Assembly: GCF_024213555.1 (NCBI RefSeq)
Contig: NZ_JANAVO010000005.1
Span: 1 to 64,000 of the forward strand
Direction of reading: 5' to 3'
Source: Allokutzneria sp. A3M-2-11 16
Lineage (GTDB): Bacteria > Actinomycetota > Actinomycetes > Mycobacteriales > Pseudonocardiaceae
DNA length: 64,000 bases
The notes under the pieces are model-generated. The model made no database searches. It was given only the letters and a program-made list of their open reading frames with translations, and was not told the origin of the DNA. Of this stretch, positions 1-64,000 are shown one piece after another. A program made the position numbers and the translations under genes. Every line of letters begins with the position of its first letter. Positions within the stretch are counted from its first letter, which is position 1.

Positions 1-74
1 CCCGGAAGCTAAGCCCTCCAGCGCCGATGGTACTGCACTCGTGAGGGTGTGGGAGAGTAGGACGCCGCCGAACA
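1..74 (+). rRNA. rrf: 5S ribosomal RNA, 3' part
   Basis: The first 74 bases read like the 3' two-thirds of an actinobacterial 5S rRNA. They include the GTGAGGGTGTGGGAGAGTAG block and the terminal GACGCCGCCGAACA. The 5' part lies before the window. A strong hairpin follows at once, as expected at the end of an rRNA operon. The exact 3' end is set by similarity to other 5S genes and could be off by a base or two. Confidence 0.9.
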
Positions 75-80
75 ATCATT

Positions 81-118
81 CCTGAAGGGGTCCCGGATAC
101 GTCCGGGACCCCTTCAGG
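81..118 (+). terminator. rRNA operon terminator
   Basis: A 17-bp perfect stem (CCTGAAGGGGTCCCGGA and its complement) with a TACG loop starts 7 bases after the 5S end. The downstream T run is weak (CATTT), common in high-GC actinobacteria. It most likely ends transcription of the rRNA operon. Confidence 0.88.
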
Positions 119-178
119 CATTTCCGGGGAGCGATCACCGACCCGAAGCTACTCCCGGGTAGATAAGTCTCGTCCCGC

Positions 179-1108
179 GTGGCACCATCTCCTGCCATGT
201 CGGGAACTTCGGACAGCGGCACCGCGAACAACGGGGCCTCGGTTGTGTTACTCGAGGACGGCACGCTCCTGAACGTCGTCCAGGCCGGAGCGGTGGATGC
301 CCCGGTCACGGTGCTCTTCACGCACGGCTACGCGCTGGACCACCGCACCTGGGGCAGGCAGTTCGAGCTGCTGCCCGCGGTGCTCGACCAGCAGGTCCGG
401 CTGATCTCCTACGACCACCGCGGGCACGGCAAGTCCGGGGAAGCGACCGAGGAGACTGCCACCGTCGAGCAGCTCGGAGACGACCTGGCGCAGGTCATCG
501 AGCAGCTGACCCCAGCATCGACGGTTGTGCTCGTGGGTCATTCGATGGGCGGCATGGCGATCATGGCCCTCGCGGAGCGCAGGCAGCGGCTGTTCGGGCA
601 GCGGGTCGGCGGTGTGGCATTCGTGTCCACGTCGGCGGGCGGGGCCGCGGAGGTGCAGCTCGGACTGCCGACGCTGGCCGGGAAACTCGTGCAGGAACTG
701 GAGAACGTGTTCGGGCCCTTGGTGCGCAAGGTCCGTGAGCGCATCGAGCCCGTCAAGACCGCCGGGCTGCGATGGTGGCTCTTCGGCGACGGCCCGCGCG
801 ACGAGGACGTGGCGATCACCGCCGAGATGGTGTGGTCGCAGTGGCCGGAGACAGTCGCGCTGTTCCGCCCCGCGTTCGACCGGCACGACCGGACCGCGGC
901 CCTCACTGTCATCCAGGGCAAGCCCGTCGTGGTGATGGCGGGGGAGAAGGACAAGCTCTGCCCCGCCTCGCACGTGTCGAAGATCGCCGAGATCTGCGGC
1001 GGAGGCGAGGAAGTGGTGATGCGGGGCGCCGGGCACATGCTCCCGCTGGAGCGCGCGGAGGACGTGACCGCGCAGATCGCCGACCTCGTCCGCCGCGCGA
1101 GCTCCTAG
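179..1108 (+). CDS. alpha/beta hydrolase
   Basis: A 309-residue alpha/beta-hydrolase-fold protein. Visible motifs are the oxyanion segment FTHGYALDHRTW near residues 42-53, the nucleophile elbow GHSMGG near 119-124, and a late GAGHMLP carrying the catalytic His. The substrate cannot be told; the fold suits an esterase or peroxidase-like hydrolase. No signal peptide is seen, so it is probably cytoplasmic. GTG at 179 lies about 9 bases after a TAGATAAG-type -10 sequence, which suits a leaderless mRNA. ATG at 197 is the alternative. It is convergent with the sigma factor gene, with 12 bases between the stops. Confidence 0.85.
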   Translation: MAPSPAMSGTSDSGTANNGASVVLLEDGTLLNVVQAGAVDAPVTVLFTHGYALDHRTWGRQFELLPAVLDQQVRLISYDHRGHGKSGEATEETATVEQLGDDLAQVIEQLTPASTVVLVGHSMGGMAIMALAERRQRLFGQRVGGVAFVSTSAGGAAEVQLGLPTLAGKLVQELENVFGPLVRKVRERIEPVKTAGLRWWLFGDGPRDEDVAITAEMVWSQWPETVALFRPAFDRHDRTAALTVIQGKPVVVMAGEKDKLCPASHVSKIAEICGGGEEVVMRGAGHMLPLERAEDVTAQIADLVRRASS

Positions 1109-1120
1109 TTCACGAGCGGG

Positions 1121-1720
1121 TCACGAGCGCTCGGCCAGCCACTCGCGGACGACGATGCGGGCGTCGTGCACCTGGCTCTTCACCGTGCCGACCGGCACGG
1201 CCATGTGCTCGGCGATCTCGGCGTAGGTCAGCCGGGAGACGTCGCGCAGGACGAACGCCGCCGCGATCCGCGGGCGCTCGGCCTCCAGGCGCTCCAACGC
1301 GTCGAGCAGGTCGATCCGCGAGCCGGCGATGACGCTCGTCGTCCTCGGATCGGGCCGCGTCGCGAGGACGGTGTCATCGCTGATCTGCTTGTCGGCGCGG
1401 CGTTTGAGCGAGCGGTAGGTGCTCAGCGCGCTGTTGGAGACCACGGTGTGCAGCCAGGTGCTGAACTTGCTGCGCCACTCGAAGCCCGGCAGTTTCTCGG
1501 CGACCCGGAGCAGCGCGTCCTGGCACGCCTCCTCGGCGTCCTGGCGGCAGGGCAGGTAGCGGCCGCAGTGCCGGAGCACTCCGGGCTGGATGCTGCGGAG
1601 CAGTTCGTCCAGGGCTGAATGGTCGCCGTCGCTGACCCGTCTGGCCAACGCCTCTGCATCCTGATCGCCTAGCATGGCGCTGAGAATATCGAGGAGGCCC
1701 GGGATCGACTCAACACCCAT
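1121..1720 (-). CDS. RNA polymerase ECF-type sigma factor
   Basis: A 199-residue sigma-70 family protein with region 2 (about residues 40-105, containing DAEEACQDALLRVAEKLPGF and FSTWLHTVVSNSAL) and region 4 (about 145-195, with the helix-turn-helix LTYAEIAEHMAVPVGTVKSQ). It lacks regions 1 and 3, typical of the extracytoplasmic-function group. No anti-sigma gene is adjacent. Instead it is divergent from a membrane Ser/Thr kinase, and the two ATG codons interlock (kinase ATG 1719-1721, sigma ATG 1718-1720 on the other strand). A second in-frame ATG at 1675 is a possible start that would leave room for a promoter. Control by the kinase is an inference from context. Confidence 0.88.
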   Translation of the reverse strand: MGVESIPGLLDILSAMLGDQDAEALARRVSDGDHSALDELLRSIQPGVLRHCGRYLPCRQDAEEACQDALLRVAEKLPGFEWRSKFSTWLHTVVSNSALSTYRSLKRRADKQISDDTVLATRPDPRTTSVIAGSRIDLLDALERLEAERPRIAAAFVLRDVSRLTYAEIAEHMAVPVGTVKSQVHDARIVVREWLAERS

Positions 1721-3041
1721 GCCCGACCCCGTGAACGGTACTTTGTTCGGCCGCTACCGGGTGTCGGGGCTGCTGGGCACGGGCGCGTTCGCGTCGGTGT
1801 GGCGGGCGGAGGACGACGCGCTGGACGCCCCGGTGGCGATCAAGGTCCTCGCCGACAACTGGGCGCGCCACCTGGATGTGCGGGAACGGTTCGTCAGCGA
1901 GGCGAAGTTGTTGCGGCTGGCCGATTCCGACCGCATCCTGCGCGTGCTGGACATCGGCGAGCTGCCGGACGGGCGGCCGTACTTCGTGACGGTGCTGGCC
2001 GACGGTGGCAGCCTGGAGGACCGCATCGCCGACGGCGAGCTGACCCAGGACGAGGCGCTGGCGGTGCTGGTCGAGGTCGCCGAGGCGGTGTGCGTCCTGC
2101 ACGAGCTGGACATCGTGCACCGGGACCTCAAGCCCTCGAACGTGCTGATCCACCGCGACCGGGTGCTCCTGGCCGACCTCGGGCTGGCCAAGGCGCTCGC
2201 TCAGGGGTCGGGGTTGACGCAGGTGGCCGGATCACCCGGGTACATGGCGCCCGAGCAGGCGCGCGGCGGCGCCGTCGTGGACGAGCGCACCGACGTGTAC
2301 GGGCTCGGCGCGCTGGCGCACCGGCTCCTGGCGGGCGAGACCGTGGGGGAGTCGGGAACGAAGCTTCAAGGTAGGCTCGGTCGAGCCGTTCGCCGCGCCC
2401 TTCAGGCTGATCCTGATCGCCGCTGGCCGAGCGCGCGCGCCTTCGCCGATGAGCTGCGCGCGGTGGCCGGGGGCGAGAAAGCTTTGTCGCGGCGGAGTTT
2501 CGTGCTCCCCGGAGTGGCGGCGGTGAGCGTGCTCGGGCTCGTGGCGGCGCTGTTCTACTGGCAGCAGGAGCCGCCGGTGAAACCGGAGGCCGGTTCGCCG
2601 ACGCCGGTCACGGCGCCGCCGGTGGACCCGGCGCTGTGCCGGGCGAGCGACGTTCGGGTGTTCGACAACGGTGACTCCTTCGAGCCGTTGGAGATGACCC
2701 GCAAGGTGATGGAGCTGTACTTCGCCTCGGACAAGCGGCAGTGCAAGATCTTCGGCAGGCTCCAGGACGTGCGGTTCGTGCGGGCGGACGGCACGGTGAT
2801 CCCGCTGCGCTACGGCGACGGCCAGGGCGAGCCGCACGAGGTGGAGGTCGGCGAGGGCGGCTGGGCCGCGGTGAACCTGGGCTGGTCGGTCGATGCCAAG
2901 AACGGCAAGCCCGCGATACCCGCCCGGCTGGAGTTCCGGCTGCCGGGAACGTTGGACCTGGTGTCCTTCCCGTGGCAGAAGGGCCCGGTCGGCGATTTCA
3001 GCCAGGTCGAGGTCGGCCCGGTCGTCATGGCAGCCAACTAG
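1719..3041 (+). CDS. membrane serine/threonine protein kinase
   Basis: A 440-residue PknB-like kinase. The glycine loop LGTGAFASVWRA, the AIK lysine, the catalytic loop HRDLKPSNVL, the metal-binding DLGLA (in place of DFG) and the GYMAPEQARGG activation segment are all present, so it should be active. A single membrane segment (GVAAVSVLGLVAALFYW, about residue 270) follows, then a roughly 150-residue extracellular domain of no recognised family. The start is chosen at the ATG giving MPDPVNGTLFGRY; an upstream in-frame ATG at 1674 would overlap deep into the divergent sigma gene. It probably senses an extracellular signal and phosphorylates cytoplasmic partners, perhaps the neighbouring sigma factor. 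Confidence 0.9.
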   Translation: MPDPVNGTLFGRYRVSGLLGTGAFASVWRAEDDALDAPVAIKVLADNWARHLDVRERFVSEAKLLRLADSDRILRVLDIGELPDGRPYFVTVLADGGSLEDRIADGELTQDEALAVLVEVAEAVCVLHELDIVHRDLKPSNVLIHRDRVLLADLGLAKALAQGSGLTQVAGSPGYMAPEQARGGAVVDERTDVYGLGALAHRLLAGETVGESGTKLQGRLGRAVRRALQADPDRRWPSARAFADELRAVAGGEKALSRRSFVLPGVAAVSVLGLVAALFYWQQEPPVKPEAGSPTPVTAPPVDPALCRASDVRVFDNGDSFEPLEMTRKVMELYFASDKRQCKIFGRLQDVRFVRADGTVIPLRYGDGQGEPHEVEVGEGGWAAVNLGWSVDAKNGKPAIPARLEFRLPGTLDLVSFPWQKGPVGDFSQVEVGPVVMAAN

Positions 3042-3452
3042 TCCGCGTCCTCCAAGCCCCCGCCCGCACTCCGCCCACCAAGTAAACTCTGTCCCATGCC
3101 CCACACGCGCCCGTCCACCCCATCCCCCGCGCGCGCCGTCTAGAGAACCCCGTTTCGTACTCATAACGGGAAAAAGAGCGCTCCAAAAACCCGTTTTGAG
3201 TACGAAACGGGAGTTTGGGCTGCCCAGGTGATGTTGTGGGGGGTGAGCGCGGGGGGCGTTGCGGGCGTTGGGGGGCACTGGCGGGATGCGGGGTGGTCCC
3301 CAACCAACTTCCCGGTCGTGGCATCACAGGGGTGTCAGCATCACCGGCACCTGGGGGAGAAGTTGTGGACCGTCCACTGTGTAGCGCCGTCCGGCTGAGC
3401 GAGGGGCAGTGGGAGGGCGGCGCGTTCTCGCGAACGGGTCAGGCGATGCGGC
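3042..3452. other. intergenic region holding a palindromic repeat
   Basis: A 411-bp gap between the kinase and the DUF5703 gene. A pyrimidine-rich stretch (3080-3148) leads into a 63-bp palindromic element. A G-rich stretch and a sequence of no recognised content follow. The flank at 3075-3148 recurs almost unchanged at 26393-26465. Short open frames across it show no family resemblance or credible start signals. Confidence 0.7.
3149..3211. repeat. 63-bp palindromic repeat, copy 1
   Basis: The ends are CCCGTTTCGTACTC and its exact reverse complement. Inside there is a second inverted pair (AACGGG/CCCGTT) and a central GAGCGCTC palindrome. The same architecture and exactly the same 63-bp length occur at 26466, 45095 and 50528, always between genes. 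The nested stems can form a long hairpin. A REP/MITE-like element or a conserved protein-binding site are both possible. Confidence 0.9.
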
Positions 3453-3716
3453 TCAGGCGATGATGCCGGGGAGCATCTGGTTGGGCCGGTAGCGGCGACG
3501 GAGCCAGATCTTGCGGGTGCCGTCGGAGAACAGCAGGACCCTGGCCAGCTCCCAACCGGAGAACTCCGCGTGCAGCGCGAGCTGGGTCATGGCCGTCTTG
3601 CGGGAGATGCCCGGCGGTAGCCGCAGCGGGCGGTACTCCCAGTCCCCGTCATGAACGACGCTCGATCCCGCGAGCAGATCTTCGTTCACCGATCCGTTGT
3701 TGCCCTCGTCGCTCAC
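3453..3716 (-). CDS. DUF5703 family protein
   Basis: A small 87-residue protein with the conserved block DWEYRPLRLPPGISRKTA followed by HAEFSGWELARVLLF and a basic KIWLRRRYR stretch. This resembles the DUF5703 family of actinobacteria, whose function is unknown. GTG at 3716 overlaps the stop of the upstream lipoprotein gene (GTGA), so the two are translationally coupled. Longer in-frame extensions run backwards through the upstream gene and are rejected. Confidence 0.8.
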   Translation of the reverse strand: MSDEGNNGSVNEDLLAGSSVVHDGDWEYRPLRLPPGISRKTAMTQLALHAEFSGWELARVLLFSDGTRKIWLRRRYRPNQMLPGIIA

Positions 3717-4720
3717 GGTTGCACCACCTGGATCCCTTCCCGGTCCGCGGACGCGACGAAGACCTTGCCGCTGTCCGGGTCGACGGCGACCGAGTCCGGC
3801 TGGCGAACGGTGCGGAAGCGGTGCTTCTCCACCGGTTCGCCGCCCGCGACGTGGAAACCGACGACCTCGTTGCGTTCGGTGAGCGTGATCCACGCGAGAT
3901 CACGTTTGGCGTCGTAGGCGATCCCGTACGGGGTGCCGGGCACCGGGAACCGCTGCTTCATCAGGAAGGGGCTCGACGAGAAGGCGAGCAGCTCGCCGCC
4001 CCTGGTGTCGATCACGAGCGCGCGGCCGAAGCGGTCGGTGACGGCGTTGGTGGCGCCGTCACCCGCCCGGAGCGCGGAGGCGACCCTGCCCTCGGCGACG
4101 TTGACTTCGAGGAGCGCGGTGCGGTTGGAGTCCAGTACCAGCGCGTCGTTCTCGGCGCCGCGCAGGACCGCGGTCGGCGCGAAGAAGCCGGTGATCTCGC
4201 GGGCGACCTTCCCGCCGTCGAGCACCGCGACGGCGTTGCGGTTCCTGAGCGAGACCACCGTCTGTCCATTCACGACGGTCGCGCCGCTGGGGGCGCCCTC
4301 GACGGTGAACTTCTCGGTACCGCCGGTGCGAACGTCGAGGCGCACCAGGGTGTTCGCCGAGGGGATGGCGGCGAAGAGCGCGCCGTCGCCCGCAGGGCTG
4401 AGCGCGGTCACCTTGTCCGGAACCGCGACGACTCGCGGCGGCGACTGCGGACTGTCCACGGAGAACAGCCGGATCTCCTTGGCGTCCATGGCGACCGCGA
4501 GCGTGCGGGTGGTGGTGTCCAGCGCCAGCACGCGGGCCGGTCCGTCCAGCGGCAGCACGGTTCCGGTGGGGGACGAGCTCGCAGGGGAGGCAGCGGGCAG
4601 CGGTGCCACCAGTTCGTCACCGACCAGCAGCGGGTCCGTGGGCGTCCGGTCCGGTGCGCAGGCGCTCAGCGCGAGGGCTCCAATGACGACGGGCACCACT
4701 GCCACCGCACGGCGACGCAA
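3713..4720 (-). CDS. beta-propeller lipoprotein
   Basis: A 335-residue exported lipoprotein. A basic N-terminus and a hydrophobic stretch end in the lipobox LSAC (Cys about residue 21). The rest consists of repeated short beta-strand modules with motifs such as RVLALDTTTRTLAVAM, PDKVTALSPAGDGALFAAI and QPDSVAVDPDSGKVFVAS, typical of YncE/NHL-like six- or seven-bladed propellers. It should be anchored on the outer face of the membrane. No ligand is evident. It forms a coupled pair with the downstream DUF5703 gene. Confidence 0.82.
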   Translation of the reverse strand: MRRRAVAVVPVVIGALALSACAPDRTPTDPLLVGDELVAPLPAASPASSSPTGTVLPLDGPARVLALDTTTRTLAVAMDAKEIRLFSVDSPQSPPRVVAVPDKVTALSPAGDGALFAAIPSANTLVRLDVRTGGTEKFTVEGAPSGATVVNGQTVVSLRNRNAVAVLDGGKVAREITGFFAPTAVLRGAENDALVLDSNRTALLEVNVAEGRVASALRAGDGATNAVTDRFGRALVIDTRGGELLAFSSSPFLMKQRFPVPGTPYGIAYDAKRDLAWITLTERNEVVGFHVAGGEPVEKHRFRTVRQPDSVAVDPDSGKVFVASADREGIQVVQP

Positions 4721-4756
4721 TCCGACCTCCTCCGGCGAGGCCGGGGTGTACCCGGC

Positions 4757-5593
4757 CTACATGTACTGGATACCAGGATCCACCACGCCAGGGGGAGGGT
4801 CACGCTCGGGCACCCGGTTGGCACAGGGGTGGGACTGAGCCGTGATCATCCGCACCGCGTCCACGATGGCCTGCGGATCTTCCTGGTGGACGTGGTGGCC
4901 GAGCGCGTTCGCCCGCCGCAGCACGCCGTTCGTGCTGAGCCGCGCCAGCGCCGTCTGAGCTGCCGTCCAGCCCGCGCCGACCGCGGCCGCCAGTTCCTCC
5001 GGCATGTACTCGCTCCAGCCGTTCTGGTCGCGCGTGACGACCATCAACGGAAGATCATCGAGCCCGGGATCTGCCCGTAGCACCGCGTTGTTGTGCTCGG
5101 CGGCCTCGTTCTCCAGTCGAACGGCGTCGGCGGTGTCGAATGCGGGAAGCACGTCGGCGTTGGCCGCCCACCAGTCGAGCATTTCCTGTGGCATGAAGCT
5201 GTTCTGGTCTTCGTGGGCGGGATCGACGAGCACCAGGCCGCACACGTCCGCGCGGTGGAGCTGCGCGAAGCGACGGGCGTAGTGCGCGCCGAGCGAGTGC
5301 CCGACCAGCACATACGGCTTCGGCAGGTCAGTGGCGGCGAGCAGTGCCACCGCGTCGGAGACGATCCGGTCGGCGGTACGCGGCGCGGTGTCGGCGTCGC
5401 TGTCGCCGTATCCGGCGCGGTCGTAGGCGATCACCGAGGTGAACTCGCCGATCGCGTCCAGCACGTCGTGCCATTCGGAACTGCTGCTCGCCGAGCCCGT
5501 TTCGATGACGACGGTCGGAGTGCCGTTGCGCCTCCAGCGGGCGTGCAGGCGGCGGCCCTGTCGGTCGATATCGACGAGCTTTTCTTCGGTCAT
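4757..5593 (-). CDS. alpha/beta hydrolase
   Basis: A 278-residue hydrolase with an AYDRAGYGDSDAD segment before the nucleophile elbow GHSLGAHYARRF and a DPAHEDQNSF acidic region. The C-terminal His is in ALGHHVHQEDP. The oxyanion region reads ETGSASSSSEW, seen in a subgroup of putative esterases. Its ATG at 5593 is divergent from a MerR regulator, and the 64-bp gap contains an inverted repeat and a tandem duplication. It is therefore a likely target of that regulator. The substrate is unknown. Confidence 0.85.
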   Translation of the reverse strand: MTEEKLVDIDRQGRRLHARWRRNGTPTVVIETGSASSSSEWHDVLDAIGEFTSVIAYDRAGYGDSDADTAPRTADRIVSDAVALLAATDLPKPYVLVGHSLGAHYARRFAQLHRADVCGLVLVDPAHEDQNSFMPQEMLDWWAANADVLPAFDTADAVRLENEAAEHNNAVLRADPGLDDLPLMVVTRDQNGWSEYMPEELAAAVGAGWTAAQTALARLSTNGVLRRANALGHHVHQEDPQAIVDAVRMITAQSHPCANRVPERDPPPGVVDPGIQYM

Positions 5594-5610
5594 GCGGCGA
5601 GAATCCGTGG

Positions 5611-5646
5611 TTGACGTCGCGTCAAGTCAAGCCGTCAAGTCAAGCC
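5611..5646. promoter_or_regulatory. probable MerR operator/promoter
   Basis: Between the divergent hydrolase and MerR genes lie a 15-bp inverted repeat (TTGACG-TCG-CGTCAA, 5611-5625) and a perfect 13-bp tandem duplication GTCAAGTCAAGCC (5621-5646). MerR proteins bind dyads between -35 and -10, and the TTGACG half doubles as a -35 box. The assignment is inferred from position and symmetry. Confidence 0.6.
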
Positions 5647-5657
5647 GAGGAGGAGTG

Positions 5658-6341
5658 ATGACCTGGTCCACAGCGCGGTTCGCCCGGCTGTGCGGGGTCA
5701 CTTCGCGGACGCTGCGGCATTACGACGCGATCGGCCTGCTGCGGCCGGTCGCGACCGGCACGGGCGGAGTGCGGCACTACGGCGAGGCGGAGCGCGTCCG
5801 GCTGCTGGAGATCCTGCGGCTGCGCGGGATGGGGCTGGACCTGGACACCGTTGCCAGGGTGGTCTCCGGTGCCGCCGACGAGGCCCTTGTGCTGCGGCGG
5901 CATCTCGCCTCGTTGACCGCTGAGCGGGAGCGGCTGGCCGCCCTGACCTCGTCGGTGGACGAGGTCGTCGGCGAGCTGGAGCGCAGCGGCGAGTACATGG
6001 TGTGGTCGGCGGACTCGGCACGGCAGCGGCGCTACGAGGACGTGATCGCGCGGCGGTTCGGCGCGTTCGAGCCGGTCCTCCCCGATGGCGGGTCTGTGGT
6101 GGAGGACCGGCTGGTGGAGCTGATGAAGGCCGGGCACGGCGCGGGCGACCCGGCTGTGCGCGCGGTGATCGCCGACCACCATCGGATGATCACCGCTTTC
6201 TGGACGCCGGACGCGGAGTCCTACGCCGCGCTGGGCAGGCTCTACGCGGACGATCCGGAGTTCCGGCGGCGCTACGACTCGTGGCACCCGGGGCTGGCCG
6301 AGTTCCTCCGGGACGCGATGGCCGCGTACGTCACCAGGTGA
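5658..6341 (+). CDS. MerR family regulator with TipAS-like domain
   Basis: 227 residues. The N-terminal winged helix begins WSTARFARLCGVTSRTLRHY, the MerR recognition pattern. A coiled-coil helix (about 75-115) follows, and then an all-helical domain with YEDVIARRFG and HHRMITAFWTPDAESY. That domain resembles TipAS, which binds thiopeptide and other drug ligands in TipA. ATG at 5658 has a good AGGAGG-type site just upstream. It is divergent from the hydrolase it may control and overlaps the P450 stop by 11 bases (convergent). The ligand is unknown. Confidence 0.85.
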   Translation: MTWSTARFARLCGVTSRTLRHYDAIGLLRPVATGTGGVRHYGEAERVRLLEILRLRGMGLDLDTVARVVSGAADEALVLRRHLASLTAERERLAALTSSVDEVVGELERSGEYMVWSADSARQRRYEDVIARRFGAFEPVLPDGGSVVEDRLVELMKAGHGAGDPAVRAVIADHHRMITAFWTPDAESYAALGRLYADDPEFRRRYDSWHPGLAEFLRDAMAAYVTR

Positions 6342-7401
6342 CGGGAACGGATTCCGGGCCGCGGTCGGTGGCGGAGAGCGCGCTCCACGGGATCTCGGTG
6401 ACGGGCGTGGCGAGGCGCAGGCCGGGCAGCTTGGCGGCGAGGGTGCGCAGCGCGGCGTCGATCTCGACCCGGGCGAGGGAGGCGCCGAGGCAGTGGTGTG
6501 CTCCGCGGCCGAAGCTCATGTGCGGCAACGCTTTCCGGTTCGGGTCCTGGTTGGCGGCTTCGAGCTTGACGTGGACCTGGTCGCCCTTGGCGATGAGCGT
6601 GCCCGCGATCTCGACGTCCTCGTGCGCCCAGCGCGGCATCGGGTTGCCGATGATTCCGCCGAGGCGGTCGATGACCTCGTCGAGCGGGCGCGGTCCTTCC
6701 TCGATGAGCTGGATCGCCGCGACGCAGATGGCGTTGCGGGCGGTCTGGTAGCCCGCCAGCACGAGGGTGGCCACCATGCCGATCAGCTCGTTGTCGTCGA
6801 GCCGCCCGTTGTCGTCGTCGCGGACCTCGATGAGCCTGCTGAGCAGGTCTTCGCCCGGCTCGTCGCGTTTGGCGGCGATGAGCTTGGCGGAGTAGGCGCC
6901 GAACTCGTGCCACGCGGTGCCGTCCCCGGCGTTGACCCGGTCGGCCAGCTCCTGGAAGAGCGCGCGGTCGGCGAGGGTGACGCCGAGCAGTTCGCTGATC
7001 ACCGCGATGGACAGCGGGGTGGCTAGGTCCTCGACGAGGTCGGCGGTGCGGCCGCGGGCGATCATGGCGTCGACGAGTTCGGCGGCGCGTTCCTCGATGA
7101 GTGGGCGCAGGGCCTCGATCGCGCGCGGAGTGAACGCCTTGGTCACCAGGCGGCGCAGGCGGGTGTGGGTGGCGCCGTCCTGGAACAGCGTGTCGTTGCC
7201 CGTGCTGTCCATTCCCGCGGGTGCCATGCCGAAGCGCGCGTCGCTGAGCACGGCTGCGGCCGCGTCGTAGGAGGTCACCAGCCACGCGGGCATGCCTTCG
7301 GCGGTGGTGACCTTGGCGACCGGGCAGGTGGCGCGGAGTTCGGCGTACCCGGGCGGGGGTGCGGTGGGGTCGGGCTGCGGGAAGGGCAGCTGGCGGGTCA
7401 T
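6331..7401 (-). CDS. cytochrome P450
   Basis: A soluble 356-residue P450, somewhat short for the roughly 400-residue family. Seen are the heme-binding loop FGRGAHHCLGASLAR with its Cys ligand, an I-helix AGYQTARNA (Thr kept, acidic residue replaced), the ExxR region, and HTRLRRLVTKAFTPRAI of helix C. It would oxidise a small molecule using external ferredoxin partners, which are not encoded nearby. It is divergent from a TetR regulator with a clear operator between, so expression is probably induced by a ligand of that repressor. No biosynthetic neighbours indicate the substrate. Confidence 0.9.
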   Translation of the reverse strand: MTRQLPFPQPDPTAPPPGYAELRATCPVAKVTTAEGMPAWLVTSYDAAAAVLSDARFGMAPAGMDSTGNDTLFQDGATHTRLRRLVTKAFTPRAIEALRPLIEERAAELVDAMIARGRTADLVEDLATPLSIAVISELLGVTLADRALFQELADRVNAGDGTAWHEFGAYSAKLIAAKRDEPGEDLLSRLIEVRDDDNGRLDDNELIGMVATLVLAGYQTARNAICVAAIQLIEEGPRPLDEVIDRLGGIIGNPMPRWAHEDVEIAGTLIAKGDQVHVKLEAANQDPNRKALPHMSFGRGAHHCLGASLARVEIDAALRTLAAKLPGLRLATPVTEIPWSALSATDRGPESVPVTW

Positions 7402-7417
7402 CGGGACCTCCTCGGTG

Positions 7418-7481
7418 TTACGTTACGACTGCAACGTAAAAGTTCACCGGAAGGATGTCAATACGACCGCAATGTGAAAAG
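7418..7481. promoter_or_regulatory. TetR operator between P450 and its regulator
   Basis: TTACGTT (7418-7424) and AACGTAA (7433-7439) form an inverted repeat with an 8-base spacer. A near copy of the core, TACGACTGCAACGTAAAAG (7424-7442), recurs as TACGACCGCAATGTGAAAAG (7462-7481), just before the regulator start. Two sites in the divergent promoter suggest both genes are repressed together. Inferred, not shown. Confidence 0.7.
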
Positions 7482-7489
7482 ATGCGGCC

Positions 7490-8095
7490 ATGCCGAAGCG
7501 GGTCGACCACGCCGAACGCCGGGAACAGCTCGCCGAGGCGCTGCTGCGGATCGTGGCCGACCGCGGCCTTGAGGCGGTGAGCCTGCGACACGTGGGCGCC
7601 GAGGCCGGGGTGACCTCCGGCATGGTCCAGCACTACTTCCGCAGCAAGGACGAGCTGATGGCCTTCGCCCTGGAGGTGGTCAGCGAGCGCGTGCAGGCGC
7701 GCGCCGCGGCGGCGATGACCGGCGCCGATTCGGCGCGGGCGGAGGTCCGCGCGCTGGTGATCTCACTGCTGCCGCTGGATGAGCCACGTCGGCTGGAGGG
7801 GCGGGTGGCACTCGCGTTCGTGTCGTACTCGACGATCCGGCCGGAGCTGGCGGCGGCGCTGCAGCAGAACACCACGGGGATGCGCGAGCACTTCGCCGAG
7901 CAGATCCGGCAGGTGTGGACGGAGGAGACCCGGCTCGGCATGACGCCGCTCCAGGCGGCGACCGGCCTGTTGGCCCTGGTGGAGGGTCTGGGCATGCACC
8001 TGCTCGGTGAGCACTACGCGCCGGAGGAGGCGGTGAGTGTGCTCGACGCGCACCTGGAGCTGCTGTTCGGTCAGTCCATGCGACGTTCGGGATAG
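7490..8095 (+). CDS. TetR family transcriptional regulator
   Basis: 201 residues. The HTH is AEALLRIVADRGLEAVSLRHVGAEAGVTSGMVQHYFRSK in two overlapping parts, ending in the signature HYFRSKDEL. The C-terminal ligand domain has the TetR_C_6-like look (RVALAFVSYSTIRPEL). It is divergent from the P450 with two operator-like repeats in the 88-bp gap, so it most likely represses that gene and itself. It overlaps the stop of the convergent aldo-keto reductase by 25 bases. Confidence 0.88.
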   Translation: MPKRVDHAERREQLAEALLRIVADRGLEAVSLRHVGAEAGVTSGMVQHYFRSKDELMAFALEVVSERVQARAAAAMTGADSARAEVRALVISLLPLDEPRRLEGRVALAFVSYSTIRPELAAALQQNTTGMREHFAEQIRQVWTEETRLGMTPLQAATGLLALVEGLGMHLLGEHYAPEEAVSVLDAHLELLFGQSMRRSG

Positions 8096-9048
8096 GTGAT
8101 CGTCGGGGCGCTGACGTCGTCGAGCGCGGCGCGGATCGCCCTGGGGAGTTCGAGGTCTTCTGCGGCGAGGCAGCCCGTGAGCTGGCCGGTGTCCTTGGGG
8201 CCGATGACCGGCGCGATCACGCCGGGGCGGTCGCGCACCCACGCCAGGGCCACGCACAGCGGTGACGTGCCCAGCCCGTCCGCGGCCGTCACCACGGCTT
8301 GGACGATGCGCGCGGCGCGCTCGGTGCGGTGGTGCTCGACGTAGCGGGAGAAGTTCTGCGAGGCCGCGCGGGAGTCGGCCGGGGTGCCGTTGCGGTACTT
8401 GCCGGTCAGCACGCCGCGACCGAGCGGGGCCCAGGGGAGCAGGCCGAGGCCGTGGTGCAGGGCGGCGGGGACCACCTCGCGCTCGACCCCGCGCTCCAGC
8501 AGCGAGTACTCGACCTGGGTGGAGATCAGCGGGTGGTGGGCGGGTTTGGCGGCTTGCAGGGTGGCCGCGGTGGCGAGCTGCCAGCCGGAGTAGTTGGAGA
8601 TGCCCACGTAGCGGACCTTGCCGCTGGCGATCGCCGCGTCCAGGGCGGCGAGGGTCTCCTGGATCGGCGTGGAGGCGTCCCACGCGTGCAGCTGCCAGAG
8701 GTCGATGTGGTCGACCTTTAGCCTGGCCAGGGAGCCGTCGAGCGCGGTGAGCAGCGCGCCGCGGGAGGCGCCGCCGCCGAAGGGGCCCTCGGTGCGGCGG
8801 GCGACGGCCTTGGTCGCCAGCACGATGTTCTCGCGGGGGACCACGTCGCCGATCAGTCCACCGAGGACGGTCTCGCTCTCGCCGTCGTTGTAGACGTCCG
8901 CGGTGTCCACGAAGGAACCGCCCGCGTCGACGAACGCGGTCAGCTGGCTGGCGGCCTCCTCGGCCGGGGTGTCCTGGCCCCAGGTCATGGTGCCCAGTCC
9001 CAGTCTGGACACCCGCAGGCCGCTGTGGCCGAGCTGTCGATGCTCCAC
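8071..9048 (-). CDS. aldo/keto reductase
   Basis: A 325-residue NADPH-dependent (beta/alpha)8 reductase. The catalytic tetrad is visible as Asp/Tyr in FVDTADVYNDGESE, Lys in LATKAVAR and His in DLWQLHAWD. The cofactor-binding C-terminus includes APVIGPKDTGQL. Family length is normal. It would reduce a carbonyl substrate that cannot be named. It is convergent with TetR and divergent from the F420-type oxidoreductase. Confidence 0.87.
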   Translation of the reverse strand: MEHRQLGHSGLRVSRLGLGTMTWGQDTPAEEAASQLTAFVDAGGSFVDTADVYNDGESETVLGGLIGDVVPRENIVLATKAVARRTEGPFGGGASRGALLTALDGSLARLKVDHIDLWQLHAWDASTPIQETLAALDAAIASGKVRYVGISNYSGWQLATAATLQAAKPAHHPLISTQVEYSLLERGVEREVVPAALHHGLGLLPWAPLGRGVLTGKYRNGTPADSRAASQNFSRYVEHHRTERAARIVQAVVTAADGLGTSPLCVALAWVRDRPGVIAPVIGPKDTGQLTGCLAAEDLELPRAIRAALDDVSAPTITYPERRMD

Positions 9049-9175
9049 AAGGGGAGCCTAGACAGTGCGCCCGCCGTGGGCGTGGTTATCCCGCGCGCGG
9101 GGCGCGTCTCCCCCTTCAGGTGACGCGGGTCACGTGGACCTTCCCGTCTTGTTACCGGTGAGTAGTGTCACTCCG

Positions 9176-10222
9176 GTGCGACTTGGACTGAACCTGGGCT
9201 ACTGGGGCGCCGGCAACGACGCTGACAACCTCGAACTCGCCAAGGAGGCCGACAAGCTCGGCTACTCCGTGGTGTGGGCCGCGGAGGCGTACGGCTCCGA
9301 CGCGCCGACCGTGCTGTCGTGGGTGGCGGCGCAGACCGAACGCGTCGACGTCGGCAGCGCGGTCATGCAGATTCCCGCGCGCACCCCGGCGATGACGGCG
9401 ATGACCGCGGCCACGCTGGACACCTTGTCGGGCGGGCGGTTCCGGCTCGGCCTCGGCGTGTCCGGGCCGCAGGTCTCGGAGGGCTGGCACGGCGTGCGCT
9501 TCGACAAGCCGCTGGGCCGGACCAGGGAGTACGTCGACGTGGTGCGCTCGGCGCTGCGCCGGGAGCGGCTGACCTACGACGGCGAGCACTACACGCTGCC
9601 GCTGCCGGACGGCCCCGGCAAGGCGGTCAAGCTGACCGTGCACCCGGTGCGCGAGGAGATCCCCGTCTACCTCGCCGCGGTCGGGCCGAGGAACCTGGAA
9701 CTGGCCGGGGAGATCGGCGACGGCTGGCTGGCGATCTTCTTCTCGCCCGAGCACTTCGCCGAGCCCCTGGCGCAGGTGCGCGCCGGGCGGGAGAAGGCGG
9801 GCAAGACGCTGGAGGGCTTCGACGTCGTGCCGACCGTCCCGCTGGTGATCGGCGACGACTGGAAGACCTGCGCCGACAGCGTGCGGGCCTACTCGGCGCT
9901 CTACATCGGCGGCATGGGCTCCAGGAAGAAGAACTTCTACAAGGAGCTGGCCACCCGGATGGGGTACGGCGCCGCGGCACAGGAAATTCAGGAGAAGTTC
10001 CTCGCCAAGGACTACCTCGGCGCGGCCGCCGCTGTTCCCCTTGAGTTCATCGATCAGACCTCGTTGCTCGGACCCCCCGAGCGGGTCGCCGATCGGATGC
10101 AGGCGATGGCCGACGCGGGGGTCACCACCCTGTCCGTCTCCGTGATGTTGCAGGATCACGAGCAGGGCAAGGCGGCTCTGCGTACGGCCGTCGACGCATT
10201 GGAGAAGTCAGGGGTCGCGTAA
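9176..10222 (+). CDS. LLM class F420-dependent oxidoreductase
   Basis: A 348-residue luciferase-like monooxygenase-fold protein beginning RLGLNLGYWGAGNDADN. It has the family segments SAVMQIPARTPAMTAMTAAT, TLSGGRFRLGLGVSGPQVSEG and EIPVYLAAVGPRNLEL. Homologues in mycobacteria and other actinomycetes use coenzyme F420. GTG at 9176 is chosen because a TAGTGT -10 hexamer ends 7 bases upstream, a leaderless arrangement. An upstream in-frame start would add 37 residues without homology. Its TAA is followed directly by the uppP start codon, so the two are coupled. Confidence 0.87.
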   Translation: MRLGLNLGYWGAGNDADNLELAKEADKLGYSVVWAAEAYGSDAPTVLSWVAAQTERVDVGSAVMQIPARTPAMTAMTAATLDTLSGGRFRLGLGVSGPQVSEGWHGVRFDKPLGRTREYVDVVRSALRRERLTYDGEHYTLPLPDGPGKAVKLTVHPVREEIPVYLAAVGPRNLELAGEIGDGWLAIFFSPEHFAEPLAQVRAGREKAGKTLEGFDVVPTVPLVIGDDWKTCADSVRAYSALYIGGMGSRKKNFYKELATRMGYGAAAQEIQEKFLAKDYLGAAAAVPLEFIDQTSLLGPPERVADRMQAMADAGVTTLSVSVMLQDHEQGKAALRTAVDALEKSGVA

Positions 10223-11056
10223 GTGGACTGGGTGCAGGCACTGGTACTGGGCGTTGTTCAAGGACTCACCGAGTTCCTGCCCATCTCGTCCTCCGCCCAT
10301 CTGCGCATCACCTCGGAGCTGTTCTTCGACAGTGACGCCGGGGCCTCGTTCACCGCTGTCACCCAGCTGGGGACCGAGGCCGCGGTGCTCATCTACTTCG
10401 CCAAGGACATCTGGCGGCTGCTGAGCACGTGGTTCCGCGGTTTCACCGACGCGAGCGTCCGGCGCACCGCGGACTACCGGATCGCCTGGTACGTGGTGAT
10501 CGGCACGCTCCCGATCGGCGTGCTCGGCTACCTGTTCAAGGACGAGATCCGCACCTCGGCGCGCAACCTGTGGCTCGTCGCCACCACCCTGATCGTCTTC
10601 GCCGTCCTGCTCGGGCTCGCCGAGCGGTTCGGTCGGCAGCGCCGCACCGTCGAGCAGATGACCATGAAGGACGGCGTGATCATGGGCTGCGCGCAGGCGA
10701 TGGCCCTGGTCCCCGGCGTGTCCAGGTCCGGGGGCACGATCACCGCGGGTCTGGCCATCGGGCTCACCCGCGAGGCCGCGACCCGGTACTCGTTCCTGCT
10801 GGCCATCCCCGCCGTGGTGGCTTCCGGCGTGTTCAGCATCCCCGACGTCTTCGAACGCGGCGGAGCCGGGCTCCAGCCCAGTGTCGCCCAGATGATCGTC
10901 GCCACCGCGATCGCGTTCGCCATCGGCTACGCCACCATCGCGTGGCTGCTGCGCTACGTCGCCAAGCACAGCGTGTACGTCTTCGTCTGGTACCGGATCG
11001 CGCTCGGCCTGTTCCTGTTCGCGATGCTCGGCGCGGGCGCGATCAACGCGGTGTAA
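10223..11056 (+). CDS. uppP: undecaprenyl-diphosphatase UppP (BacA)
   Basis: A 277-residue integral membrane enzyme that removes a phosphate from undecaprenyl diphosphate, recycling the lipid carrier for peptidoglycan and other wall polymers and giving bacitracin tolerance. Both signature loops are present: [13 protein letters not shown] near the N-terminus and PGVSRSGGT near residue 170. About eight membrane segments can be seen. The GTG start touches the stop of the preceding F420-type gene. Function and length match the family closely. Confidence 0.95.
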
Positions 11057-11114
11057 GGACTCCGTAAGGCGCTAACCAGTGCAAATGCGGCGTTCGTCGC
11101 GCTAGAAATTCCCT

Positions 11115-11729
11115 ATGCGCCAGTTGTTGCGAAAGCGGTGGGTCCAGGCCGGGTTGGCCGTCGGAGTGGTCGTCCTCGTCGTCGGGCTGTGGTTGTTCCA
11201 GCCGTGGCGGCTGTTCACCAGCAGCACCATCGACGAGGCCCTGCCCATGGCACCCGTCGCGTCCGCCCCGCCCACGCCTACGTCCACCACTGCCCCGACG
11301 AGCACTGCGTCGTCTTCAAGCACAGTGCCTTCTCCGAGTACCGCGCCGTCTACGAGCGCCGCGCCACCGTCCCAGCCGAAGCCGACCACGGTCGAGCTGG
11401 CCTCCGGTGCGTTCGTCACCCAGGAGCACAAGACCACCGGCACCGCGAAGGTGCTGACGCTGGCTGACGGCAACCGGGTGTTGCGTTTGGAGGGACTGGC
11501 CACATCGGACGGTCCCGACCTGCACGTGTGGCTCACCGATGCCACCGCTGGCGGGTCCTGGGGCAAGTACGACGACGGCCGCTCCGTGAAGCTCGGCGCC
11601 CTCAAGGCCACCCACGGCAACCAGAACTACGCCATCCCGGCCAAGGCCGAGCTGGGCGGGCTGCGCAGCGTCGTCATCTGGTGCGACCGGTTCAACGTGG
11701 CCTTCGGCTCCGCGCCGCTGTCTCTCTAG
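11115..11729 (+). CDS. membrane-anchored DM13 domain protein
   Basis: 204 residues. A single N-terminal membrane segment (GLAVGVVVLVVGLWLFQPW) is followed by a Pro/Ser/Thr-rich linker (about 50-90) and a C-terminal DM13 domain with GPDLHVWLTD, GNQNYAIP and VVIWCDRFNVAFGSA. DM13 has been proposed to be a redox domain with a conserved Cys, here in IWCDRF. The domain should lie outside the membrane. It ends where the next small gene begins (TAGTG). Confidence 0.83.
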   Translation: MRQLLRKRWVQAGLAVGVVVLVVGLWLFQPWRLFTSSTIDEALPMAPVASAPPTPTSTTAPTSTASSSSTVPSPSTAPSTSAAPPSQPKPTTVELASGAFVTQEHKTTGTAKVLTLADGNRVLRLEGLATSDGPDLHVWLTDATAGGSWGKYDDGRSVKLGALKATHGNQNYAIPAKAELGGLRSVVIWCDRFNVAFGSAPLSL

Positions 11730-12004
11730 TGTCAGAATGGCTTGTGACCGAACAGATTCACCCCGACCGCGTCCGTCACGCGCTGCGCTCGGTGCGCGCC
11801 GCCGCCTACTCCGTCGAGGTCACCTCGGCGGGCACGACGCTCGCCCTGGTGATGTCCGCGAGTCCGGCGGGGCGGCGCAACGCGGCGGAGAAGATCGTCG
11901 GCTTGCTCGACGCCGCCGGGCTGCGCCTGGCCACCGATGATCCCGTGGGGGAGTTGACCAACGAGCGGCACGGCTTCCTGGTTGCCAGCGTGGGATCGGC
12001 TTGA
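11729..12004 (+). CDS. small hypothetical protein ended by a repeat element
   Basis: A 91-residue protein (86 if the GTG at 11744 is used) reading VTEQIHPDRVRHALRSVRAA then AAEKIVGLLDAAGLRLATDD. No family is recognised, but coding character is good and it overlaps the DM13 stop. Its TGA (12002-12004) lies inside the left 106-bp palindromic element, which starts at 11998. The last residues may therefore be supplied by that insertion rather than by the original gene. Confidence 0.6.
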   Translation: MSEWLVTEQIHPDRVRHALRSVRAAAYSVEVTSAGTTLALVMSASPAGRRNAAEKIVGLLDAAGLRLATDDPVGELTNERHGFLVASVGSA

Positions 12005-12103
12005 CCTGGGGCCCCTCGCGCGTGCCGAGGGCCTGCCGGACGGGCACGGGAGGAACCCGGCCCTCGCGCGCGAGCGTATGGCACGCGCACCCCAGGTAAA
12101 GCC
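11998..12103. repeat. 106-bp palindromic element, left copy
   Basis: It starts GGCTTGACCTGGGG and ends CCCCAGGTAAAGCC, so its two ends are near-perfect inverted repeats. The whole 106-bp unit recurs inverted at 12622-12727 with high identity. It shares the block CGAGCGTATGGCACGCGC with that copy. Confidence 0.88.
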
Positions 12104-12144
12104 TCCGTTCAGTTGCGCCCCTTAGCTTCCAGACCGGGGTGTCC

Positions 12145-12157
12145 GTCCACTGTGGAC
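12145..12157. repeat. iterated palindrome GTCCACTGTGGAC
   Basis: A perfect 13-bp dyad with a single central base, between the left element and the HNH remnant. The same core (TCCACTGTGGA or TCCACAGTGGA) recurs at 31731, 44360, 50238, 56559 and, with one mismatch, elsewhere. Confidence 0.65.
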
Positions 12158-12166
12158 GTCCCAGCG

Positions 12167-12610
12167 TTATAGCACCAATGGGCAGTCCACCCTGATGTTC
12201 CGCAACGGCACTTGATCAGGGTCGATCCACTTCGGCGGGATGAAGCTCGGTATCCCGTGCTCGAAGATGATCACCCAGTCTTGTGCGTGGATCACGTGAT
12301 GGTGGTACACGCACAGCAGGACGAGGTTGTCGAGATTGGTCGGTCCTCCGTCGATCCAATGCACCACATGGTGAGCTTCCGTCCATGCCGGGGGCCGATC
12401 ACATCCGGGGAAGGCGCATCCCTTGTCCCGCACCGCGAGTGCTCGTCGTTGGCCGCCAGCTGCGCGGCGAGTAGATCCTTGATTGCTTTGGTATCCAACA
12501 TGATCACACCTCCCTTCGAGGGATACGCCCATTATATCGGGTTCTCTGAGGGGCACAAATCCGTTGTGCCACAAGGAAAAACCCAGGCGCCACCCCGCCG
12601 CAGGCCGCAC
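12167..12610 (-). pseudogene. remnant of a 13E12/DUF222-type HNH endonuclease
   Basis: Only the C-terminal HNH part of the usual 400-500-residue DUF222-HNH protein is present. The family block starts near RRALAVRDKGCAFPGCDR and goes on through AHHVVHWIDGGPTNLDNLVL and HHHVIH to FIPPKWIDPDQ. The N-terminal DUF222 region is missing, and the first ~50 residues of the open frame look non-native. A nearby frame begins MLDTKAIKDLLAAQLAAND, hinting at a frameshifted upstream piece. The 147-codon frame is flanked by inverted copies of a 106-bp element, suggesting a rearranged mobile remnant. The HNH residues look intact, so a small active nuclease cannot be ruled out. Confidence 0.75.
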
Positions 12611-12621
12611 ACGAAACAGTC

Positions 12622-12727
12622 GGCTTTACCTGGGGAGCGCGTGCCATACGCTCGTCGCGAGGGCCGGGGTTTCATCCCGTGCCCCCGTGAGGCCCAAGGG
12701 CACGCGCAAGGGGCCCCAGGTCAAGCC
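12622..12727. repeat. 106-bp palindromic element, right copy
   Basis: An inverted copy of the element at 11998-12103 with identical length. It runs from GGCTTTACCTGGGG to GGTCAAGCC. Together they bracket 518 bp containing the HNH remnant. Confidence 0.88.
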
Positions 12728-12737
12728 GACCCCCAGG

Positions 12738-12821
12738 CTGGAAGCCCAGCGCCCCACGCTGGAAGTTCAGCCGACTCCACTGGAAGTCCAGCCACGCAAG
12801 CTGGAAGCCCAGCCCCGCTAG
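12738..12821. repeat. 21-bp tandem repeat, four units
   Basis: Units start at 12738, 12759, 12780 and 12801, exactly 21 bases apart. Each starts with CTGGAAG followed by two variable bases and CAG, then a 9-base spacer; the last unit is shorter. Being a multiple of three, it would encode a heptad such as LEAQRPT if translated, but no credible gene spans it. It lies between the right 106-bp element and the GH5 promoter. Confidence 0.8.
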
Positions 12822-12924
12822 AAGTCGCAAGCCGCACAACCGAAACAGTTCGATCGTCGCCTTGCGTTCGGCGCACGGTGAAAAGGGTTGATTCACCCAC
12901 GCTCGAAGGATTCGATCCGCGCCC

Positions 12925-14043
12925 ATGCTGAAACCCCTGCACGCACTACTCGTGGGCCTGATGCTCGCGGGAACCCTCGCTCCGCCGGTCCAGGCGGACG
13001 AGCGCAACGACGCGGTCCGGGTCACCGGGACGAAGTGGCTCCGTGGCGGACAACCGTTCTTCCCGCACGGCTTCAACATGGTGGCACTGGCGACGCCGCG
13101 GAAGTGCATCGACGAAGGCAAAGCACCGGGCTGGGCGAAGCGCGCGCACGACACCTTCGCACAGCACGGCGACGCGGAACTTGCTGCGGCCAAAGGTAAC
13201 TGGAGCGCTGACACGTTGCGATTCCAGGTCAGCCAGGTGGCGTTGGACCCGGAACATCCTTACTACGCGGATGGTTCCTACCTGACGTGGGTGAAGGCGG
13301 GTGTGGCCAAGGCGCGTGCGGCTGGGTTCACGGTGGTCCTGTCGATGCAGGATCAGGTGGCGACGTGCGGGGACGTGAACTTCATGCCGTCGCAGCGGAC
13401 GATCCGGTCCTGGAAGACGCTCGCCCCGAACTTCACGGGTGATCACGGGGTGTTGTTCGAGCTGTTCAACGAGCCGCGCAACGATACGTCGGAGGCGGGC
13501 TGGAAGCAGTGGCGCGACGGTGACGGCGCCGCAGTGGTCGGGCACCAGCAGCTCGTGGACACGGTGCGCGGGCTCGGCGCGCGGAATGTCTTGCTGGTCA
13601 ACGGGGCGGCGTTGGCTGAGCGGTTCGAGGGGATGTGGCCGCACCGGCTGAACGACCCGGTGGGGCAGCTGGCGTATGCGACGCATCCGTACTACTGGCA
13701 CTTCGCGGCGAACAACACCGTTGAGCGCAATCGAGTGCGCTGGGAGGAGCGGTTCGCGTACGTCCTCGACCGTGGCGCGCCGATGATCGTCACGGAGTGG
13801 AACGCGCACCACGACGCGTGCCGGGCCGGGATGCCGGGCATGGTGGAGCCGTTCCTGAGCTATCTGCGGGAGCGCGGGATTCCGTTGCTCACCCACGCTT
13901 TCGATGTCGAGGGCACGATGGTGAAGGGGATGCACCCGAACTGGGAACCGACCACTTTGGACGGTTCGCGCTGTGTGAACAACGAGCCGGTGCGCGGGCC
14001 GGACGCGGGCGGCAACGTTCGCGATCGCTTCCGGACCTGGTGA
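12925..14043 (+). CDS. secreted glycoside hydrolase family 5 protein
   Basis: 372 residues with a Sec signal peptide (hydrophobic HALLVGLMLAGTLAPPVQA, cleavage likely after residue 24). The mature part is a GH5 (beta/alpha)8 barrel. The acid/base Glu is in LFELFNEPRND and the nucleophile Glu in MIVTEWNAHHD. HPYYWHF is also typical. It should cut a beta-linked glycan (cellulose- or mannan-like) outside the cell. It starts a same-strand run with a beta-propeller protein (3-base gap) and a PHP protein, so the three are probably one operon. Confidence 0.88.
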   Translation: MLKPLHALLVGLMLAGTLAPPVQADERNDAVRVTGTKWLRGGQPFFPHGFNMVALATPRKCIDEGKAPGWAKRAHDTFAQHGDAELAAAKGNWSADTLRFQVSQVALDPEHPYYADGSYLTWVKAGVAKARAAGFTVVLSMQDQVATCGDVNFMPSQRTIRSWKTLAPNFTGDHGVLFELFNEPRNDTSEAGWKQWRDGDGAAVVGHQQLVDTVRGLGARNVLLVNGAALAERFEGMWPHRLNDPVGQLAYATHPYYWHFAANNTVERNRVRWEERFAYVLDRGAPMIVTEWNAHHDACRAGMPGMVEPFLSYLRERGIPLLTHAFDVEGTMVKGMHPNWEPTTLDGSRCVNNEPVRGPDAGGNVRDRFRTW

Positions 14044-14046
14044 GGG

Positions 14047-15051
14047 GTGACCGTGGCGCGAATCGGTAGGCGCACCCTCATGAAGCTGTCGGCGGTGGCT
14101 TTGCTGATGAGGGAAGAGGGAGTCACCAAGCTCCAGCCGGTGATGAACAACGACACGTTCCCGGAGCAGACCGGCGAGACCTACCACGGCGCGAACCTGC
14201 ACGAGGCGAGCGGGATCGTGGCCAGCCACCAGCATCCCGGGGTGTTCTGGATCATCAGGGACGGCATCGGCAATCCCGATCCAGTGCGCATCGGCTACCG
14301 CCGGACCGTCCTCGCGGTGCGGTTCGACCAGGGCTCCGGGAAGCTCGTTCGCTGGCCCGAAGCGGTTGCGCAGACCTCGTGCGACGGCTACGTGAAGTAC
14401 GTCTACCTCAAGCGCTCCGACGGCACCGCCGTGCCCAACATCGACATCGAGGACGTGGCGCTCGACCCGGCGAAGAAGTGCTTGTGGCTGGGCAATATCG
14501 GCAACAACCCGCACCAGGACAAACCGGGGGAGTTGTTCCGCTTCCCCGAGCCCGACCCGTTGCGGGACAACGAAGTCCGCGCTGATCTGGCTTATCGCTA
14601 CTCGGCATCGGGGATCAACTCCGAGTCACTGTTCCTTGTGGACGGTGTGCCGCACCTGGTGGTGAAGACCGCGCCAAGCGGCTCGACGTTGCGGCAGGGA
14701 CAGGTGTTGAAGCTCCCGGTTCCCGCCGATCCGGGCGCCGTCGTGGACGCGGTCCCGCTCTCCGTTCTCCAACCGCCCAACGGGATTCCGGAGCGCAACT
14801 ACAAGCCGACCGGCGCGGATCTGCGTGACGGAAAGCTGTTGGTGGCAATGGCGAACGGTTGGCTCCGCTACGAAGCCGACTCCGCGTTGCACGGGGGCGC
14901 GCTGGTGGAGGCGTTGGCCTCCGCTCCGCCGAAGGTGCACCGCTACTGGGAACCCGATCATTCCCTCGTCGCCACCGAAGCCATCGCGTGGACACATCCG
15001 CCGCTGGCGGACTCGTTCCTGTCGTTGTCGGAGACCGGGCAGTTCCGGTGA
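14047..15051 (+). CDS. hypothetical beta-propeller-like protein
   Basis: 334 residues of no named family. Recurrent segments such as LHEASGIVASHQHPGVFWII, NIDIEDVALDPAKKCLWLGN and SESLFLVDGVPHLVVKT look like propeller blades. This resembles actinobacterial proteins with an EDIA...GDIGDN pattern. The N-terminus RIGRRTLMKLSAVALLM could be a poor Tat-like or membrane-targeting sequence, but no clear cleavage site is seen. It lies 3 bases after the GH5 stop and 17 bases before the PHP start, pointing to a shared function. Confidence 0.65.
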   Translation: MTVARIGRRTLMKLSAVALLMREEGVTKLQPVMNNDTFPEQTGETYHGANLHEASGIVASHQHPGVFWIIRDGIGNPDPVRIGYRRTVLAVRFDQGSGKLVRWPEAVAQTSCDGYVKYVYLKRSDGTAVPNIDIEDVALDPAKKCLWLGNIGNNPHQDKPGELFRFPEPDPLRDNEVRADLAYRYSASGINSESLFLVDGVPHLVVKTAPSGSTLRQGQVLKLPVPADPGAVVDAVPLSVLQPPNGIPERNYKPTGADLRDGKLLVAMANGWLRYEADSALHGGALVEALASAPPKVHRYWEPDHSLVATEAIAWTHPPLADSFLSLSETGQFR

Positions 15052-15068
15052 GTCGAGGAGGGAGTGCG

Positions 15069-16847
15069 GTGAGCCCCATCAGCAGGAGGGCGATGCTGCT
15101 CGCCGCGATCGGCAGCGCCGGTCTCCCGTTGAGCGCGAAAGCCGCTGTGGCCAACAGCAATGGCGCGCTGTCGCCGGTGACGATGGCGATGCACCTGCAT
15201 GCCTCGTTCAGCGAAGGCGTCGGGAGCATGGCCGGCCACCTCGACCAGGCGACGAAGCTCGGCGTGGACGTGGTGTGGTGGACCGACCACGACTTCCGCC
15301 TCATGGCGCACGGCTACCGCACCGCGGTCGGCTTCGAGGGCATGGAGGAAACCCAGGACGGCCGCTGGTGGCGGTGGGCCGAAGCCAAGGAGGGCACGCT
15401 CAGCGAAGCGTCCGGCCGCTTCGTCACCGAGCCGCGCTCACCCGACGAACCGGGCAAGGCGCTGGCGCTGAACGCGGTGGGCGACGGCACCCTCTGGTAC
15501 ACGGCATCGGCGTGGAACAGCACGTACAACACCTCGCTCGCGGACACCACGCTCAGCCTGGACGTGCTGGCCCAGGAGGTGGGGCCGGACGCGCAGCTGG
15601 TGCTGGAGGTCCTCGGGTCGCACCACCCGGCGACGGGCGGGCGTCCGGCGGGGCAGTACCGCGTCGAGTACCGCATCGGGGGCGTGAACAAGCTCCAGCG
15701 CTCGGCGAACGGACTGGTCGGAACCGTGCGGATGCCGATACCCAAGGGCGAGTGGACGCGCCTGACGTTCGCTCCGGTGCAGGACATCGCCGCGCTGTGG
15801 CCGGATCTGAACGCGGGCGACAACTCGCTGTTCCGGTTGCGGATCGGCGTGCGCTCGGCGAACAGCACACCGGCGGCGTTCGTGGTGGACCGCCTGCGCA
15901 TCGGCCGAGCCCGGCGCGCGGGTGGCGACGCGCTCGCGCTGCGCCAGGAGATCATGGACCGCAACGCCGAGCGCTTCCCGGACGTGGTCCAGCGGTCGGC
16001 GTTGGAGGTCTCGCTGACCCGGCACCTCAACTGGTTCGGCGAGAACGTCGTGCTGCCGGACTACAGCGGCAAACCTCCGGTGAAGGACCCCTCGGAGGCG
16101 CTGGCGAAGCAGATGGTCGCGTTCATCCACTCCCACGGCGGGCTGGCCAGCTACAACCACCCGCTCGAAGGCGAGCTGAACACGCCGCAGAAGCTCGCCG
16201 CGGCGTTGATCACCAGCGGCAGGCTCGGCGGAGTCGACATCGTGGAGATCGGCTGCGGGATGGCGCTGCCGAAGCTGCTGCACGTGCTGGACGTGTCCGC
16301 GCGCAACGCGCTGTTCTTCACCGGGACGGGGGTCTCCGACGACCACGTCGGCAAGGACTGGGTGAACCAGAAGACCAACTGGATCACCGGCGTCTGGGCG
16401 GGCTCGTCGGGCACCGCGGACCTGCTCGGCGCGCTGCGGGGCGGGCGGGCGTGGTTCACCGACCCGCGGCGCTGGCGCGGCTCGCTGGAGGCCACGGTCA
16501 ACGGGGCGAGCGCGATGGGCGGGGTGCTGCTGAGCTCCGCGAAGAAGGTGCCGCTGACGATCACCGTGACCGATGCGCCCGCCGACGGCACGATCGAGCT
16601 GGTCAGCGGTGTCGTCGACTACGCGGGCACCGGGCAGCTCGATCCGGCGACGACCAGCCGGAGCGTACGGGTGGCCGAGCTGACCGGCGGGCGGTGGAAC
16701 CTCGACGTCGAGCCGGGCCGGGGCAGCTTCGTGCGCGCGGTGATGCGCGACGGCTCGGGCGAGGTCGCCGGGGTCGGCAACCCGACGTGGCTGTTGCCCG
16801 AGCCACCTGCGGGGGGAGTGCCGCGAGAGCGCGTGCTGCTCGGGTAG
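15069..16847 (+). CDS. Tat-exported PHP-domain phosphoesterase-like protein
   Basis: 592 residues. It begins SRRAMLLAAIGSAGLPLSAKA, a twin-arginine signal with an AKA cleavage site. PHP metal-binding motifs follow in order: MHLHASFSEG, WWTDHDFR, then after a long insert FIHSHGGLASYNHP, VDIVEIGCG and SDDH. The insert (about 110-300) looks like a carbohydrate-binding beta-sandwich (LVLEVLGSHHP, FRLRIGVRSANS). PHP enzymes are metal-dependent phosphoesterases; the substrate outside the cell is unknown. A GAGGAGGGAG site precedes the GTG start. It is the last gene of the GH5 trio. Confidence 0.8.
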   Translation: MSPISRRAMLLAAIGSAGLPLSAKAAVANSNGALSPVTMAMHLHASFSEGVGSMAGHLDQATKLGVDVVWWTDHDFRLMAHGYRTAVGFEGMEETQDGRWWRWAEAKEGTLSEASGRFVTEPRSPDEPGKALALNAVGDGTLWYTASAWNSTYNTSLADTTLSLDVLAQEVGPDAQLVLEVLGSHHPATGGRPAGQYRVEYRIGGVNKLQRSANGLVGTVRMPIPKGEWTRLTFAPVQDIAALWPDLNAGDNSLFRLRIGVRSANSTPAAFVVDRLRIGRARRAGGDALALRQEIMDRNAERFPDVVQRSALEVSLTRHLNWFGENVVLPDYSGKPPVKDPSEALAKQMVAFIHSHGGLASYNHPLEGELNTPQKLAAALITSGRLGGVDIVEIGCGMALPKLLHVLDVSARNALFFTGTGVSDDHVGKDWVNQKTNWITGVWAGSSGTADLLGALRGGRAWFTDPRRWRGSLEATVNGASAMGGVLLSSAKKVPLTITVTDAPADGTIELVSGVVDYAGTGQLDPATTSRSVRVAELTGGRWNLDVEPGRGSFVRAVMRDGSGEVAGVGNPTWLLPEPPAGGVPRERVLLG

Positions 16848-16874
16848 CGCGCGGCGTGTCTTAGGCTGATCGGC

Positions 16875-17564
16875 GTGGCTACCGTGATCCTGCTTCGACA
16901 TGCGCGTTCCACCGCGAACGGCGCCGGGGTCCTCGCCGGGCGCACGCCGGGGGTCGGGCTGGCCGAGCGCGGCGAGGAGCAGGCGCTGGAGCTGGTCGAC
17001 CGGCTCGCCGGGGTCCCGGTGGCCGGGCTGGTCCGGTCCCCGCTGCACCGCTGCGTGCAGACGTTGGAGCCGTTGGTGGCCAAGCTCGGCCTCACCCCGG
17101 TCGAGGAGCCCCGTCTGTCCGAAGTGGACTACGGCGACTGGACCGGCAAGGGCATCAAGGACCTGCTGGAGGAACCGCTGTGGAAGGTGGTGCAGCAGCA
17201 CCCCTCCGCGGCGGTCTTCCCCGGCGGTGAGGGCCTCGCGGAGGTCCAGGCGCGCGCGGTGGCGGCGATCCGCGAGCACGACGCGCGGATGACCGCCGAG
17301 CACGGCGCGAACGCGGTGTGGATCGCGTGCAGCCACGGCGACGTGATCAAGTCGGTGCTGGCGGACGCGCTCGGCCTGCACCTGGACTCCTTCCAGCGGA
17401 TCGTCGTCGAGCCGTGCTCGATGTCCGTGGTGACCTACACCGAGACCCGTCCGTACGTGCTGCGCGTCAACGACACCGGCGGAGACCTGTCCAGCCTCGT
17501 GCCGCGCGCGGACCCGGAGGCCATGGCGACCGCGCACGCCGCGGTGGGCGGTTCCACCACCTGA
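16875..17564 (+). CDS. histidine phosphatase (MSMEG_4193 type)
   Basis: 229 residues of the phosphoglycerate-mutase-like histidine phosphatase superfamily. The catalytic His is in ILLRHARSTAN, with the Arg/Glu partners in SPLHRCVQT and EVDYGDWTG, and the second His in WIACSHGDVIKS. The length and C-terminal tail match the actinobacterial MSMEG_4193 group of putative phosphomutases. GTG at 16875 follows a TAGGCT hexamer by 7 bases, indicating a leaderless transcript separate from the PHP operon. Confidence 0.85.
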   Translation: MATVILLRHARSTANGAGVLAGRTPGVGLAERGEEQALELVDRLAGVPVAGLVRSPLHRCVQTLEPLVAKLGLTPVEEPRLSEVDYGDWTGKGIKDLLEEPLWKVVQQHPSAAVFPGGEGLAEVQARAVAAIREHDARMTAEHGANAVWIACSHGDVIKSVLADALGLHLDSFQRIVVEPCSMSVVTYTETRPYVLRVNDTGGDLSSLVPRADPEAMATAHAAVGGSTT

Positions 17565-17668
17565 GCGCAGGCGAACGCTTGGCTGCTTCAGGCGTTCAGC
17601 GGAGCGACGGATAGGCCGGACGGACTCGAGAGTGTGCTCAGGTCGGGTGAGCGCAAAGGAGTCCACTG

Positions 17669-19963
17669 GTGACAACGTCGTCGGTTCTCATCGCCCTTGA
17701 AGACAGCCTCGACGGATCGGTGATCGCCGATCAGCTCAACCGGATCTGCGAGCACCTGCGGGAGGACGGGCACCAGATCGTGCGAGCCGCCACCGCGGAG
17801 GACGCGCTGGCCGTGGTGCAGAGCCGCGCCGATCTGACCGCGGTGCTGGTGAACTGGGACCTGCCGGACGACGAGACGAAGCGCGCGCCAGCCGAGGACG
17901 TGCTGAAGGCGCTCATGGGGAAGTTCTCGCGGTTGCCGGTGTTCTTGGTGGTCACCGACGCGTCGGTGGAGGAACTGCCGCTGTGGGTCTCCGAGGTCGT
18001 GTGCGGCTACGTGTGGCTGTTGGAGGACACGCCGGACTTCATCGCGGGCCGGATCGGCGTCGCGGCGCGGAACTACCTCGAAGCCGTTCTGCCGCCGTTC
18101 TTCAAGGAGCTGCGCCGTTTCGAGGACACCCACGAGTACTCCTGGCACACCCCCGCGCACGCGGGCGGGGTGGCGTTCTTGAAGTCACCGGTGGGGCGCG
18201 CGTACTTCGACTACTACGGCGAACGGTTGTTCCGAACCGACCTGTCGATCTCCGTGGCGGAGCTGGGCTCGCTGTTCGAGCACACCGGCCCGATCGGGGA
18301 CTCCGAGCGCAACGCCGCGCGGGTGTTCGGGGCGGACATGACGTACTTCGTGCTGCACGGAGACTCGACGGGGGACCGGCTCGCCTTGCACGCCAGCATC
18401 GCCTACGACGAGCTGGTCCTCGTCGACCGCAACTGCCACAAGGCGATCTACCACGGGCTCACGCTCACCGGGGGCCGTCCGGTGTACCTGATCCCCACGC
18501 GGAACGGATTTGGCTTGATGGGGCCGATTCCGCCCTCCTCGATGACGTCCTCGGCGGTCGCGGACAGCATCGGCGCGAGCCCGTTCCGCGCGAACGCCGC
18601 CGCGCCGGACCCGGTGTACGCCGTGATCACCAACTCCACCTATGACGGCCTGTGCTACGACGCCGTCCGGGTGGCGGAGCTGCTGGGCGCGAGCGTGCCG
18701 CGGCTGCACCTGGACGAGGCGTGGTTCGCCTACGCGCGGTTCAACCCGCTCTACGCGCGTCGTTACGGCATGTCCGTGGACCCGGGGACGGTGGACGAGG
18801 AGCTGCGGCCGACGGTGCTGACCACGCAGTCCACGCACAAGCTGCTCGCCGCGCTGTCGCAGTGCGCCATGGTGCACGTGAAGAACTCGCCGAAGTCACC
18901 CGTGGAGCACCGGCAGTTCAACGAGAGCTTCATGATGCACGCGACGACCTCGCCGTCCTATCCGATGATCGCCGGGCTCGACGTCGCGGTGGGCATGATG
19001 GACGGGCCGAGCGGTTTGTGGCTCACCGACGAGGCGATCACCGAGGCCATCCGGTTCCGCCAGGCCGTCGTGCGCATCGGCCGCCGCATCGCAGCGGCGG
19101 GGGACCGGCCGGAGTGGTTCTTCGGGGTCTGGCAACCCGACCGGGTGACCGATCCGAGCACCGGCACCGACTACGCCTTCGCCGACGCGCCGGTGGAGCT
19201 GCTGCGCACCGAGCCGTCGTGCTGGACGCTCGCGCCCGGCGCGGACTGGCACGGCTTCGACGGCATGGAGGACGGCTACTGCCTGCTCGACCCGATCAAG
19301 GTCACCCTGGTGTGCCCCGGCGTGGACGCCTGCGGCCGCACCTCCGACCTGGGCATCCCGGCGCGCATCCTCACCGCCTACCTGGAGACCCGGCGCATCG
19401 TCGTGGAGAAGACCGACGCTTACACGTGCCTGATCCTGTTCTCGATGGGTATCACGAAGGGCAAGTGGGGCACTCTGCTCGACGCGTTGACCGACTTCAA
19501 GAACCTCTACGACGCTTCGGCGCCGGTCGCGGAGGTGCTGCCCGACCTCGTGAAGAGCCTCCCCGCGCGCTACGGCCACATGACGTTGCCGCAGCTGTGC
19601 GCGGAGATGCACGCGCAACTGCGCGGCTCGGAGCTGACCACGTTGCTGGACGACGCTTTCACCCACGCGCCCGAGGCCGTGCTGACCCCGGCGCAGACCT
19701 ATCAGCGGCTGCTGCGCGGCGGGACCGAGCCCGTGCGGCTCGCCGAGCTGGCCGGGCGCACCGTGGCCACGCAGGTCGTGACGACGCCGCCGGGCATCCC
19801 CGTGCTCATGCCGGGGGAGAACGCGGGCGAGCACGACAGTCCGACGCTGCGCTACCTGCGGGTGCTGGAGGAGTTCGACCGCCGCTTCCCCGGCTTCCCC
19901 AGTGAGACCCACGGCGTGCACCGCGACGACGACGGCGACTACTGGATCACCTGTCTGCGCTGA
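17669..19963 (+). CDS. Orn/Lys/Arg-type decarboxylase
   Basis: A 764-residue PLP enzyme of the group I (wing-domain) basic amino acid decarboxylases. The N-terminal ~130 residues form a receiver-like wing domain (TAVLVNWDLPDDE). The PLP core has YSWHTPAHAGG, LHLDEAWFAYARF and the Schiff-base Lys in QSTHKLLAAL (about residue 391). A C-terminal domain completes it. It would make putrescine, cadaverine or agmatine; the preferred substrate cannot be read from motifs. It stands alone, with no antiporter or polyamine genes next to it. The downstream palindrome at 19988 probably ends the transcript. Confidence 0.88.
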   Translation: MTTSSVLIALEDSLDGSVIADQLNRICEHLREDGHQIVRAATAEDALAVVQSRADLTAVLVNWDLPDDETKRAPAEDVLKALMGKFSRLPVFLVVTDASVEELPLWVSEVVCGYVWLLEDTPDFIAGRIGVAARNYLEAVLPPFFKELRRFEDTHEYSWHTPAHAGGVAFLKSPVGRAYFDYYGERLFRTDLSISVAELGSLFEHTGPIGDSERNAARVFGADMTYFVLHGDSTGDRLALHASIAYDELVLVDRNCHKAIYHGLTLTGGRPVYLIPTRNGFGLMGPIPPSSMTSSAVADSIGASPFRANAAAPDPVYAVITNSTYDGLCYDAVRVAELLGASVPRLHLDEAWFAYARFNPLYARRYGMSVDPGTVDEELRPTVLTTQSTHKLLAALSQCAMVHVKNSPKSPVEHRQFNESFMMHATTSPSYPMIAGLDVAVGMMDGPSGLWLTDEAITEAIRFRQAVVRIGRRIAAAGDRPEWFFGVWQPDRVTDPSTGTDYAFADAPVELLRTEPSCWTLAPGADWHGFDGMEDGYCLLDPIKVTLVCPGVDACGRTSDLGIPARILTAYLETRRIVVEKTDAYTCLILFSMGITKGKWGTLLDALTDFKNLYDASAPVAEVLPDLVKSLPARYGHMTLPQLCAEMHAQLRGSELTTLLDDAFTHAPEAVLTPAQTYQRLLRGGTEPVRLAELAGRTVATQVVTTPPGIPVLMPGENAGEHDSPTLRYLRVLEEFDRRFPGFPSETHGVHRDDDGDYWITCLR

Positions 19964-19987
19964 GTCGGTCCCAGCCAGGGTTCGCCC

Positions 19988-20099
19988 GTCTTCAAGTACC
20001 CCCGACCCCGGCTGCTGAGGTCGTTAACCGCACCCAACCCTCACCGGGGTTGGGTGCGGTTAACGACCGTTCAGGCGGGGGTTCGGTGTACTTGAAGAC
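19988..20099. repeat. 112-bp palindromic element (GTCTTCAAGTAC family), copy A
   Basis: The outer ends are GTCTTCAAGTAC and its exact complement. The inner stem is a perfect 21-bp inverted repeat (20020-20040 with 20047-20067, core GTTAACCGCACCCAACCC). It sits between two convergent genes, so it could also end transcription in both directions. A related element lies at 58566 and a solo right arm at 53932. Confidence 0.88.
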
Positions 20100-20124
20100 C
20101 GTCCGACGTGGGCTGGGGCGGGGG

Positions 20125-21645
20125 TCAGTACTTCCAGTCGGCGCCCACGCCGCGGTACTGCTCCACGGGGATGGGTTGGGCGTCGGGGAGCATGCGGTCG
20201 GTGTAGAAGCGGCCGTGCAGGTGGTCCACCTCGTGCTGGACCAGGCGGGCCACCCCCTGGTTGAAGATCGTGATGCGGCGGGTGCCGTCGAGGTCCTGGT
20301 GCTCCACGTGCACGGTCAGCGGCCGGGGCACCATGCCGCGCACGTCGAAGAAGCTCAGGCAGCCCTCGTACTGCTCGTCGACCTCGTCGGAGGACTCGAT
20401 CACCCTCGGGTTGAACAGGGTGATCACGTCCGCGCCCGCTGGCGGGCAGATCATCGCCGCGGCCCGGTCGATGCCGATCTGGTTCGCGGCGATGCCCATG
20501 CCCTTGCCGAAGACGTGCGCCCGCGCCACCCGCTTGGCGGCCGCCTGTAACTCCGAGACCACCCGCCGGGCGTCCTCGGCGTCGGCGGGCAGCGTGAACG
20601 GACGGGCGGGGCGCCGCAGCAGCGGCTCGTCGTGCTGGATCACGCCGAGCGAGCGCATCGTCTCGCTGGGCTTGGACTGTTTGGCCGCCGCCTCGGCGGG
20701 CCTGCGCCGGAAATGCCACTCCAACCGGTACCGAGCGTTCATCGGCGGGTCCTCCGTCGCCCAGGAGTAGATCCGTCGGTCTCCCTCGTGGTGGTCGGAG
20801 ATGGCGGTGCGGAACGGCATCGAGTCCGCGGTCATCGACGTGTGCAGGCCCCACACCGAGGGGCCCAGCTCGGCGGGGAAGTCCAGCCGGATCGACAGCC
20901 GCTTCGTCGGCAGCCGCACGGCCCGCTGGAACCAGTTGCCCCACTTGTCGTCGCCGACCGCGTAGGTGTACTCGATCCACGTGCTCTCGCCCGGGTACAG
21001 CGGGAAGTGCCCGCTGTCGTTGGCGAAGAGCAACCACACCTCCTTGATCGCGTCCCGGTCGTGCTGCGGCACGAAGTGCATCGGCTCCGCCCGGTCCTCG
21101 CCCCACCACGCGTGGAGGTCTATTTCCTCCCACGTCAGCGGCTGGTCGCGGTAGAGCCGGTTGGACTGGTCCGGGCGGCCGGGGAAGCGGTCCACCGAAA
21201 TGCGGATCAGGTAGCGGGTGATCGGATCAGCGCCGTTGTTGAACAGCTTGCGGCGCATCGTCGCCCGGTAGGTGTGGCCGTCGTAGTGCAGCTCGGCGTG
21301 GTCGTGCTCGACGACCAGGCTCCCGTGCGTCGGGTCGACCAGGTACTCCGGCGGCGACGGGGTCCTCGGGTGCGGTGGCTGGTGCCCCCGTGCCTGCTCG
21401 TAGCCCCGCCAGGCGCGGCGCAGCGCACCGCCCGCGCCCAGCGCGATGTCGGCGGCCTTGGCGAACTCCCGCGACGCGCGCTCGTGACCGCTCTCCACCT
21501 TGGACACGTAGGAGCGGCTGTAGCCCATGGCCTCGGCCAGCGCGGTCTTGGACAGCCCGCGCACGTCGCGCCAGCGGCGGAACTCCTCGACGAACGCGTC
21601 GTGGGGGAGTGCGAGGCCGGGCGCCAAGTCCTGATCTTCGGTCAT
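20125..21645 (-). CDS. XRE-type HTH fused to peptide deformylase
   Basis: 506 residues in three parts. Residues about 15-75 are an XRE HTH (LSKTALAEAMGYSRSYVSKV). About 90-310 is a sensor-like domain with PLYPGESTWIEYTY and GLHTSMTADSMPFRT. About 320-500 is a peptide deformylase-like domain with all three metal/catalytic motifs: GMGIAANQIGI, YEGCLSF and QHEVDHLHGRFY. Normal deformylases are free 170-220-residue enzymes that remove formyl groups from nascent proteins. A fusion to a DNA-binding domain suggests a regulator that senses or modifies formyl-peptides. ATG at 21645 is preceded by GGAGGCGAG; an upstream GTG at 21663 is less likely. Confidence 0.87.
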   Translation of the reverse strand: MTEDQDLAPGLALPHDAFVEEFRRWRDVRGLSKTALAEAMGYSRSYVSKVESGHERASREFAKAADIALGAGGALRRAWRGYEQARGHQPPHPRTPSPPEYLVDPTHGSLVVEHDHAELHYDGHTYRATMRRKLFNNGADPITRYLIRISVDRFPGRPDQSNRLYRDQPLTWEEIDLHAWWGEDRAEPMHFVPQHDRDAIKEVWLLFANDSGHFPLYPGESTWIEYTYAVGDDKWGNWFQRAVRLPTKRLSIRLDFPAELGPSVWGLHTSMTADSMPFRTAISDHHEGDRRIYSWATEDPPMNARYRLEWHFRRRPAEAAAKQSKPSETMRSLGVIQHDEPLLRRPARPFTLPADAEDARRVVSELQAAAKRVARAHVFGKGMGIAANQIGIDRAAAMICPPAGADVITLFNPRVIESSDEVDEQYEGCLSFFDVRGMVPRPLTVHVEHQDLDGTRRITIFNQGVARLVQHEVDHLHGRFYTDRMLPDAQPIPVEQYRGVGADWKY

Positions 21646-21808
21646 CTCGCCTCCGTCTCGCACCGTGAGTGAGCGTGAGCGCTGCGTGAGTCCCTCTCAG
21701 CCTAGATCCAAACAGCGCCTCCGTGGTGTCCTCGTTTCCGAAGGGACAGCACGGGATCTGGACAAGTGAGGGAACTGCCTGACGGTGGTTCCGGATCGGA
21801 AGTGAACC

Positions 21809-22039
21809 GTGATCACCACGAGCACACGGGCCCGCTCGGCCCGCCGACTGGCCAGCCTGCTGGCGGCCCGCACCGGGGTGCACGTGGTCGTTCGCTACGA
21901 CAGGCCGCTGCGGCGGTACTGGGTGGTGTGGTCGAACGGCCCGGACGAGGCCCGCATGCGGACCATCGCCCTGGCCAACGCGACCGTTGTCCCTGACCTT
22001 GATCTTGGCGAGCTCCTGTGGCACCGCAGTGTGTCCTAG
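21809..22039 (+). CDS. small hypothetical protein
   Basis: 76 residues, SARRLASLLAARTGVHVVVR followed by YWVVWSNGPDEARM. No family is recognised. Codon use fits the genome and it is divergent from the XRE-deformylase gene, a common place for small partner genes. It ends before a strong shared hairpin. Confidence 0.5.
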   Translation: MITTSTRARSARRLASLLAARTGVHVVVRYDRPLRRYWVVWSNGPDEARMRTIALANATVVPDLDLGELLWHRSVS

Positions 22040-22078
22040 GCCCCGGAAACCGCGGTGCCACGGTGAATCGCCAAGCAG

Positions 22079-22140
22079 AGGTGATCAGGGGGTTTCGGCG
22101 CCTGCGAACGCCGTATCGGGAAGGAACCCCCTGATCACCT
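22079..22140. terminator. bidirectional terminator hairpin
   Basis: A 16-bp perfect stem, AGGTGATCAGGGGGTT with its complement, spans 22079-22094 and 22125-22140 between convergent genes. The stop codon of the mannosyltransferase gene lies inside the right arm. No T run is seen on either side. Confidence 0.7.
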
Positions 22141-23430
22141 CAGAGCACTACCGGCCTCGCCGCGACGGGGCAGCAGGGTCGCCACGGCGATGACGAGGAA
22201 CGCCACCACCCCGCAGATCGTGTACAGGCTGTGGATGAAGTCGAGCGTGGAGAACGCGGCGTCGCTCTCGGGCACGCCCCACCAGATCACGCCCACGGAG
22301 CCGGGTGGCTCCTTGGCGTAGGGGTCGGGCCAGCACGCGGTCACCAGCACCAGGCTCACCGCGGCGGCGGCGTAGGTCCGTCGCGGTCCGGTGGGGCGCA
22401 TCGCCTGGCTGATCAGCAGCACCAGGAACGGCGCGACCCACACCCAGTGGTGGTGCCAGGAGATCGGCGAGACCAGCAGCGCGGTCAGCGCCGTCATCAG
22501 CAGGCCGGGCAGTTCGAGGCCGCGGCGGCCGAACCGGGTCGCGACGAGGAGCCCGACGACACCGAAGACCGCAGACAGCGCGAGCCGGGTGACGTGCAGC
22601 GCGGGCTGGTCGAACTCGAACGCCTGACCGACCATGCCGTTGATGGACTGGTTGCCGTGCCAGAACAGGTAGGCGCCCATCCGCGAGCTGTCGGCGAAGC
22701 CGCCCGTCCAGAACTGCGCGGACTGCACGGGCAGGAACGCGGTGCCGATGGCGATCGTCGCGGCGAAGGTGCCCAGCGCGGTCAGCCCGGCCCGGACCCG
22801 CCCGGTGAGCAGCAGGTAGAGGATGAACACGCCGGGGATGAGCTTGACCGAGGCTGCCAGGCCGAGCGCCACGCCCTTGAACCGGTTCTCCTTCGGCAGC
22901 GCGAAGTCCAGCACCACCAGGCCCATCAGCAGCGCGTTGACCTGGCCGAAGGAGATGTTGGACTGGATCGGCTCCAGGTGCAGGGCCACCGCGCCGACCG
23001 CCAGCGTCAGCGCGAGGCGCCCGCGCGAGGCCGCGAACCCGGCGATCCCCCACGCGCACCAGATCGCCACGAGCACCGCGACCACGCTCAGCCCGGTCAT
23101 CACCCACGGCACGCTGCCCATCGGCAACAGCGTCATGGCCGACGCGAACAGCGCGGCGAACGGGGAGTAGAGGAACGGCAGCCCCGCGTGGTTCTTGGTG
23201 TAGAGCTCGGTGTTGTCCCACAGTTCTTGGCCCGCGCTGTAGTAGACGCCGAGGTCGACCATGTGGGCGCGGTGCACCGGCCAGGTGAGCATGTCCGAGA
23301 CGCGCAGGTAGAGCGAGAGCGCGAACAGCGCCACCGCCCCCACCAGCAGCCAGGACGGACAGGGCAATCGCCGCCGTGCTGGTGCCGGTTCGTCGTCTCG
23401 GGTGTCCGGCTCGGCCGGGCTGGTGCGCAT
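22135..23430 (-). CDS. GT87 family glycosyltransferase
   Basis: A 431-residue polytopic membrane protein (about ten segments) of the DUF2029/GT87 group, whose actinobacterial members use polyprenyl-phosphate mannose to build lipomannan or PIMs (for example PimE). Seen are an early lumenal Asp motif HMVDLGVYYSAGQELW, FLYSPFAALFA, SVKLIPGVFILYLLL and SPISWHHHWVW. ATG at 23430 is preceded by AGGAAGG. Exact acceptor unknown. Confidence 0.85.
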   Translation of the reverse strand: MRTSPAEPDTRDDEPAPARRRLPCPSWLLVGAVALFALSLYLRVSDMLTWPVHRAHMVDLGVYYSAGQELWDNTELYTKNHAGLPFLYSPFAALFASAMTLLPMGSVPWVMTGLSVVAVLVAIWCAWGIAGFAASRGRLALTLAVGAVALHLEPIQSNISFGQVNALLMGLVVLDFALPKENRFKGVALGLAASVKLIPGVFILYLLLTGRVRAGLTALGTFAATIAIGTAFLPVQSAQFWTGGFADSSRMGAYLFWHGNQSINGMVGQAFEFDQPALHVTRLALSAVFGVVGLLVATRFGRRGLELPGLLMTALTALLVSPISWHHHWVWVAPFLVLLISQAMRPTGPRRTYAAAAVSLVLVTACWPDPYAKEPPGSVGVIWWGVPESDAAFSTLDFIHSLYTICGVVAFLVIAVATLLPRRGEAGSALR

Positions 23431-23511
23431 CGGTGACCTTCCTGAAGGGGCGGGCGCATTCTCCCGCCGTCGCCCCCACGAGACCGATCGACCCCCCACC
23501 CAGTGGTCACA

Positions 23512-24462
23512 TCACACCACGAAGGGCTTGAGATGCGTCGGTTCGTGAACCTTCGTCACGAGTCCGGCCGCGGCGACCTCGGCCCGGAACGCCGCCGGGC
23601 CCGCCGTGTTGACCGTCGCGGGCAGGTCGGGGGAGTCGAGCGGGGTGAGCATGTCGTCGTGATGGCTGGCCACCGTCAACGGCGGTGACCCGAGCGCCCT
23701 GATCAGCCGTGAGGGGTAGGCGTGGATCGGCTTCCACGAGGTCATGCTGGCGACCAGGACGTCCGGGGTGAGCCCGGCCAGCTCCCGCTCCGCGTAGTTG
23801 GTCGCGCCGAACAACAGCACCTCCCGCGACGTCCCGAAGGAGACCTGGAAGGCGAAGGTCTCGCCCTCGACCAGCTCGCCGAGCGTCCTGGGCCTGCGCG
23901 GCCGGTCGGTCAGCTCGCCGGGCAGCAGGTACGCGTGGTCGCCGGTCATCGAGTGCAGGCTGGGCACCGCCTGCACGCTCAGCCCGCCGAACTCCAGGTT
24001 CTCCCCGCCGCGGACGACGATCATCCGTTTCCGCGGCACGCCGCAGGCTTCGAGGAGGAACGAGGTGCCGCGCCCGCACACGACGCGCGCGCCGGGGAAG
24101 CGGGTCAGCAGGTGTGGCACGTCGGCCGAGTGGTCCCAGTGCCCGTGGCTGACCATGATCAGCTCGGGTGCCTCGGTGATCGTCCGGTCCACCAGGGCGG
24201 GCCGCGTCGCGAGGGGCGCGCGCTCGTCGATGGCCGAGCTGCCGGGAAGCCGGTACTCCATGCGGCTCAGGTACGGGTCGAAGAGCACCCGCCTGCCGTT
24301 CATGATCAGCTCCCAGCCGGCGACGCCGAGCCAGCGCAGGGTCACGCCGGGCCCGCTGAGCGGTTTCGGGTCGGCCGCCGCGCTGCCCGCCACGCTCGCG
24401 GTCAGGGCCGCGACGCCCGCGCCCCGGAACAGTCCACGTCTACTGACATGACTTGTGCACAT
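23512..24462 (-). CDS. Tat-exported MBL-fold metallo-hydrolase
   Basis: 316 residues. The N-terminus SRRGLFRGAGVAALTASVAG is a twin-arginine signal. The beta-lactamase-fold core has the zinc motif HGHWDH (about residue 107) and later His/Asp ligands in SLHSMTGDH, SMTSWKPIH and SHHDDM. It resembles UlaG/PhnP-like hydrolases acting on small esters or lactones. It is divergent from a LysR gene and their 5' ends nearly touch, so co-regulation is likely. Confidence 0.85.
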   Translation of the reverse strand: MCTSHVSRRGLFRGAGVAALTASVAGSAAADPKPLSGPGVTLRWLGVAGWELIMNGRRVLFDPYLSRMEYRLPGSSAIDERAPLATRPALVDRTITEAPELIMVSHGHWDHSADVPHLLTRFPGARVVCGRGTSFLLEACGVPRKRMIVVRGGENLEFGGLSVQAVPSLHSMTGDHAYLLPGELTDRPRRPRTLGELVEGETFAFQVSFGTSREVLLFGATNYAERELAGLTPDVLVASMTSWKPIHAYPSRLIRALGSPPLTVASHHDDMLTPLDSPDLPATVNTAGPAAFRAEVAAAGLVTKVHEPTHLKPFVV

Positions 24463-24519
24463 GGCCCGAGCAGAACAGCGCGAAGTGGATCAAGTCCAAC
24501 ACCAATATCAGGACGATGC

Positions 24520-24539
24520 CGATATCGGATCGGATATCG
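24520..24539. promoter_or_regulatory. probable LysR operator
   Basis: CGATATC and GATATCG form a dyad with a 6-base centre, 10 bases before the LysR start and in an AT-richer patch between divergent genes. This is the normal place for an autoregulatory LysR site. Assigned by position only. Confidence 0.55.
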
Positions 24540-24548
24540 TTGCTGTTC

Positions 24549-25481
24549 GTGGACCTGGTGCGGCATCTGCGGTACTTCCTGGCGGTGGCCGAGGAGCTGC
24601 ACTTCGGCCGCGCCGCGCGCCGCCTGCACATGTCCCAGCCGCCGCTGTCGCAGCGCATCCAGCGCCTGGAGCACGAGCTGGGTGTGCGGCTGTTCGATCG
24701 CGCCGCCCGGCAGGTCCGGCTCACCGACGCGGGCGCGGCACTGCTGGTCGAGGCCCGCGAAGTCCTCGGGAGGGTCGATCACCTGCACACCGTCGCCGAC
24801 CGGCTGCGGCGCGGGGAAGCGGGCGTGCTGCGCGGAGGCATGCTGCCCGACCTGCCCGGAGACGTGGTGGCCAGCCTCGTGTCCGAGTTCCGCGATCGCT
24901 GCCCCGACGTCCGGCTCACGCTGCGGGAGCTGACCACCGCCGAGCAGCTGCGCGCGCTGGCCGACCGCACGTTGGACGTGGGAGTGCTGCGGCATCCCTT
25001 TGACGCGCCGTGGCTGGACCAGGGCGAAGTGCTGAGCCAGCCGCTCGGGGTGCTGTGCCCACCGGGATGGCCACCGGGTCCGCTGCGGCTGGCCGACCTC
25101 GCCGGGCAGGAGTTGGTGATCTTCCCGAGGACGACCGCGCCCGCGTTGCACGACGAGCTGCTGTCCACGTGCGCACGGCACGGCTTCACCCCACGCGTGG
25201 TGCACGAGGCGGCCACCCCCGGTTTCGCGCTCGGCCTGGTGCTGGCGGGCGGAGCCGTCGCGCTGCACCACCTCGACTCCCCGGCTCCGCACCCGGACGT
25301 GCGGTGCCTCCCGCTCGTCGGCGCACCGCTGGCGTGGCGGACCTCGCCGGTGTGGCCACGCGGCAAGCACACTCCCGCGGTGGCCGCGTTCGCGGAGATC
25401 CTCACGGCACGCCTCACGCCCGCCGAACTCGCGCCCCGCCCACCCCTCCACCCCCGGCCCACCACGGAGTACCTGCCATGA
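24549..25481 (+). CDS. LysR family transcriptional regulator
   Basis: 310 residues. The N-terminal HTH (LRYFLAVAEELHFGRAARRL, then MSQPPLSQRIQRLE) and a type 2 periplasmic-binding effector domain are clear. GTG at 24549 gives the usual N-terminus; longer readings run into the divergent metallo-hydrolase. Its stop overlaps the start of a beta-lactamase-fold gene (ATGA), so the two are translated together. It may control that gene and the divergent hydrolase. Confidence 0.88.
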   Translation: MDLVRHLRYFLAVAEELHFGRAARRLHMSQPPLSQRIQRLEHELGVRLFDRAARQVRLTDAGAALLVEAREVLGRVDHLHTVADRLRRGEAGVLRGGMLPDLPGDVVASLVSEFRDRCPDVRLTLRELTTAEQLRALADRTLDVGVLRHPFDAPWLDQGEVLSQPLGVLCPPGWPPGPLRLADLAGQELVIFPRTTAPALHDELLSTCARHGFTPRVVHEAATPGFALGLVLAGGAVALHHLDSPAPHPDVRCLPLVGAPLAWRTSPVWPRGKHTPAVAAFAEILTARLTPAELAPRPPLHPRPTTEYLP

Positions 25482-26359
25482 CGATCGAGAAGCGGGTGGC
25501 GGAGTGCTTCGCCGACGCCGGGGTGACGGGGTGGCTGCACGCCCGCGAGATCGACGGGGCCCGCGAGGTCGCGGTCGGCGCCGACACACCCGTGGTGCTG
25601 GCCAGCGTCTTCAAGCTCCCGCTGCTCGTCGCGGTGTTCCGGGCGGCGGAGACGGGTGAGGTGGATCCAGCCGGTCGAGTGACGCTCGACCCGGGGGAGC
25701 GCAGCGGCGGGCCGACCGGGATCGGCGCGATGTTCGACCAGGTCAGCATGTCCGTGCGGGATCTGGCGCTGCTCGCGATGTCGGTGTCGGACAACGCCGC
25801 GGCCGACGCGCTGGTGGACCTCGTCGGGTTCGAGGCGATCAACCACGTGACCGAGTCCCTCGGGCTGACCACCACATGCGTGGTGCAACGGAGCCGGGAG
25901 CTGACGGAGTCGATGGTGCGCGACGCCGGGGTCGCCGACGCGGCCGAGCTCGCGCCGCTGCTGACCGACCGCCGGGTGCTGCGGACGCTGAGCGCGTTGC
26001 GGCCGGAGAGCACCAATCGCAGCACGCCCCGCGAGATGACCGCGCTGCTCACCGCGCTGTGGCGGGACAAGGTGGCTTCGCCGGAGTCGTGCGCGGCGAT
26101 GCGGCGGCTGCTCGGGTTGCAGGTGTGGCCACACCGGCTCGCGTCCGGGTTCCCCTTCGACGACGTCCGTGTCGCGGGCAAGACCGGCACGCTGCCGACG
26201 CTGCGCAACGAAGTAGGGGTTGTCGAGTACCCCGACGGGGGGCGCTACGCCGTGGCCGCGTTCACCTCCAGCGTGCGCACGTCGTTCACGCTGCCCGCCG
26301 CGGACGCCGTCATCGGCACCGCCGCGCGCCTCGCCGTAGATCACCTGCGCGCTGGTTAG
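25478..26359 (+). CDS. class A beta-lactamase-fold serine hydrolase
   Basis: 293 residues with the three active-site motifs of class A beta-lactamases: SxxK as ASVFKLPLL (about residue 43), SDN in SVSDNAAAD (about 109) and KTG in VAGKTGTLPT (about 235). The omega-loop Glu is not clearly placed. No signal peptide is present, unusual for an enzyme that attacks wall-directed drugs, so a cytoplasmic esterase or peptidase role is possible. It overlaps the LysR stop by 4 bases. Confidence 0.83.
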   Translation: MTIEKRVAECFADAGVTGWLHAREIDGAREVAVGADTPVVLASVFKLPLLVAVFRAAETGEVDPAGRVTLDPGERSGGPTGIGAMFDQVSMSVRDLALLAMSVSDNAAADALVDLVGFEAINHVTESLGLTTTCVVQRSRELTESMVRDAGVADAAELAPLLTDRRVLRTLSALRPESTNRSTPREMTALLTALWRDKVASPESCAAMRRLLGLQVWPHRLASGFPFDDVRVAGKTGTLPTLRNEVGVVEYPDGGRYAVAAFTSSVRTSFTLPAADAVIGTAARLAVDHLRAG

Positions 26360-26689
26360 CCCGCGCCCTGCAAGCCTCCCCAGCACTCCTTACACCAAGT
26401 AAACTCTGTCCCATGCCCCACACGCGCCCGTCCACCCCATCCCCCGCGGGCGCCGTCTAGAGAACCCCGTTTCGTACTCATAACGGGAAAAAGAGCGCTC
26501 CAAAAACCCGACAAGAGTACGAAACGGGTGTTTTGGGCTGCGCTGCTGATGTTCTGGGGGGCGTCACGATCGGTGGTAACCACGTACAGGACGCGGGGTT
26601 AGGTGATTGGCTAGACAAGGGTTGAATAGGGGTGAGAGTTACCACCTTGATCGACCCCGGCCTGCGCGGGAGTGGCTACGATCCCCGGC
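26360..26689. other. intergenic region with palindromic repeat and mutA promoter
   Basis: A 330-bp gap. A 74-bp pyrimidine-rich flank (26393-26465) nearly identical to 3075-3148 leads into the 63-bp repeat. The 3' end carries TACGAT seven bases before the mutA ATG, a leaderless promoter -10 candidate. Nothing else is recognised. Confidence 0.7.
26466..26528. repeat. 63-bp palindromic repeat, copy 2
   Basis: The same ends and central GAGCGCTC as copy 1, with small changes in the right inner arm (CCCGACAAGAG instead of CCCGTTTTGAG). The 74 bases before it are also nearly identical to copy 1, so the duplicated unit is about 140 bp. Confidence 0.9.
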
Positions 26690-28477
26690 ATGACGCTGCC
26701 CGAGCTGTCCCTTGCCACCGACTTTCCAGCGGTGAGCCGAGAGGACTGGCGCGCGCTGGTCGCAGGCGTGCTGCGGAAGTCCGGTGTGGACACTGAAGGG
26801 CTGGAGCGGCCCGAGGATCGCTTCGCACGGACCACTTATGACGGGATCACCGTCGCCCCGCTCTACACCACGGACGACCCCGCTCCCTCGGCCGGAGTGC
26901 CGGGGCTCGCGCCGTTCGTGCGCGGCGGCCAGGTGCGGCGCGACGGCTGGGATGTTCGGCAGCGGCACGGCTCGTCCGACGCGAAGGCGACCAACGACGC
27001 GGTCCTGGCGGACCTGGAGAACGGCGTCACCTCGCTGTGGCTGACCGTCGGCGAGCAGGGCCTGCCCATCCACAAGCTCGACGAGGCGCTGAACGGTGTC
27101 TACCTCGACCTCGCCGGTGTCGTCCTGGACGCGGGGGCCGACGCCGCCCGCGCCGCCGACGCGTTCCTCGCGCTGGCCGAGGACCCGAGCGGCAACCTGG
27201 GCTTCGATCCCCTGGGGCATGAGGCGAAGACCGGCGAGGCGGGTGATCTCGCGGAGGTCGCCGCCTACGCGAACCGCGCGCCGAACTTGCGGACGATCGT
27301 CGTCGACGCGTTGCCGTACCACGACGCGGGCGGCAGCGATGCGGAAGAACTGGGCTGCTCCCTGGCCGCGGCGGTGGCCTATCTCCGCGCGCTCGCCGAC
27401 GCGGGACTGTCCATTGAGGACGCTTTCCGGCAGATCGAGTTCCGCTACGCCGCCACCGCCGACCAGTTCCTGACCATCGCGAAATTCCGCGCCGCACGGC
27501 GGTTGTGGGCTCGCGTGGGTGAGGTTTCGGGCGCTCCGGATGAACCGCAGCGGCAGCACGCGGTCACCTCGTCGGCGATGATGACCGCTCGCGATCCGTG
27601 GGTGAACATGCTGCGCACGACGCTCGCGACCTTCGCCGCGGGCGTCGGCGGCGCGGATTCCGTGACGGTGCAGCCATTTGACGCGTGTCTCGGCCTGCCG
27701 GACGACTTCTCCCGGCGCATCGCCCGCAACACGCAGTCCTTGCTGTTGGAGGAGTCCCACGTCGCGCGCGTGCTCGACCCGGCGGGCGGCTCCTACTACG
27801 TGGAGAAGCTGACCGACGAGCTCGCCAACGCCGCGTGGACGTGGTTCACCGAGATCGAGCGCGCGGGCGGGTTCGTCGCCGCGCTGCGCTCGGGCATGTT
27901 CGCCGAACGCCTCGACGCGACGTGGGCCAAGCGCCTCAAGCGGATCGCCCACCGCAAGGACGCGATCACCGGCGTCAGCGAGTTCCCCAACCTCGGTGAG
28001 AAGCTGCCTGTTCGCCCGCCCGCGCCGGCGGTGCCCGGTGGCGGTCTGCCCAGACGTCGCTACGCCGAGCCCTTCGAGCAGCTGCGCGACGCCGCCGACG
28101 CCGCACCGGTCCGGCCGCGGGTGTTCCTGGCGACGATCGGCACGGTCGCCGCCTACACCGCGCGGGCGACCTTCGCGGGCAACCTGTTCCAGGCCGGTGG
28201 CATCGAGACGCCCGCCGCCGGGCCGGGCACCGACCCCGCCGCCATCGCCAAGTCCTTTGTGGACAGTGGCGCGACGGTGGCCTGCCTGTGCGGGCACGAC
28301 AAGGACTACGCCGAGCACGCCGAACCCGTCGCTCGCGCGCTGAAGGAGGCGGGCGCGCACACCGTGCTGCTCGCCGGGAAACCGGGGGAACGGGAGGGAG
28401 TCGACGGTTATGTGTACGCGGGCTGCGACGCCCTCGAAGTCCTCCGCATCACCCTGAGCCAGGCAGGAGCCCTCTGA
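26690..28477 (+). CDS. mutA: methylmalonyl-CoA mutase small subunit
   Basis: The 595-residue non-catalytic alpha subunit of B12-dependent methylmalonyl-CoA mutase, which links propionyl-CoA/odd-chain metabolism to succinyl-CoA. Barrel segments [40 protein letters not shown] and [13 protein letters not shown] align with the family. The C-terminal B12-like domain lacks the DxHxxG cofactor motif, as expected for this subunit. ATG at 26690 is favoured by a TACGAT hexamer 7 bases upstream (leaderless); GTG 26672 is the alternative. It overlaps mutB by one base. Confidence 0.95.
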
Positions 28478-30678
28478 TGGCGCCGCACATCCCGGACTTC
28501 GGCAACCTCGACCTCGGCGGCGGCCCCGCGCCGGGGGCCCAGCAGTGGCGGGACCGGCTCGGCCAGGACCCCGCCGAGCTGCTCTGGGAAACGCCGGAAG
28601 GCATCCCGGTCCAGCCGCTCTACACGGCCGAAGACCTTGCCGGACTTGACTTCCTGAACACCTACCCGGGTGCGACGCCGTACCTGCGCGGGCCGTACCC
28701 GACGATGTACGTCAACCAGCCCTGGACGATCCGCCAGTACGCGGGCTTCTCCACCGCCGAGGAGTCCAACGCCTTCTACCGCCGCAACCTCGCGGCCGGG
28801 CAGAAGGGCCTGTCGGTCGCCTTCGACCTGGCCACCCACCGCGGCTACGACTCCGACCACCCGCGCGTGCCCGGCGACGTCGGCATGGCGGGCGTGGCGA
28901 TCGACTCGATCTACGACATGCGGCAGCTCTTCGACGGCATCCCGCTGGACAGGATGAGCGTGTCGATGACCATGAACGGCGCGGTCCTGCCCGTGCTGGC
29001 GCTCTACATCGTCGCCGCCGAGGAACAGGGGGTGGCGCCGGAGAAGCTGACCGGGACCATCCAGAACGACATCCTCAAGGAGTTCATGGTCCGCAACACC
29101 TACATCTACCCGCCGCAGCCGTCGATGCGGGTCATCTCCGACATCTTCGCGTTCACCTCGCAGAAGATGCCGAAGTACAACTCGATCTCCATCTCCGGCT
29201 ACCACATCCAGGAAGCCGGGGCGACCGCCGACCTGGAGCTGGCCTACACGCTCGCCGACGGCGTGGAATACCTGCGCGCCGGGCGCGAGGCCGGACTCGA
29301 CATCGACGCCTTCGCGCCGCGCCTGTCCTTCTTCTGGGCGATCGGCATGAACTTCTTCATGGAGGTCGCCAAGCTCCGCGCGGCACGGCTGCTGTGGGCG
29401 AAGCTGGTCAACCAGTTCGAGCCGAAGAACAGCAAGTCGCTGTCGCTGCGCACGCACAGCCAGACCTCGGGCTGGTCGCTGACCGCGCAGGACGTGTTCA
29501 ACAACGTCGCGCGCACCTGCGTGGAGGCCATGGCGGCCACCCAGGGGCACACGCAGTCCTTGCACACCAACGCTTTGGACGAGGCGCTGGCGCTGCCGAC
29601 GGACTTCTCCGCGCGCATCGCCCGCAACACCCAGCTGCTGCTCCAGCAGGAGTCCGGGACCACCCGGGTGATCGACCCGTGGGGTGGCAGCGCGTACGTC
29701 GAACGGCTGACCTACGACCTCGCCCGCCGCGCGTGGAGCCACATCCAGGAGGTCGAGGCCGCGGGCGGCATGGCCAAGGCGATCGATGAGGGCCTCCCGA
29801 AGCTGCGCGTCGAGGAGGCCGCCGCGCGCACGCAGGCCCGCATCGACTCCGGGCGCCAGCCGGTGATCGGCGTGAACAAGTACCGCGTCGACGCCGACGA
29901 GGCCATCGAGGTGCTCAAGGTCGACAACAAGGGCGTGCTCGCCCAGCAGATCGACAAGCTGCGCAGGCTGCGCGAGGAACGCGACGAGCAGGTCTGCCAG
30001 GAGGCGCTGACCGCGCTGACCAAGGCCGCCGACGCCGCGATCTCCGGCAGCCGGGGGCCGGGGCTGGACCAGAACCTGCTCGCCATGGCCATCGACGCCG
30101 CGCGGGCCAAGGCCACGGTCGGGGAGATCTCCGACGCGCTGGAGAAGGTCTACGGTCGGCACGCGGGCCAGATCCGCACCATCTCCGGGGTCTACCGGCA
30201 GGAGGCCGGGGAAGTGAGCAACATCGAGAGGACGCGCCGCGCCGCCGAGGAGTTCGAGCGGGCGGAGGGCCGCAGGCCGCGCATCCTGGTCGCGAAGATG
30301 GGCCAGGACGGGCACGACCGCGGCCAGAAGGTGATCGCGACGGCCTTCGCCGACCTCGGCTTCGACGTGGACGTGGGCCCGCTGTTCCAGACCCCCGCCG
30401 AGGTCGCCGCGCAGGCGATCGAGGCGGACGTGCACATCGTCGGCGTCTCCTCGCTGGCCGCCGGGCACCTCACCCTGGTGCCCGCGCTGCGCGAGGAGCT
30501 GGCCGGCCTGGGCCGCGAGGACATCATGATCGTGGTCGGCGGGGTGATCCCGCCCGGCGACTTCGACGAGCTGCGCGCGGCGGGCGCCACCGCGATCTTC
30601 CCGCCCGGCACGGTGATCGCCGACGCCGCGCTGGACCTGCTCGCCCAGCTCTCCGAGCTGCACGGGCACGCCGCCTGA
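28477..30678 (+). CDS. mutB: methylmalonyl-CoA mutase large subunit
   Basis: The 733-residue catalytic subunit. Substrate barrel motifs include [20 protein letters not shown] and [18 protein letters not shown]. The cobalamin domain begins [20 protein letters not shown], with the axial His in DGHDRG, and continues [10 protein letters not shown]. It carries out the carbon-skeleton rearrangement of (R)-methylmalonyl-CoA. It is coupled to mutA (TGATG) and to meaB (TGATG), one operon. Confidence 0.97.
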
Positions 30679-31667
30679 TGCCTCCGCAACCGGTCGACGT
30701 CGGTCAGTACGCCGACGGGGTCCTCGCGGGCTCGCGGGCGTGGGTCGCGCGGGCGATCACGCTCGTGGAGTCCCGCAGAGCCGATCACCGCGCCGCCGCG
30801 CAGGAGCTGCTGACCGAGCTGCTGCCGCACTCCGGGAAGGCCCGCAGGGTGGGCATCACCGGCGTGCCGGGCGCGGGCAAGTCGACCTTCATCGACACCC
30901 TCGGCAGCTCGCTGACGGCGGCCGGGCACCAGGTCGCGGTGCTCGCGGTGGACCCGTCCTCGACGCGCAGCGGCGGCAGCATCCTCGGCGACAAGACCCG
31001 GATGGCCCGCCTCGCCGTCGATCCCCGCGCCTTCGTCCGGCCCTCGCCGACCGCGGGCACGCTCGGCGGCGTCGCCAAGGCCACCCGCGAGACGATCGTG
31101 GTGATGGAGGCCGCCGGGTACGACGTCGTCCTGGTGGAGACCGTGGGCGTCGGCCAGTCCGAGGTCACCGTCGCCGACATGGTGGACACGTTCCTTCTGC
31201 TCACCCTCGCCCGCACCGGGGACCAGCTGCAAGGGATCAAGAAGGGCGTCCTGGAGCTGGCCGACGTGATCGCGGTGAACAAGGCAGACGGCGAGCACGC
31301 GCGCGAGGCGAAGAAGGCATCCCGCGAGCTGGCCGGAGCGCTCCGGCTGCTGCGCATGGGCGAGGACGGCTGGGACACGCCCGTGCTGACGTGCAGCGCG
31401 CTGGAGAACACCGGCGTCGACGACGTGTGGGCGAAAATCGTCCAGCACCGCGACCAGCTGTCGGCCTCCGGAGCGCTGGCCGCGTTGCGGCGCAGGCAAC
31501 TCCTGGGCTGGACGTGGACCATGGTCCGGGACCAGCTGCTCCAGGACCTCGCCGACCACCCCAAGGTCCGCGAGCTCGGCCCCGCGCTGGACAAGCAGGT
31601 CGCCGAAGGCACGCTCACCCCCGCACTGGCCGCCCAACAAATCCTGGCCGCCTTCCACACGCCGTAG
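30678..31667 (+). CDS. meaB: methylmalonyl-CoA mutase chaperone GTPase MeaB
   Basis: A 329-residue G3E GTPase. The Walker A is GVPGAGKSTF, followed by VDPSSTRSGGSILGDKTRM, ETVGVGQSEV (switch region) and VNKADGE (base specificity). MeaB guards and reloads the mutase with intact adenosylcobalamin. It is coupled to mutB. A strong palindrome right after the stop probably ends the operon. Confidence 0.95.
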   Translation: MPPQPVDVGQYADGVLAGSRAWVARAITLVESRRADHRAAAQELLTELLPHSGKARRVGITGVPGAGKSTFIDTLGSSLTAAGHQVAVLAVDPSSTRSGGSILGDKTRMARLAVDPRAFVRPSPTAGTLGGVAKATRETIVVMEAAGYDVVLVETVGVGQSEVTVADMVDTFLLLTLARTGDQLQGIKKGVLELADVIAVNKADGEHAREAKKASRELAGALRLLRMGEDGWDTPVLTCSALENTGVDDVWAKIVQHRDQLSASGALAALRRRQLLGWTWTMVRDQLLQDLADHPKVRELGPALDKQVAEGTLTPALAAQQILAAFHTP

Positions 31668-31670
31668 TTG

Positions 31671-31725
31671 TGTACCCAATGTGGCATTTGTTTCGTCAGA
31701 CGTAACGAATGCCACATTGGGTACA
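31671..31725. terminator. palindrome after meaB, terminator candidate
   Basis: An imperfect 55-bp inverted repeat, TGTACCCAATGTGGCATT paired with AATGCCACATTGGGTACA, starts 4 bases after the meaB stop. The stem is longer than most terminators and no T run follows. It could be another dispersed palindromic element. Confidence 0.65.
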
Positions 31726-31987
31726 TCACCGTCCACTGTGGACACGTGGTGGAGGTGAGTGGAGATCCGCCCAGCCCCCTTTCCGACGTTGCGTTTTCGC
31801 GCGGCGTCACGTGATGCTTGAAATGGGGGGTCCCCAGGGGCGGGCGAAAGCCACCCTCGCCCGCTTCGCGTGGGGCGGGCCGATGACGGATCGCAACCTC
31901 GGCGTGGTGTGAGCGGGTGATCATTCCCGATACGCTCCGGAGTCGCTCTGAGTAGTGGGATGGCCACTCAGCGCCGAGAGGAGCCCG
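31726..31987. other. intergenic region before the pseudokinase
   Basis: 262 bp. An iterated palindrome GTCCACTGTGGAC lies at 31731-31743. Several GC-rich half-repeats (GGGCGGGC) occur. A GAGAGGAG ribosome site precedes the pseudokinase ATG. No gene is seen. Confidence 0.6.
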
Positions 31988-33934
31988 ATGAGTGACACCG
32001 AGGGGGCGCTGCCCGCAGGCTTCGAGGTCGTCGAGCTGATCGACGAGGACCCCGTCGCCTCCACCTACCTCGTGCGCGGTCCCCGGCGGGAGGCCGTGCT
32101 GACCGTGGCGCGTTCGCGCGTGGCCGACGAGGAGCGGGCGGAGTGCCTGCGGTGGGCCGACGCGCTCACCATCGCCGCGGCCTCGCCGAACATCGCCGAC
32201 GTGATCTCCGCGGGGCTGACCCGCGACGGGCGGCCACACCTGGTGTGCGGCACGGGGGAGACGTTGTCCGCGCGGATCTTCGACAGCAGGGCGCTGTCGT
32301 TGTGGACCGCGCAGGGCTACGGCGTCGGAATCGCCGACGCGCTCGCGGCGGCGCACGCGGCCGGGCTCACGCACGGAGCGGTCCAGCCCGGCACCATCCT
32401 GGTGATCGACGACGGCGCGGTGCTCGCCGGGTTCGGGACCACGGCTCCGGGGCTGACCGTGCCGGGCGTGGTGGACGTGTACACCGCGCCTGAGCACATC
32501 GCCGCGGTCTCGGTCGGGCGCGCTGGGACGAGCGAGGCCGCGGACATCTACAGCCTCGGCGTGACCCTGTACGTCGTCCTCGGCGGCACCGTGCCGTGGC
32601 AGGACGCGCCGATGGACCTCGCGCTCCGCGGCGAGCCGCTGCCGGGGCTTCCGGACGTGTCGGCGGAATTGCTCGACCTGCTGCGGGCGGCCGTGTCCGT
32701 GGACAACGCCGCGAGGCCCACGGCGGCGCAGCTGCGGGACTGGCTGATCGGGCTCGACCTCCAGGAAGTCGACCGCGCCGCGCCGGTCGCGCCGAGCCTG
32801 CTGGGCGGGCGGGGCAGCGGGCGCGTGGGGAAGCGGAGTGCCGCGTTGATCACGGCGGTCGGCGGGACGCTCGGCGTCGTCGGCGGAGTTGTCAGCGCGG
32901 GCGGAGCGGGCTCGGGTGCCGTTGTGGCGGCTTCTGGGACCGGAGCTGCGACGGCAACGGCTGCTGGAACCGGAGCCGTGACGGGTGCGGCCGCGACCGG
33001 GACAGCGGCGGGCGTGGCGACCGGCGGCGTGGCGGTCACGAAGGTGGTCGTCGTGAGCGTGGTCGTGGCGGCGGTCGGCGTCGGCGGCGGGTACGTAGGG
33101 AAGCAGATCTACGACGACGCGACCTGCAACCTCGTCGTGGGGGACAAGCAGTACACGCAGGTGCTCAGCGATGGCGCGGACCTGGTCAACCAAGCCGGGT
33201 ACGAGTTCACGCTGCGCCTGGGAGAGCGCATCACCACCGGCGGAGCCACCGACCCGGCGGCGAAGGAAGTGCGTTTTTCCTTGCCCGCCAATGAGGAGGG
33301 GCGCCTTGTCGGCGGGAAGTTCTACGCCGGGGCCGCGGAGAAATGGACCGAGGTCGACCCTGCCTCCGACAAGGGAAAGCTCCTGGCGGCCGCCGCGGCG
33401 CCGACCGAGGCGGTGAAAGCCGTGCTGCCGAGGGTGGCCACGATCAACCGGAACGGCTGCGACTTCGACGGCACGATCACTCAGGAGGGCAAGCAGCCGA
33501 TCCCGTTCACGGCGAGCGTCGAAAAGGACAAGGGCCGCCTGGTCTCCTTCGTGTCGGGCGAAGTCGAAACCAGGTTCAGCAACTTCGAAGTCCCCGTCGA
33601 TGTCACCGCGCCCTCCGTGGCGCCGAGGATCGTGCAGGGTATTTGGGAGCGCAAGAGGGAAGGTGGCTACGTCAATCGGCTTCTCGTGACCCGCTCGTTC
33701 GTGCGCATCGTGGCGATATCGCCATCAGGAACGGCAGGGGATGCCCGTTCCGGTTGCATCAAACAGGGGCAGTTCGATCCGATGGTGCCAAGACTCCACG
33801 TGAATTTGGAGTGCGACGCCCTCCTCGCGCCAGGCAGGCTGTTCTCCGTGACCATCAGGGCAGAAGGGGACAGCCACGTCGTCGTCGACGGGTTCATAAG
33901 CCTCGCGGGGACCTACACCCTGGTCGAGCGGTGA
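31988..33934 (+). CDS. kinase-like (pseudokinase) membrane protein
   Basis: 648 residues. The first ~270 follow a Ser/Thr kinase layout, but the key residues are lost. The catalytic HRDxKxxN is replaced by HGAVQPGTI and DFG by AGF, and no VAIK-type lysine is evident (AVLTVARS). Later lobe features remain (YTAPEHIA, DIYSLGVTLYVVLGG). A long Gly/Ala/Thr-rich region (about 295-355) and hydrophobic VVVVSVVVAAVGVGGGYVG follow, a likely membrane segment. A roughly 270-residue domain of unknown fold comes after it. It overlaps the caspase gene start (GTGA), so the two form an operon. It is likely a binding or scaffold module rather than an enzyme. Confidence 0.8.
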   Translation: MSDTEGALPAGFEVVELIDEDPVASTYLVRGPRREAVLTVARSRVADEERAECLRWADALTIAAASPNIADVISAGLTRDGRPHLVCGTGETLSARIFDSRALSLWTAQGYGVGIADALAAAHAAGLTHGAVQPGTILVIDDGAVLAGFGTTAPGLTVPGVVDVYTAPEHIAAVSVGRAGTSEAADIYSLGVTLYVVLGGTVPWQDAPMDLALRGEPLPGLPDVSAELLDLLRAAVSVDNAARPTAAQLRDWLIGLDLQEVDRAAPVAPSLLGGRGSGRVGKRSAALITAVGGTLGVVGGVVSAGGAGSGAVVAASGTGAATATAAGTGAVTGAAATGTAAGVATGGVAVTKVVVVSVVVAAVGVGGGYVGKQIYDDATCNLVVGDKQYTQVLSDGADLVNQAGYEFTLRLGERITTGGATDPAAKEVRFSLPANEEGRLVGGKFYAGAAEKWTEVDPASDKGKLLAAAAAPTEAVKAVLPRVATINRNGCDFDGTITQEGKQPIPFTASVEKDKGRLVSFVSGEVETRFSNFEVPVDVTAPSVAPRIVQGIWERKREGGYVNRLLVTRSFVRIVAISPSGTAGDARSGCIKQGQFDPMVPRLHVNLECDALLAPGRLFSVTIRAEGDSHVVVDGFISLAGTYTLVER

Positions 33935-34881
33935 CGCGGCTGCCCGATCCCGAGCTGTCCCGGGCGGTGCTGATCGGGACGAGCCGGTTCGACCACCCCG
34001 GACTCGGCGACCTGCCCGCGGTGCGCAACAACCTGGCAGACCTGGCGGCGATCCTCACCTCGGCGACGGGGACTGGGCTCAAGCACTGCGCGGTGCTCGC
34101 CGACGAGGCCGACATCGCCGCGATCGGGGTGCGGCTGGCCGAGGCGGCGGAGCGGGCCGAGGACCTCCTGCTGGTCTACTACGCCGGGCACGGGCTGGTC
34201 GACGGGCGCGGCGAGCTGCACCTGACCGTCCCGTCGACCCATCCGGAGCGGCTCGGCTGGACGAGCCTGCCGTTCGCCATGCTCCGGGAGACGCTGGCCG
34301 ACGCCGGCGCGAAGAACCGGGTGCTGATCCTGGACTGCTGCTTCTCCGGGCGCGCGGTCAGCGAGTTCATGTCCGCGGACGCGGTGCCCGGTCAGCTGGA
34401 GATCGACGGCACGTACACGCTGACCGCGACCCCGGCGAACAAGGTGGCCATGGCCCCGGTCGGAGCCACCCACACGCTCTTCACCGGCGAGCTGATCACC
34501 TTGCTGGCCAAGGGGATCGAGGACGGGCCGGAGCTGCTGAGCCTCGGCGAGATCTACCAGCGGCTGCTGCGGATCTACACCAGACGCAACCTGCCGAAGC
34601 CCCAGCAGGGCAGCACGCGGACCACGGAGCTGCTGGCGCTGTCGGTCAACCGCGCGCTGCACCCGGACGAGCCCGACGCCGCCGCGCTGCGCTACGCCGC
34701 ACTGGTCGCCGACCGCACGAAGACCCTCGGCCCCGACCACCCGGGCACGCTGAAGGCGCGGGAACAGCACGCGTACTGGCTCGGCCGGACCGGTGCCGTC
34801 GCGGAAGCCGCCCGCCTGCACGCCGCCCTGCTGGCCGACCGCACCCGAGTCGCCAGGAAACCGCGCCGCACGAGCCGCTGA
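33931..34881 (+). CDS. caspase-family (C14) protease
   Basis: 316 residues. The N-terminal ~230 are a metacaspase/caspase fold that starts AVLIGTSRFDHPGLGDLPAV. The catalytic His is in LLVYYAGHGL (His about 87) and the Cys in LILDCCFSGRAV (Cys about 137). The C-terminal part resembles a short TPR-like helical tail (ADRTKTLGPDHPGTLKAREQ). Bacterial caspases of this kind act as effectors in conflict or cell-suicide modules. Translation is coupled to the upstream pseudokinase (GTGA). No other module gene follows. Confidence 0.87.
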   Translation: MTRLPDPELSRAVLIGTSRFDHPGLGDLPAVRNNLADLAAILTSATGTGLKHCAVLADEADIAAIGVRLAEAAERAEDLLLVYYAGHGLVDGRGELHLTVPSTHPERLGWTSLPFAMLRETLADAGAKNRVLILDCCFSGRAVSEFMSADAVPGQLEIDGTYTLTATPANKVAMAPVGATHTLFTGELITLLAKGIEDGPELLSLGEIYQRLLRIYTRRNLPKPQQGSTRTTELLALSVNRALHPDEPDAAALRYAALVADRTKTLGPDHPGTLKAREQHAYWLGRTGAVAEAARLHAALLADRTRVARKPRRTSR

Positions 34882-35181
34882 TCCGGGCGTGGCGATGGAG
34901 TCCGAATTCGGTGTCCCAATGCGGGTGGTCCGCGTGTCGCGGTGAGCACGGCCATTGGCACCCTTATGGTGAGCGGTTGCCGGTGCCACCGCTGACGCAG
35001 GGTGTCCAGGCAATTCCAGGCAGGTGCCGCGGTGAATGGTTCGCAACGGGATTGCCCCGTAGTTGGTCAGGTATTTACAGGCGCAAAGTTCGCTTAACCC
35101 GATGGGGATATGAATGCCCGGGGACGACTTGATAGCGTTGCGGCCAACACTTGTTCAGTCACTTTCCTGTGAGGCGCACTC
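34882..35181. other. intergenic region upstream of lsr2
   Basis: 300 bp without a credible gene. The 3' part (35060-35160) is AT-richer than its surroundings (GGTATTTACAGG, GATATGAATG) and probably holds the lsr2 promoter. A CCTGTGAGG ribosome-site region precedes the ATG. Confidence 0.55.
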
Positions 35182-35526
35182 ATGGCACAACGCACTATCG
35201 TCCAGCTCATCGACGACTTGGACGGCAGCACCAGCAGTGACATTTCCCGCGTGGAGTTCGGCCTCGACGGTCTCACCTACGAGATCGACCTGAACGAGTC
35301 GAACTCGGCCGCGCTGCGGGACAAGCTCACCCCCTTTGTCGAGGCCGCCCGCCGCATCGGTGGCCGCGCCAAGTCGGGCACCGGCCGTCGCGCCGCGGGG
35401 GAGGGGCGCAGCAAGGAGGAGACCAAGGCGATCCGGGACTGGGCCAAGGCCAACGGGCACGAGGTCTCCGACCGGGGCCGCATTCCGGGCAACGTGATCG
35501 AGGCGTTCGAGGCTTCACGCGCCTGA
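35182..35526 (+). CDS. lsr2: nucleoid-associated protein Lsr2
   Basis: 114 residues, the usual length. The N-terminal dimerisation region (VQLIDDLDGS, GLDGLTYEIDL), an Ala/Lys/Arg linker, and the C-terminal AT-hook-like DNA-binding part with ETKAIRDWAKANGHEVSDRG and the minor-groove motif RGRIP are all seen. Lsr2 is the actinobacterial H-NS counterpart, silencing AT-rich DNA. It is monocistronic and followed by a clear terminator. Confidence 0.96.
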   Translation: MAQRTIVQLIDDLDGSTSSDISRVEFGLDGLTYEIDLNESNSAALRDKLTPFVEAARRIGGRAKSGTGRRAAGEGRSKEETKAIRDWAKANGHEVSDRGRIPGNVIEAFEASRA

Positions 35527-35533
35527 CCTGGGC

Positions 35534-35563
35534 AAAGCCCGCCGCCGACGAGCGGCGGGCTTT
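35534..35563 (+). terminator. lsr2 terminator
   Basis: A perfect 12-bp stem AAAGCCCGCCGC with its complement and a 6-base loop, followed by a short CTTC. It starts 7 bases past the lsr2 stop. Confidence 0.9.
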
Positions 35564-35591
35564 CTTCGGCCGACAAAATTTTACTAGCTCG

Positions 35592-36083
35592 ATGACTTCA
35601 GTGTCGAGTGAAATCAACCCTCCTGGAAACCAAGAGCAAAAAGCGCGAGGATGCGGCGGTGATGAGGGAGTGAGGCGGCCGGTCACGCGGGTCGTATGCG
35701 CGTGGTGCGGGCTGGAGCGCACACGCCTCGTGCAGTCGGGAATGCCCCTCTGGTGGTGCTCGGACGCGTGCAGGCGGGCGTCGAGGCGGGGGCCTGCGGC
35801 CGAGCCGGGGCAGCGCGCGGAGCTGGGACGGGATCGCAGGCGCCGGGAACGGCTGGAGCGGTTCCACGCGATCTTCGACCGCATCACGCCGCTGTCGCCT
35901 CTGTCCTATGTGGACGCCCGGTTGCTGATGGCCGAGCTCAGTGGCGACAAGCTGTGGTTCCTGCACCCGAAGGCCGCCTACCGCTCGGCGTCGCGGCAGT
36001 GGCACCCCGACATCGGCGGTGACGCGAAGGTCTTCCGTCTGCTCCAGGCGGTGAACGAGACCGTCGAGCGCGGCCCGCACTAG
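35592..36083 (+). CDS. zinc-ribbon protein with J-domain-like C-terminus
   Basis: 163 residues from ATG 35592; GTG at 35670 (137 residues) is more likely the true start because conserved-looking sequence begins just after it. A treble-clef-like pair CAWC...CSDAC (VVCAWCGLER, WWCSDACRRAS) comes first. A basic helix follows. The C-terminus YRSASRQWHPDIGGDAKVF carries an HPD tripeptide in a J-domain-like context, then LLQAVNETVE. No named family is known to me. Binding of nucleic acid and of a DnaK-type chaperone is a guess. It is convergent with the helicase gene. Confidence 0.65.
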   Translation: MTSVSSEINPPGNQEQKARGCGGDEGVRRPVTRVVCAWCGLERTRLVQSGMPLWWCSDACRRASRRGPAAEPGQRAELGRDRRRRERLERFHAIFDRITPLSPLSYVDARLLMAELSGDKLWFLHPKAAYRSASRQWHPDIGGDAKVFRLLQAVNETVERGPH

Positions 36084-36107
36084 GGGGCCGCGCTCGACGG
36101 GAACGGC

Positions 36108-38621
36108 TCAGAACTCGCCGACGTCGGTGATGTAGATGACCGCGGTTCCCTCTTCGTCGGAGCCCGTCAGGTCGACCTCGGCGGTGATGCCCCAGTCGCG
36201 GTTGCCGTCCGGATCGTCGAAGGTCTGCCGGACGAGCCAGCGCTCCGGTTCCTCGGTGATCATCAGCATCTCCGGGCCGCGGGCGTTCGCGCCGGTACCG
36301 ATCTCGTCGTACTCCTCGAAGTACGCCTCAAGGGCGTCGCGCCACGCGTCGGCGTCCCAGCCCGCGTGCTTGTCCAGCTCGCCCAGCTCGTAGGAGTTGC
36401 GGCGGGCGGCGAGTTCGACGCGGCGGAACAGCTGGTTGCGCACGAGCACCTTGAAGGCGCGCGCGTTGGCGGTGACCGGGGGCGGACCTGTGTCCACCTG
36501 CTGATCCGGGCGGACTTCGCCTTCTTCGTCTTCGGGGTTGCGCAGCCGTTCCCACTCGTCCAGGAGGCTGGAGTCGACCTGGCGGACCAGTTCGCCGAGC
36601 CATTCGATGATGTCGGTCAGCTCGTCGGTCTTGGCCTCGTCGGGCACGGTGTGCCGCAGCGCCTTGTAGACGTCGGCGAGGTAGCGCAGCACCAGGCCCT
36701 CGGAGCGGGCGACCTGGTAGAAGGACACGTACTCGACGAAGGTCATCGCGCGCTCGTACATGTCGCGGACGACGGACTTCGGGTGCAGCTCGTGGTCGGC
36801 GACCCAGGGGTGGCCGCGGCGGTACATGTTGTAGGCGGCTTCGAGGAGCTCGGCCAGCGGCTTGGGGTAGGTGACGTCCTCCAGCAGCGCCATCCGTTCC
36901 TCGTACTCGATGCCCTCGGCCTTCATCCTGCCGACGGCCTCGCCGCGCGCCTTGAACTGCTGCTGGGACAGGATCGGGCGCGGGTTCTCCACGATGGACT
37001 CGATCACCGAGACCACGTCGAGGGCGTAGGAGTCGGACTCGCGGTCGAGCAGGTCGATGGCGGCGAGCGCGAGCGGGGACAGCGGCTGGTTGAGCGCGAA
37101 GTCGAACTGGAGGTCGACGGTGAGCCGGACGCGGCGGCCTTCCTCGTCGGGTTCGTCGAGCTGTTCGACGACGCCCGCGGCGAGCAGGCCGCGGTACATG
37201 GCGATGGCGCGGCGGATGAGCTTGCGCTGGGTGGGGCGGTCCTCGTGGTTGTCCTCGAGGAGGTGGCGCATGGCGGTGAAGGCGTCGCCCGGCCGGTTGA
37301 TCACGTTGAGCAGCATGGCGTGGCTGACCTTGAAGGTGGAGGTCAGCGGTTCGGGCTCGGCGGTGATCTGGCGTTCGTAGGTGGGTTTGCCCCAGGAGAC
37401 GAAGCCTTCGGGTGCCTTCTTGCGGACGATCTTGCGCTTCTTCTTGGGGTCGTCGCCCGCCTTGGCGATGGCGCGTTCGTTCTCGATGTCGTGGTCGGGG
37501 GCCTGGACGACGACGGTGCCCGCGGTGTCGTAGCCCGCGCGGCCGGCGCGGCCGGCGATCTGGTGGAACTCGCGGGCTTTGAGGTGGCGGGTGCGGACGC
37601 CGTCGTACTTGCTGAGCGCGGTGAGCACGACGGTGCGGATGGGCACGTTGATGCCGACGCCGAGGGTGTCGGTGCCGCAGATGATCTTGAGGAGGCCGGC
37701 CTGGGCGAGTTGTTCGACGAGGCGGCGGTACTTGGGGAGCATGCCCGCGTGGTGCACGCCGATGCCGTGCCGGACCAGGCGGGAGAGGGTTTTGCCGAAG
37801 CCCGCGGTGAACCGGAAGTTGCCGATGAGGTCGGCGATGGCGGCCTTCTCGGCCTTGGTGCAGACGTTGATGCTCATCAGGGCCTGGGCGCGTTCGAGGG
37901 CGGCGGCCTGGCTGAAGTGCACGACGTAGACGGGGGCGCCCTGGGTGGCGAGGAGTTCTTCCAGGGTTTCCTGGAGGGGGGTCATGGCGTAGCGGTAGTG
38001 CAGGGGGATGGGGCGTTCGGTGTTGGCGACGACGGCGGTGGGCCTGCCGGTGCGGCGGTTGAGGTCGGTCTCGAAGCGCCGGACGTCGCCGAGGGTGGCG
38101 GACATGAGGATGAACTGGGCGCGGGGGAGTTCGAGGAGGGGGACCTGCCAGGCCCAGCCGCGGTCGGGTTCGGAGTAGAAGTGGAACTCGTCCATGACGA
38201 CCTGGCCGACGTCGGCGTCCGCGCCGTCGCGGAGGGCGATGTTGGCCAGGATCTCCGCGGTGCAGCAGATGATGGGGGCGTCGGAGTTGACGCTGGAGTC
38301 TCCGGTGAGCATGCCGACGTTGGCGGGGCCGAAGGTCTCGCACAGGGCGAAGAACTTCTCCGAGACCAGGGCTTTGATGGGCGCGGTGTAGAAGCTGCGC
38401 TGCCCGTTGGCCATGGCGGTGAAGTGGGCGCCGACGGCGACGAGGCTCTTGCCCGAGCCGGTGGGGGTGCTGAGGATGAGGTTGGCGCCGGAGACGATCT
38501 CGATGACGGCTTCCTGCTGGGCCGGGTAGAGCTCGATGCCCTGTTCGGTGGTCCAGGTGGTGAAGGCGTCGAAGAGCGCGTCGGGGTCGGCGCTGCCGGG
38601 GAGCTGGTCGGTGAGCGTCAT
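36108..38621 (-). CDS. Ski2-like DEAD/DEAH-box helicase (DUF3516)
   Basis: 837 residues. SF2 motifs in order are TPTGSGKSL (Walker A), TAPIKAL (Ia), MDEFHFYSE (a variant of DExH), SATLGD (III), VHHAGMLP and TDTLGVGINVP (V), and QIAGRAGRAGYD (VI). A long C-terminal DUF3516 region follows. Actinobacterial members are RNA/DNA helicases of unclear role. ATG at 38621 is chosen. A longer reading from 38723 would cross the divergent zinc-ribbon gene start. Confidence 0.9.
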   Translation of the reverse strand: MTLTDQLPGSADPDALFDAFTTWTTEQGIELYPAQQEAVIEIVSGANLILSTPTGSGKSLVAVGAHFTAMANGQRSFYTAPIKALVSEKFFALCETFGPANVGMLTGDSSVNSDAPIICCTAEILANIALRDGADADVGQVVMDEFHFYSEPDRGWAWQVPLLELPRAQFILMSATLGDVRRFETDLNRRTGRPTAVVANTERPIPLHYRYAMTPLQETLEELLATQGAPVYVVHFSQAAALERAQALMSINVCTKAEKAAIADLIGNFRFTAGFGKTLSRLVRHGIGVHHAGMLPKYRRLVEQLAQAGLLKIICGTDTLGVGINVPIRTVVLTALSKYDGVRTRHLKAREFHQIAGRAGRAGYDTAGTVVVQAPDHDIENERAIAKAGDDPKKKRKIVRKKAPEGFVSWGKPTYERQITAEPEPLTSTFKVSHAMLLNVINRPGDAFTAMRHLLEDNHEDRPTQRKLIRRAIAMYRGLLAAGVVEQLDEPDEEGRRVRLTVDLQFDFALNQPLSPLALAAIDLLDRESDSYALDVVSVIESIVENPRPILSQQQFKARGEAVGRMKAEGIEYEERMALLEDVTYPKPLAELLEAAYNMYRRGHPWVADHELHPKSVVRDMYERAMTFVEYVSFYQVARSEGLVLRYLADVYKALRHTVPDEAKTDELTDIIEWLGELVRQVDSSLLDEWERLRNPEDEEGEVRPDQQVDTGPPPVTANARAFKVLVRNQLFRRVELAARRNSYELGELDKHAGWDADAWRDALEAYFEEYDEIGTGANARGPEMLMITEEPERWLVRQTFDDPDGNRDWGITAEVDLTGSDEEGTAVIYITDVGEF

Positions 38622-38706
38622 GGTGTCTCGATCGTGCCTGGTCGATTGTCCAGCGGTGACGGCGGGTCGAAGATCGCGTCCGCTGCTCGTATCTGTGTAT
38701 GTTGAT

Positions 38707-39063
38707 GTGGTGATTTGTCCCAAGTGTCAGAACGTGATGCAGACCGTGGATCGCCAGGGCGTCCACATCGAGCAGTGCACCGGCTGCCGGGGCATTTTCC
38801 TCGATCGTGGGGAGCTGGAGCAGATCGCCCAGGCTGAGCAGCGGTACTACAGCGCCGCGCCTCCGCCCTATGCCGGTGGGCACCCTGGTCACCACGACTC
38901 GCCGAAGCCCTATCGCGGGCACCATGACTCGCCGAAGCCGTACCGGGGTGGGCACCACGACTCGCCCGCGCCGTACCGGGGCGGTGGCTACGGTCACCAC
39001 GATTCGCCGCGGCCGTACGGGCACAAGAAGAAGAAGAGTTTCTTCGACCAGTTGTTCGACTGA
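38707..39063 (+). CDS. TFIIB-type zinc ribbon protein with His-rich repeats
   Basis: 118 residues. The N-terminal zinc ribbon has ICPKCQNVMQ and EQCTGCRGIFLDRGELEQ, the zf-TFIIB pattern. It is followed by four imperfect HHDSPKPYRG repeats and a basic tail with KKKKSFFDQLFD. The start is either GTG 38707 or 38710; no strong ribosome site is seen. It is divergent from the helicase, a pairing common in actinobacteria. The repeats could bind metal. Confidence 0.8.
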   Translation: MVICPKCQNVMQTVDRQGVHIEQCTGCRGIFLDRGELEQIAQAEQRYYSAAPPPYAGGHPGHHDSPKPYRGHHDSPKPYRGGHHDSPAPYRGGGYGHHDSPRPYGHKKKKSFFDQLFD

Positions 39064-39064
39064 T

Positions 39065-39706
39065 GTGAACTTGTTGATCTGCCCGGCGTGCGGGGCTCGG
39101 ACGGAGGTCCCGCGCGTCGAGGGTGCCCCGCCGGTGGTGGTCTGTGCGGACTGCGGTCATCGGCGGGGTTTTCACCGGTTGCCGTTGCTGTGCTTGACCG
39201 GGCCGAGTGGCACGGGGAAGTCGACGGTGTGCCGGGAGTTGGCCGCGCGCCTGTCGGAGCACGTGGTGGTGCTGGAGCAGGACGTGCTGTGGGTCGAGTG
39301 GTTGCGGGATCCGGCCGAGGAGCACCGGGCGTTCCGGTCGACGTGGCTGCGGGTGATCTCGATGATCCAGCAGAACGGGCGGCCGGTGGTGTTGTGCGGG
39401 ACGGTGGTGCCGCCGGAGTTCGAGCCGTTGCCGGAGCGGGTGTTGTTCTCGGATGTTCACTACCTGGCGTTGATGTGCGAGCCGGGGGTGTTGGCGGAGC
39501 GGTTGCGGCGGCGGCCCGCGTGGCGCGGGTGGTCGGAGCCGCGGATCGCCGAGACGTTGGAGTACGCGCAGTGGCTGCGTGAGGAGGGTGCGGCGTTGTC
39601 GCCGCCGGTGGGGTTGCTGGACACCACGGATGTTCCGGTTTCGGAGACCGTGGACGCGGTGTGCGCGTGGGTGACAAAGACCTTGGGGTTGGTCGAGGCG
39701 CGTTAG
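39065..39706 (+). CDS. zinc ribbon/P-loop nucleotide kinase-like protein
   Basis: 213 residues. A short zinc ribbon ([20 protein letters not shown]) precedes a P-loop domain with [14 protein letters not shown], like shikimate/gluconate-type kinases, and [11 protein letters not shown] as a lid-like Arg segment. It could be an ATP-dependent small-molecule kinase; the substrate is unknown. GTG at 39065 lies 1 base past the previous stop, so the two are likely cotranscribed. Confidence 0.78.
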
Positions 39707-39732
39707 CCGGTCGCCCGCATAGGGTCGTGCGC

Positions 39733-41118
39733 ATGAGCACTCACTTCGACGTCGTGGTTCTGGGCGCTGGCCCGGGTGGGTACGTGGCCGCGATCCGGTC
39801 TGCCCAGCTGGGGCTGCGGACGGCGATCATCGAGGAGCGGTACTGGGGCGGGGTCTGCCTCAACGTGGGCTGCATTCCCTCGAAGGCGCTGTTGCGCAAC
39901 GCCGAGCTGGCGCACCTGTTCCAGCATGAGGCGAAGTCCTATGGCATCCGGGTGGACGGGCAGGTGTCCTTCGACTACTCGGCGGCGTTCCAGCGCAGCC
40001 GGAAGGTGGCGGACGGGCGCGTCAAGGGCGTGCACTACCTGATGAAGAAGAACTCGATCACGCAGTTCACCGGTCGGGGTGAGTTCCTGGACGCGAACTC
40101 GATCAAGGTCGGCGACGAGGTGGTGGGCTTCGACCACTGCGTCATCGCCGCGGGTGCGGTGACGCGGTTGTTGCCCGGGACGGCGTTGGGGCCGCGGGTG
40201 GTGACCTATGAGGAGCAGATCCTCAGCGAGCGGTTGCCGGAGAGCATCGTGATCGCGGGTGCGGGCGCCATCGGCGTCGAGTTCGCGTATGTGCTGCACA
40301 ACTACGGTGTCAAGGTCACGATCGTGGAGTTCGCCGATCGGGTGGTGCCGTTGGAGGACGCCGAGGTGTCGGCGGAGCTGGCGAAGCGGTACCGGCGGCT
40401 GGGCATCGAGGTGCTGACGTCGACGAAGGTGGAGTCCATTGAGGACACCGGCCGGGATGTGCGGGTCACGGTGTCCACTGAGGACGGTCAGCGGGTGCTG
40501 GAGGCCGACAAGGTCCTGCAGGCGATCGGGTTCGTGCCGCGGGTGGAGGGCTACGGCCTGGAGCGGACCGGGGTGCGGTTGACCGAGCGGGGCGCGATCG
40601 ACATCGACGGGCGGTGCCGGACGAGCGTGCCGCACATCTTCGCGATCGGGGATGTGACGGCGAAGCTGATGCTGGCGCACGCGGCGGAGTCGATGGGGGT
40701 GATCGCGGCGGAGACCATCGCGGACACCGAGACGATGGAGCTGGACTACGTGATGATCCCGCGGGCCACGTACTGCCAGCCGCAGATCGCGAGTTTCGGG
40801 TGGACCGAGGCGCAGGCGCGGGAGCGCGGTTTCGACGTGAAGGTGGCGAAGTTCCCGTTCACCGCCAACGGGAAGGCGCACGGGCTGGGTGACGCGGCGG
40901 GCTTCGTGAAGATCATCAGTGATGCGGCGCACGGGGAGCTGCTGGGCGCGCACCTGATCGGGCCGGAGGTGACGGAGCTGTTGCCGGAGCTGACGCTGGC
41001 GCAGCAGTGGGATCTGACCGTGCACGAGGTGGCGCGGAACGTGCACGCGCACCCGACGCTGGGCGAGGCGGTGAAGGAGGCGATCCACGGCCTGGCCGGT
41101 CACATGATCAACATGTGA
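39733..41118 (+). CDS. lpdA: dihydrolipoyl dehydrogenase
   Basis: The 461-residue E3 flavoprotein of 2-oxo-acid dehydrogenase complexes. The FAD fold is [18 protein letters not shown], the redox disulfide [13 protein letters not shown], the NAD fold [15 protein letters not shown] contact IFAIGDVTA, and the C-terminal active-site His/Glu [16 protein letters not shown] at 39733 has a TAGGGT hexamer 7 bases upstream, a leaderless start. No E1 or E2 genes are near. Confidence 0.95.
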
Positions 41119-41158
41119 GGCGGGAGGGGTCCCGGGGCGGCTGTCCTATCGTGCTGGG

Positions 41159-41551
41159 GTGCCTCACGTGCTCAAGTTCGTTCTGGGATTCGCCTACCTC
41201 CAGGTGACGGCCGGTGCCGTCCTGGTGGTGACCGGCGTGGTCGAGGTCTTCGAGCGCCTGGGCCACGGTCAACGCGTCAGTGACGGGGTCGTCACGGGGA
41301 TGACCGTGATCGGGGCGGTGGTCGCCGCGCTGCTGTGGGCGGCGATCGGGGTGACGCGCGGCCGGGAGTGGGGGCGGCAGTTCCTGATCGCGATGGAGGC
41401 GCTGGTGGGCCTGATCTCGCTGATCGGGGTGGTCAACGGCGAGCCGCTGGTGATTATCTTGCTGGCGATGGCGGGGTTCATGGTCTACGCGCTGTGCACC
41501 GCGTTCGTCAGGTCGTGGTTCGCGTATAAGGCGTACCACCGCCAGTTCTGA
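41159..41551 (+). CDS. small integral membrane protein
   Basis: 130 residues with four predicted membrane segments (FAYLQVTAGAVLVVTGVVEV, VIGAVVAALLWAAIGV, LVGLISLIGVV, LVIILLAMAGFMVYAL). No family is named. TATCGT lies 6 bases before the GTG start, a leaderless signal. It ends 6 bases before the promoter of the Thr leader. Confidence 0.7.
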   Translation: MPHVLKFVLGFAYLQVTAGAVLVVTGVVEVFERLGHGQRVSDGVVTGMTVIGAVVAALLWAAIGVTRGREWGRQFLIAMEALVGLISLIGVVNGEPLVIILLAMAGFMVYALCTAFVRSWFAYKAYHRQF

Positions 41552-41557
41552 GGCTGC

Positions 41558-41563
41558 TAAGGT
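41558..41563 (+). promoter_or_regulatory. -10 box of the Thr leader
   Basis: TAAGGT six bases before the leader GTG, matching the TAnnnT pattern seen upstream of other leaderless starts in the window. Confidence 0.6.
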
Positions 41564-41569
41564 CGGTGC

Positions 41570-41620
41570 GTGCAGCGCGCTTTTGTGACGACGACGCCGG
41601 AATCCGTCCCGGCGCGCTGA
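41570..41620 (+). CDS. threonine attenuator leader peptide
   Basis: A 16-residue frame, MQRAFVTTTPESVPAR, with three consecutive ACG Thr codons. The GTG start follows a -10 box by 6 bases, so the mRNA is probably leaderless. Its stop is 18 bases before an intrinsic terminator, and the next gene is a threonyl-tRNA synthetase. This is the layout of translational-coupling attenuation. Ribosome stalling at the Thr codons, when charged tRNA-Thr is scarce, would let transcription run into the synthetase gene. The antiterminator pairing has not been drawn. It is too short for ordinary gene finders. Confidence 0.8.
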   Translation: MQRAFVTTTPESVPAR

Positions 41621-41638
41621 CCGTTGTCTGAAACGAAG

Positions 41639-41666
41639 CCCCGGGGCGAGTGCCCCGGGGTTTTTT
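41639..41666 (+). terminator. attenuator terminator
   Basis: A 9-bp GC stem (CCCCGGGGC with its complement), loop GAGT, followed directly by six Ts. It lies between the Thr leader peptide and the synthetase start. Confidence 0.93.
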
Positions 41667-41706
41667 CTCTGTGGTCACTCGCCTCTTTGTCCGCGAGGAG
41701 ACCGCG

Positions 41707-42903
41707 ATGCACGACCACCGCAAGCTCGGCCGTGAGCTGGACCTGTTCGACTCCGATCCGTTGGTCGGGGCGGGGTTGCCGTACTGGCTGCCGGACGGGG
41801 CGGCGGTGCGGCACGCCTTGGAGGAGTTCGTCCGTGGCCTGGAGCGGCGGGCCGGGTACCGGCACGTGTACTCGCCGGTGCTGGGCAAGCGGGAGCTGTA
41901 CGAGCTGTCCGGGCACTGGTCGCACTACAGCGAGGACATGTTCCCGCCGATGGATCTCGGTGGTGAGCAGGTGGTGCTGCGGCCGAGCCTGTGCCCGCAC
42001 CACGCGGTGATGTTCCGGGCGCGGCCGCACAGCTACCGGGATCTGCCGTTGCGGATGGCGGAGCTGGGCGGGATGTTCCGGGCCGAGCTCTCGGGTGTGC
42101 TCGGTGGGCTGAGCCGGGTGCGGGCGATCCAGCTCAACGACGCGCACGTGTTCTGCGCCCCGGACCAGGTCGCCGAGGAGGCGCGGGCGGCGTTGGAGCT
42201 GGTCCGGGAGGCGCACGCGGTGTTGGGGATCAAGCCGGTGCGGTACCGGTTGTCGTTGCCCGGCGCGGGCGGGAAGTACGTGGTCGATCCGGAGTTGTGG
42301 CGGCGGGCGGAGGCGGTGCTGCGCGAGGTTCTGTCCGATGTGGACTATGAGGCGGTGGAGGGCGAGGCGGCGTTCTACGGGCCCAAGATCGACATCCAGA
42401 TCGCCGACGGCGCGGGGCGGGAGTCGACCCTGTCGACCGTGCAGGTGGACTTCCACCAGCCGCGGCGGTTCGGCCTGTCTTACGTGGGCCCGGACGGGGC
42501 GAAGCACCGGCCCGTGATGGTGCACCGCAGCATCATTGGCAGCCTCGAACGGGTGGTCGCGCACCTGATCGAGGTGCACGGCGGTGCTTTTCCGGCGTGG
42601 TTGGCGCCGACCCAGGTCGTGGTGCTGCCGGTGTCTGCGGCCGAGGTGCCGGATGCCGTCGAGTTCGCCCGGTCCACTGACTTGCGGATGGTGGTCGCGG
42701 GGCCGGAGCGGGGCAGTCTCGGTGCGCGGGTGCGGGCGGCGCGGCTGGTGCCGTTCCAGGTGGTGATCGGGGCGCGGGAGGCCGCGGCGGGTCAGGCGTC
42801 CGTGCGGTCGCGCGACGGCGAGAGATGGGATGCCGCGCCGGTCGCGGAGGTGCTGGCGCGGATCAGCTCAGCTGCCCGGCCCGGTGCAGGTGGTCGAAGA
42901 TGA
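41707..42903 (+). CDS. editing-less threonyl-tRNA synthetase
   Basis: 398 residues, about 240 fewer than normal bacterial ThrRS. The TGS and editing domains are missing; the catalytic core and anticodon domain remain. Core motifs are [30 protein letters not shown] (motif 2), NDAHVFC and FYGPKIDI. The three zinc ligands are Cys96, His147 and His273, spaced 51 and 126 residues apart, the same as E. coli Cys334, His385 and His511. The C-terminus starts [13 protein letters not shown]. It is probably a duplicate ThrRS, perhaps conferring drug resistance or stress expression. ATG at 41707 follows GCGAGGAGACC. It overlaps the convergent NUDIX gene by 41 bases. Confidence 0.9.
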
Positions 42904-43258
42904 TCTGGTCGACCGGGGCGACGCGGTCGCGGTCGGTGTAGCCGAGCCAGGTGATCTCCTCGATCTCGCTGCTCGGCGCGAGTACGCCGGTGAACTTGGC
43001 GGTGTAGCAGGTCATCCGGACTTCGACGCCCGGCGGGTGGCCGTGCGCCTGGGCCTGGAAGGTGCCCACGTGCACGGCGCTGGTGGGGTCGATGGTGACG
43101 GTCAGCTCCTCGGCGATCTCGCGCATCAGGGTCTGGATGTCGGTTTCGCCGGGATCGCGTTTGCCGCCGGGGAGGTAGAAGGTGTCCTTGCCGCGGGAGC
43201 GGGTGGACAGGACGCGTTCCGCTTCGAGGTGGATCCATGCGATCTTGTCGATGGTCAT
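42863..43258 (-). CDS. NUDIX hydrolase
   Basis: 131 residues. The NUDIX box is complete, [12 protein letters not shown] followed by REIAEELTV, giving the GX5EX7REUXEEXGU pattern except at the last Gly position. [18 protein letters not shown] comes before it. It would hydrolyse a nucleoside diphosphate linked to another group. ATG at 43258 is divergent (27-base gap) from the nitrilase, and it overlaps the synthetase stop on the other strand. Confidence 0.87.
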
Positions 43259-43285
43259 GCCCGCGATGGTAGGGACGGTGGACGG

Positions 43286-44176
43286 ATGTCGGTGGTCGGC
43301 GCGCTGCAACTGGGTTCTTGTCTTTCCACTGCGGCAACTGTGGAGAAGGTCCTCGGTTACGAGGAGCGGCTGCGGGACTCCGGTGCGGCGCTGGTGGTGC
43401 TGCCGGAGGCGCTGCTCGGCGGCTACCCGAAGGGCTCGTCGTTCGGCACGCGCGTCGGGTACCGGTTGCCGGAGGGGCGGGCGGAGTTCGCGGAGTACTT
43501 CGCCCGCGCCGTCGACGTGCCGGGCCCGGAGATCGCCGAGCTGGCCGGGTTGTCCGCGCGCACCGGGGTGTCGCTGGTGGCCGGGGTGATCGAGCGGGCG
43601 GGCTCGACGCTGTACTGCACGGCGGTGTTCCTCGACCCGGCGGCGGGGTTGGTGGCCAAGCACCGCAAGCTGATGCCGACCGCGGCCGAGCGGTTGATCT
43701 GGGGCCAGGGCGACGGGTCGACGCTGCCGGTGGTGCCGACCGGGGTGGGCTTGGCGGGCGCGGTGATCTGCTGGGAGAACTACATGCCGTTGCTGCGGAC
43801 GGCCATGTACGCCAAGGGGGTCCAGGTGTGGTGTGCGCCCACTGTGGACGATCGCGAGGTGTGGCAGTCCACGATGCGGCACATCGCCGTGGAGGGGCGG
43901 TGCTTCGTGGTGGGCGCGTGCCAGTACCAGGCCGCTCAGGCGGATGTGCCGGGTTCGCGGATCAACGGCGGCAGCGTGGTCGTGGGCCCGCTAGGTGAGG
44001 TGCTGGCGGGGCCGTTGACGGGGGAGGAGGGGTTGATCACCGCCTCCGTCGACGTCGCGTCGCTGGCGGGTGCCCGCTACGACTTCGACGTGACCGGCCA
44101 CTACGCGCGCCCCGACGTTTTCACGCTCGCCGTCGACGAGACCCCGCGCTCCGCGGTGACGTTCAGGTCGCGGTGA
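43286..44176 (+). CDS. carbon-nitrogen hydrolase (nitrilase type)
   Basis: 296 residues with the Glu-Lys-Cys triad: [21 protein letters not shown] and [11 protein letters not shown]. The CWEN context and long C-terminus fit nitrilases/cyanide hydratases rather than amidases. It would hydrolyse an organic nitrile to the acid and ammonia. It is convergent with a MerR gene, with 9 bases between stops. Confidence 0.88.
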
Positions 44177-44185
44177 ACGTGTTGA

Positions 44186-44977
44186 TCATGGTTGTTCCCC
44201 GCCGTCGACGGGGATGGCGACGCGGGTGACGAACTGCGCGGGCTCGGTGGTCCGCGGATCGGACAGGTAGGTCTCGCGGACCGGGCCCCGCGGTGTGTGG
44301 CCGTGCTCGTGAATCCACGCGAAAACCGCGTGGTAGGTCAGGGAAAGCTCCTCGAAGGGTCCACTGTGGATGATCACTGCGGCCGGGGTGGCCGGGAGGG
44401 TTTCGATCAGCACTCCGGGCGGTGACACCGGGGTCTGCACCGCGGCGGCGATCTCCAGCGTGGGTGTGAGGTCGACCGGGAACAGTCCGAGCGCCGGGCC
44501 CTGGACCTCGCCGACCGCGGTCATCAGGCGGGTGACGCAGTCGCCGTAGGTGCGGCCGATGTCCTCCGGCGTGCAGCTCCCGCGCTGCACGGCGAGGCGC
44601 AGCGCGGGTTCGTGGGAGAGGCTGATGTCCTTGCGCCCCAGTCCTTCCTTCATCAGCCTTTCGACACCGTGGAGCGCGGCGCGCTTGCGGCGGAGTTCGG
44701 CGTCGATGCGGTCGCGTTCACCGCGCAGCACGCGTTCGCGGGTCTCGTCGTCGCCCGCGAGGAGGTCGGCGATCGCCGGGAGTGGCACGTCGAGCGTGCG
44801 CAGCAGCCCGATCGTCAGCGCCGTGCGCGTCTGGTCGCGGGTGTAGTAGCGGTAGCCGGTGCTCGGGTCGACGTGGGCCGGGTGCAGCAGGCCGAGGTCG
44901 TCGTAGTGCCGCAGCTGCTTGACGCTGAGGCGGCAGAGCCGGGCGAAGCGGCCGATCGGGAACAGCTCGTCGGGCAT
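44186..44977 (-). CDS. MerR regulator with GyrI-like effector domain
   Basis: 263 residues. The N-terminal HTH (FPIGRFARLCRLSVKQLRHY) and STGYRYYTRDQ wing are typical of MerR. A coiled coil follows, and then a C-terminal effector-binding (GyrI/BmrR-like) domain with IIHSGPFEELSLTYHAVFAW. These domains bind drugs or small ligands, as in BmrR. ATG at 44977 is chosen over an upstream in-frame start. The target is unknown; no divergent gene is close. Confidence 0.85.
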   Translation of the reverse strand: MPDELFPIGRFARLCRLSVKQLRHYDDLGLLHPAHVDPSTGYRYYTRDQTRTALTIGLLRTLDVPLPAIADLLAGDDETRERVLRGERDRIDAELRRKRAALHGVERLMKEGLGRKDISLSHEPALRLAVQRGSCTPEDIGRTYGDCVTRLMTAVGEVQGPALGLFPVDLTPTLEIAAAVQTPVSPPGVLIETLPATPAAVIIHSGPFEELSLTYHAVFAWIHEHGHTPRGPVRETYLSDPRTTEPAQFVTRVAIPVDGGEQP

Positions 44978-45180
44978 GCGAGCAGTCTTCCCTCTCCCTT
45001 CACGATCGGCACACGTGAGTGGAACTCCACCCAACCCGCACTCCGCCCTTGCTCTCCACCCCCTCCCCGCAGCACCCTGAACCGGGGGCCCTTTCCCGTT
45101 TCGTACTCAAAGCCGCGAATTGGAGCGCTCTAAAGCCCGTTAAGAGTACGAAACGGGAGAACTCTGGGTAGGTCGGAGTG
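44978..45180. other. intergenic region with palindromic repeat
   Basis: A 203-bp gap between a MerR gene transcribed leftward and a MarR gene. It has the pyrimidine-rich flank and the third 63-bp element; otherwise nothing is recognised. Confidence 0.6.
45095..45157. repeat. 63-bp palindromic repeat, copy 3
   Basis: CCCGTTTCGTACTC and its complement at the ends and GAGCGCTC at the centre. The inner arms differ more from copies 1 and 2, but the length is the same. It is preceded by the typical pyrimidine-rich tract. Confidence 0.88.
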
Positions 45181-45639
45181 CTAGCGGGCGCGGAGGCGTT
45201 GGAGTTCGGCGAGGGTGCTCTCGCGGGTGGCGGCGATGAACTCGCGGAGCGCGCGGATGTGCTCGACGGGGACGTCGGCGAGGTCCTCGCGGGTGCGCGC
45301 GGCCAGGCCCGCGTAGTAGGCGTCGGCGCGGCGCAGGCCCTCCTCGGTGGGTTCGATGAGCACGCGGCGGCGGTCCTTGGGGTCGGGGACGCGGCGGACG
45401 CAGCCCGCGGCGTCGAGGCGGTCGACCATCCGGGAGGCCGCTCCGGGGCTGAGACCGACCCGCTCGGCGAGGACCCCGGGGGTGGCGGGGCCGTGGTGGT
45501 TGAGCGCGTGCAGGCAGTGCAGGTCCGAGGTGACCACGCCCATCCGGTCCGCGATCAGCGCGTTGAGCTGCACCAGGGCCACCGCCCAGTCCGGCATCGC
45601 GTCGATCACCTCGGTGATGAGCTCGTCCTTGTTCGTCAT
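45181..45639 (-). CDS. MarR family transcriptional regulator
   Basis: 152 residues. The winged helix reads PGVLAERVGLSPGAASRMVD then RLDAAGCVRRVPDPKDRR, standard MarR. It is divergent from a DHA2-type drug exporter with two similar operator-like sites between, so it is the likely repressor of that pump. Confidence 0.9.
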   Translation of the reverse strand: MTNKDELITEVIDAMPDWAVALVQLNALIADRMGVVTSDLHCLHALNHHGPATPGVLAERVGLSPGAASRMVDRLDAAGCVRRVPDPKDRRRVLIEPTEEGLRRADAYYAGLAARTREDLADVPVEHIRALREFIAATRESTLAELQRLRAR

Positions 45640-45667
45640 GTTGACACGACCCGATCGTCCAAATATG

Positions 45668-45696
45668 TTGCGTCACGCAATGTGTGCGTCATGCAA
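45668..45696. promoter_or_regulatory. MarR operator pair
   Basis: A perfect dyad TTGCGT-C-ACGCAA (45668-45680) and a second degenerate copy GTGCGTCATGCAA (45684-45696), between the divergent MarR and MFS genes. Paired sites suit a dimeric repressor covering the promoter of the pump gene. Confidence 0.72.
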
Positions 45697-45734
45697 TAAG
45701 TGTGCGGCGCCGGTCAAGTATCCCAGGAGGCTCG

Positions 45735-47039
45735 GTGGCCCTGGCGGTCATCCTGGTCGCGGCGTTCATGGACCTCATCGACGTCACGATCCTCAACGTG
45801 GTGCTCCCGGCCATCGAGGCCGACCTCGGCGCCACCCCCGCCCAGCTGCAGTGGATGGTCGGCGGCTACGCGCTCGCCCTCGCGGTCGGCCTGATCACCG
45901 GGGCCCGCCTCGGCGACCTGCTCGGGCACCGCCGGGTGTTCGTCGCCGGGCTCGCCGGGTTCGCGCTGGCCTCCGCGCTGTGCGGGCTCGCGGGCAGCGC
46001 GGGCGCCCTGATCGGGGCGCGCGTGCTCCAGGGGCTGCTCGCGGCGGTGATGATCCCCCAGGTCCTGACCCAGATCCAGCTCATGTACCCGCCGCGGCGC
46101 CGGGCCGCGCCGATGGCCGCCTTCACCGCGCTGTCCGGGCTCGCCGCCACCCTCGGCCCGATCCTCGGTCCGGCGCTGCTGGCCTGGGACCTGGGCGGGC
46201 TGGGCTGGCGGCTGGTGTTCTGGGTGAACGTGCCGATCGGACTGTTCGCCGCGGTCGCCGCCCGACGCCTGCTCCCGAAGGACCGGCCGGGAGCCGCACG
46301 GCGCCTTGACCTCGCGGGCCTGGTGCTCTCGGCGACGGGGCTGTTCCTGGTGCTCTACCCGCTCAACCACAACGGGCACTGGGAGCTGCTCGCCGCCGGA
46401 GCCGTGGTCCTGGCCGTGTTCGTCGTCCACGAACGCCGCGTCGCCGACCCGCTGGTGGACCTGTCGCTGCTGCGCGTCCGCTCCGTCTCCGGAGGACTGC
46501 TGCTCCAGCTGCTGTTCTTCGTGCCCACCATGGGGTTCTTCCTGGTGTACATGCTCCACCTGCAGAACGCGGCCGGGTTCGGCCCCACGCGGGCCGGTCT
46601 GATGATGCTGCCCTGGTCGGTCGCGGTCCCCGTGTTCGCCGGGCTCGCCGTCGCGGTGCTCATGCCCAGGATCGGCCGCGTCACCGTCCAAATAGGACTC
46701 ATCGTGCTCGCGGCCGGGTTCGCGGTCATCGCCGCGCACCCGGAGGCGGTGTGGGGCCCGATCGTCGGCGGAGCCGGGATGGGCCTGATCATCGCCCCGC
46801 TCGCCCAGCTCACCCTCGGCGAGGTGCCCGAGACCGCGGCCGGATCGGCTTCCGGGCTCTACAACACCGTCGCTCAGCTCGCCGCGTCGCTCGGGGTCGC
46901 GATCATCGGCAGCCACTACGCGAGCACCTCCTCGCTCGCCTCCTCGCTCTGGCTGGGCGTCGCGCTGCTCGCGGTCGCCTTCGCAGCCACGTTCCTCCTG
47001 CCGCGCCGCGCCCCCGCCCGAGAGGTCATCCATGCCTGA
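45735..47039 (+). CDS. MFS drug exporter (DHA2 type)
   Basis: 434 residues, about 12-14 membrane segments. The N-terminal signature LIDVTILNVVLPAIEADLGA and motif A-like RLGDLLGHRRVF are typical of the EmrB/QacA branch, together with motif C-like GLAATLGPILGPALL. It should export drugs by proton antiport. GTG at 45735 follows a perfect AGGAGG; earlier in-frame starts lie within the operator. It overlaps the SNF2 gene by 8 bases. Confidence 0.9.
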   Translation: MALAVILVAAFMDLIDVTILNVVLPAIEADLGATPAQLQWMVGGYALALAVGLITGARLGDLLGHRRVFVAGLAGFALASALCGLAGSAGALIGARVLQGLLAAVMIPQVLTQIQLMYPPRRRAAPMAAFTALSGLAATLGPILGPALLAWDLGGLGWRLVFWVNVPIGLFAAVAARRLLPKDRPGAARRLDLAGLVLSATGLFLVLYPLNHNGHWELLAAGAVVLAVFVVHERRVADPLVDLSLLRVRSVSGGLLLQLLFFVPTMGFFLVYMLHLQNAAGFGPTRAGLMMLPWSVAVPVFAGLAVAVLMPRIGRVTVQIGLIVLAAGFAVIAAHPEAVWGPIVGGAGMGLIIAPLAQLTLGEVPETAAGSASGLYNTVAQLAASLGVAIIGSHYASTSSLASSLWLGVALLAVAFAATFLLPRRAPAREVIHA

Positions 47040-48780
47040 GCAGGTCACCTATGTGCCCGCGCACGGTGCTTTCGCCTTGTGGGGAGCCGAAACCGCGGGG
47101 CGCCGCGTCACCTGCCGCCTCGCGGTCCCGCAGGGCGACCGCGTCGTGCCCGCTGACGTCGAGGTGAGCCTCGTCGAACCGGAGGCGCTGCCCGGCACCA
47201 CCGCGTCGGCGCGGGCCTGGCGCGAAGCGGTCCGGCTGGTCGAGGAAGGCGCGGGCGACGACGCCTTCGCCGAGCTGGCCGAGCACATGCCGCCCGCCGC
47301 ACACGCGATCCTCAACGCCGAGGAGACCGCGATCAGCTCGGCCGCCGCACTGCTTGACCGCTACCGTCGAGCAGCCGCGGCGCGCGCCAAGCTCGGGGCC
47401 ATCAACGCCGAGCTGCGCCCGTACCAGGTGGACGGCGTGGCCTGGCTGCACTCCGTGCCGGGCGGGGGAGTGCTCGCCGACGAGATGGGCCTTGGCAAGA
47501 CCCTCCAGGCGATCTGCCTGCTGGCCACCCGCGACGGACCGCACCTGGTGGTCTGCCCGACCTCGCTGGTCGGGAACTGGCGGCGGGAGCTCGCCCGCTT
47601 CGCGCCGGACACGCCCGTGCTCACCCACCACGGACCCAACCGGGAACTGCCCCTGCCGGTGCCGCCCCGCACGGTCGTGATCACCAGCTACAGCGTGCTC
47701 CGCTCCGACGACGAACTCGGCGCCGTCGACTGGGACACGGTCGTGCTCGACGAAGCCCAGCAGGTCAAGAACCCCGACACCCGGGCGAGCAAAGCCGCCG
47801 CGCGGCTGAGCGCGCGGCGAAGAGTGGCCATGACCGGCACCCCGGTGGAGAACCGGCTCGACGAACTGTGGGCGATCATGTCGCTGACCAACCCCGGACT
47901 GCTCGGCACGCGCGCCCGGTTCCGGCAGCGCTTCGGCACTCCCGTCGAACAACGCCGCTCCGCCACGGCCGCGGCCCGGCTCACCGCGCTGATCACGCCA
48001 CACGTGTTGCGGCGCACCAAATCCGAGGTCGCCACCGACCTGCCGCCGAAGGTGTACTCGACGATCGCGTGCACCCTCACCGGCGAACAGGCCACGCTCT
48101 ACCGCGACGCCGTCGACCGCGCCTTCACCGACGGGTTCGGTTCGGGCTTCCAACGCCGCGGCCGCGTGCTGGCGCTGCTCACCGCGCTCAAGCAGATCTG
48201 CAACCACCCGGCCCAGTACCGGCCCGACGACCTGCCGCTGACCGGGCGCTCCGGGAAGTTCGACCGCGCGACGGAAATGCTCACCGAGATCGTCGAGGAC
48301 AACGACCGGGCCCTGGTGTTCACCCAGTACCGGGCCATGGGGGAGCTGTTGGCGCGACACCTCGGCGACCAACTCGGCGGACCCGTTCCGTTCCTGCACG
48401 GCGGACTCGCCGCGACACAGCGCGACGAGCTCGTGCGCGCCTTCCAACACGACGACGACGCGCCACCGGTGCTCCTGCTGAGCCTGCGCGCCGCCGGATT
48501 CGGCCTCAACCTCACCCGCGCCGGACACGTCATGCACTACGACCGCTGGTGGAACCCGGCCGTGGAGGAACAAGCCACCGACCGCGCCCACCGCATCGGC
48601 CAGACCCGCCCGCTCACCGTGCACACCCTGGTCACCGGCGGCACCGTCGAAGACCACATCGCCCACCTGCACGAGAACAAGCGCGCGCTCGCCGACGCCG
48701 TCACCGGCGCCGAAACCGCACTGGCCGACCTGACAGACGACCAACTCCACGAAGTACTCGACCTCGGAGCCCTGAGTTGA
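47032..48780 (+). CDS. SNF2-family DEAD-like helicase
   Basis: 582 residues. SF2 motifs are LRPYQVDGVAWL, DEMGLGKTLQ (I), DEAQQVKNPDT (II), MTGTPVENRLDELW (III), LSLRAAGFGLNLT (V) and DRAHRIGQTRP (VI). Family members are often 900-1000 residues; here the N-terminal part is short. It would use ATP to move on DNA. It is followed, with a 4-base overlap, by a SWIM zinc finger gene, a common pairing. Confidence 0.9.
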   Translation: MPEQVTYVPAHGAFALWGAETAGRRVTCRLAVPQGDRVVPADVEVSLVEPEALPGTTASARAWREAVRLVEEGAGDDAFAELAEHMPPAAHAILNAEETAISSAAALLDRYRRAAAARAKLGAINAELRPYQVDGVAWLHSVPGGGVLADEMGLGKTLQAICLLATRDGPHLVVCPTSLVGNWRRELARFAPDTPVLTHHGPNRELPLPVPPRTVVITSYSVLRSDDELGAVDWDTVVLDEAQQVKNPDTRASKAAARLSARRRVAMTGTPVENRLDELWAIMSLTNPGLLGTRARFRQRFGTPVEQRRSATAAARLTALITPHVLRRTKSEVATDLPPKVYSTIACTLTGEQATLYRDAVDRAFTDGFGSGFQRRGRVLALLTALKQICNHPAQYRPDDLPLTGRSGKFDRATEMLTEIVEDNDRALVFTQYRAMGELLARHLGDQLGGPVPFLHGGLAATQRDELVRAFQHDDDAPPVLLLSLRAAGFGLNLTRAGHVMHYDRWWNPAVEEQATDRAHRIGQTRPLTVHTLVTGGTVEDHIAHLHENKRALADAVTGAETALADLTDDQLHEVLDLGALS

Positions 48781-49271
48781 CCCAACCCGAGTTCGGCGCC
48801 ACCCCCTGGGGCAGAGCATGGGTCCGCGCCGTCGAATCCACCGCGGTCACCCGGCCGAACCCGTTGCTGCCCAAGGCACGCAGCCTCGCCCGCAACAACG
48901 CAGTCACCGACCTGCACACCGAACCCGGACGCATCACCGCCACTGTCTCCGGGCACACCGTCCACATCGGACTTCCACTGTGGACACAAGCACCGCGGGG
49001 CGTCGTCGCCGACCACACCGGTGACCTCCCCGACGAGCTCGCCGACGCACTCGCGGTCGCCGTCCCGCTCGCCGAACAACACACCCACTGCGGCTGCACC
49101 GCGCGGACCCCGCACTGCGCGCACGTGCTCGCCACCCTCTACACCCTCGCCCAACGCGTCGACGAACGACCCGTGCTCGCCGTGACCCTGCGGTACCCGC
49201 TCACTGCGCCAATCGACCCGGATTGGATTCCCCTTGAGGCGATCGACGTTGCGACCTTCTACGGCGACTGA
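48777..49271 (+). CDS. SWIM zinc finger protein
   Basis: 164 residues reading FGATPWGRAWVRAVEST at the start, then CGCTARTPHCAHVLATLY, a CxC...CxH SWIM zinc motif. A TTG at 48777 overlapping the SNF2 stop (TTGA) is the only start that keeps the full N-terminus. It is probably a DNA- or protein-binding partner of the helicase. The length is shorter than many SWIM proteins, but it ends normally. Confidence 0.75.
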   Translation: MTQPEFGATPWGRAWVRAVESTAVTRPNPLLPKARSLARNNAVTDLHTEPGRITATVSGHTVHIGLPLWTQAPRGVVADHTGDLPDELADALAVAVPLAEQHTHCGCTARTPHCAHVLATLYTLAQRVDERPVLAVTLRYPLTAPIDPDWIPLEAIDVATFYGD

Positions 49272-49283
49272 AACCCTTTCGGC

Positions 49284-50432
49284 ATGTCGGCGAACATCGC
49301 GCGTTTCCGTGCCGAGATCCCCGAGGCGGCACTGGCCGACCTGCGGAGGCGGCTGACCGAGACCCGCTGGCCCGAAGCCGAGACCGTCGACGACTGGTCC
49401 CAGGGCGTGCCCCTCGGCTACCTCCGCGAACTCTGCGAGTACTGGGCCGACAAGCACGACTGGCGCGCCGCCGAGGCCCGGCTCAACTCCTTCCCCCAGT
49501 ACCGCACCGACATCGACGGGCTCGGCATCCACTTCCTGCACGTCCGCTCCCCGCACCCGGACGCGACACCCCTGCTGCTCACCCACGGCTGGCCCGGCTC
49601 GGTGTTCGAGTTCCTCAAGGTCATCGGCCCGCTGACCAACCCGGCGGACGGGGCCGACGCCTTCCACGTCGTGTGCCCCTCCCTGCCCGGCTACGGTTTC
49701 AGCGACAAGCCGTGGAAGAGCGGGTGGACCGTCCACCGCATCGCCACCGCCTGGCTCGAGCTCATGGACCGCCTCGGCTACACCCGCTTCGGCGCGCAGG
49801 GCGGGGACTGGGGCACCAGCATCACCACGAGCATCGCCCAGCAGGCGCCCCAGCGAGTCATCGGCATCCACCTCGCCCCGCCGCTCGCCCCGCCCGACCC
49901 GGCCACTCTCGACGAGCTCACCGACGCCGAACACGCCGCCATCGACGACCTCAAGCGCTCCCAGAAGACGGAGGACGGCTACTCCGTCCAGCAGGGCACC
50001 AAGCCGCAGACCCTCGGCTACGCGCTCACCGACTCCCCGGCCGGGCAGTGTGCCTGGATCTTGGAGAAGTTCCGCACCTGGACCGACTGCGACGGCGAAC
50101 CCGAACGCGCACTCACCCGCGACGAGATGCTCGACAACATCACCCTGTACTGGCTCACCGGCACCGCGGCCTCCTCAGCGCGCCTGTACTGGGAGAGCAT
50201 CGCCGAGATCCAGCGGACCTTCACCGAACCCACACCGTCCACAGTGGACGTCCCAGTGGGTGCGGCGATCTTTCCAGGGGAGATGCTGCGCCCCTCCCGG
50301 CGCTGGGCCGAACGGCGGTTCACCGACATCCGCCAGTGGAGCGAAATGCCCCGCGGCGGCCACTTCGGCGCCTTCGAGCAGCCGGAGCTCTTCGTCGACG
50401 ACGTCCGCTCCTTCTTCCGCCTTCTCCGCTGA
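49284..50432 (+). CDS. epoxide hydrolase
   Basis: 382 residues of the EHN-type epoxide hydrolases. The N-terminal EHN domain (IPEAALADLRRRLTETRWPE) precedes an alpha/beta-hydrolase core with HGWPGS (oxyanion), GAQGGDWGTS (nucleophile Asp) and the terminal His in RGGHFGAFEQPELF. It would open epoxides to diols. The gap of 12 bases after the SWIM gene may place it in the same transcript. Confidence 0.9.
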   Translation: MSANIARFRAEIPEAALADLRRRLTETRWPEAETVDDWSQGVPLGYLRELCEYWADKHDWRAAEARLNSFPQYRTDIDGLGIHFLHVRSPHPDATPLLLTHGWPGSVFEFLKVIGPLTNPADGADAFHVVCPSLPGYGFSDKPWKSGWTVHRIATAWLELMDRLGYTRFGAQGGDWGTSITTSIAQQAPQRVIGIHLAPPLAPPDPATLDELTDAEHAAIDDLKRSQKTEDGYSVQQGTKPQTLGYALTDSPAGQCAWILEKFRTWTDCDGEPERALTRDEMLDNITLYWLTGTAASSARLYWESIAEIQRTFTEPTPSTVDVPVGAAIFPGEMLRPSRRWAERRFTDIRQWSEMPRGGHFGAFEQPELFVDDVRSFFRLLR

Positions 50433-50654
50433 ACCCCGCGCGCCGCACTACCGCCCGCACTACACTCACACCCATGCGCCCCACCCCGCGCCCCCTCTCA
50501 ACGTGGGCCGGTGTGGTCCAAACCAATCCCGTTTCGTACTCATAGCGGGGAAGAGAGCGCTCTCAAATCCGGCTAAGAGTACGAAACGGGAAAAGACGGC
50601 TGCGCTCATGAGGAGGGTGGGGTGGTGGGGAGGGCTCGCCGCTGACGGGAGGGC
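50433..50654. other. intergenic region with palindromic repeat
   Basis: A 222-bp gap between the epoxide hydrolase and a convergent LysR gene. It holds the fourth 63-bp element with its pyrimidine-rich leader and a G-rich trailer. No gene seen. Confidence 0.6.
50528..50590. repeat. 63-bp palindromic repeat, copy 4
   Basis: The same terminal 14-mers and GAGCGCTC centre as the other three copies, again exactly 63 bp, between convergent genes. Confidence 0.88.
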
Positions 50655-51548
50655 CTAGCCCACGACGGGGAGAACGGCGCGGAATGCGCGGAGCAGGGGG
50701 CGGTCGTCGTCGCGGCGCCACGCCAGGGCGAGCGTGGACGGGCTCAGCCCGCGCACAGGGCGTGTGACGATCCCGTCGCGCGTCACTAGCACCGCGTTCC
50801 CCTCCGCCACCAAGCACACGCCCAGCCCCGAGGTCAACGCCTCCACCGTCTCCTCGGTCGACGCGATCTCCCCGCCGATCACCGCGGGCAGCCCGCCGCG
50901 CGCGTCCACGGCCAGCCAGTGATCGCGCGCCGGGCCGCTGGCCTTGGGCAGCGCGAGGAACGGCTCGTCCAACAGGTCGGCGAAGTCGATCTCCTCCCGC
51001 GCCGCCAGCGGATGCGTCTGCGGCAGCGCGACGAGCCGGGGCTCCACCGCGACCGGCACCCACTCGAAGCGCTCGGGCTCGGTCAACGGCAGCCACACGA
51101 ACGCCGCGTCGGTGCGCTGCCGGTCCTCCGCGTCCAGCCCGGCCGTGATGTCCTCCCAGCCGACCTGCTTCAGCACCAGGCGCACACCCGGCGCGGCCTC
51201 GGCGAAACGCGCGCGGATCGCGGGCAGCAGACCCCGGCCCAGTCCGGTGCTCATCCCGATCACGAGGGTTGCCGACGAATCCGCCGCCACTGACGCGAGC
51301 ACGTCCTCGGCGCTGCTCCACGCCGCCAGGACCTCGCACGCGGCGGGCAGCAACGCGCACCCGGCCGGGGTGAGCTGGACACCGCGGCGGCCGCGCACGA
51401 ACAACGGCGTCCGCAACTGCGCCTCCAACGCCCGGATCTGCTTGGACAGCGCGGGCTGGCTGACATAGAGCGCCTCGGCCGCCTCGGTGAAGTGCAGGTG
51501 CTCGGCGACGGCGACGAAGTAACGCAACTCCCGCAGGTGCACGTCCAT
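50655..51548 (-). CDS. LysR family transcriptional regulator
   Basis: 297 residues. The N-terminal HTH is LRYFVAVAEHLHFTEAAEAL then VSQPALSKQIRALE. An effector domain with VIGMSTGLGRGLLPAI follows. It is divergent from an SDR gene with an 83-bp gap, the classical place for a LysR target. ATG at 51548 is preferred over the one two codons upstream. Confidence 0.88.
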   Translation of the reverse strand: MDVHLRELRYFVAVAEHLHFTEAAEALYVSQPALSKQIRALEAQLRTPLFVRGRRGVQLTPAGCALLPAACEVLAAWSSAEDVLASVAADSSATLVIGMSTGLGRGLLPAIRARFAEAAPGVRLVLKQVGWEDITAGLDAEDRQRTDAAFVWLPLTEPERFEWVPVAVEPRLVALPQTHPLAAREEIDFADLLDEPFLALPKASGPARDHWLAVDARGGLPAVIGGEIASTEETVEALTSGLGVCLVAEGNAVLVTRDGIVTRPVRGLSPSTLALAWRRDDDRPLLRAFRAVLPVVG

Positions 51549-51631
51549 GCCCATTGGTTATCACGGCAGGTCTTGGACGGGAAACGTCGTTCGACCGCAC
51601 AGTTGTGCAGACCCACCGACGAGGAGGAACC

Positions 51632-52462
51632 GTGAGCAACAACAGGGTGTGGCTGGTGACCGGCGCGGGAAGCGGCTTCGGGCGCGCGATCGTCGAGGAC
51701 GCCATCGCCGCGGGCGACATCGTCGTCGCCACCGCCCGACGGCCCGAGGCGCTGGAGGACCTGGTCTCCGCGCACGTGGACCAGGTCGAAGCCCTCGCGC
51801 TGGACGTCACCGACCCCGACGCGATCGCCGCGGTCGTCGCCGACGTGCAGGCCCGCTACGGCCGGATCGACGTGCTGGTCAACAACGCCGGACGCGGACA
51901 GGTCGGCGCCGCGGAGGAAACCACGGAGGCGGAACTGCGGGCGCTGTTCGACCTGCACGTGTTCGGCCCCGCGGCCCTGGTGCGCGCGGTCCTGCCGGGC
52001 ATGCGCGCCCGGCGCGGCGGAGCGATCGTGCAGATGTCGTCGATGGGCGGCCAGGTCGCCTTCCCCGGCTTCTCCGCTTACTGCGCAACGAAATTCGCGC
52101 TGGAGGGCTTCTCCGTCGCCCTGGCCGCCGAGGTCGCGCCACTGGGCGTCAAGGTCCTGATCGTCGAGCCCGGCGCGTTCCGGACCTCCTTCTCCGGCTC
52201 CGGCCTGGTGGAGAGCGCCGAACTACCCGACTACCGCGACACCGTCGGCCCGACCCGTACGATGATCAAGAGCATCGACGGCACGCAGCCGGGTGACCCG
52301 GCCAGGGCCGCGGCGGCGATCCGCACCGCGCTCGACGCCGAGACCACGCCGCTGCGGCTGCCGCTGGGCGAGGACGCCGTCGACGCCGTGCTGGAACACC
52401 TGCGTTCGACCGGCGAGGAACTGCGGGAGTGGGAGAAGGTGGCCCGCTCCACCGCGTTCTGA
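51632..52462 (+). CDS. short-chain dehydrogenase/reductase
   Basis: 276 residues. The Rossmann loop is TGAGSGFGRAI, with DVLVNNAGRGQ, the catalytic Ser in MSSMGGQV and the YxxxK pair in YCATKFALEG. It is a classical SDR using NAD(P)H; the substrate is unknown. GTG at 51632 follows GAGGAGG. It is probably controlled by the divergent LysR. Confidence 0.88.
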   Translation: MSNNRVWLVTGAGSGFGRAIVEDAIAAGDIVVATARRPEALEDLVSAHVDQVEALALDVTDPDAIAAVVADVQARYGRIDVLVNNAGRGQVGAAEETTEAELRALFDLHVFGPAALVRAVLPGMRARRGGAIVQMSSMGGQVAFPGFSAYCATKFALEGFSVALAAEVAPLGVKVLIVEPGAFRTSFSGSGLVESAELPDYRDTVGPTRTMIKSIDGTQPGDPARAAAAIRTALDAETTPLRLPLGEDAVDAVLEHLRSTGEELREWEKVARSTAF

Positions 52463-52674
52463 GCCAACGCCGAGGTGCCTGGCGCGTCCTAGGAGAAAAG
52501 CAGGCACAACCGACGAGGTGGTGATCACGTGCTCATCGATCAGGGCCTGCCCTGGTTGTGCGCGCGAGTGGTGGGTGGCTGCGGTGCGCCACCGATGACG
52601 GGGCACCGGGGGCACCGGTGGCTCGAACGGGGACACGCGGCGGTGGCAGCGCCGAGGTCACTAGGGTTGATCAC

Positions 52675-53379
52675 GTGAAGTGGCGACGTGGTGGCTGGGA
52701 GCGGGTGCCCGCTCCGTCCTCAGCAGCAGAGACCTCCGTGGTGAACCCGCAGCGCCCGCCGACGATGAAGATCGCGGTGCCGGACCGGGTCCTGGCCCTG
52801 CAGCCGGGGGCGGTCGACCTCGACTTCGGGGTGTCCGGGGCGCGGTGGCTGATGCTCGGCGGCGGGATCTCCGGATTCGTCGCCGTGGTCTGCGCCGCCA
52901 TCCTCACCGATGGCGAGACGCACCCGTGGATCTGGTTGTGGCAGATCGTCTCCGGCGCGGCGTTCCTGTGGTTCGTCAGCAGCGCCCGCGCCTCGCTGCG
53001 CGGCCGCGGCCTGATCGTGGACCGGCGGGCGCTGTGGTGGCGGGCCGAGGGAACGCTGCACGCCGTGCCGTGGCGGGAGATCGGCGCGGTCGGGATCAGC
53101 TCCCGCCCGCTGCTGGACCGCGCCAGCGTGGTGCGCCCGGACCAGCGCATCGGCCTGGAGGTGTTCCCGGCCGACCCGGCGTTCCCGGCGCGCTACCCGC
53201 AGCTGGACCGGTGGCGGGTCGACGAGCCCCCGCCGCGCGAGGGCCTGCCCGCCACCCGGTACCGGTTCCCGTTGCCGCCCGCGGGCAGGCTGCCCGGCAA
53301 GGTCGAGGACGCGGTGCAGGACGTGGCCGCCAACGCCTGGGTCGGCCGCTACCGCATCGAGTCGCCGGTCTCGGCGTGA
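52675..53379 (+). CDS. membrane protein with PH-like domain
   Basis: 234 residues. An N-terminal cytoplasmic part is followed by two membrane segments (GGGISGFVAVVCAAILT, LWQIVSGAAFLWFVSSA) and a PH/bPH2-like C-terminus (RALWWRAEGTLHAVPWREIGAV). No family name is sure. TAGGGT lies 7 bases before the GTG start, so it is probably leaderless. Confidence 0.7.
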   Translation: MKWRRGGWERVPAPSSAAETSVVNPQRPPTMKIAVPDRVLALQPGAVDLDFGVSGARWLMLGGGISGFVAVVCAAILTDGETHPWIWLWQIVSGAAFLWFVSSARASLRGRGLIVDRRALWWRAEGTLHAVPWREIGAVGISSRPLLDRASVVRPDQRIGLEVFPADPAFPARYPQLDRWRVDEPPPREGLPATRYRFPLPPAGRLPGKVEDAVQDVAANAWVGRYRIESPVSA

Positions 53380-53398
53380 CCACCTGATCCGGAGCGGA

Positions 53399-53869
53399 TC
53401 AGCGCCCGAGCTTGTCCGCCGCCTCGCGCTGGCGGCGGGCAACCTCGTCGGTGAACCCCACGATGGCCCGCAGCGTGTCGTCGTCGTAGTCGGCGCACAG
53501 CTCGGCCACCGTGTCGAGGTAGTCCTTGAGCAGCGCGTTCGCGCCGTGCCGCCGGTCCCGGTGCACCTCGACCAGCAGCCGCCTGCGGTCCTGCGGGTGC
53601 GGGGTCCGGCGCGCGAAGCCCTTCTCCTCCAACCGGTTGATCAGCCCGGTGATCGACGCGGGCGCCAGCCCGCACCGCCGGGACAGCTCCCCGGGGGTCA
53701 GCGCGCCGCTGTTCTCCAGCAGTTCCAACGCCTTCTCCTCGACGGGGGAGAGCCCCTGCTTGTCGGCGACGGCGGAGTGGAGGGTCACCGCGGCGGCGGT
53801 GAGCCGCCTGCCCGCGGCGAGGACCTGATCTACGAGCTCGTCCCGACTGTTGGCCACGATCATGATCAT
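53399..53869 (-). CDS. MarR family transcriptional regulator
   Basis: 156 residues with the winged-helix segment TPGELSRRCGLAPASITGLI then NRLEEKGFARRTPHPQDRRR. No clear target gene is divergent from it; the nearest rightward gene is 192 bases away. A perfect 17-bp dyad lies just before its start, suggesting autoregulation. A second ATG two codons in is possible. Confidence 0.88.
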   Translation of the reverse strand: MIMIVANSRDELVDQVLAAGRRLTAAAVTLHSAVADKQGLSPVEEKALELLENSGALTPGELSRRCGLAPASITGLINRLEEKGFARRTPHPQDRRRLLVEVHRDRRHGANALLKDYLDTVAELCADYDDDTLRAIVGFTDEVARRQREAADKLGR

Positions 53870-53878
53870 ATCGACATA

Positions 53879-53895
53879 TTCGTTCGGCGAACGAA
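53879..53895. promoter_or_regulatory. MarR operator
   Basis: TTCGTTCG-G-CGAACGAA, a perfect dyad with one central base, 9 bases upstream of the MarR start. Typical size and position for a MarR dimer site. Confidence 0.7.
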
Positions 53896-53901
53896 ATTAA
53901 A

Positions 53902-53917
53902 GCGCAACCGGTTGCGC
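53902..53917. repeat. perfect 16-bp palindrome
   Basis: GCGCAACCGGTTGCGC, directly next to the MarR operator and just before the solo repeat arm. It may be an extra binding site. Confidence 0.6.
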
Positions 53918-53931
53918 GTGCGCGCGGCGCG

Positions 53932-53984
53932 GAGTTGGGGGTGGTTTGAGACGGCTTCAGGGTGGGTCGGGGGTACTTGAAGAC
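53932..53984. repeat. solo right arm of the GTCTTCAAGTAC element
   Basis: GTTGGGGGTGGTTTGAGAC, then a G-rich tract ending GGGGGTACTTGAAGAC, matches the right half of the element at 58566. No left arm lies within reach, so this is a broken or partial copy. Confidence 0.72.
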
Positions 53985-54061
53985 GGGGGAACCAGCAGTG
54001 CTGGTAATGATAATCGGTGTCGGATAGGGTGGTCGGGTTCCGTGGTGGAGGGGAGTGCGCA

Positions 54062-54823
54062 GTGATCGTTCCCGGGGTGGTCTCGGTGACCTTCCGGCAG
54101 TTGTCCGTTCCCGAGATCGTGCGGCTGACCGCCGACGCCGGGCTCCGCGCGATCACCTGGGGCGGCGACGTCCACGTGCCGGTCGGCGACCTCGCCGCCG
54201 CCGAGCGCGCCCGGTCACTGACCGGCGACGCGGGGCTGATCGTGGAGGGCTACGGCTCCTACTACAAGGCCGGGGAGTCCGAGCCCGCCGCGTTCGCCGA
54301 CGCCCTGCGCACCGCCGTCGCGCTAGGCGCGCCAGTGATCCGGGTGTGGGCGGGTGTGACCGGAGCCGCCGACACCGACCCCGCCCGCCGCGCCGCCGTG
54401 ACCGAGGACCTGCGGCGGTGCGCCGACCTCGCCGCCGTGCACGGCACCCGGGTCGCGGTGGAGTACCACGTGGAGACGCTGACCGACGACATCGACTCCG
54501 CCACGCGGTTGTTCGACGAGGTCGACGCGCTCGTGCCGTACTGGCAGCCCAAGGAAACCCCCGAGGTGGACGCGTGCGTGAAAGAGGTGCGGTCGCTGCT
54601 GCCGAAGCTGCGTACCGTGCACGCTTTCTCGTGGGGCCCGGACGGGTTCACCGAGCGGTTGCCGCTCGCCGACCGCGCCGACCTGTGGCGGCCGGTACTC
54701 GCTGAGCTGAACGCGGACGGGCAGGACCGGTTCGTGTTGCTGGAGTTCGTTCCCGACGACTCCGTCGAACAGTTCCGAAGCGACGCCGCGGCGCTGCTGG
54801 GTTGGTCCGCTTCCGGCATTTGA
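54062..54823 (+). CDS. TIM-barrel sugar isomerase/endonuclease-like protein
   Basis: 253 residues of the AP-endonuclease-2/xylose-isomerase TIM-barrel type, with AGLRAITWGGDVHVPVGDL, APVIRVWAGV and TRVAVEYHVETLTD as barrel strands carrying metal-ligand acids. It could be a sugar isomerase or epimerase; the substrate is unknown. GTG at 54062 follows GGAGGGGAG; an earlier start at 54017 is weaker. Confidence 0.78.
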   Translation: MIVPGVVSVTFRQLSVPEIVRLTADAGLRAITWGGDVHVPVGDLAAAERARSLTGDAGLIVEGYGSYYKAGESEPAAFADALRTAVALGAPVIRVWAGVTGAADTDPARRAAVTEDLRRCADLAAVHGTRVAVEYHVETLTDDIDSATRLFDEVDALVPYWQPKETPEVDACVKEVRSLLPKLRTVHAFSWGPDGFTERLPLADRADLWRPVLAELNADGQDRFVLLEFVPDDSVEQFRSDAAALLGWSASGI

Positions 54824-55161
54824 TCCGGTTCGGCGTGAAGTAGGCTTCACCATTCCCGCGCGGGGGATGAGCGTGCCGCCGGACGCGCTCGGCCCAGCGG
54901 CGGCGACCTGCCGACGGCGCTGGTGGCGGGGTGCGCCGCAGCCTGAAAACAACAGTTTGACTTGTGGGTAAATATCCCTGGTTACTCGCTCCGATAATCT
55001 CCATATCTATTGCAGTTGTGTGCACGGACATTTTCTGAGTATACGATCCCCATGTCGCAATAAAAGAGCTTTGCGGGTGGGCGATCTTGTTCCGACTTCT
55101 CGGTCGCCTTACTCGGTGCTGTGTCCAAGCCATCACTGCGTATGAACTAGCGAGGTTATCC
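54824..55161. other. AT-richer intergenic region upstream of the enduracididine cassette
   Basis: 338 bp. The stretch 54950-55080 is clearly poorer in GC than the rest of the window (GGTAAATATCCCTGG, CTCCATATCTATTGC, TGAGTATACGATCCCC, GCAATAAAAGAGC). It probably holds the promoter and control sites of the cassette, and could attract Lsr2. No gene or tRNA is seen. Confidence 0.65.
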
Positions 55162-56322
55162 GTGAGCGCAGTACACATCGCCCAGACGAAGCCGGTAGCC
55201 TCGAAGGACGTCGAGGCCAACCTCACGCAGCTGGAGTACCTGGCGCTGAACAGCTCCATGAACCTGGCTGACGGCCACGCCCGCCAGCTCCTCACCCCGA
55301 CCCAGGCGGCGATCATCGACGACCTGCCGTCGATCTTCCGGGAGTCCGAGACGACCCCCGTCGAGGAGCTGGAGATCCGCGCCCACCAGGCGTTCTTCGG
55401 GGTGCTCGGGCAGCACTCCTATCCCGGGTCGGACGGGCGCGTGCTGGCCTGCTACTCGTCCTCGGTCGCGATGGAGATCCTGTCGCGCTCGCTGGTGACC
55501 AGGATCGACCGGATGGCGCTGGTCCACCCGACCTTCGACAACATCCCGGACATCCTGCGCGGCGTCGGCATCGAGCTCCTCCCGCTGGAGGAGGACGTGC
55601 TGCACGGCGGCGACCTCGGCCCCGGGCTGCTGGGCTCCGTCGGCGCCGTCTTCGTCACCACGCCGAACAACCCCACCGGCCGCGTCGTGCCCGAGGACCG
55701 CCTGCGCCGCCTCGCCGAGGAGTGCCGCGAGCACGACGTCGTGCTCTGCCTGGACACCTCCTTCCGCGGCTTCGACATCTCCGCGCAGTACGACCACTAC
55801 GCGGTGCTGGAGGCCAGCGGCTGCCGCTGGGCGGTCGTGGAGGACACCGGCAAGCTGTGGCCGACCCTGGACCTCAAGATCGGCTGGCTGGTCACCTCGG
55901 CCAACCTGGGCCTGCCCACCGGCAAGATCTACTCCGACATCCTGCTCGGGGTCTCGCCGATGATCCTCACCCTGGTGCGGCGCTTCGCCGAGGACGCGGC
56001 CGACGGCGGCCTGGCCGACCTGCAGAAGTTCATCCAGAACAACCGCACCCTGCTGCGCACCGCCCTGGACGGGGTGCCCGGCGTCCACTTCCCGGACCTG
56101 CACAGCCGGGGCAGCGTGGAGCGCGTCCACACCGGCACCCGCTCCTCGATGGACGTGTGGTCGGGGCTGCGCGACCGGGGCGTGTACGCGCTGCCGTGCC
56201 ACAAGTTCCACTGGGCCGACCCGGCGGGCGGGGACACCACGCTGCGCATCGCGCTGGCGCGCTCCACCGAGTCGCTCACCGACTGCGCCAAGATCATCCG
56301 CGAAGTCCTGCTGGACCGCTGA
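55162..56322 (+). CDS. MppP-like PLP-dependent arginine oxidase/hydroxylase
   Basis: 386 residues. The sequence closely follows MppP/EndP enzymes: NLTQLEYLALNSSMNLADGH, LACYSSSVAMEILSRSL, ALVHPTFDNIPDIL and FVTTPNNPTGRVV. The PLP lysine lies in VEDTGKLWPTLDLK (Lys about 231). In this family the enzyme uses O2 and PLP, without other cofactors, to convert L-arginine to 4-hydroxy-2-ketoarginine, the first step to enduracididine. GTG at 55162 begins the conserved region. It overlaps the next gene (TGATG). The assignment is from recalled family sequence; it has not been tested. Confidence 0.86.
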   Translation: MSAVHIAQTKPVASKDVEANLTQLEYLALNSSMNLADGHARQLLTPTQAAIIDDLPSIFRESETTPVEELEIRAHQAFFGVLGQHSYPGSDGRVLACYSSSVAMEILSRSLVTRIDRMALVHPTFDNIPDILRGVGIELLPLEEDVLHGGDLGPGLLGSVGAVFVTTPNNPTGRVVPEDRLRRLAEECREHDVVLCLDTSFRGFDISAQYDHYAVLEASGCRWAVVEDTGKLWPTLDLKIGWLVTSANLGLPTGKIYSDILLGVSPMILTLVRRFAEDAADGGLADLQKFIQNNRTLLRTALDGVPGVHFPDLHSRGSVERVHTGTRSSMDVWSGLRDRGVYALPCHKFHWADPAGGDTTLRIALARSTESLTDCAKIIREVLLDR

Positions 56323-57497
56323 TGACCACCGTCGAGGCCGGGTCCCACAGTCGCAGGTGGACGCCGGAGGTGGTCCAGGGCGGGGAACCGGCCGAGCCGT
56401 ACAACCTCGGCCCCGGCTACCTGGACCAGGAACTGCTGCCGGTCGGCCTGATGCGCGAGGCCTACACCGCGGCGCTCGCCGAGTACGGCTCGGCGGCGCT
56501 GGGCTACGGCCTCGACAACGGCGCGCTGGACCTGCGGGCCGCACTGGCCGCCCGAGTGTCCACAGTGGATGGAATCGCGTGCGCCGCGGAGCAGGTGCTC
56601 GTCACCGCGGGCACGACCCAGGCGCTGAACCTGGTGTGCACGGCGCTGGCGGCACCCGGAGACCGGGTGCTGCTGGACCCGCACTGCTACGACCTGGGCA
56701 AGCAGATCTTCACCGACGCCGGGCTGGTCCCGGTCGCCGTCCCCGGCGACGCCGACGGGATGGACCCCGCCGCACTGGAGCGGGCGCTGCGCGGCGGGCG
56801 CACCGGATTCGTCTACCTGAACCCGACCTTCCACAACCCCACCGGCATCGTCGTGCCCCGGCACCGGCGCGCGGAGCTGGTCCGGGTCGCCACCGGCGGC
56901 GGGGTGCTCGTGGTGGAGGACGACGCCTACGCGGAACTGGGCCTGGACGGGACCCGCACACCGCCCTCGCTGGCGGCCCTCGCCGGCTACGAGGGGGTGG
57001 TCCGCCTCGGCTCGTTCGCGAAGACGCTGGCCCCCGGGTTGCGGCTCGGCTGGTTGCAGGCCTCGACCGGGCTGGCCGAGCGGCTGGTCACACGGGGGTC
57101 CTTCGTCAGCGGCGGCTGCCTCAACCACACCACCTCGCTCGCGGTCACCGCGCTGCTGCTGGACGGCGGGTACGACCGCCACCTGCGGTGGCTGCGGGCC
57201 CAGTTGGCCGCGCGCCGGGACGCCCTCGCCGAGACGCTGCGCGCCCGGCTGCCCGAGGAGATCGACTTCGCCCTGCCGGGCGGCGGTTTCTTCCTGTGGC
57301 TGCGCGCCCGCGGTGAGGTCGCCGAGGCCGACCTGGTGGGGGCCGCGAGCCGGGCGGGCGTCGCCGTCGCGCCCGGCTCGCGGTTCGGGTCCTCCTCGGG
57401 CGTGCGCGTGCGCCTGGCCTACAGCTTCACCTCGCCACAGCGGCTGACCGAGGCCGCCTCCCGGCTCGGCGCCGCGTGGCGGACGATTCTCGCCTAG
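56322..57497 (+). CDS. MppQ-like PLP aminotransferase
   Basis: 391 residues, fold-type I aminotransferase. It has NPTFHNPTGIVVP, VVEDDAYAEL and the PLP lysine in RLGSFAKTLAPGLRLGW. In the mannopeptimycin/enduracidin route, the MppQ/EndQ step is proposed to transfer an amino group to 2-ketoenduracididine, giving L-enduracididine. Sequence alone makes it a general aminotransferase; the position between the P- and R-type genes makes this role likely. It starts inside the previous stop codon and ends 7 bases before the next gene. Confidence 0.84.
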   Translation: MTTVEAGSHSRRWTPEVVQGGEPAEPYNLGPGYLDQELLPVGLMREAYTAALAEYGSAALGYGLDNGALDLRAALAARVSTVDGIACAAEQVLVTAGTTQALNLVCTALAAPGDRVLLDPHCYDLGKQIFTDAGLVPVAVPGDADGMDPAALERALRGGRTGFVYLNPTFHNPTGIVVPRHRRAELVRVATGGGVLVVEDDAYAELGLDGTRTPPSLAALAGYEGVVRLGSFAKTLAPGLRLGWLQASTGLAERLVTRGSFVSGGCLNHTTSLAVTALLLDGGYDRHLRWLRAQLAARRDALAETLRARLPEEIDFALPGGGFFLWLRARGEVAEADLVGAASRAGVAVAPGSRFGSSSGVRVRLAYSFTSPQRLTEAASRLGAAWRTILA

Positions 57498-57504
57498 GAG
57501 TTCC

Positions 57505-58284
57505 ATGAGCCCGCACGGTTACAGCCTTCCGTTGTCCCCCAACGGTTTGTCCTCGATGATCACTCCGCCGCCGTGGCACTTCGCCGGTGAGGTGATCATG
57601 GTCGACTACCGCGTCGACCCCGAGCGCGCCGCGTCGTTCCTGCCGCCCGGGCTCACCTTGGGGGCTGATCCCGGCGCCGCGGCCGCCGTGTTCGCGGAGT
57701 GGAACTGGTGCTCGGACGATTCCGCGGAGCTGGCGGAGCCTCAGCGCTGCCAGTTCGCCGAGTTCCTGATCTTCATCGCCTGCGAGTACCAGGGCCGCCC
57801 GCTGGCGCGCTGCCCCTACGCGTGGGTGGACAAGTCCGTGCCGATGATGCGCGGGTGGGTGCAGGGCATGCCCAAGCAACTCGGCTCGATCCACCAGACT
57901 CGCCCCAAGCTCGTCGGCCGCACCGGGCCAACGCCGGGTTCAGGAGGTCGTTACGACGGCACCCTGTCGGTCAACGGCCGTCGCGTCGTCGAGGCCACCG
58001 TGACCTCTCAGGACGTCCTCGCCGAACCGCCGCTGCTGCACAACATTCCCTTGGTGCACACCAAGACCTCGCCCGCGTGGATCGACGGCGAGCAGCCCGT
58101 TTCGCAGCTGGTGACCTCGCGGGTGGACGGCGTGGAATTCTCGCCGATCCGCACCGGCCCGGCTTCGCTGCGCTTCCACGACATGATCGACGCCGACTTC
58201 GCGGGCTTGGCTCCGGTGTCCGTGGGTGCCGGCTACACGTTCCACTACGCCGAAACCCTCCACGGCGGCACCCTGCTCACCTGA
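57505..58284 (+). CDS. MppR-like acetoacetate-decarboxylase-superfamily cyclase
   Basis: 259 residues of the acetoacetate decarboxylase superfamily. WHFAGEVIMVDYRVDPERA, LIFIACEYQGRPLARCPY and the Schiff-base lysine region WVQGMPKQLGSIHQT (Lys about 124) are seen. MppR/EndR from enduracididine clusters belongs to this superfamily and is thought to turn 4-hydroxy-2-ketoarginine into the cyclic 2-ketoenduracididine. AGGAG precedes the ATG, overlapping the upstream stop. An inverted repeat after the stop (58301) may end the operon. Confidence 0.87.
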   Translation: MSPHGYSLPLSPNGLSSMITPPPWHFAGEVIMVDYRVDPERAASFLPPGLTLGADPGAAAAVFAEWNWCSDDSAELAEPQRCQFAEFLIFIACEYQGRPLARCPYAWVDKSVPMMRGWVQGMPKQLGSIHQTRPKLVGRTGPTPGSGGRYDGTLSVNGRRVVEATVTSQDVLAEPPLLHNIPLVHTKTSPAWIDGEQPVSQLVTSRVDGVEFSPIRTGPASLRFHDMIDADFAGLAPVSVGAGYTFHYAETLHGGTLLT

Positions 58285-58300
58285 GTGCGAGCGGGGCGCG

Positions 58301-58343
58301 GCGGCCGCGTGAACGCTACTGGGGGATTGGCCCACGCGGCCGC
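58301..58343 (+). terminator. terminator of the mpp-like operon
   Basis: GCGGCCGCGTG and its exact complement form an 11-bp stem with a 21-base loop, 16 bases after the mppR-like stop. It has no T run. It is likely an end signal or RNA-stabilising hairpin. Confidence 0.65.
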
Positions 58344-58565
58344 CGGGGAGCCCTGCAGGGACCCTGCTCCAGTCAAGCAAGGCACCCGGCGCGCGTCGTC
58401 AGTGCTGGGTGGGAGGAGCGGTACGCAGCTGGCTGTACCTCCACGTGGACGACACCCCCCGGTGGGATGTACTCCGCTACGCCGCGGGGGAGTCGACCGC
58501 CACTCCACAGGCGTAGTCACCAGGCGTAGTCAGCCCAGGTCCGCACTCCGGCTCAGAGTTCCCCG

Positions 58566-58684
58566 GTCTTCAAGTACCCCCTACCCCGCCCCCAGGTGTC
58601 CGTAACCGCCCCCAACCCCGCGCCGCCGACGGGGTTGGGGGCGGTTTGAGACTGCTGGGGCGGGGGTCCGTCGTACTTGAAGAC
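58566..58684. repeat. 119-bp palindromic element (GTCTTCAAGTAC family), copy B
   Basis: The ends are GTCTTCAAGTAC and its exact complement. The inner stem has GTAACCGCCCCCAACCCC paired with GGGGTTGGGGGCGGTT. It is related in layout and sequence to the element at 19988-20099. Confidence 0.86.
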
Positions 58685-58737
58685 TGCCCAACGTGGAATG
58701 GGTGATCTTCCGGGGCGGGTGTGCGAGATTGGTCCGC

Positions 58738-59790
58738 GTGACTGCCACGATGCTCGCCGGACGGCTCGACCTGATCACCAAGCGCTTCGCGGTGGAGGAG
58801 GTCCCCGTACCGCGACCGGCGCCGAACGAGGCCCTGGTCGCCGTGCGCGCCTCCGGGGTCTGCCTGTCCGACCTGCACCTCATCGCGGGCGTGTTCAACC
58901 CCTCGCGCACCGACGCGACGACGGTGACCCTCGGCCACGAGATCGCCGGGGTGATCGAGGCGGTCGGCGCGGACGTGCCGGACCGGCTGCGGGTCGGCCA
59001 GCGCGTCGCGCTCCAGGCCGGGCAGTCCTGCGGCGGCTGCGACAACTGCGTGCGCGCGCTGAGCCCGTGCCTGAACGTGCTCACCCGCGGCGTGGACTAC
59101 GACGGGGGCTGGGCGGAGTACACAGTCGCCCGCCACGACACAGTCGTCCCGATCCCCGACAGCCTCCCGTTCGAGCAGGCCGCGATCATCCCCGACGCGG
59201 TCTCCACCCCGTTCGCCGCGATCGTGACGACCGCGCAGGTCAAGGTCGGCGAGTCGGCGGGCGTGTGGGGTATCGGCGGGCTCGGCACGCACGCCGTGCA
59301 GATCCTCCGCCTGGTCGGCGCGGCCCCGATCATCGCGATCGACCCGAACCCGGCGGCCCGCGAGCGCGCCCTCACCTTCGGCGCCGACACCGCCCTGAAT
59401 CCGCTCGACGAGGACTTCGCCGGGCAGCTCCGCGCGGCCACCGGCGGCAAGGGCCTGGACCACGCCTTCGACTTCGCCGGAGCCGGAGCCGCGCGCACGC
59501 AGGGCGTGAAGTCCTTGGCACGCAATGGGAAACTCGTACTCGCCGGGCTCACGCCGGAGCAGCTGGAAGTGCCGCACAGCATCGTCTTCTGCTACGAACA
59601 GCAGCAGGTGCTCGGCCACTACGGCTCGCTCCCGCAGCACGTGGAGGACCTGATCGGGCTCGCGGGGCACGGGCGGCTGGACTTCTCCCGGTCGATCACC
59701 GACCGCATTCCCCTCGCCGAGGCCGACCGTGCGGTGAAGCAGTTGCACGACAAGGTCGGCGACCCGATCCGCCTCGTCCTCACCCCGTAA
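58738..59790 (+). CDS. zinc-binding alcohol dehydrogenase
   Basis: 350 residues of the medium-chain dehydrogenase superfamily. Catalytic zinc ligands are in SGVCLSDLH and GHEIAGVIEAVG. The four-Cys structural zinc site is SCGGCDNCVRALSPC. The NAD(P) fold is GIGGLGTHAVQI. It oxidises or reduces an alcohol/aldehyde that cannot be named. GTG at 58738 is favoured by length. It is convergent with the deleted quinone reductase, with stops overlapping. Confidence 0.88.
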   Translation: MTATMLAGRLDLITKRFAVEEVPVPRPAPNEALVAVRASGVCLSDLHLIAGVFNPSRTDATTVTLGHEIAGVIEAVGADVPDRLRVGQRVALQAGQSCGGCDNCVRALSPCLNVLTRGVDYDGGWAEYTVARHDTVVPIPDSLPFEQAAIIPDAVSTPFAAIVTTAQVKVGESAGVWGIGGLGTHAVQILRLVGAAPIIAIDPNPAARERALTFGADTALNPLDEDFAGQLRAATGGKGLDHAFDFAGAGAARTQGVKSLARNGKLVLAGLTPEQLEVPHSIVFCYEQQQVLGHYGSLPQHVEDLIGLAGHGRLDFSRSITDRIPLAEADRAVKQLHDKVGDPIRLVLTP

Positions 59791-60334
59791 GCAACAAGGT
59801 CTTCCCGAGCGCGTCGCGGGACTCGATCGCGGCATGCGCGTCCGAAACCGAACCGCTGGACGCGCCGTGCACGGAGAACCGCCCGCCGCGCCGGAGCAAA
59901 GCGAACGCCGCACGCCCGATCTCGCCGCCGACACCGTCGAAGACGACGTCCACGGGCCCGATCCCCGCAGTCCAGTCCACTGTGGAGTAATCGACCACCG
60001 CGTCCGCGATGAGCGACTTCACCGGCGCCGCGGCCTGCTCGGCGAACGACCCGGTCATTCCCGGATCGGCGAGCACGCGTCGGCCGAGCCACCCCGTGTC
60101 GACGCGCTTGCCGGTCGTGATCACCACGCCCGCCACGATGCCGCCGGGCACGTAGGGCGGCTCGGGCACCTCGTGCCATTTGTCCACGCCACGCCGGATT
60201 TGGGTTTCCACGAAGGTGATCCCGGCGACGGCGACCTTCACGACCACCTCACCCACGCCCGCGGAAGGGGCCTGGGCCTCACCGGGAACCAGCACCTCGG
60301 GACCGCCGAACCGCGTCAGTTCCACAACTCGCAT
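59780..60334 (-). pseudogene. quinone oxidoreductase with internal deletion
   Basis: Only 184 residues instead of about 310-330. The N-terminal GroES-like domain (RVVELTRFGGPEVLVPG, PPYVPGGIVAGVV, GSFAEQAAAPVKSLIA) joins directly to a late part of the Rossmann domain (DVVFDGVGGEIGRAAFALLR). The nucleotide-binding GxGGxG stretch in between, roughly 80 residues, is missing with the frame kept. The C-terminus is also short. It is therefore probably inactive for NADPH binding. It is a deletion derivative rather than a sequencing break, since no frameshift is needed. Confidence 0.8.
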
Positions 60335-60362
60335 GACCCGAGTCTTCAACCTCAACTCGGGT

Positions 60363-61139
60363 TCAGGTCAACCTCGCGCGGAGAAACGACGCCGTCGCGG
60401 CGTCGGCGGGGAAGAAGGACTCGACGGACAGCTCCGCGACGGTGATGTCCAGGGCCGTGCCGAAGGTGGACACCGTGCTCAGCAGGCTCAGCTCCGCACC
60501 CGCGTGCCGGACCCGCAACGGCACGAACACCTCGCCGGTGTCGGGCACCTCCACCTCCGGCTCGTCGCACGGGTAGTCGCGCAGCTCCGCGAGCAGCGAG
60601 GCGACCTCGGCGTCCCCGCTGACCGCGACCTCCCTGGCGAGGCGGCCCAGCAGGTGCGCCCGCCACTGGCCGAGGTTCACGATGCGCGAGGCCATGCCGT
60701 CCGGATGCAGACTGATCCGCAGCGCATTCGGTTGTCCCGCAAGCAGATGCGGTGCGATGTCATCGGTGAACAACGAGCTGGCCGCGTTCGCCTCGACCAG
60801 GTTCCACCGGCGATCGACGGCCACCGAGGGATACGGCTCGTGCGCGGCGAGGACCTGGCGCACCGCCGCCTGGACCGCGCTCAGCCGCGGTGAATCCAGT
60901 GCGCTCTCCCGATAAGCGGGCGCGAACCCCGCGGCGAGCAGCAGCCGGTTGCGCTCGCGCAGCGGCACCTCCAGCTGTTCGGCCAGCCGCAGCACCATGT
61001 CGCGGCTCGGCGCGGACCGCCCCGTCTCGACGAAGCTCAGGTGCCGCGCGGAGATGTCGGCGCGCAGCGACAGGTCCAACTGCGACAACCGGCGCCGCCC
61101 GCGCCAGTCCCGCAACAGTTCGCCAACCGGAGTGCTCAT
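60363..61139 (-). CDS. XRE family regulator (MmyB-like)
   Basis: 258 residues. An N-terminal HTH (RRRLSQLDLSLRADISARHLSFVETGRSAPS in two parts) precedes an MmyB-like ligand domain (HEPYPSVAVDRRWNLVEANA), common in actinobacterial regulators. It is divergent from a SnoaL-like gene, with a perfect dyad between. Confidence 0.88.
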   Translation of the reverse strand: MSTPVGELLRDWRGRRRLSQLDLSLRADISARHLSFVETGRSAPSRDMVLRLAEQLEVPLRERNRLLLAAGFAPAYRESALDSPRLSAVQAAVRQVLAAHEPYPSVAVDRRWNLVEANAASSLFTDDIAPHLLAGQPNALRISLHPDGMASRIVNLGQWRAHLLGRLAREVAVSGDAEVASLLAELRDYPCDEPEVEVPDTGEVFVPLRVRHAGAELSLLSTVSTFGTALDITVAELSVESFFPADAATASFLRARLT

Positions 61140-61163
61140 GCCCCGAGCTTAAGCGGGGGAGCC

Positions 61164-61180
61164 ATTACCCGCGGGGTAAT
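61164..61180. promoter_or_regulatory. XRE operator
   Basis: ATTACCC-GCG-GGGTAAT, a perfect 17-bp dyad in the 98-bp divergent gap between the MmyB-like regulator and the SnoaL gene. Position and symmetry suggest control of both. Confidence 0.7.
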
Positions 61181-61237
61181 CGACACCACGACCTCCTCCG
61201 GTCGATTGTTGTTCCACACCAACCGAAGGAGACCGCA

Positions 61238-61591
61238 GTGACCGACATCGCCGCACGCTACATCGCCGTCTGGAACGAGACCGACGCGGTGCGGCGCAGG
61301 CAGCTCGTCGACGAGCTGTTCACCGAGGACGCCACCTACACCGACCCGCTGGCCGACGTCACCGGGCGGGACGGCATCGACGCGCTGATCGCCGGGGCGC
61401 AGCAGCAGTTCGCCGGACTGGCCTTCACCGCGCCCGCCGAGGCCGACGCGCACCACGACATCGCCCGCTTCCACTGGCACCTCAACGCCCCCGGCGAGGT
61501 GGAGCCGGTGGCGATCGGCTTCGACGTGGTGCGCGTGAGCGGCGACCGGATCAGCTCGGTGCTGGGGTTCCTGGACCGGGTCCCCGGCTGA
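61238..61591 (+). CDS. SnoaL-like NTF2-fold protein
   Basis: 117 residues of the SnoaL/NTF2-like small-barrel type: ARYIAVWNETDAVRRRQLVD, LFTEDATYTDPLADVTGRDG and DIARFHWHLNAPGEVEPV. Members act as cyclases, isomerases or binding proteins; the role here is unknown. GTG at 61238 follows GAAGGAGA. It overlaps the convergent aldo-keto reductase by 41 bases. Confidence 0.85.
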   Translation: MTDIAARYIAVWNETDAVRRRQLVDELFTEDATYTDPLADVTGRDGIDALIAGAQQQFAGLAFTAPAEADAHHDIARFHWHLNAPGEVEPVAIGFDVVRVSGDRISSVLGFLDRVPG

Positions 61592-62405
61592 GCCGCGCCA
61601 TCTCCTCGGCGGAGAGCTTGATCCGCGCCGCCTCCACGTTCTGCTCCAGGTGCTCCGGATCGCCCGTGCCCGGGATCGCCAGCACGTGCGAACCCCGGTG
61701 CAGCGTCCACGCGATCATGACCTGCGCCGGGGTCACCCCGTGCGCCGCGGAGATCTCGGCGAGGGTGTCCTCCGGCGCGGCGCGGTCGACGGAGAAGAAC
61801 GGCACGAACGCGACGCCCTGCTCACCGCACAGGTCGAGCAGGGCGTCGTCCTCACGCGCCCCCAGCCCGTACAGGTTCTGCACGCACACCACCGGCGCGA
61901 TCGCGCGCGCCTCGGCCAGGTGCTCGGCGCCGACGTTGGAGATCCCGAGGTGCCGGATCAGCCCCTCCTGGCGCAGCTCGGCCAGCACGCCGAACTCCTC
62001 GGCGATCGAGCCGGTGCCGCGCTCCAGACTGGCCCCGATGCGCAGGTTCACCACGTCGAGGTGGTCGACGCCGAGCTGGCGCAGGTTCTCCTCCACCTGC
62101 CCGCGCAGCTGCTCCGGCCGCGCCCGGTGCCACTCGCCCGAGGGGTCGCGGCCGGGTCCGACCTTGGTCGTGATCACCAGGTCCGACGGGTACGGGCGGA
62201 GCGCGGAGTTGATCAGCTCGTTCGCCGACAGCAGCGGCGAGAAGTAGAAGGAAGCGGTGTCGATGTGGTTCACGCCGAGCTCCACCGCGCGCCGCAGCAC
62301 CGAGATGGCCTGGTCGCGGTCGAGCGGGCGGGTGGTCAGGCGCATCGCGCCGTAGCCGAGCCGGTTGACCGTGTGGTCGCCCAACTCCCATGTGGACGTC
62401 GTCAT
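61551..62405 (-). CDS. aldo/keto reductase
   Basis: 284 residues. The active-site Asp/Tyr are in NHIDTASFYFSPLLSAN, the Lys in LVITTKVGPGRD and a late cofactor-binding LAIPGTGDPEHLEQN. The usual His after DHLDVVNLRIG is not obvious, an oddity shared by some oxidoreductases of this group. ATG at 62405 is chosen. It is divergent from a LuxR-type HTH gene, which may control it. Confidence 0.86.
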   Translation of the reverse strand: MTTSTWELGDHTVNRLGYGAMRLTTRPLDRDQAISVLRRAVELGVNHIDTASFYFSPLLSANELINSALRPYPSDLVITTKVGPGRDPSGEWHRARPEQLRGQVEENLRQLGVDHLDVVNLRIGASLERGTGSIAEEFGVLAELRQEGLIRHLGISNVGAEHLAEARAIAPVVCVQNLYGLGAREDDALLDLCGEQGVAFVPFFSVDRAAPEDTLAEISAAHGVTPAQVMIAWTLHRGSHVLAIPGTGDPEHLEQNVEAARIKLSAEEMARLSRGPGPGTPAPS

Positions 62406-62472
62406 GGTGCCCAGCCTGCGCCCGGTCCGGCGGTCACGCCGCCGATCGGCAACTTCCTGCCACACTGGGTTC

Positions 62473-63099
62473 ATGACCAGCACGATCGTCCGGAGCGAGG
62501 AAGCGCTCTTCGCGCGCACGGCGCACCTGTTCGCCTCGGCGACCGAGGTCGCGTGCGCCGCCGACGACCTCAACACCTGGGCGAGCTCGCGACCGCGGCC
62601 CCGCCCCCAGCTGCACGGGGACAAGCGCGTCCGCAAGATGTACCGCCCCGGGGTGCTGCTCGACCCGACGTCGGCCGCCCACCTGCGCGAGCTGGACCGG
62701 GTCGGCGTCGACGTCCGGATCAGCCCCGACGAGATCAACGAGACGATCATCCTCGACCGCCGCCTCGTGATCCTGGCGGGCGAGCTCGTCGGCGGGTCGC
62801 GGGAGTTCAGCGTGTTCGACAGCCCCGACGTGGTGCGCAGCGTGTCCACGCTGTTCGAGGCCGCGTGGCGGGTGGCGAGCCCGCTGGCGGCCTACGAGGT
62901 GCGCTTCGCCGAGCTGCGGGCGCTCGCGCCGAAGCTGCTGGACGTGCTCGCCTCCGGCTGCAAGGACGAGACGGCGGCGCGGCGGCTCGACCTCGGCGTG
63001 CGCACCTACCGGCGGCGGGTGGCCGAGCTGATGGCGGCGCTCGGCGCGACGTCCCGGTTCCAGGCCGGGGTGCGGGCCCGCGAGCTCGGGCTGGTGTGA
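62473..63099 (+). CDS. LuxR-type HTH regulator-like protein
   Basis: 208 residues. The C-terminal ~60 residues fit a LuxR/GerE HTH (LLDVLASGCKDETAARRLDL then GVRTYRRRVAELMAALGATS). The N-terminal part looks like a phospholipase-D-like/TrmB-style sensor (EINETIILDRRLVILAGE) of no clear ligand. It is divergent from an aldo-keto reductase. Confidence 0.78.
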   Translation: MTSTIVRSEEALFARTAHLFASATEVACAADDLNTWASSRPRPRPQLHGDKRVRKMYRPGVLLDPTSAAHLRELDRVGVDVRISPDEINETIILDRRLVILAGELVGGSREFSVFDSPDVVRSVSTLFEAAWRVASPLAAYEVRFAELRALAPKLLDVLASGCKDETAARRLDLGVRTYRRRVAELMAALGATSRFQAGVRARELGLV

Positions 63100-63120
63100 T
63101 CATCCGGGTACGGTTGCCCG

Positions 63121-64000
63121 GTGTTCGCGGGGCTCGACAAGATCGACTGGTTATCGCTGGAGCACGCGTACGGACCCGCGGAGGACGTCCCGGAGATCCT
63201 GCGCGGCCTGGTTTCCGCCGATCCCGGGGCCCGCGAGCTGGCCTATGAGGACTTCGCCGACGTCCTGCACCACGGCGGCGACGTGTACGAGCCGACCGCG
63301 CTGGCCGTGCCCTTCCTGCTCGAAGCCGTGTGCGCCGCGTCGACCCCGCGGCGGCACGATCTGCTGAACCTCCTCGCCAGCGTCGGTGGCGTCGACGAGA
63401 CCGGCCTCAACATGTGGGCGCCGGAGGATCCCGACCCCTATGACAACCACCGGCACACCGCAACCGCCCGCGCGTCGATCGGCACGGCGCTCACCAGGCT
63501 CATCGCGCTGTTCGACGACCCCGATCCTGAAGTCCGCCGTGCGCTCCCCGCGGTCCTCGTCGTGTGCCAGGAGCATTGGGGTGCAACGATTTCCGTGCTT
63601 CGGCAACGCCTGACCGCCGAGTCCGATCCGCACGCGCGCGCGGCGCTGGTGCGGGCGGTCGGCATGATCGCGCCGCACCTCGACGACGAGACCGCGCTCG
63701 ACGAGATCCTGGCGTGGATCGCCGAGCGCGCGGCCGACCACGACAGCCCGATCGTCCAGCTCCGCGCACTGGCGACGCTCGCGGAAGTCGATCCCGGCGC
63801 TCTGCCCGCCAACGTCGCCGAGGTCGCGATCGCCGCCGTCGACGGTGCCGACGTCGGGCACCTGGTCCGTTCGCTGGACACGGCGCTCAGTGGTCGCGTC
63901 GCCGAGCGAACCGCGCTCATGATCGAGCTGCTTTCCTTTCCCAGCAAGGAAATCCGTCGCCTGGGCAGCTCGCTCGCCCGCGGGCTCGTCCGGGAGTGGC
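63121..64000 (+). CDS. HEAT-repeat protein, 5' part
   Basis: At least 293 residues, open at the window end. It starts MFAGLDKIDWLSLEHAYGPA and goes on with helical HEAT/PBS-lyase-like repeats (LIALFDDPDPEVRRALPAVL, PHARAALVRAVGMIAPHL, SPIVQLRALATLAEVDP). These suggest a protein-binding scaffold. TACGGT lies 6 bases before the GTG, so the start is probably leaderless. The end is beyond the window. Confidence 0.78.
   Translation, partial: MFAGLDKIDWLSLEHAYGPAEDVPEILRGLVSADPGARELAYEDFADVLHHGGDVYEPTALAVPFLLEAVCAASTPRRHDLLNLLASVGGVDETGLNMWAPEDPDPYDNHRHTATARASIGTALTRLIALFDDPDPEVRRALPAVLVVCQEHWGATISVLRQRLTAESDPHARAALVRAVGMIAPHLDDETALDEILAWIAERAADHDSPIVQLRALATLAEVDPGALPANVAEVAIAAVDGADVGHLVRSLDTALSGRVAERTALMIELLSFPSKEIRRLGSSLARGLVREW

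Follow-up and report, generated by a model that had tools for sequence, protein, structure and literature searches.

An L-enduracididine-type gene cassette located apart from its probable NRPS partner in Allokutzneria sp. A3M-2-11 16

Three tandem plus-strand genes with intact frames, lying at positions 55162-58284 of the first 64,000 nucleotides (the window) of contig C39 (302,982 bp) of Allokutzneria sp. A3M-2-11 16, code for MppP-, MppQ- and MppR-like enzymes of the L-enduracididine pathway, as judged from sequence similarity far above chance. Enduracididine is found in mannopeptimycin, enduracidin and teixobactin, antibiotics active against resistant Gram-positive bacteria. We consider it likely that the cassette is an unlinked precursor pathway, separate in ancestry from a non-ribosomal peptide synthetase (NRPS) cluster on contig C3, to which it would supply L-enduracididine in trans. 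The chemistry is known, the architecture is unusual, and in the mainly non-subscription literature searched on enduracididine and unlinked pathways no title was recognised as this arrangement. If the genes for a precursor can lie as far as a megabase from the NRPS, producers would escape cluster-based mining or have the residue wrongly predicted as arginine. The differing descent of cassette and NRPS would offer a clean test case for the swapping of precursor pathways between antibiotic assembly lines.

The cassette and its three enzymes

By homology, the mppP-like gene (55162..56322, plus strand, GTG start, 386 amino acids) codes for a PLP- and O2-dependent L-arginine oxidase/hydroxylase, the mppQ-like gene (56322..57497, plus strand, ATG start, 391 amino acids) for a PLP aminotransferase of the final step to L-enduracididine, and the mppR-like gene (57505..58284, plus strand, ATG start, 259 amino acids) for a cyclase of the acetoacetate decarboxylase fold. 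The three genes had been described as overlapping in a first-pass annotation, which holds for P and Q, where the ATG of mppQ shares one base with the stop codon of mppP, but not for R, which overlaps nothing and starts 7 bp past mppQ behind a clear ribosome-binding site (AGGAG). P-Q-R forms an uninterrupted block in 23 of the 33 named loci.

The same annotation had identified the three as MppP, MppQ and MppR, and these are indeed the top matches among solved structures, namely PDB 5dj1 for P (E 6.3e-160, residues 17-384), 8tn2 for Q (E 1.3e-124, with a runner-up of only 2.9e-44) and 4jm3 for R (E 1.5e-111), so that enduracididine enzymes, rather than unrelated aminotransferases and plain acetoacetate decarboxylases, rank first for all three. 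At the level of NCBIfam models, P passed the equivalog cut-off of TIGR04462 (468.1 bits, cut-off 450), as R did that of TIGR04460 (410 bits, cut-off 380; 20.5 bits on the acetoacetate decarboxylase model). The best family for Q was TIGR04461 with 481.2 bits, under the cut-off of 540; five other MppQ from P-Q-R clusters scored 480-509 bits, while the top of 15 aligned MppQ reached E 7.3e-201, which means that some MppQ must clear the cut-off. Because of this score the protein is called MppQ-like only, although the solved structure nearest to it is MppQ and no generic aminotransferase.

Active-site residues were compared with what we take to be the key positions of Streptomyces wadayamensis MppP (PLP lysine, aspartates, N-terminal T/E/H), and all twelve were identical at an offset of 10. 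Ten such positions were traced through homologues, nine being invariant and S200 variable; T22, E25 and H39 were kept in 35 of 36 close homologues (one gapped) and in 11/11 divergent ones. For MppR, the lysine and the glutamate at chain residues 156 and 283 of 4jm3 presumably form the active site; their counterparts, K124 (in GMPKQ) and E250, were unchanged in 27 of 27 MppR sequences. Judging by characterised homologues, MppP would convert L-arginine into 4-hydroxy-2-ketoarginine, which MppR would cyclise and whose cyclised product MppQ would transaminate to L-enduracididine.

The NRPS cluster on contig C3 and its A-domain code

The lack of an NRPS near the cassette, stated earlier for the window, extends over the whole of C39, on which none of the 61 condensation-domain matches of the genome falls; an A domain search among the called genes of the first 118 kb also yielded nothing. 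The same three enzymes are encoded by mppP/Q/R of mannopeptimycin and endP/Q/R of enduracidin, which sit inside the antibiotic's own cluster according to the text available of PMC5238550, whereas here the probable partner, an NRPS with a matching A domain, is located on C3.

This partner, C3:52,400-78,787, is orthologous to clusters flanking MppPQR in relatives. A regulator, two TauDs, two NRPSs and an MFS gene are collinear with clusters of Goodfellowiella, Actinokineospora, Streptoalloteichus and Amycolatopsis (L056-L060), which are known from sequence only. The C3 cluster starts with the regulator (51-53% identity), MbtH and a SyrP-like TauD (70-75%); towards the five relatives identities were 57-63% for TauD, 52-55% for NRPS 1, 59-61% for NRPS 2 and 61-66% for MFS, and a PF00144 protein was 49-50% identical in three of the five. 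In the relatives HK-RR, a PMT-like mannosyltransferase gene and P-Q-R follow, but all are absent downstream of the C3 MFS gene, and the P-Q-R on C39 is of another lineage. The PMT-like gene had no match among the called genes of C3:14001-151081, nor had its protein cluster a member in the window.

The second TauD scored 475.8 bits on NF041363, the model of L-enduracididine beta-hydroxylases of the MppO/GntD type (cut-off 345). Its substrate is possibly arginine, since the solved structures closest to this TauD are L-arginine beta-hydroxylases (E 3e-85) and its score with the VioC model was 400.3 against a cut-off of 418.6. The GntD model connects the enzyme to the cyanobacterial guanitoxin route through GntC and GntD, which also runs via L-enduracididine, although GntC, unlike MppR, is described in the accessible text of PMC10367076 as a PLP cyclase acting on gamma-hydroxyarginine. 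A standalone SurE-type cyclase, mostly hexapeptide products and beta-hydroxylation by non-haem iron oxygenases characterise the desotamide family in the portions available of a review, which places the SurE cyclase MppK in the mannopeptimycin cluster and, in those portions, names enduracididine only for hydroxylation in mannopeptimycin biosynthesis (PMC7459860).

An enduracididine-type A domain elsewhere in the genome, which had been proposed as a check, has a candidate in the C3 domain of module 5 (C3:70,331-71,929) with the code DLAVAGAVD, whose substrate we infer to be enduracididine. The survey comprised 390 genomes of the family, 18 with a close MppP and nine without one but with a similar A domain. 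Val or Ile at position 278, as in DLAVAGAVD, was present in 17 of the 18, whereas the nine had Glu (eight) or Ala (one). Outside the family 13 of 17 genomes had an at least 55% match to the domain, and these were of the Val/Ile278 type; no such match was found in cassette genomes of Microtetraspora, Nonomuraea and Arthrobacter. Whether an actinobacterial peptide contains enduracididine could be predicted from Val/Ile versus Glu at this position, a direct rule open to testing. The sole printed enduracididine code found, DAEDVAAMIK in the available text of PMC12283262, is unlike DLAVAGAVD. A further code, DTEDMGFVD, common to the five relatives and C3, was tried as an enduracididine signature and rejected: other P-Q-R clusters lack it, another NRPS cluster of C3 has it although no such cassette is present there, and it is similar to an arginine pattern given in the accessible part of PMC12283262.

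Released into the cell, L-enduracididine from the cassette would be used in trans by the C3 cluster, where the DLAVAGAVD domain would load it and the GntD/MppO-type dioxygenase, whose gene ends at C3:55,613, would probably add a hydroxyl group. A beta-lactamase-like cyclase of the SurE/MppK type would release the predicted product, a cyclic hexapeptide.

Linkage, ancestry and alternative explanations

Among the 17 family genomes having both MppP and the matching A domain, the two are unlinked only in Allokutzneria sp. A3M-2-11 16; in the 16 others they lie on one contig, 2.9-25.5 kb apart. Here the distance between cassette and C3 cluster is at least 107 kb, and about 1 Mb if the gene order of a congener applies; in one congener (G013) both sets are missing at the corresponding loci, which are ~0.99 Mb apart there. 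A cyclic-arginine biosynthesis enzyme from outside the peptide's cluster also contributes to cyclofaulknamycin in Streptomyces albus, but in the text available of PMC8399532 this is a single capreomycidine aminotransferase, mutation of which did not fully block production, whereas Allokutzneria has the entire three-gene precursor pathway apart from the NRPS cluster.

P (72%) and Q (62-63%) have their closest relatives in the cassette of Saccharothrix sp. ALI-22-I (L077); in that strain 2.9 kb separate the P gene from the matching A domain, which is part of the strain's own, different NRPS. In their trees P and Q group with this Saccharothrix lineage and reject placement in the Goodfellowiella set (AU p 2e-17 and 6e-4, respectively), while the C3 A domain and NRPS end reject the Saccharothrix grouping (AU p 8e-4 and 3e-34), so that cassette and probable partner appear to have different histories. 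For R (p 0.064) and MFS (p 0.34) the alternatives were not rejected; R is 71% identical to Amycolatopsis bullii and 66% to Saccharothrix, and despite this its tree places Saccharothrix as sister at 91/95.

These trees bear on a simple relocation, in which a rearrangement would have detached the end of the C3 cluster and brought it to its present site as the cassette, with the same supply in trans and only the origin differing. The Goodfellowiella-type arrangement, with P-Q-R at the far end of the cluster past HK-RR and the mannosyltransferase-like gene, all missing after the C3 MFS gene, speaks for it, as does the highest identity of R, which is to A. bullii; we nevertheless regard this origin as rather unlikely in view of the significant AU tests for P and Q, even though the R tree is compatible with either origin and Saccharothrix itself could be a recombinant. 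The first-pass annotation had offered an orphan cassette, a distant cluster or a different cyclised guanidine, and the distant cluster is now favoured by the orthologous C3 NRPS cluster, the A-domain code that tracks MppP and the enzyme of the enduracididine beta-hydroxylase type. A true orphan, yielding free enduracididine or a non-NRPS product while the C3 module takes arginine or another amino acid, is improbable. In another genome (G090), where P-Q-R is also intact, the roughly 18 kb examined to the left and to the right contain no NRPS and a search of the genome gave no A domain of the Val/Ile type, which means that a cassette can exist without a C3-type partner; the cassette genomes of Microtetraspora, Nonomuraea and Arthrobacter named above point the same way, as does free enduracididine in legume seeds, recorded in the accessible text of PMC5238550. 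Against this reading, the genome itself contains the Val278-type domain, absent from the nine genomes with similar domains but no close MppP, and the beta-hydroxylase-type enzyme is part of the same C3 cluster.

That the product is another cyclised guanidine or a hydroxylated arginine derivative appears very improbable: the related PLP oxidases RohP and Ind4 serve other products, as the available portion of PMC7497351 states, but the checked residues are conserved, P and R exceed their equivalog cut-offs and all three best matches are enduracididine enzymes, so that this alternative has found no positive support, and the contiguity of P-Q-R in most named loci speaks against it as well. Scarcely credible is a decaying relic or an assembly artefact. 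The cassette does lie apart from its partner, and at its site the three species of the genus compared all differ in content, but its frames and checked residues are intact, its genes are tightly spaced, R retains its ribosome-binding site and synteny with two congeners holds on either side.

Within the preferred reading, supply in trans from an unlinked cassette, we tentatively suggest that the three-gene unit may be a portable supply module, travelling alone, settling at a variable chromosomal site and restoring or extending, in trans and across lineages, NRPS clusters that lack precursor genes of their own. If so, stand-alone cassettes like those of the window and of G090 would form a hidden class missed by cluster-based genome mining.

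Flanks of the cassette and the same site in congeners

Both flanking genes are outside the pathway: a TIM-barrel gene on the left (54017..54823, plus strand; AP_endonuc_2, PF01261), kept in both congeners, and a zinc alcohol dehydrogenase gene on the right (58693..59790, plus strand; PF08240/PF00107), which in the congener G014 comes straight after the TIM-barrel gene. The AT-rich region noticed earlier ahead of the cassette (54824..55161, plus strand), presumably promoter and 5' leader of the operon, is low in G+C, with 57.9% at 54824-55165 against ~68-76% in most neighbouring 500-base intervals. A scan of this upstream region for sigma-70-type sites gave none, no motif common to it and the C3 cluster start, a largely coding piece, rose above shuffles, and an Rfam scan of 53800-58800 gave no match at E <= 0.1.

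The hairpin reported behind the cassette is real, being an imperfect palindrome of 119 bp (58566..58684, ends GTCTTCAAGTAC/GTACTTGAAGAC) between mppR and the dehydrogenase gene, and a possible two-way terminator. It is a dispersed repeat with about 40 genome places among the matches listed; of 18 copies fetched, 15 keep the 12-bp terminal inverted repeat complete, and the window has it at two places.

Between mppR and this repeat, an intergenic segment (58285..58525) is shared with G013 at the same chromosomal site with 83-84% identity in two pieces (58294-58438 and 58465-58522), which in G013 stand directly ahead of a histidine kinase gene. That the HK-RR pair there is a remnant of a P-Q-R-HK-RR unit once present at this site was considered but not adopted: its kinase is 55-56% identical to the kinases of three Lentzea P-Q-R clusters and 57% identical to those of G099, G168 and G127, genomes without a close MppP.

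The cassette and its surroundings

All three genes of the cassette are intact, lie on the forward strand and have their best PDB matches in MppP (55162-56322; 5dj1, E 6.3e-160), MppQ (56322-57497; 8tn2, E 1.3e-124, next match 2.9e-44) and MppR (57505-58284; 4jm3, E 1.5e-111). The first-pass annotation had described them as overlapping, which holds for mppP and mppQ, the stop codon of the former and the ATG of the latter having one base in common, but not for mppR, which starts 7 bp beyond mppQ and is preceded by AGGAG. The NCBIfam equivalog cut-offs were exceeded by MppP (468.1 vs 450) and MppR (410 vs 380); MppQ fell below its own (481.2 vs 540), as did five other Q proteins from P-Q-R clusters (480-509). 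Among 15 aligned Q proteins the best reached E 7.3e-201, so that some Q proteins do pass. The window MppP agrees with the Streptomyces wadayamensis enzyme at all 12 of the positions that we take to represent its active site. Of ten MppP positions tracked in close (36) and divergent (11) homologues, nine were constant, apart from one row with gaps at the three N-terminal ones, and S200 varied; the MppR lysine K124 and E250 were constant in 27/27 sequences. With these residues, the PDB matches and the P and R cut-offs, the proposed identification as an MppP-MppQ-MppR-like cassette is well founded. In the characterised homologues MppP oxidises arginine, giving a gamma-hydroxy ketoacid; cyclisation by MppR involves a lysine, and MppQ transaminates the product (PMC10367076). 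By analogy, the same chemistry would be expected in this strain.

On its left the window reaches the end of contig C39 (302,982 bp). The absence of an NRPS near the cassette was also upheld, since none of 61 condensation-domain matches in a genome-wide scan fell on this contig, all being on others. Neighbouring genes are generic (MarR, TIM-barrel, zinc ADH, MmyB-type regulator, aldo/keto reductase), and of the protein clusters shared by at least three loci only P, Q and R occur in the window. The cassette of the relatives is usually accompanied, not isolated. Contiguous P-Q-R was found in 23 of 33 named MppP loci; one locus is broken off by its contig end. Two loci (L079, Microtetraspora; L080, Nonomuraea) hold a P-Q pair with R on the opposite strand about 7 kb off and no match of at least 55% to the usual A domain, which is a different enduracididine context. 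Arthrobacter sp. UM1 (L061) has a P-R pair and no Q at the locus, and therefore another aminotransferase must complete the pathway, or the product differs. P without Q or R is found in six loci (L082-L087, Streptomyces and Actinomadura), five of which also hold an arginase-family cluster member; this divergent lineage (44-49% identity) probably serves another arginine-derived product.

A probable partner cluster on a second contig

Contig C3 of the same genome bears an NRPS cluster collinear with those flanking P-Q-R in Goodfellowiella, Actinokineospora, Streptoalloteichus and two Amycolatopsis. It comprises a regulator (C3:52,400-53,341; 51-53% identical to relatives), MbtH, a SyrP-like TauD dioxygenase (53,557-54,492; 70-75%), a second, GntD-like TauD (ending at 55,613; 57-63% to five relatives), NRPS 1 (55,650-64,583; 52-55% to five), NRPS 2 (from 64,580; 59-61% to five), a PF00144 beta-lactamase-like protein (76,492-77,583; 49-50% to the three relatives with a match) and an MFS transporter (77,573-78,787; 61-66% to five). 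Beyond the MFS gene a histidine kinase, a response regulator, a PMT-like gene and P-Q-R come next in the relatives; on C3 the genes that come next encode a luciferase-like protein, COX1 and SpoIIE. The second TauD scored above the cut-off for L-enduracididine beta-hydroxylase (475.8 bits vs 345) and below that for VioC arginine hydroxylase (400.3 vs 418.6), and arginine beta-hydroxylases are its closest solved structures.

The A domain of module 5 on C3 (70,331-71,929) has the code DLAVAGAVD at what we take to be the usual nine positions. Close MppP (at least 62% identity) occurs in 18 of 390 family genomes, own counted, and an A domain similar to module 5 (E <= 1e-140) in 26, namely 17 of these 18 and nine in which no MppP match reached E <= 1e-60. 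Position 278 of the best domain is Val or Ile in 17/17 of the former, and Glu (eight) or Ala (one) in the latter (Fisher's test, 17/0 vs 0/9, 3e-7, for species that are not independent and a scan that scored only the three best candidates per genome). Three of the MppP genomes that were read carry, in addition, a second domain of Glu or Ala type. Outside the family, 13 of 17 genomes reached via named MppP loci had a match at 55-62% identity, all of Val/Ile type and roughly 8-18 kb from MppP (coordinates compared by hand); similarity search found no matching A domain in Microtetraspora and Arthrobacter, the best match in Nonomuraea was 44%, and that in Rhodococcus (50%, DLGVAGAID) lies on a different contig from MppP in a fragmented draft. 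The sole enduracididine code found in print, DAEDVAAMIK (PMC12283262), is unlike DLAVAGAVD, and enduracididine is for that reason assigned to module 5 by association, as its putative substrate.

The amino acid made by the cassette would be supplied in trans to the C3 NRPS, with a beta-hydroxylation step. As six A domains were read on C3, the predicted product is a cyclic hexapeptide, which the PF00144 protein may release, as comparison with SurE/MppK suggests (PMC7459860). Cyclofaulknamycin, with a cyclic-arginine gene outside its own peptide cluster, offers a precedent (PMC8399532). A second NRPS cluster on C3 (118279-146462) encodes proteins of 6372 and 2156 aa and three A domains with a DT-type code, and has MFS-like and PF00144-like genes, by similarity, at its ends.

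Separation, ancestry and the orphan alternative

Among the 17 remaining family genomes with close MppP, 16 have MppP and the matching A domain on one contig, 2.9-25.5 kb apart; in the own genome they lie on C39 and C3. With 55,161 bp from the cassette to the nearest C39 end and 52,399 bp from the C3 cluster to the nearest C3 end, both must be at least about 107 kb apart. The corresponding sites in the one-contig congener G013 are at 1.83 Mb and 2.82 Mb; with conserved gene order, the distance would be about 0.99 Mb.

In gene trees of nine taxa the own sequences joined Saccharothrix for P (100/99), Q (100/99) and R (91/95), and Saccharothrix paired with Lentzea, away from own, for the A domain (100/99) and NRPS end (100/100). 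In AU tests, P (2e-17) and Q (6e-4) rejected a grouping of own and the Goodfellowiella set, which R (0.064) did not; the A domain (8e-4) and NRPS end (3e-34) rejected a grouping of own and Saccharothrix, which MFS (0.34) did not. The window R shares 71% identity with Amycolatopsis bullii and 66% with Saccharothrix; in a 47-row MppP tree own stays with Saccharothrix, adjoining Rhodococcus EPR-157 and Arthrobacter UM1. For P and Q at least, the cassette therefore has a history other than that of its likely customer on C3, and either of the two may have moved.

The cassette might also have no such NRPS partner. The one-contig family genome G090 holds an intact stand-alone P-Q-R cassette (C1, about 7,404,000-7,407,230; L262/L263), where the sole NRPS-like match within roughly 18 kb each side is a single AMP-binding enzyme, encoded close to a glycosyltransferase and an AfsR-like regulator. 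No Val/Ile-type domain was found in that genome, the best similar A domain elsewhere in it being 44% identical with an unrelated code. A cassette can therefore do without an NRPS of this kind, which leaves some room for the orphan reading. Judged from collinearity and A-domain code, the C3 cluster is nevertheless the probable partner. Of the earlier alternatives, an orphan, a distant cluster or a different cyclised guanidine, the distant cluster is favoured, and the first-pass interpretation is partly right. The observation is confirmed, the chemistry is already known and the arrangement is unusual.

Variable sites, repeats and a second oxidase

Close MppP was found in neither of two congeners. 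Between the same TIM-barrel and ADH flanks, three species of the genus have three contents (window 54824-58692, G013:C1:1828428-1831066, G014:C144:8709-8738): P-Q-R in the own genome, 2.6 kb with histidine-kinase and response-regulator genes and a short ORF that matched no Pfam family in G013, and nothing in G014, where matching flanks are 28 bp apart. The C3 site spans 2.6 kb in G013 vs 29.6 kb in own. Since the contents in G013 differ, both sets are insertions relative to this congener, or losses there.

A second MppP-like arginine oxidase of the own genome (C33:516962-518020; L052) is 34% identical to that of the window, roughly equidistant from MppP, 6c3a and 7n79 (the latter two presumably RohP and Plu4), and some 20 kb from an NRPS with the first A domain code DVAESGAID.

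A palindromic repeat of 111-122 bp, whose ends read GTCTTCAAGTAC/GTACTTGAAGAC and whose core is rich in G+C, lies at window 58566-58684, 19988-20099 and, partly, 53924-53992; Rfam gave no match for 58558-58692. About 40 places were listed in the own genome, and matches in the congeners were fewer and weaker. A further dispersed repeat, about 110-190 bp long, occurs on C3 at about 83,900 (L090, about 7,891-8,061), with ten matches listed in G013.
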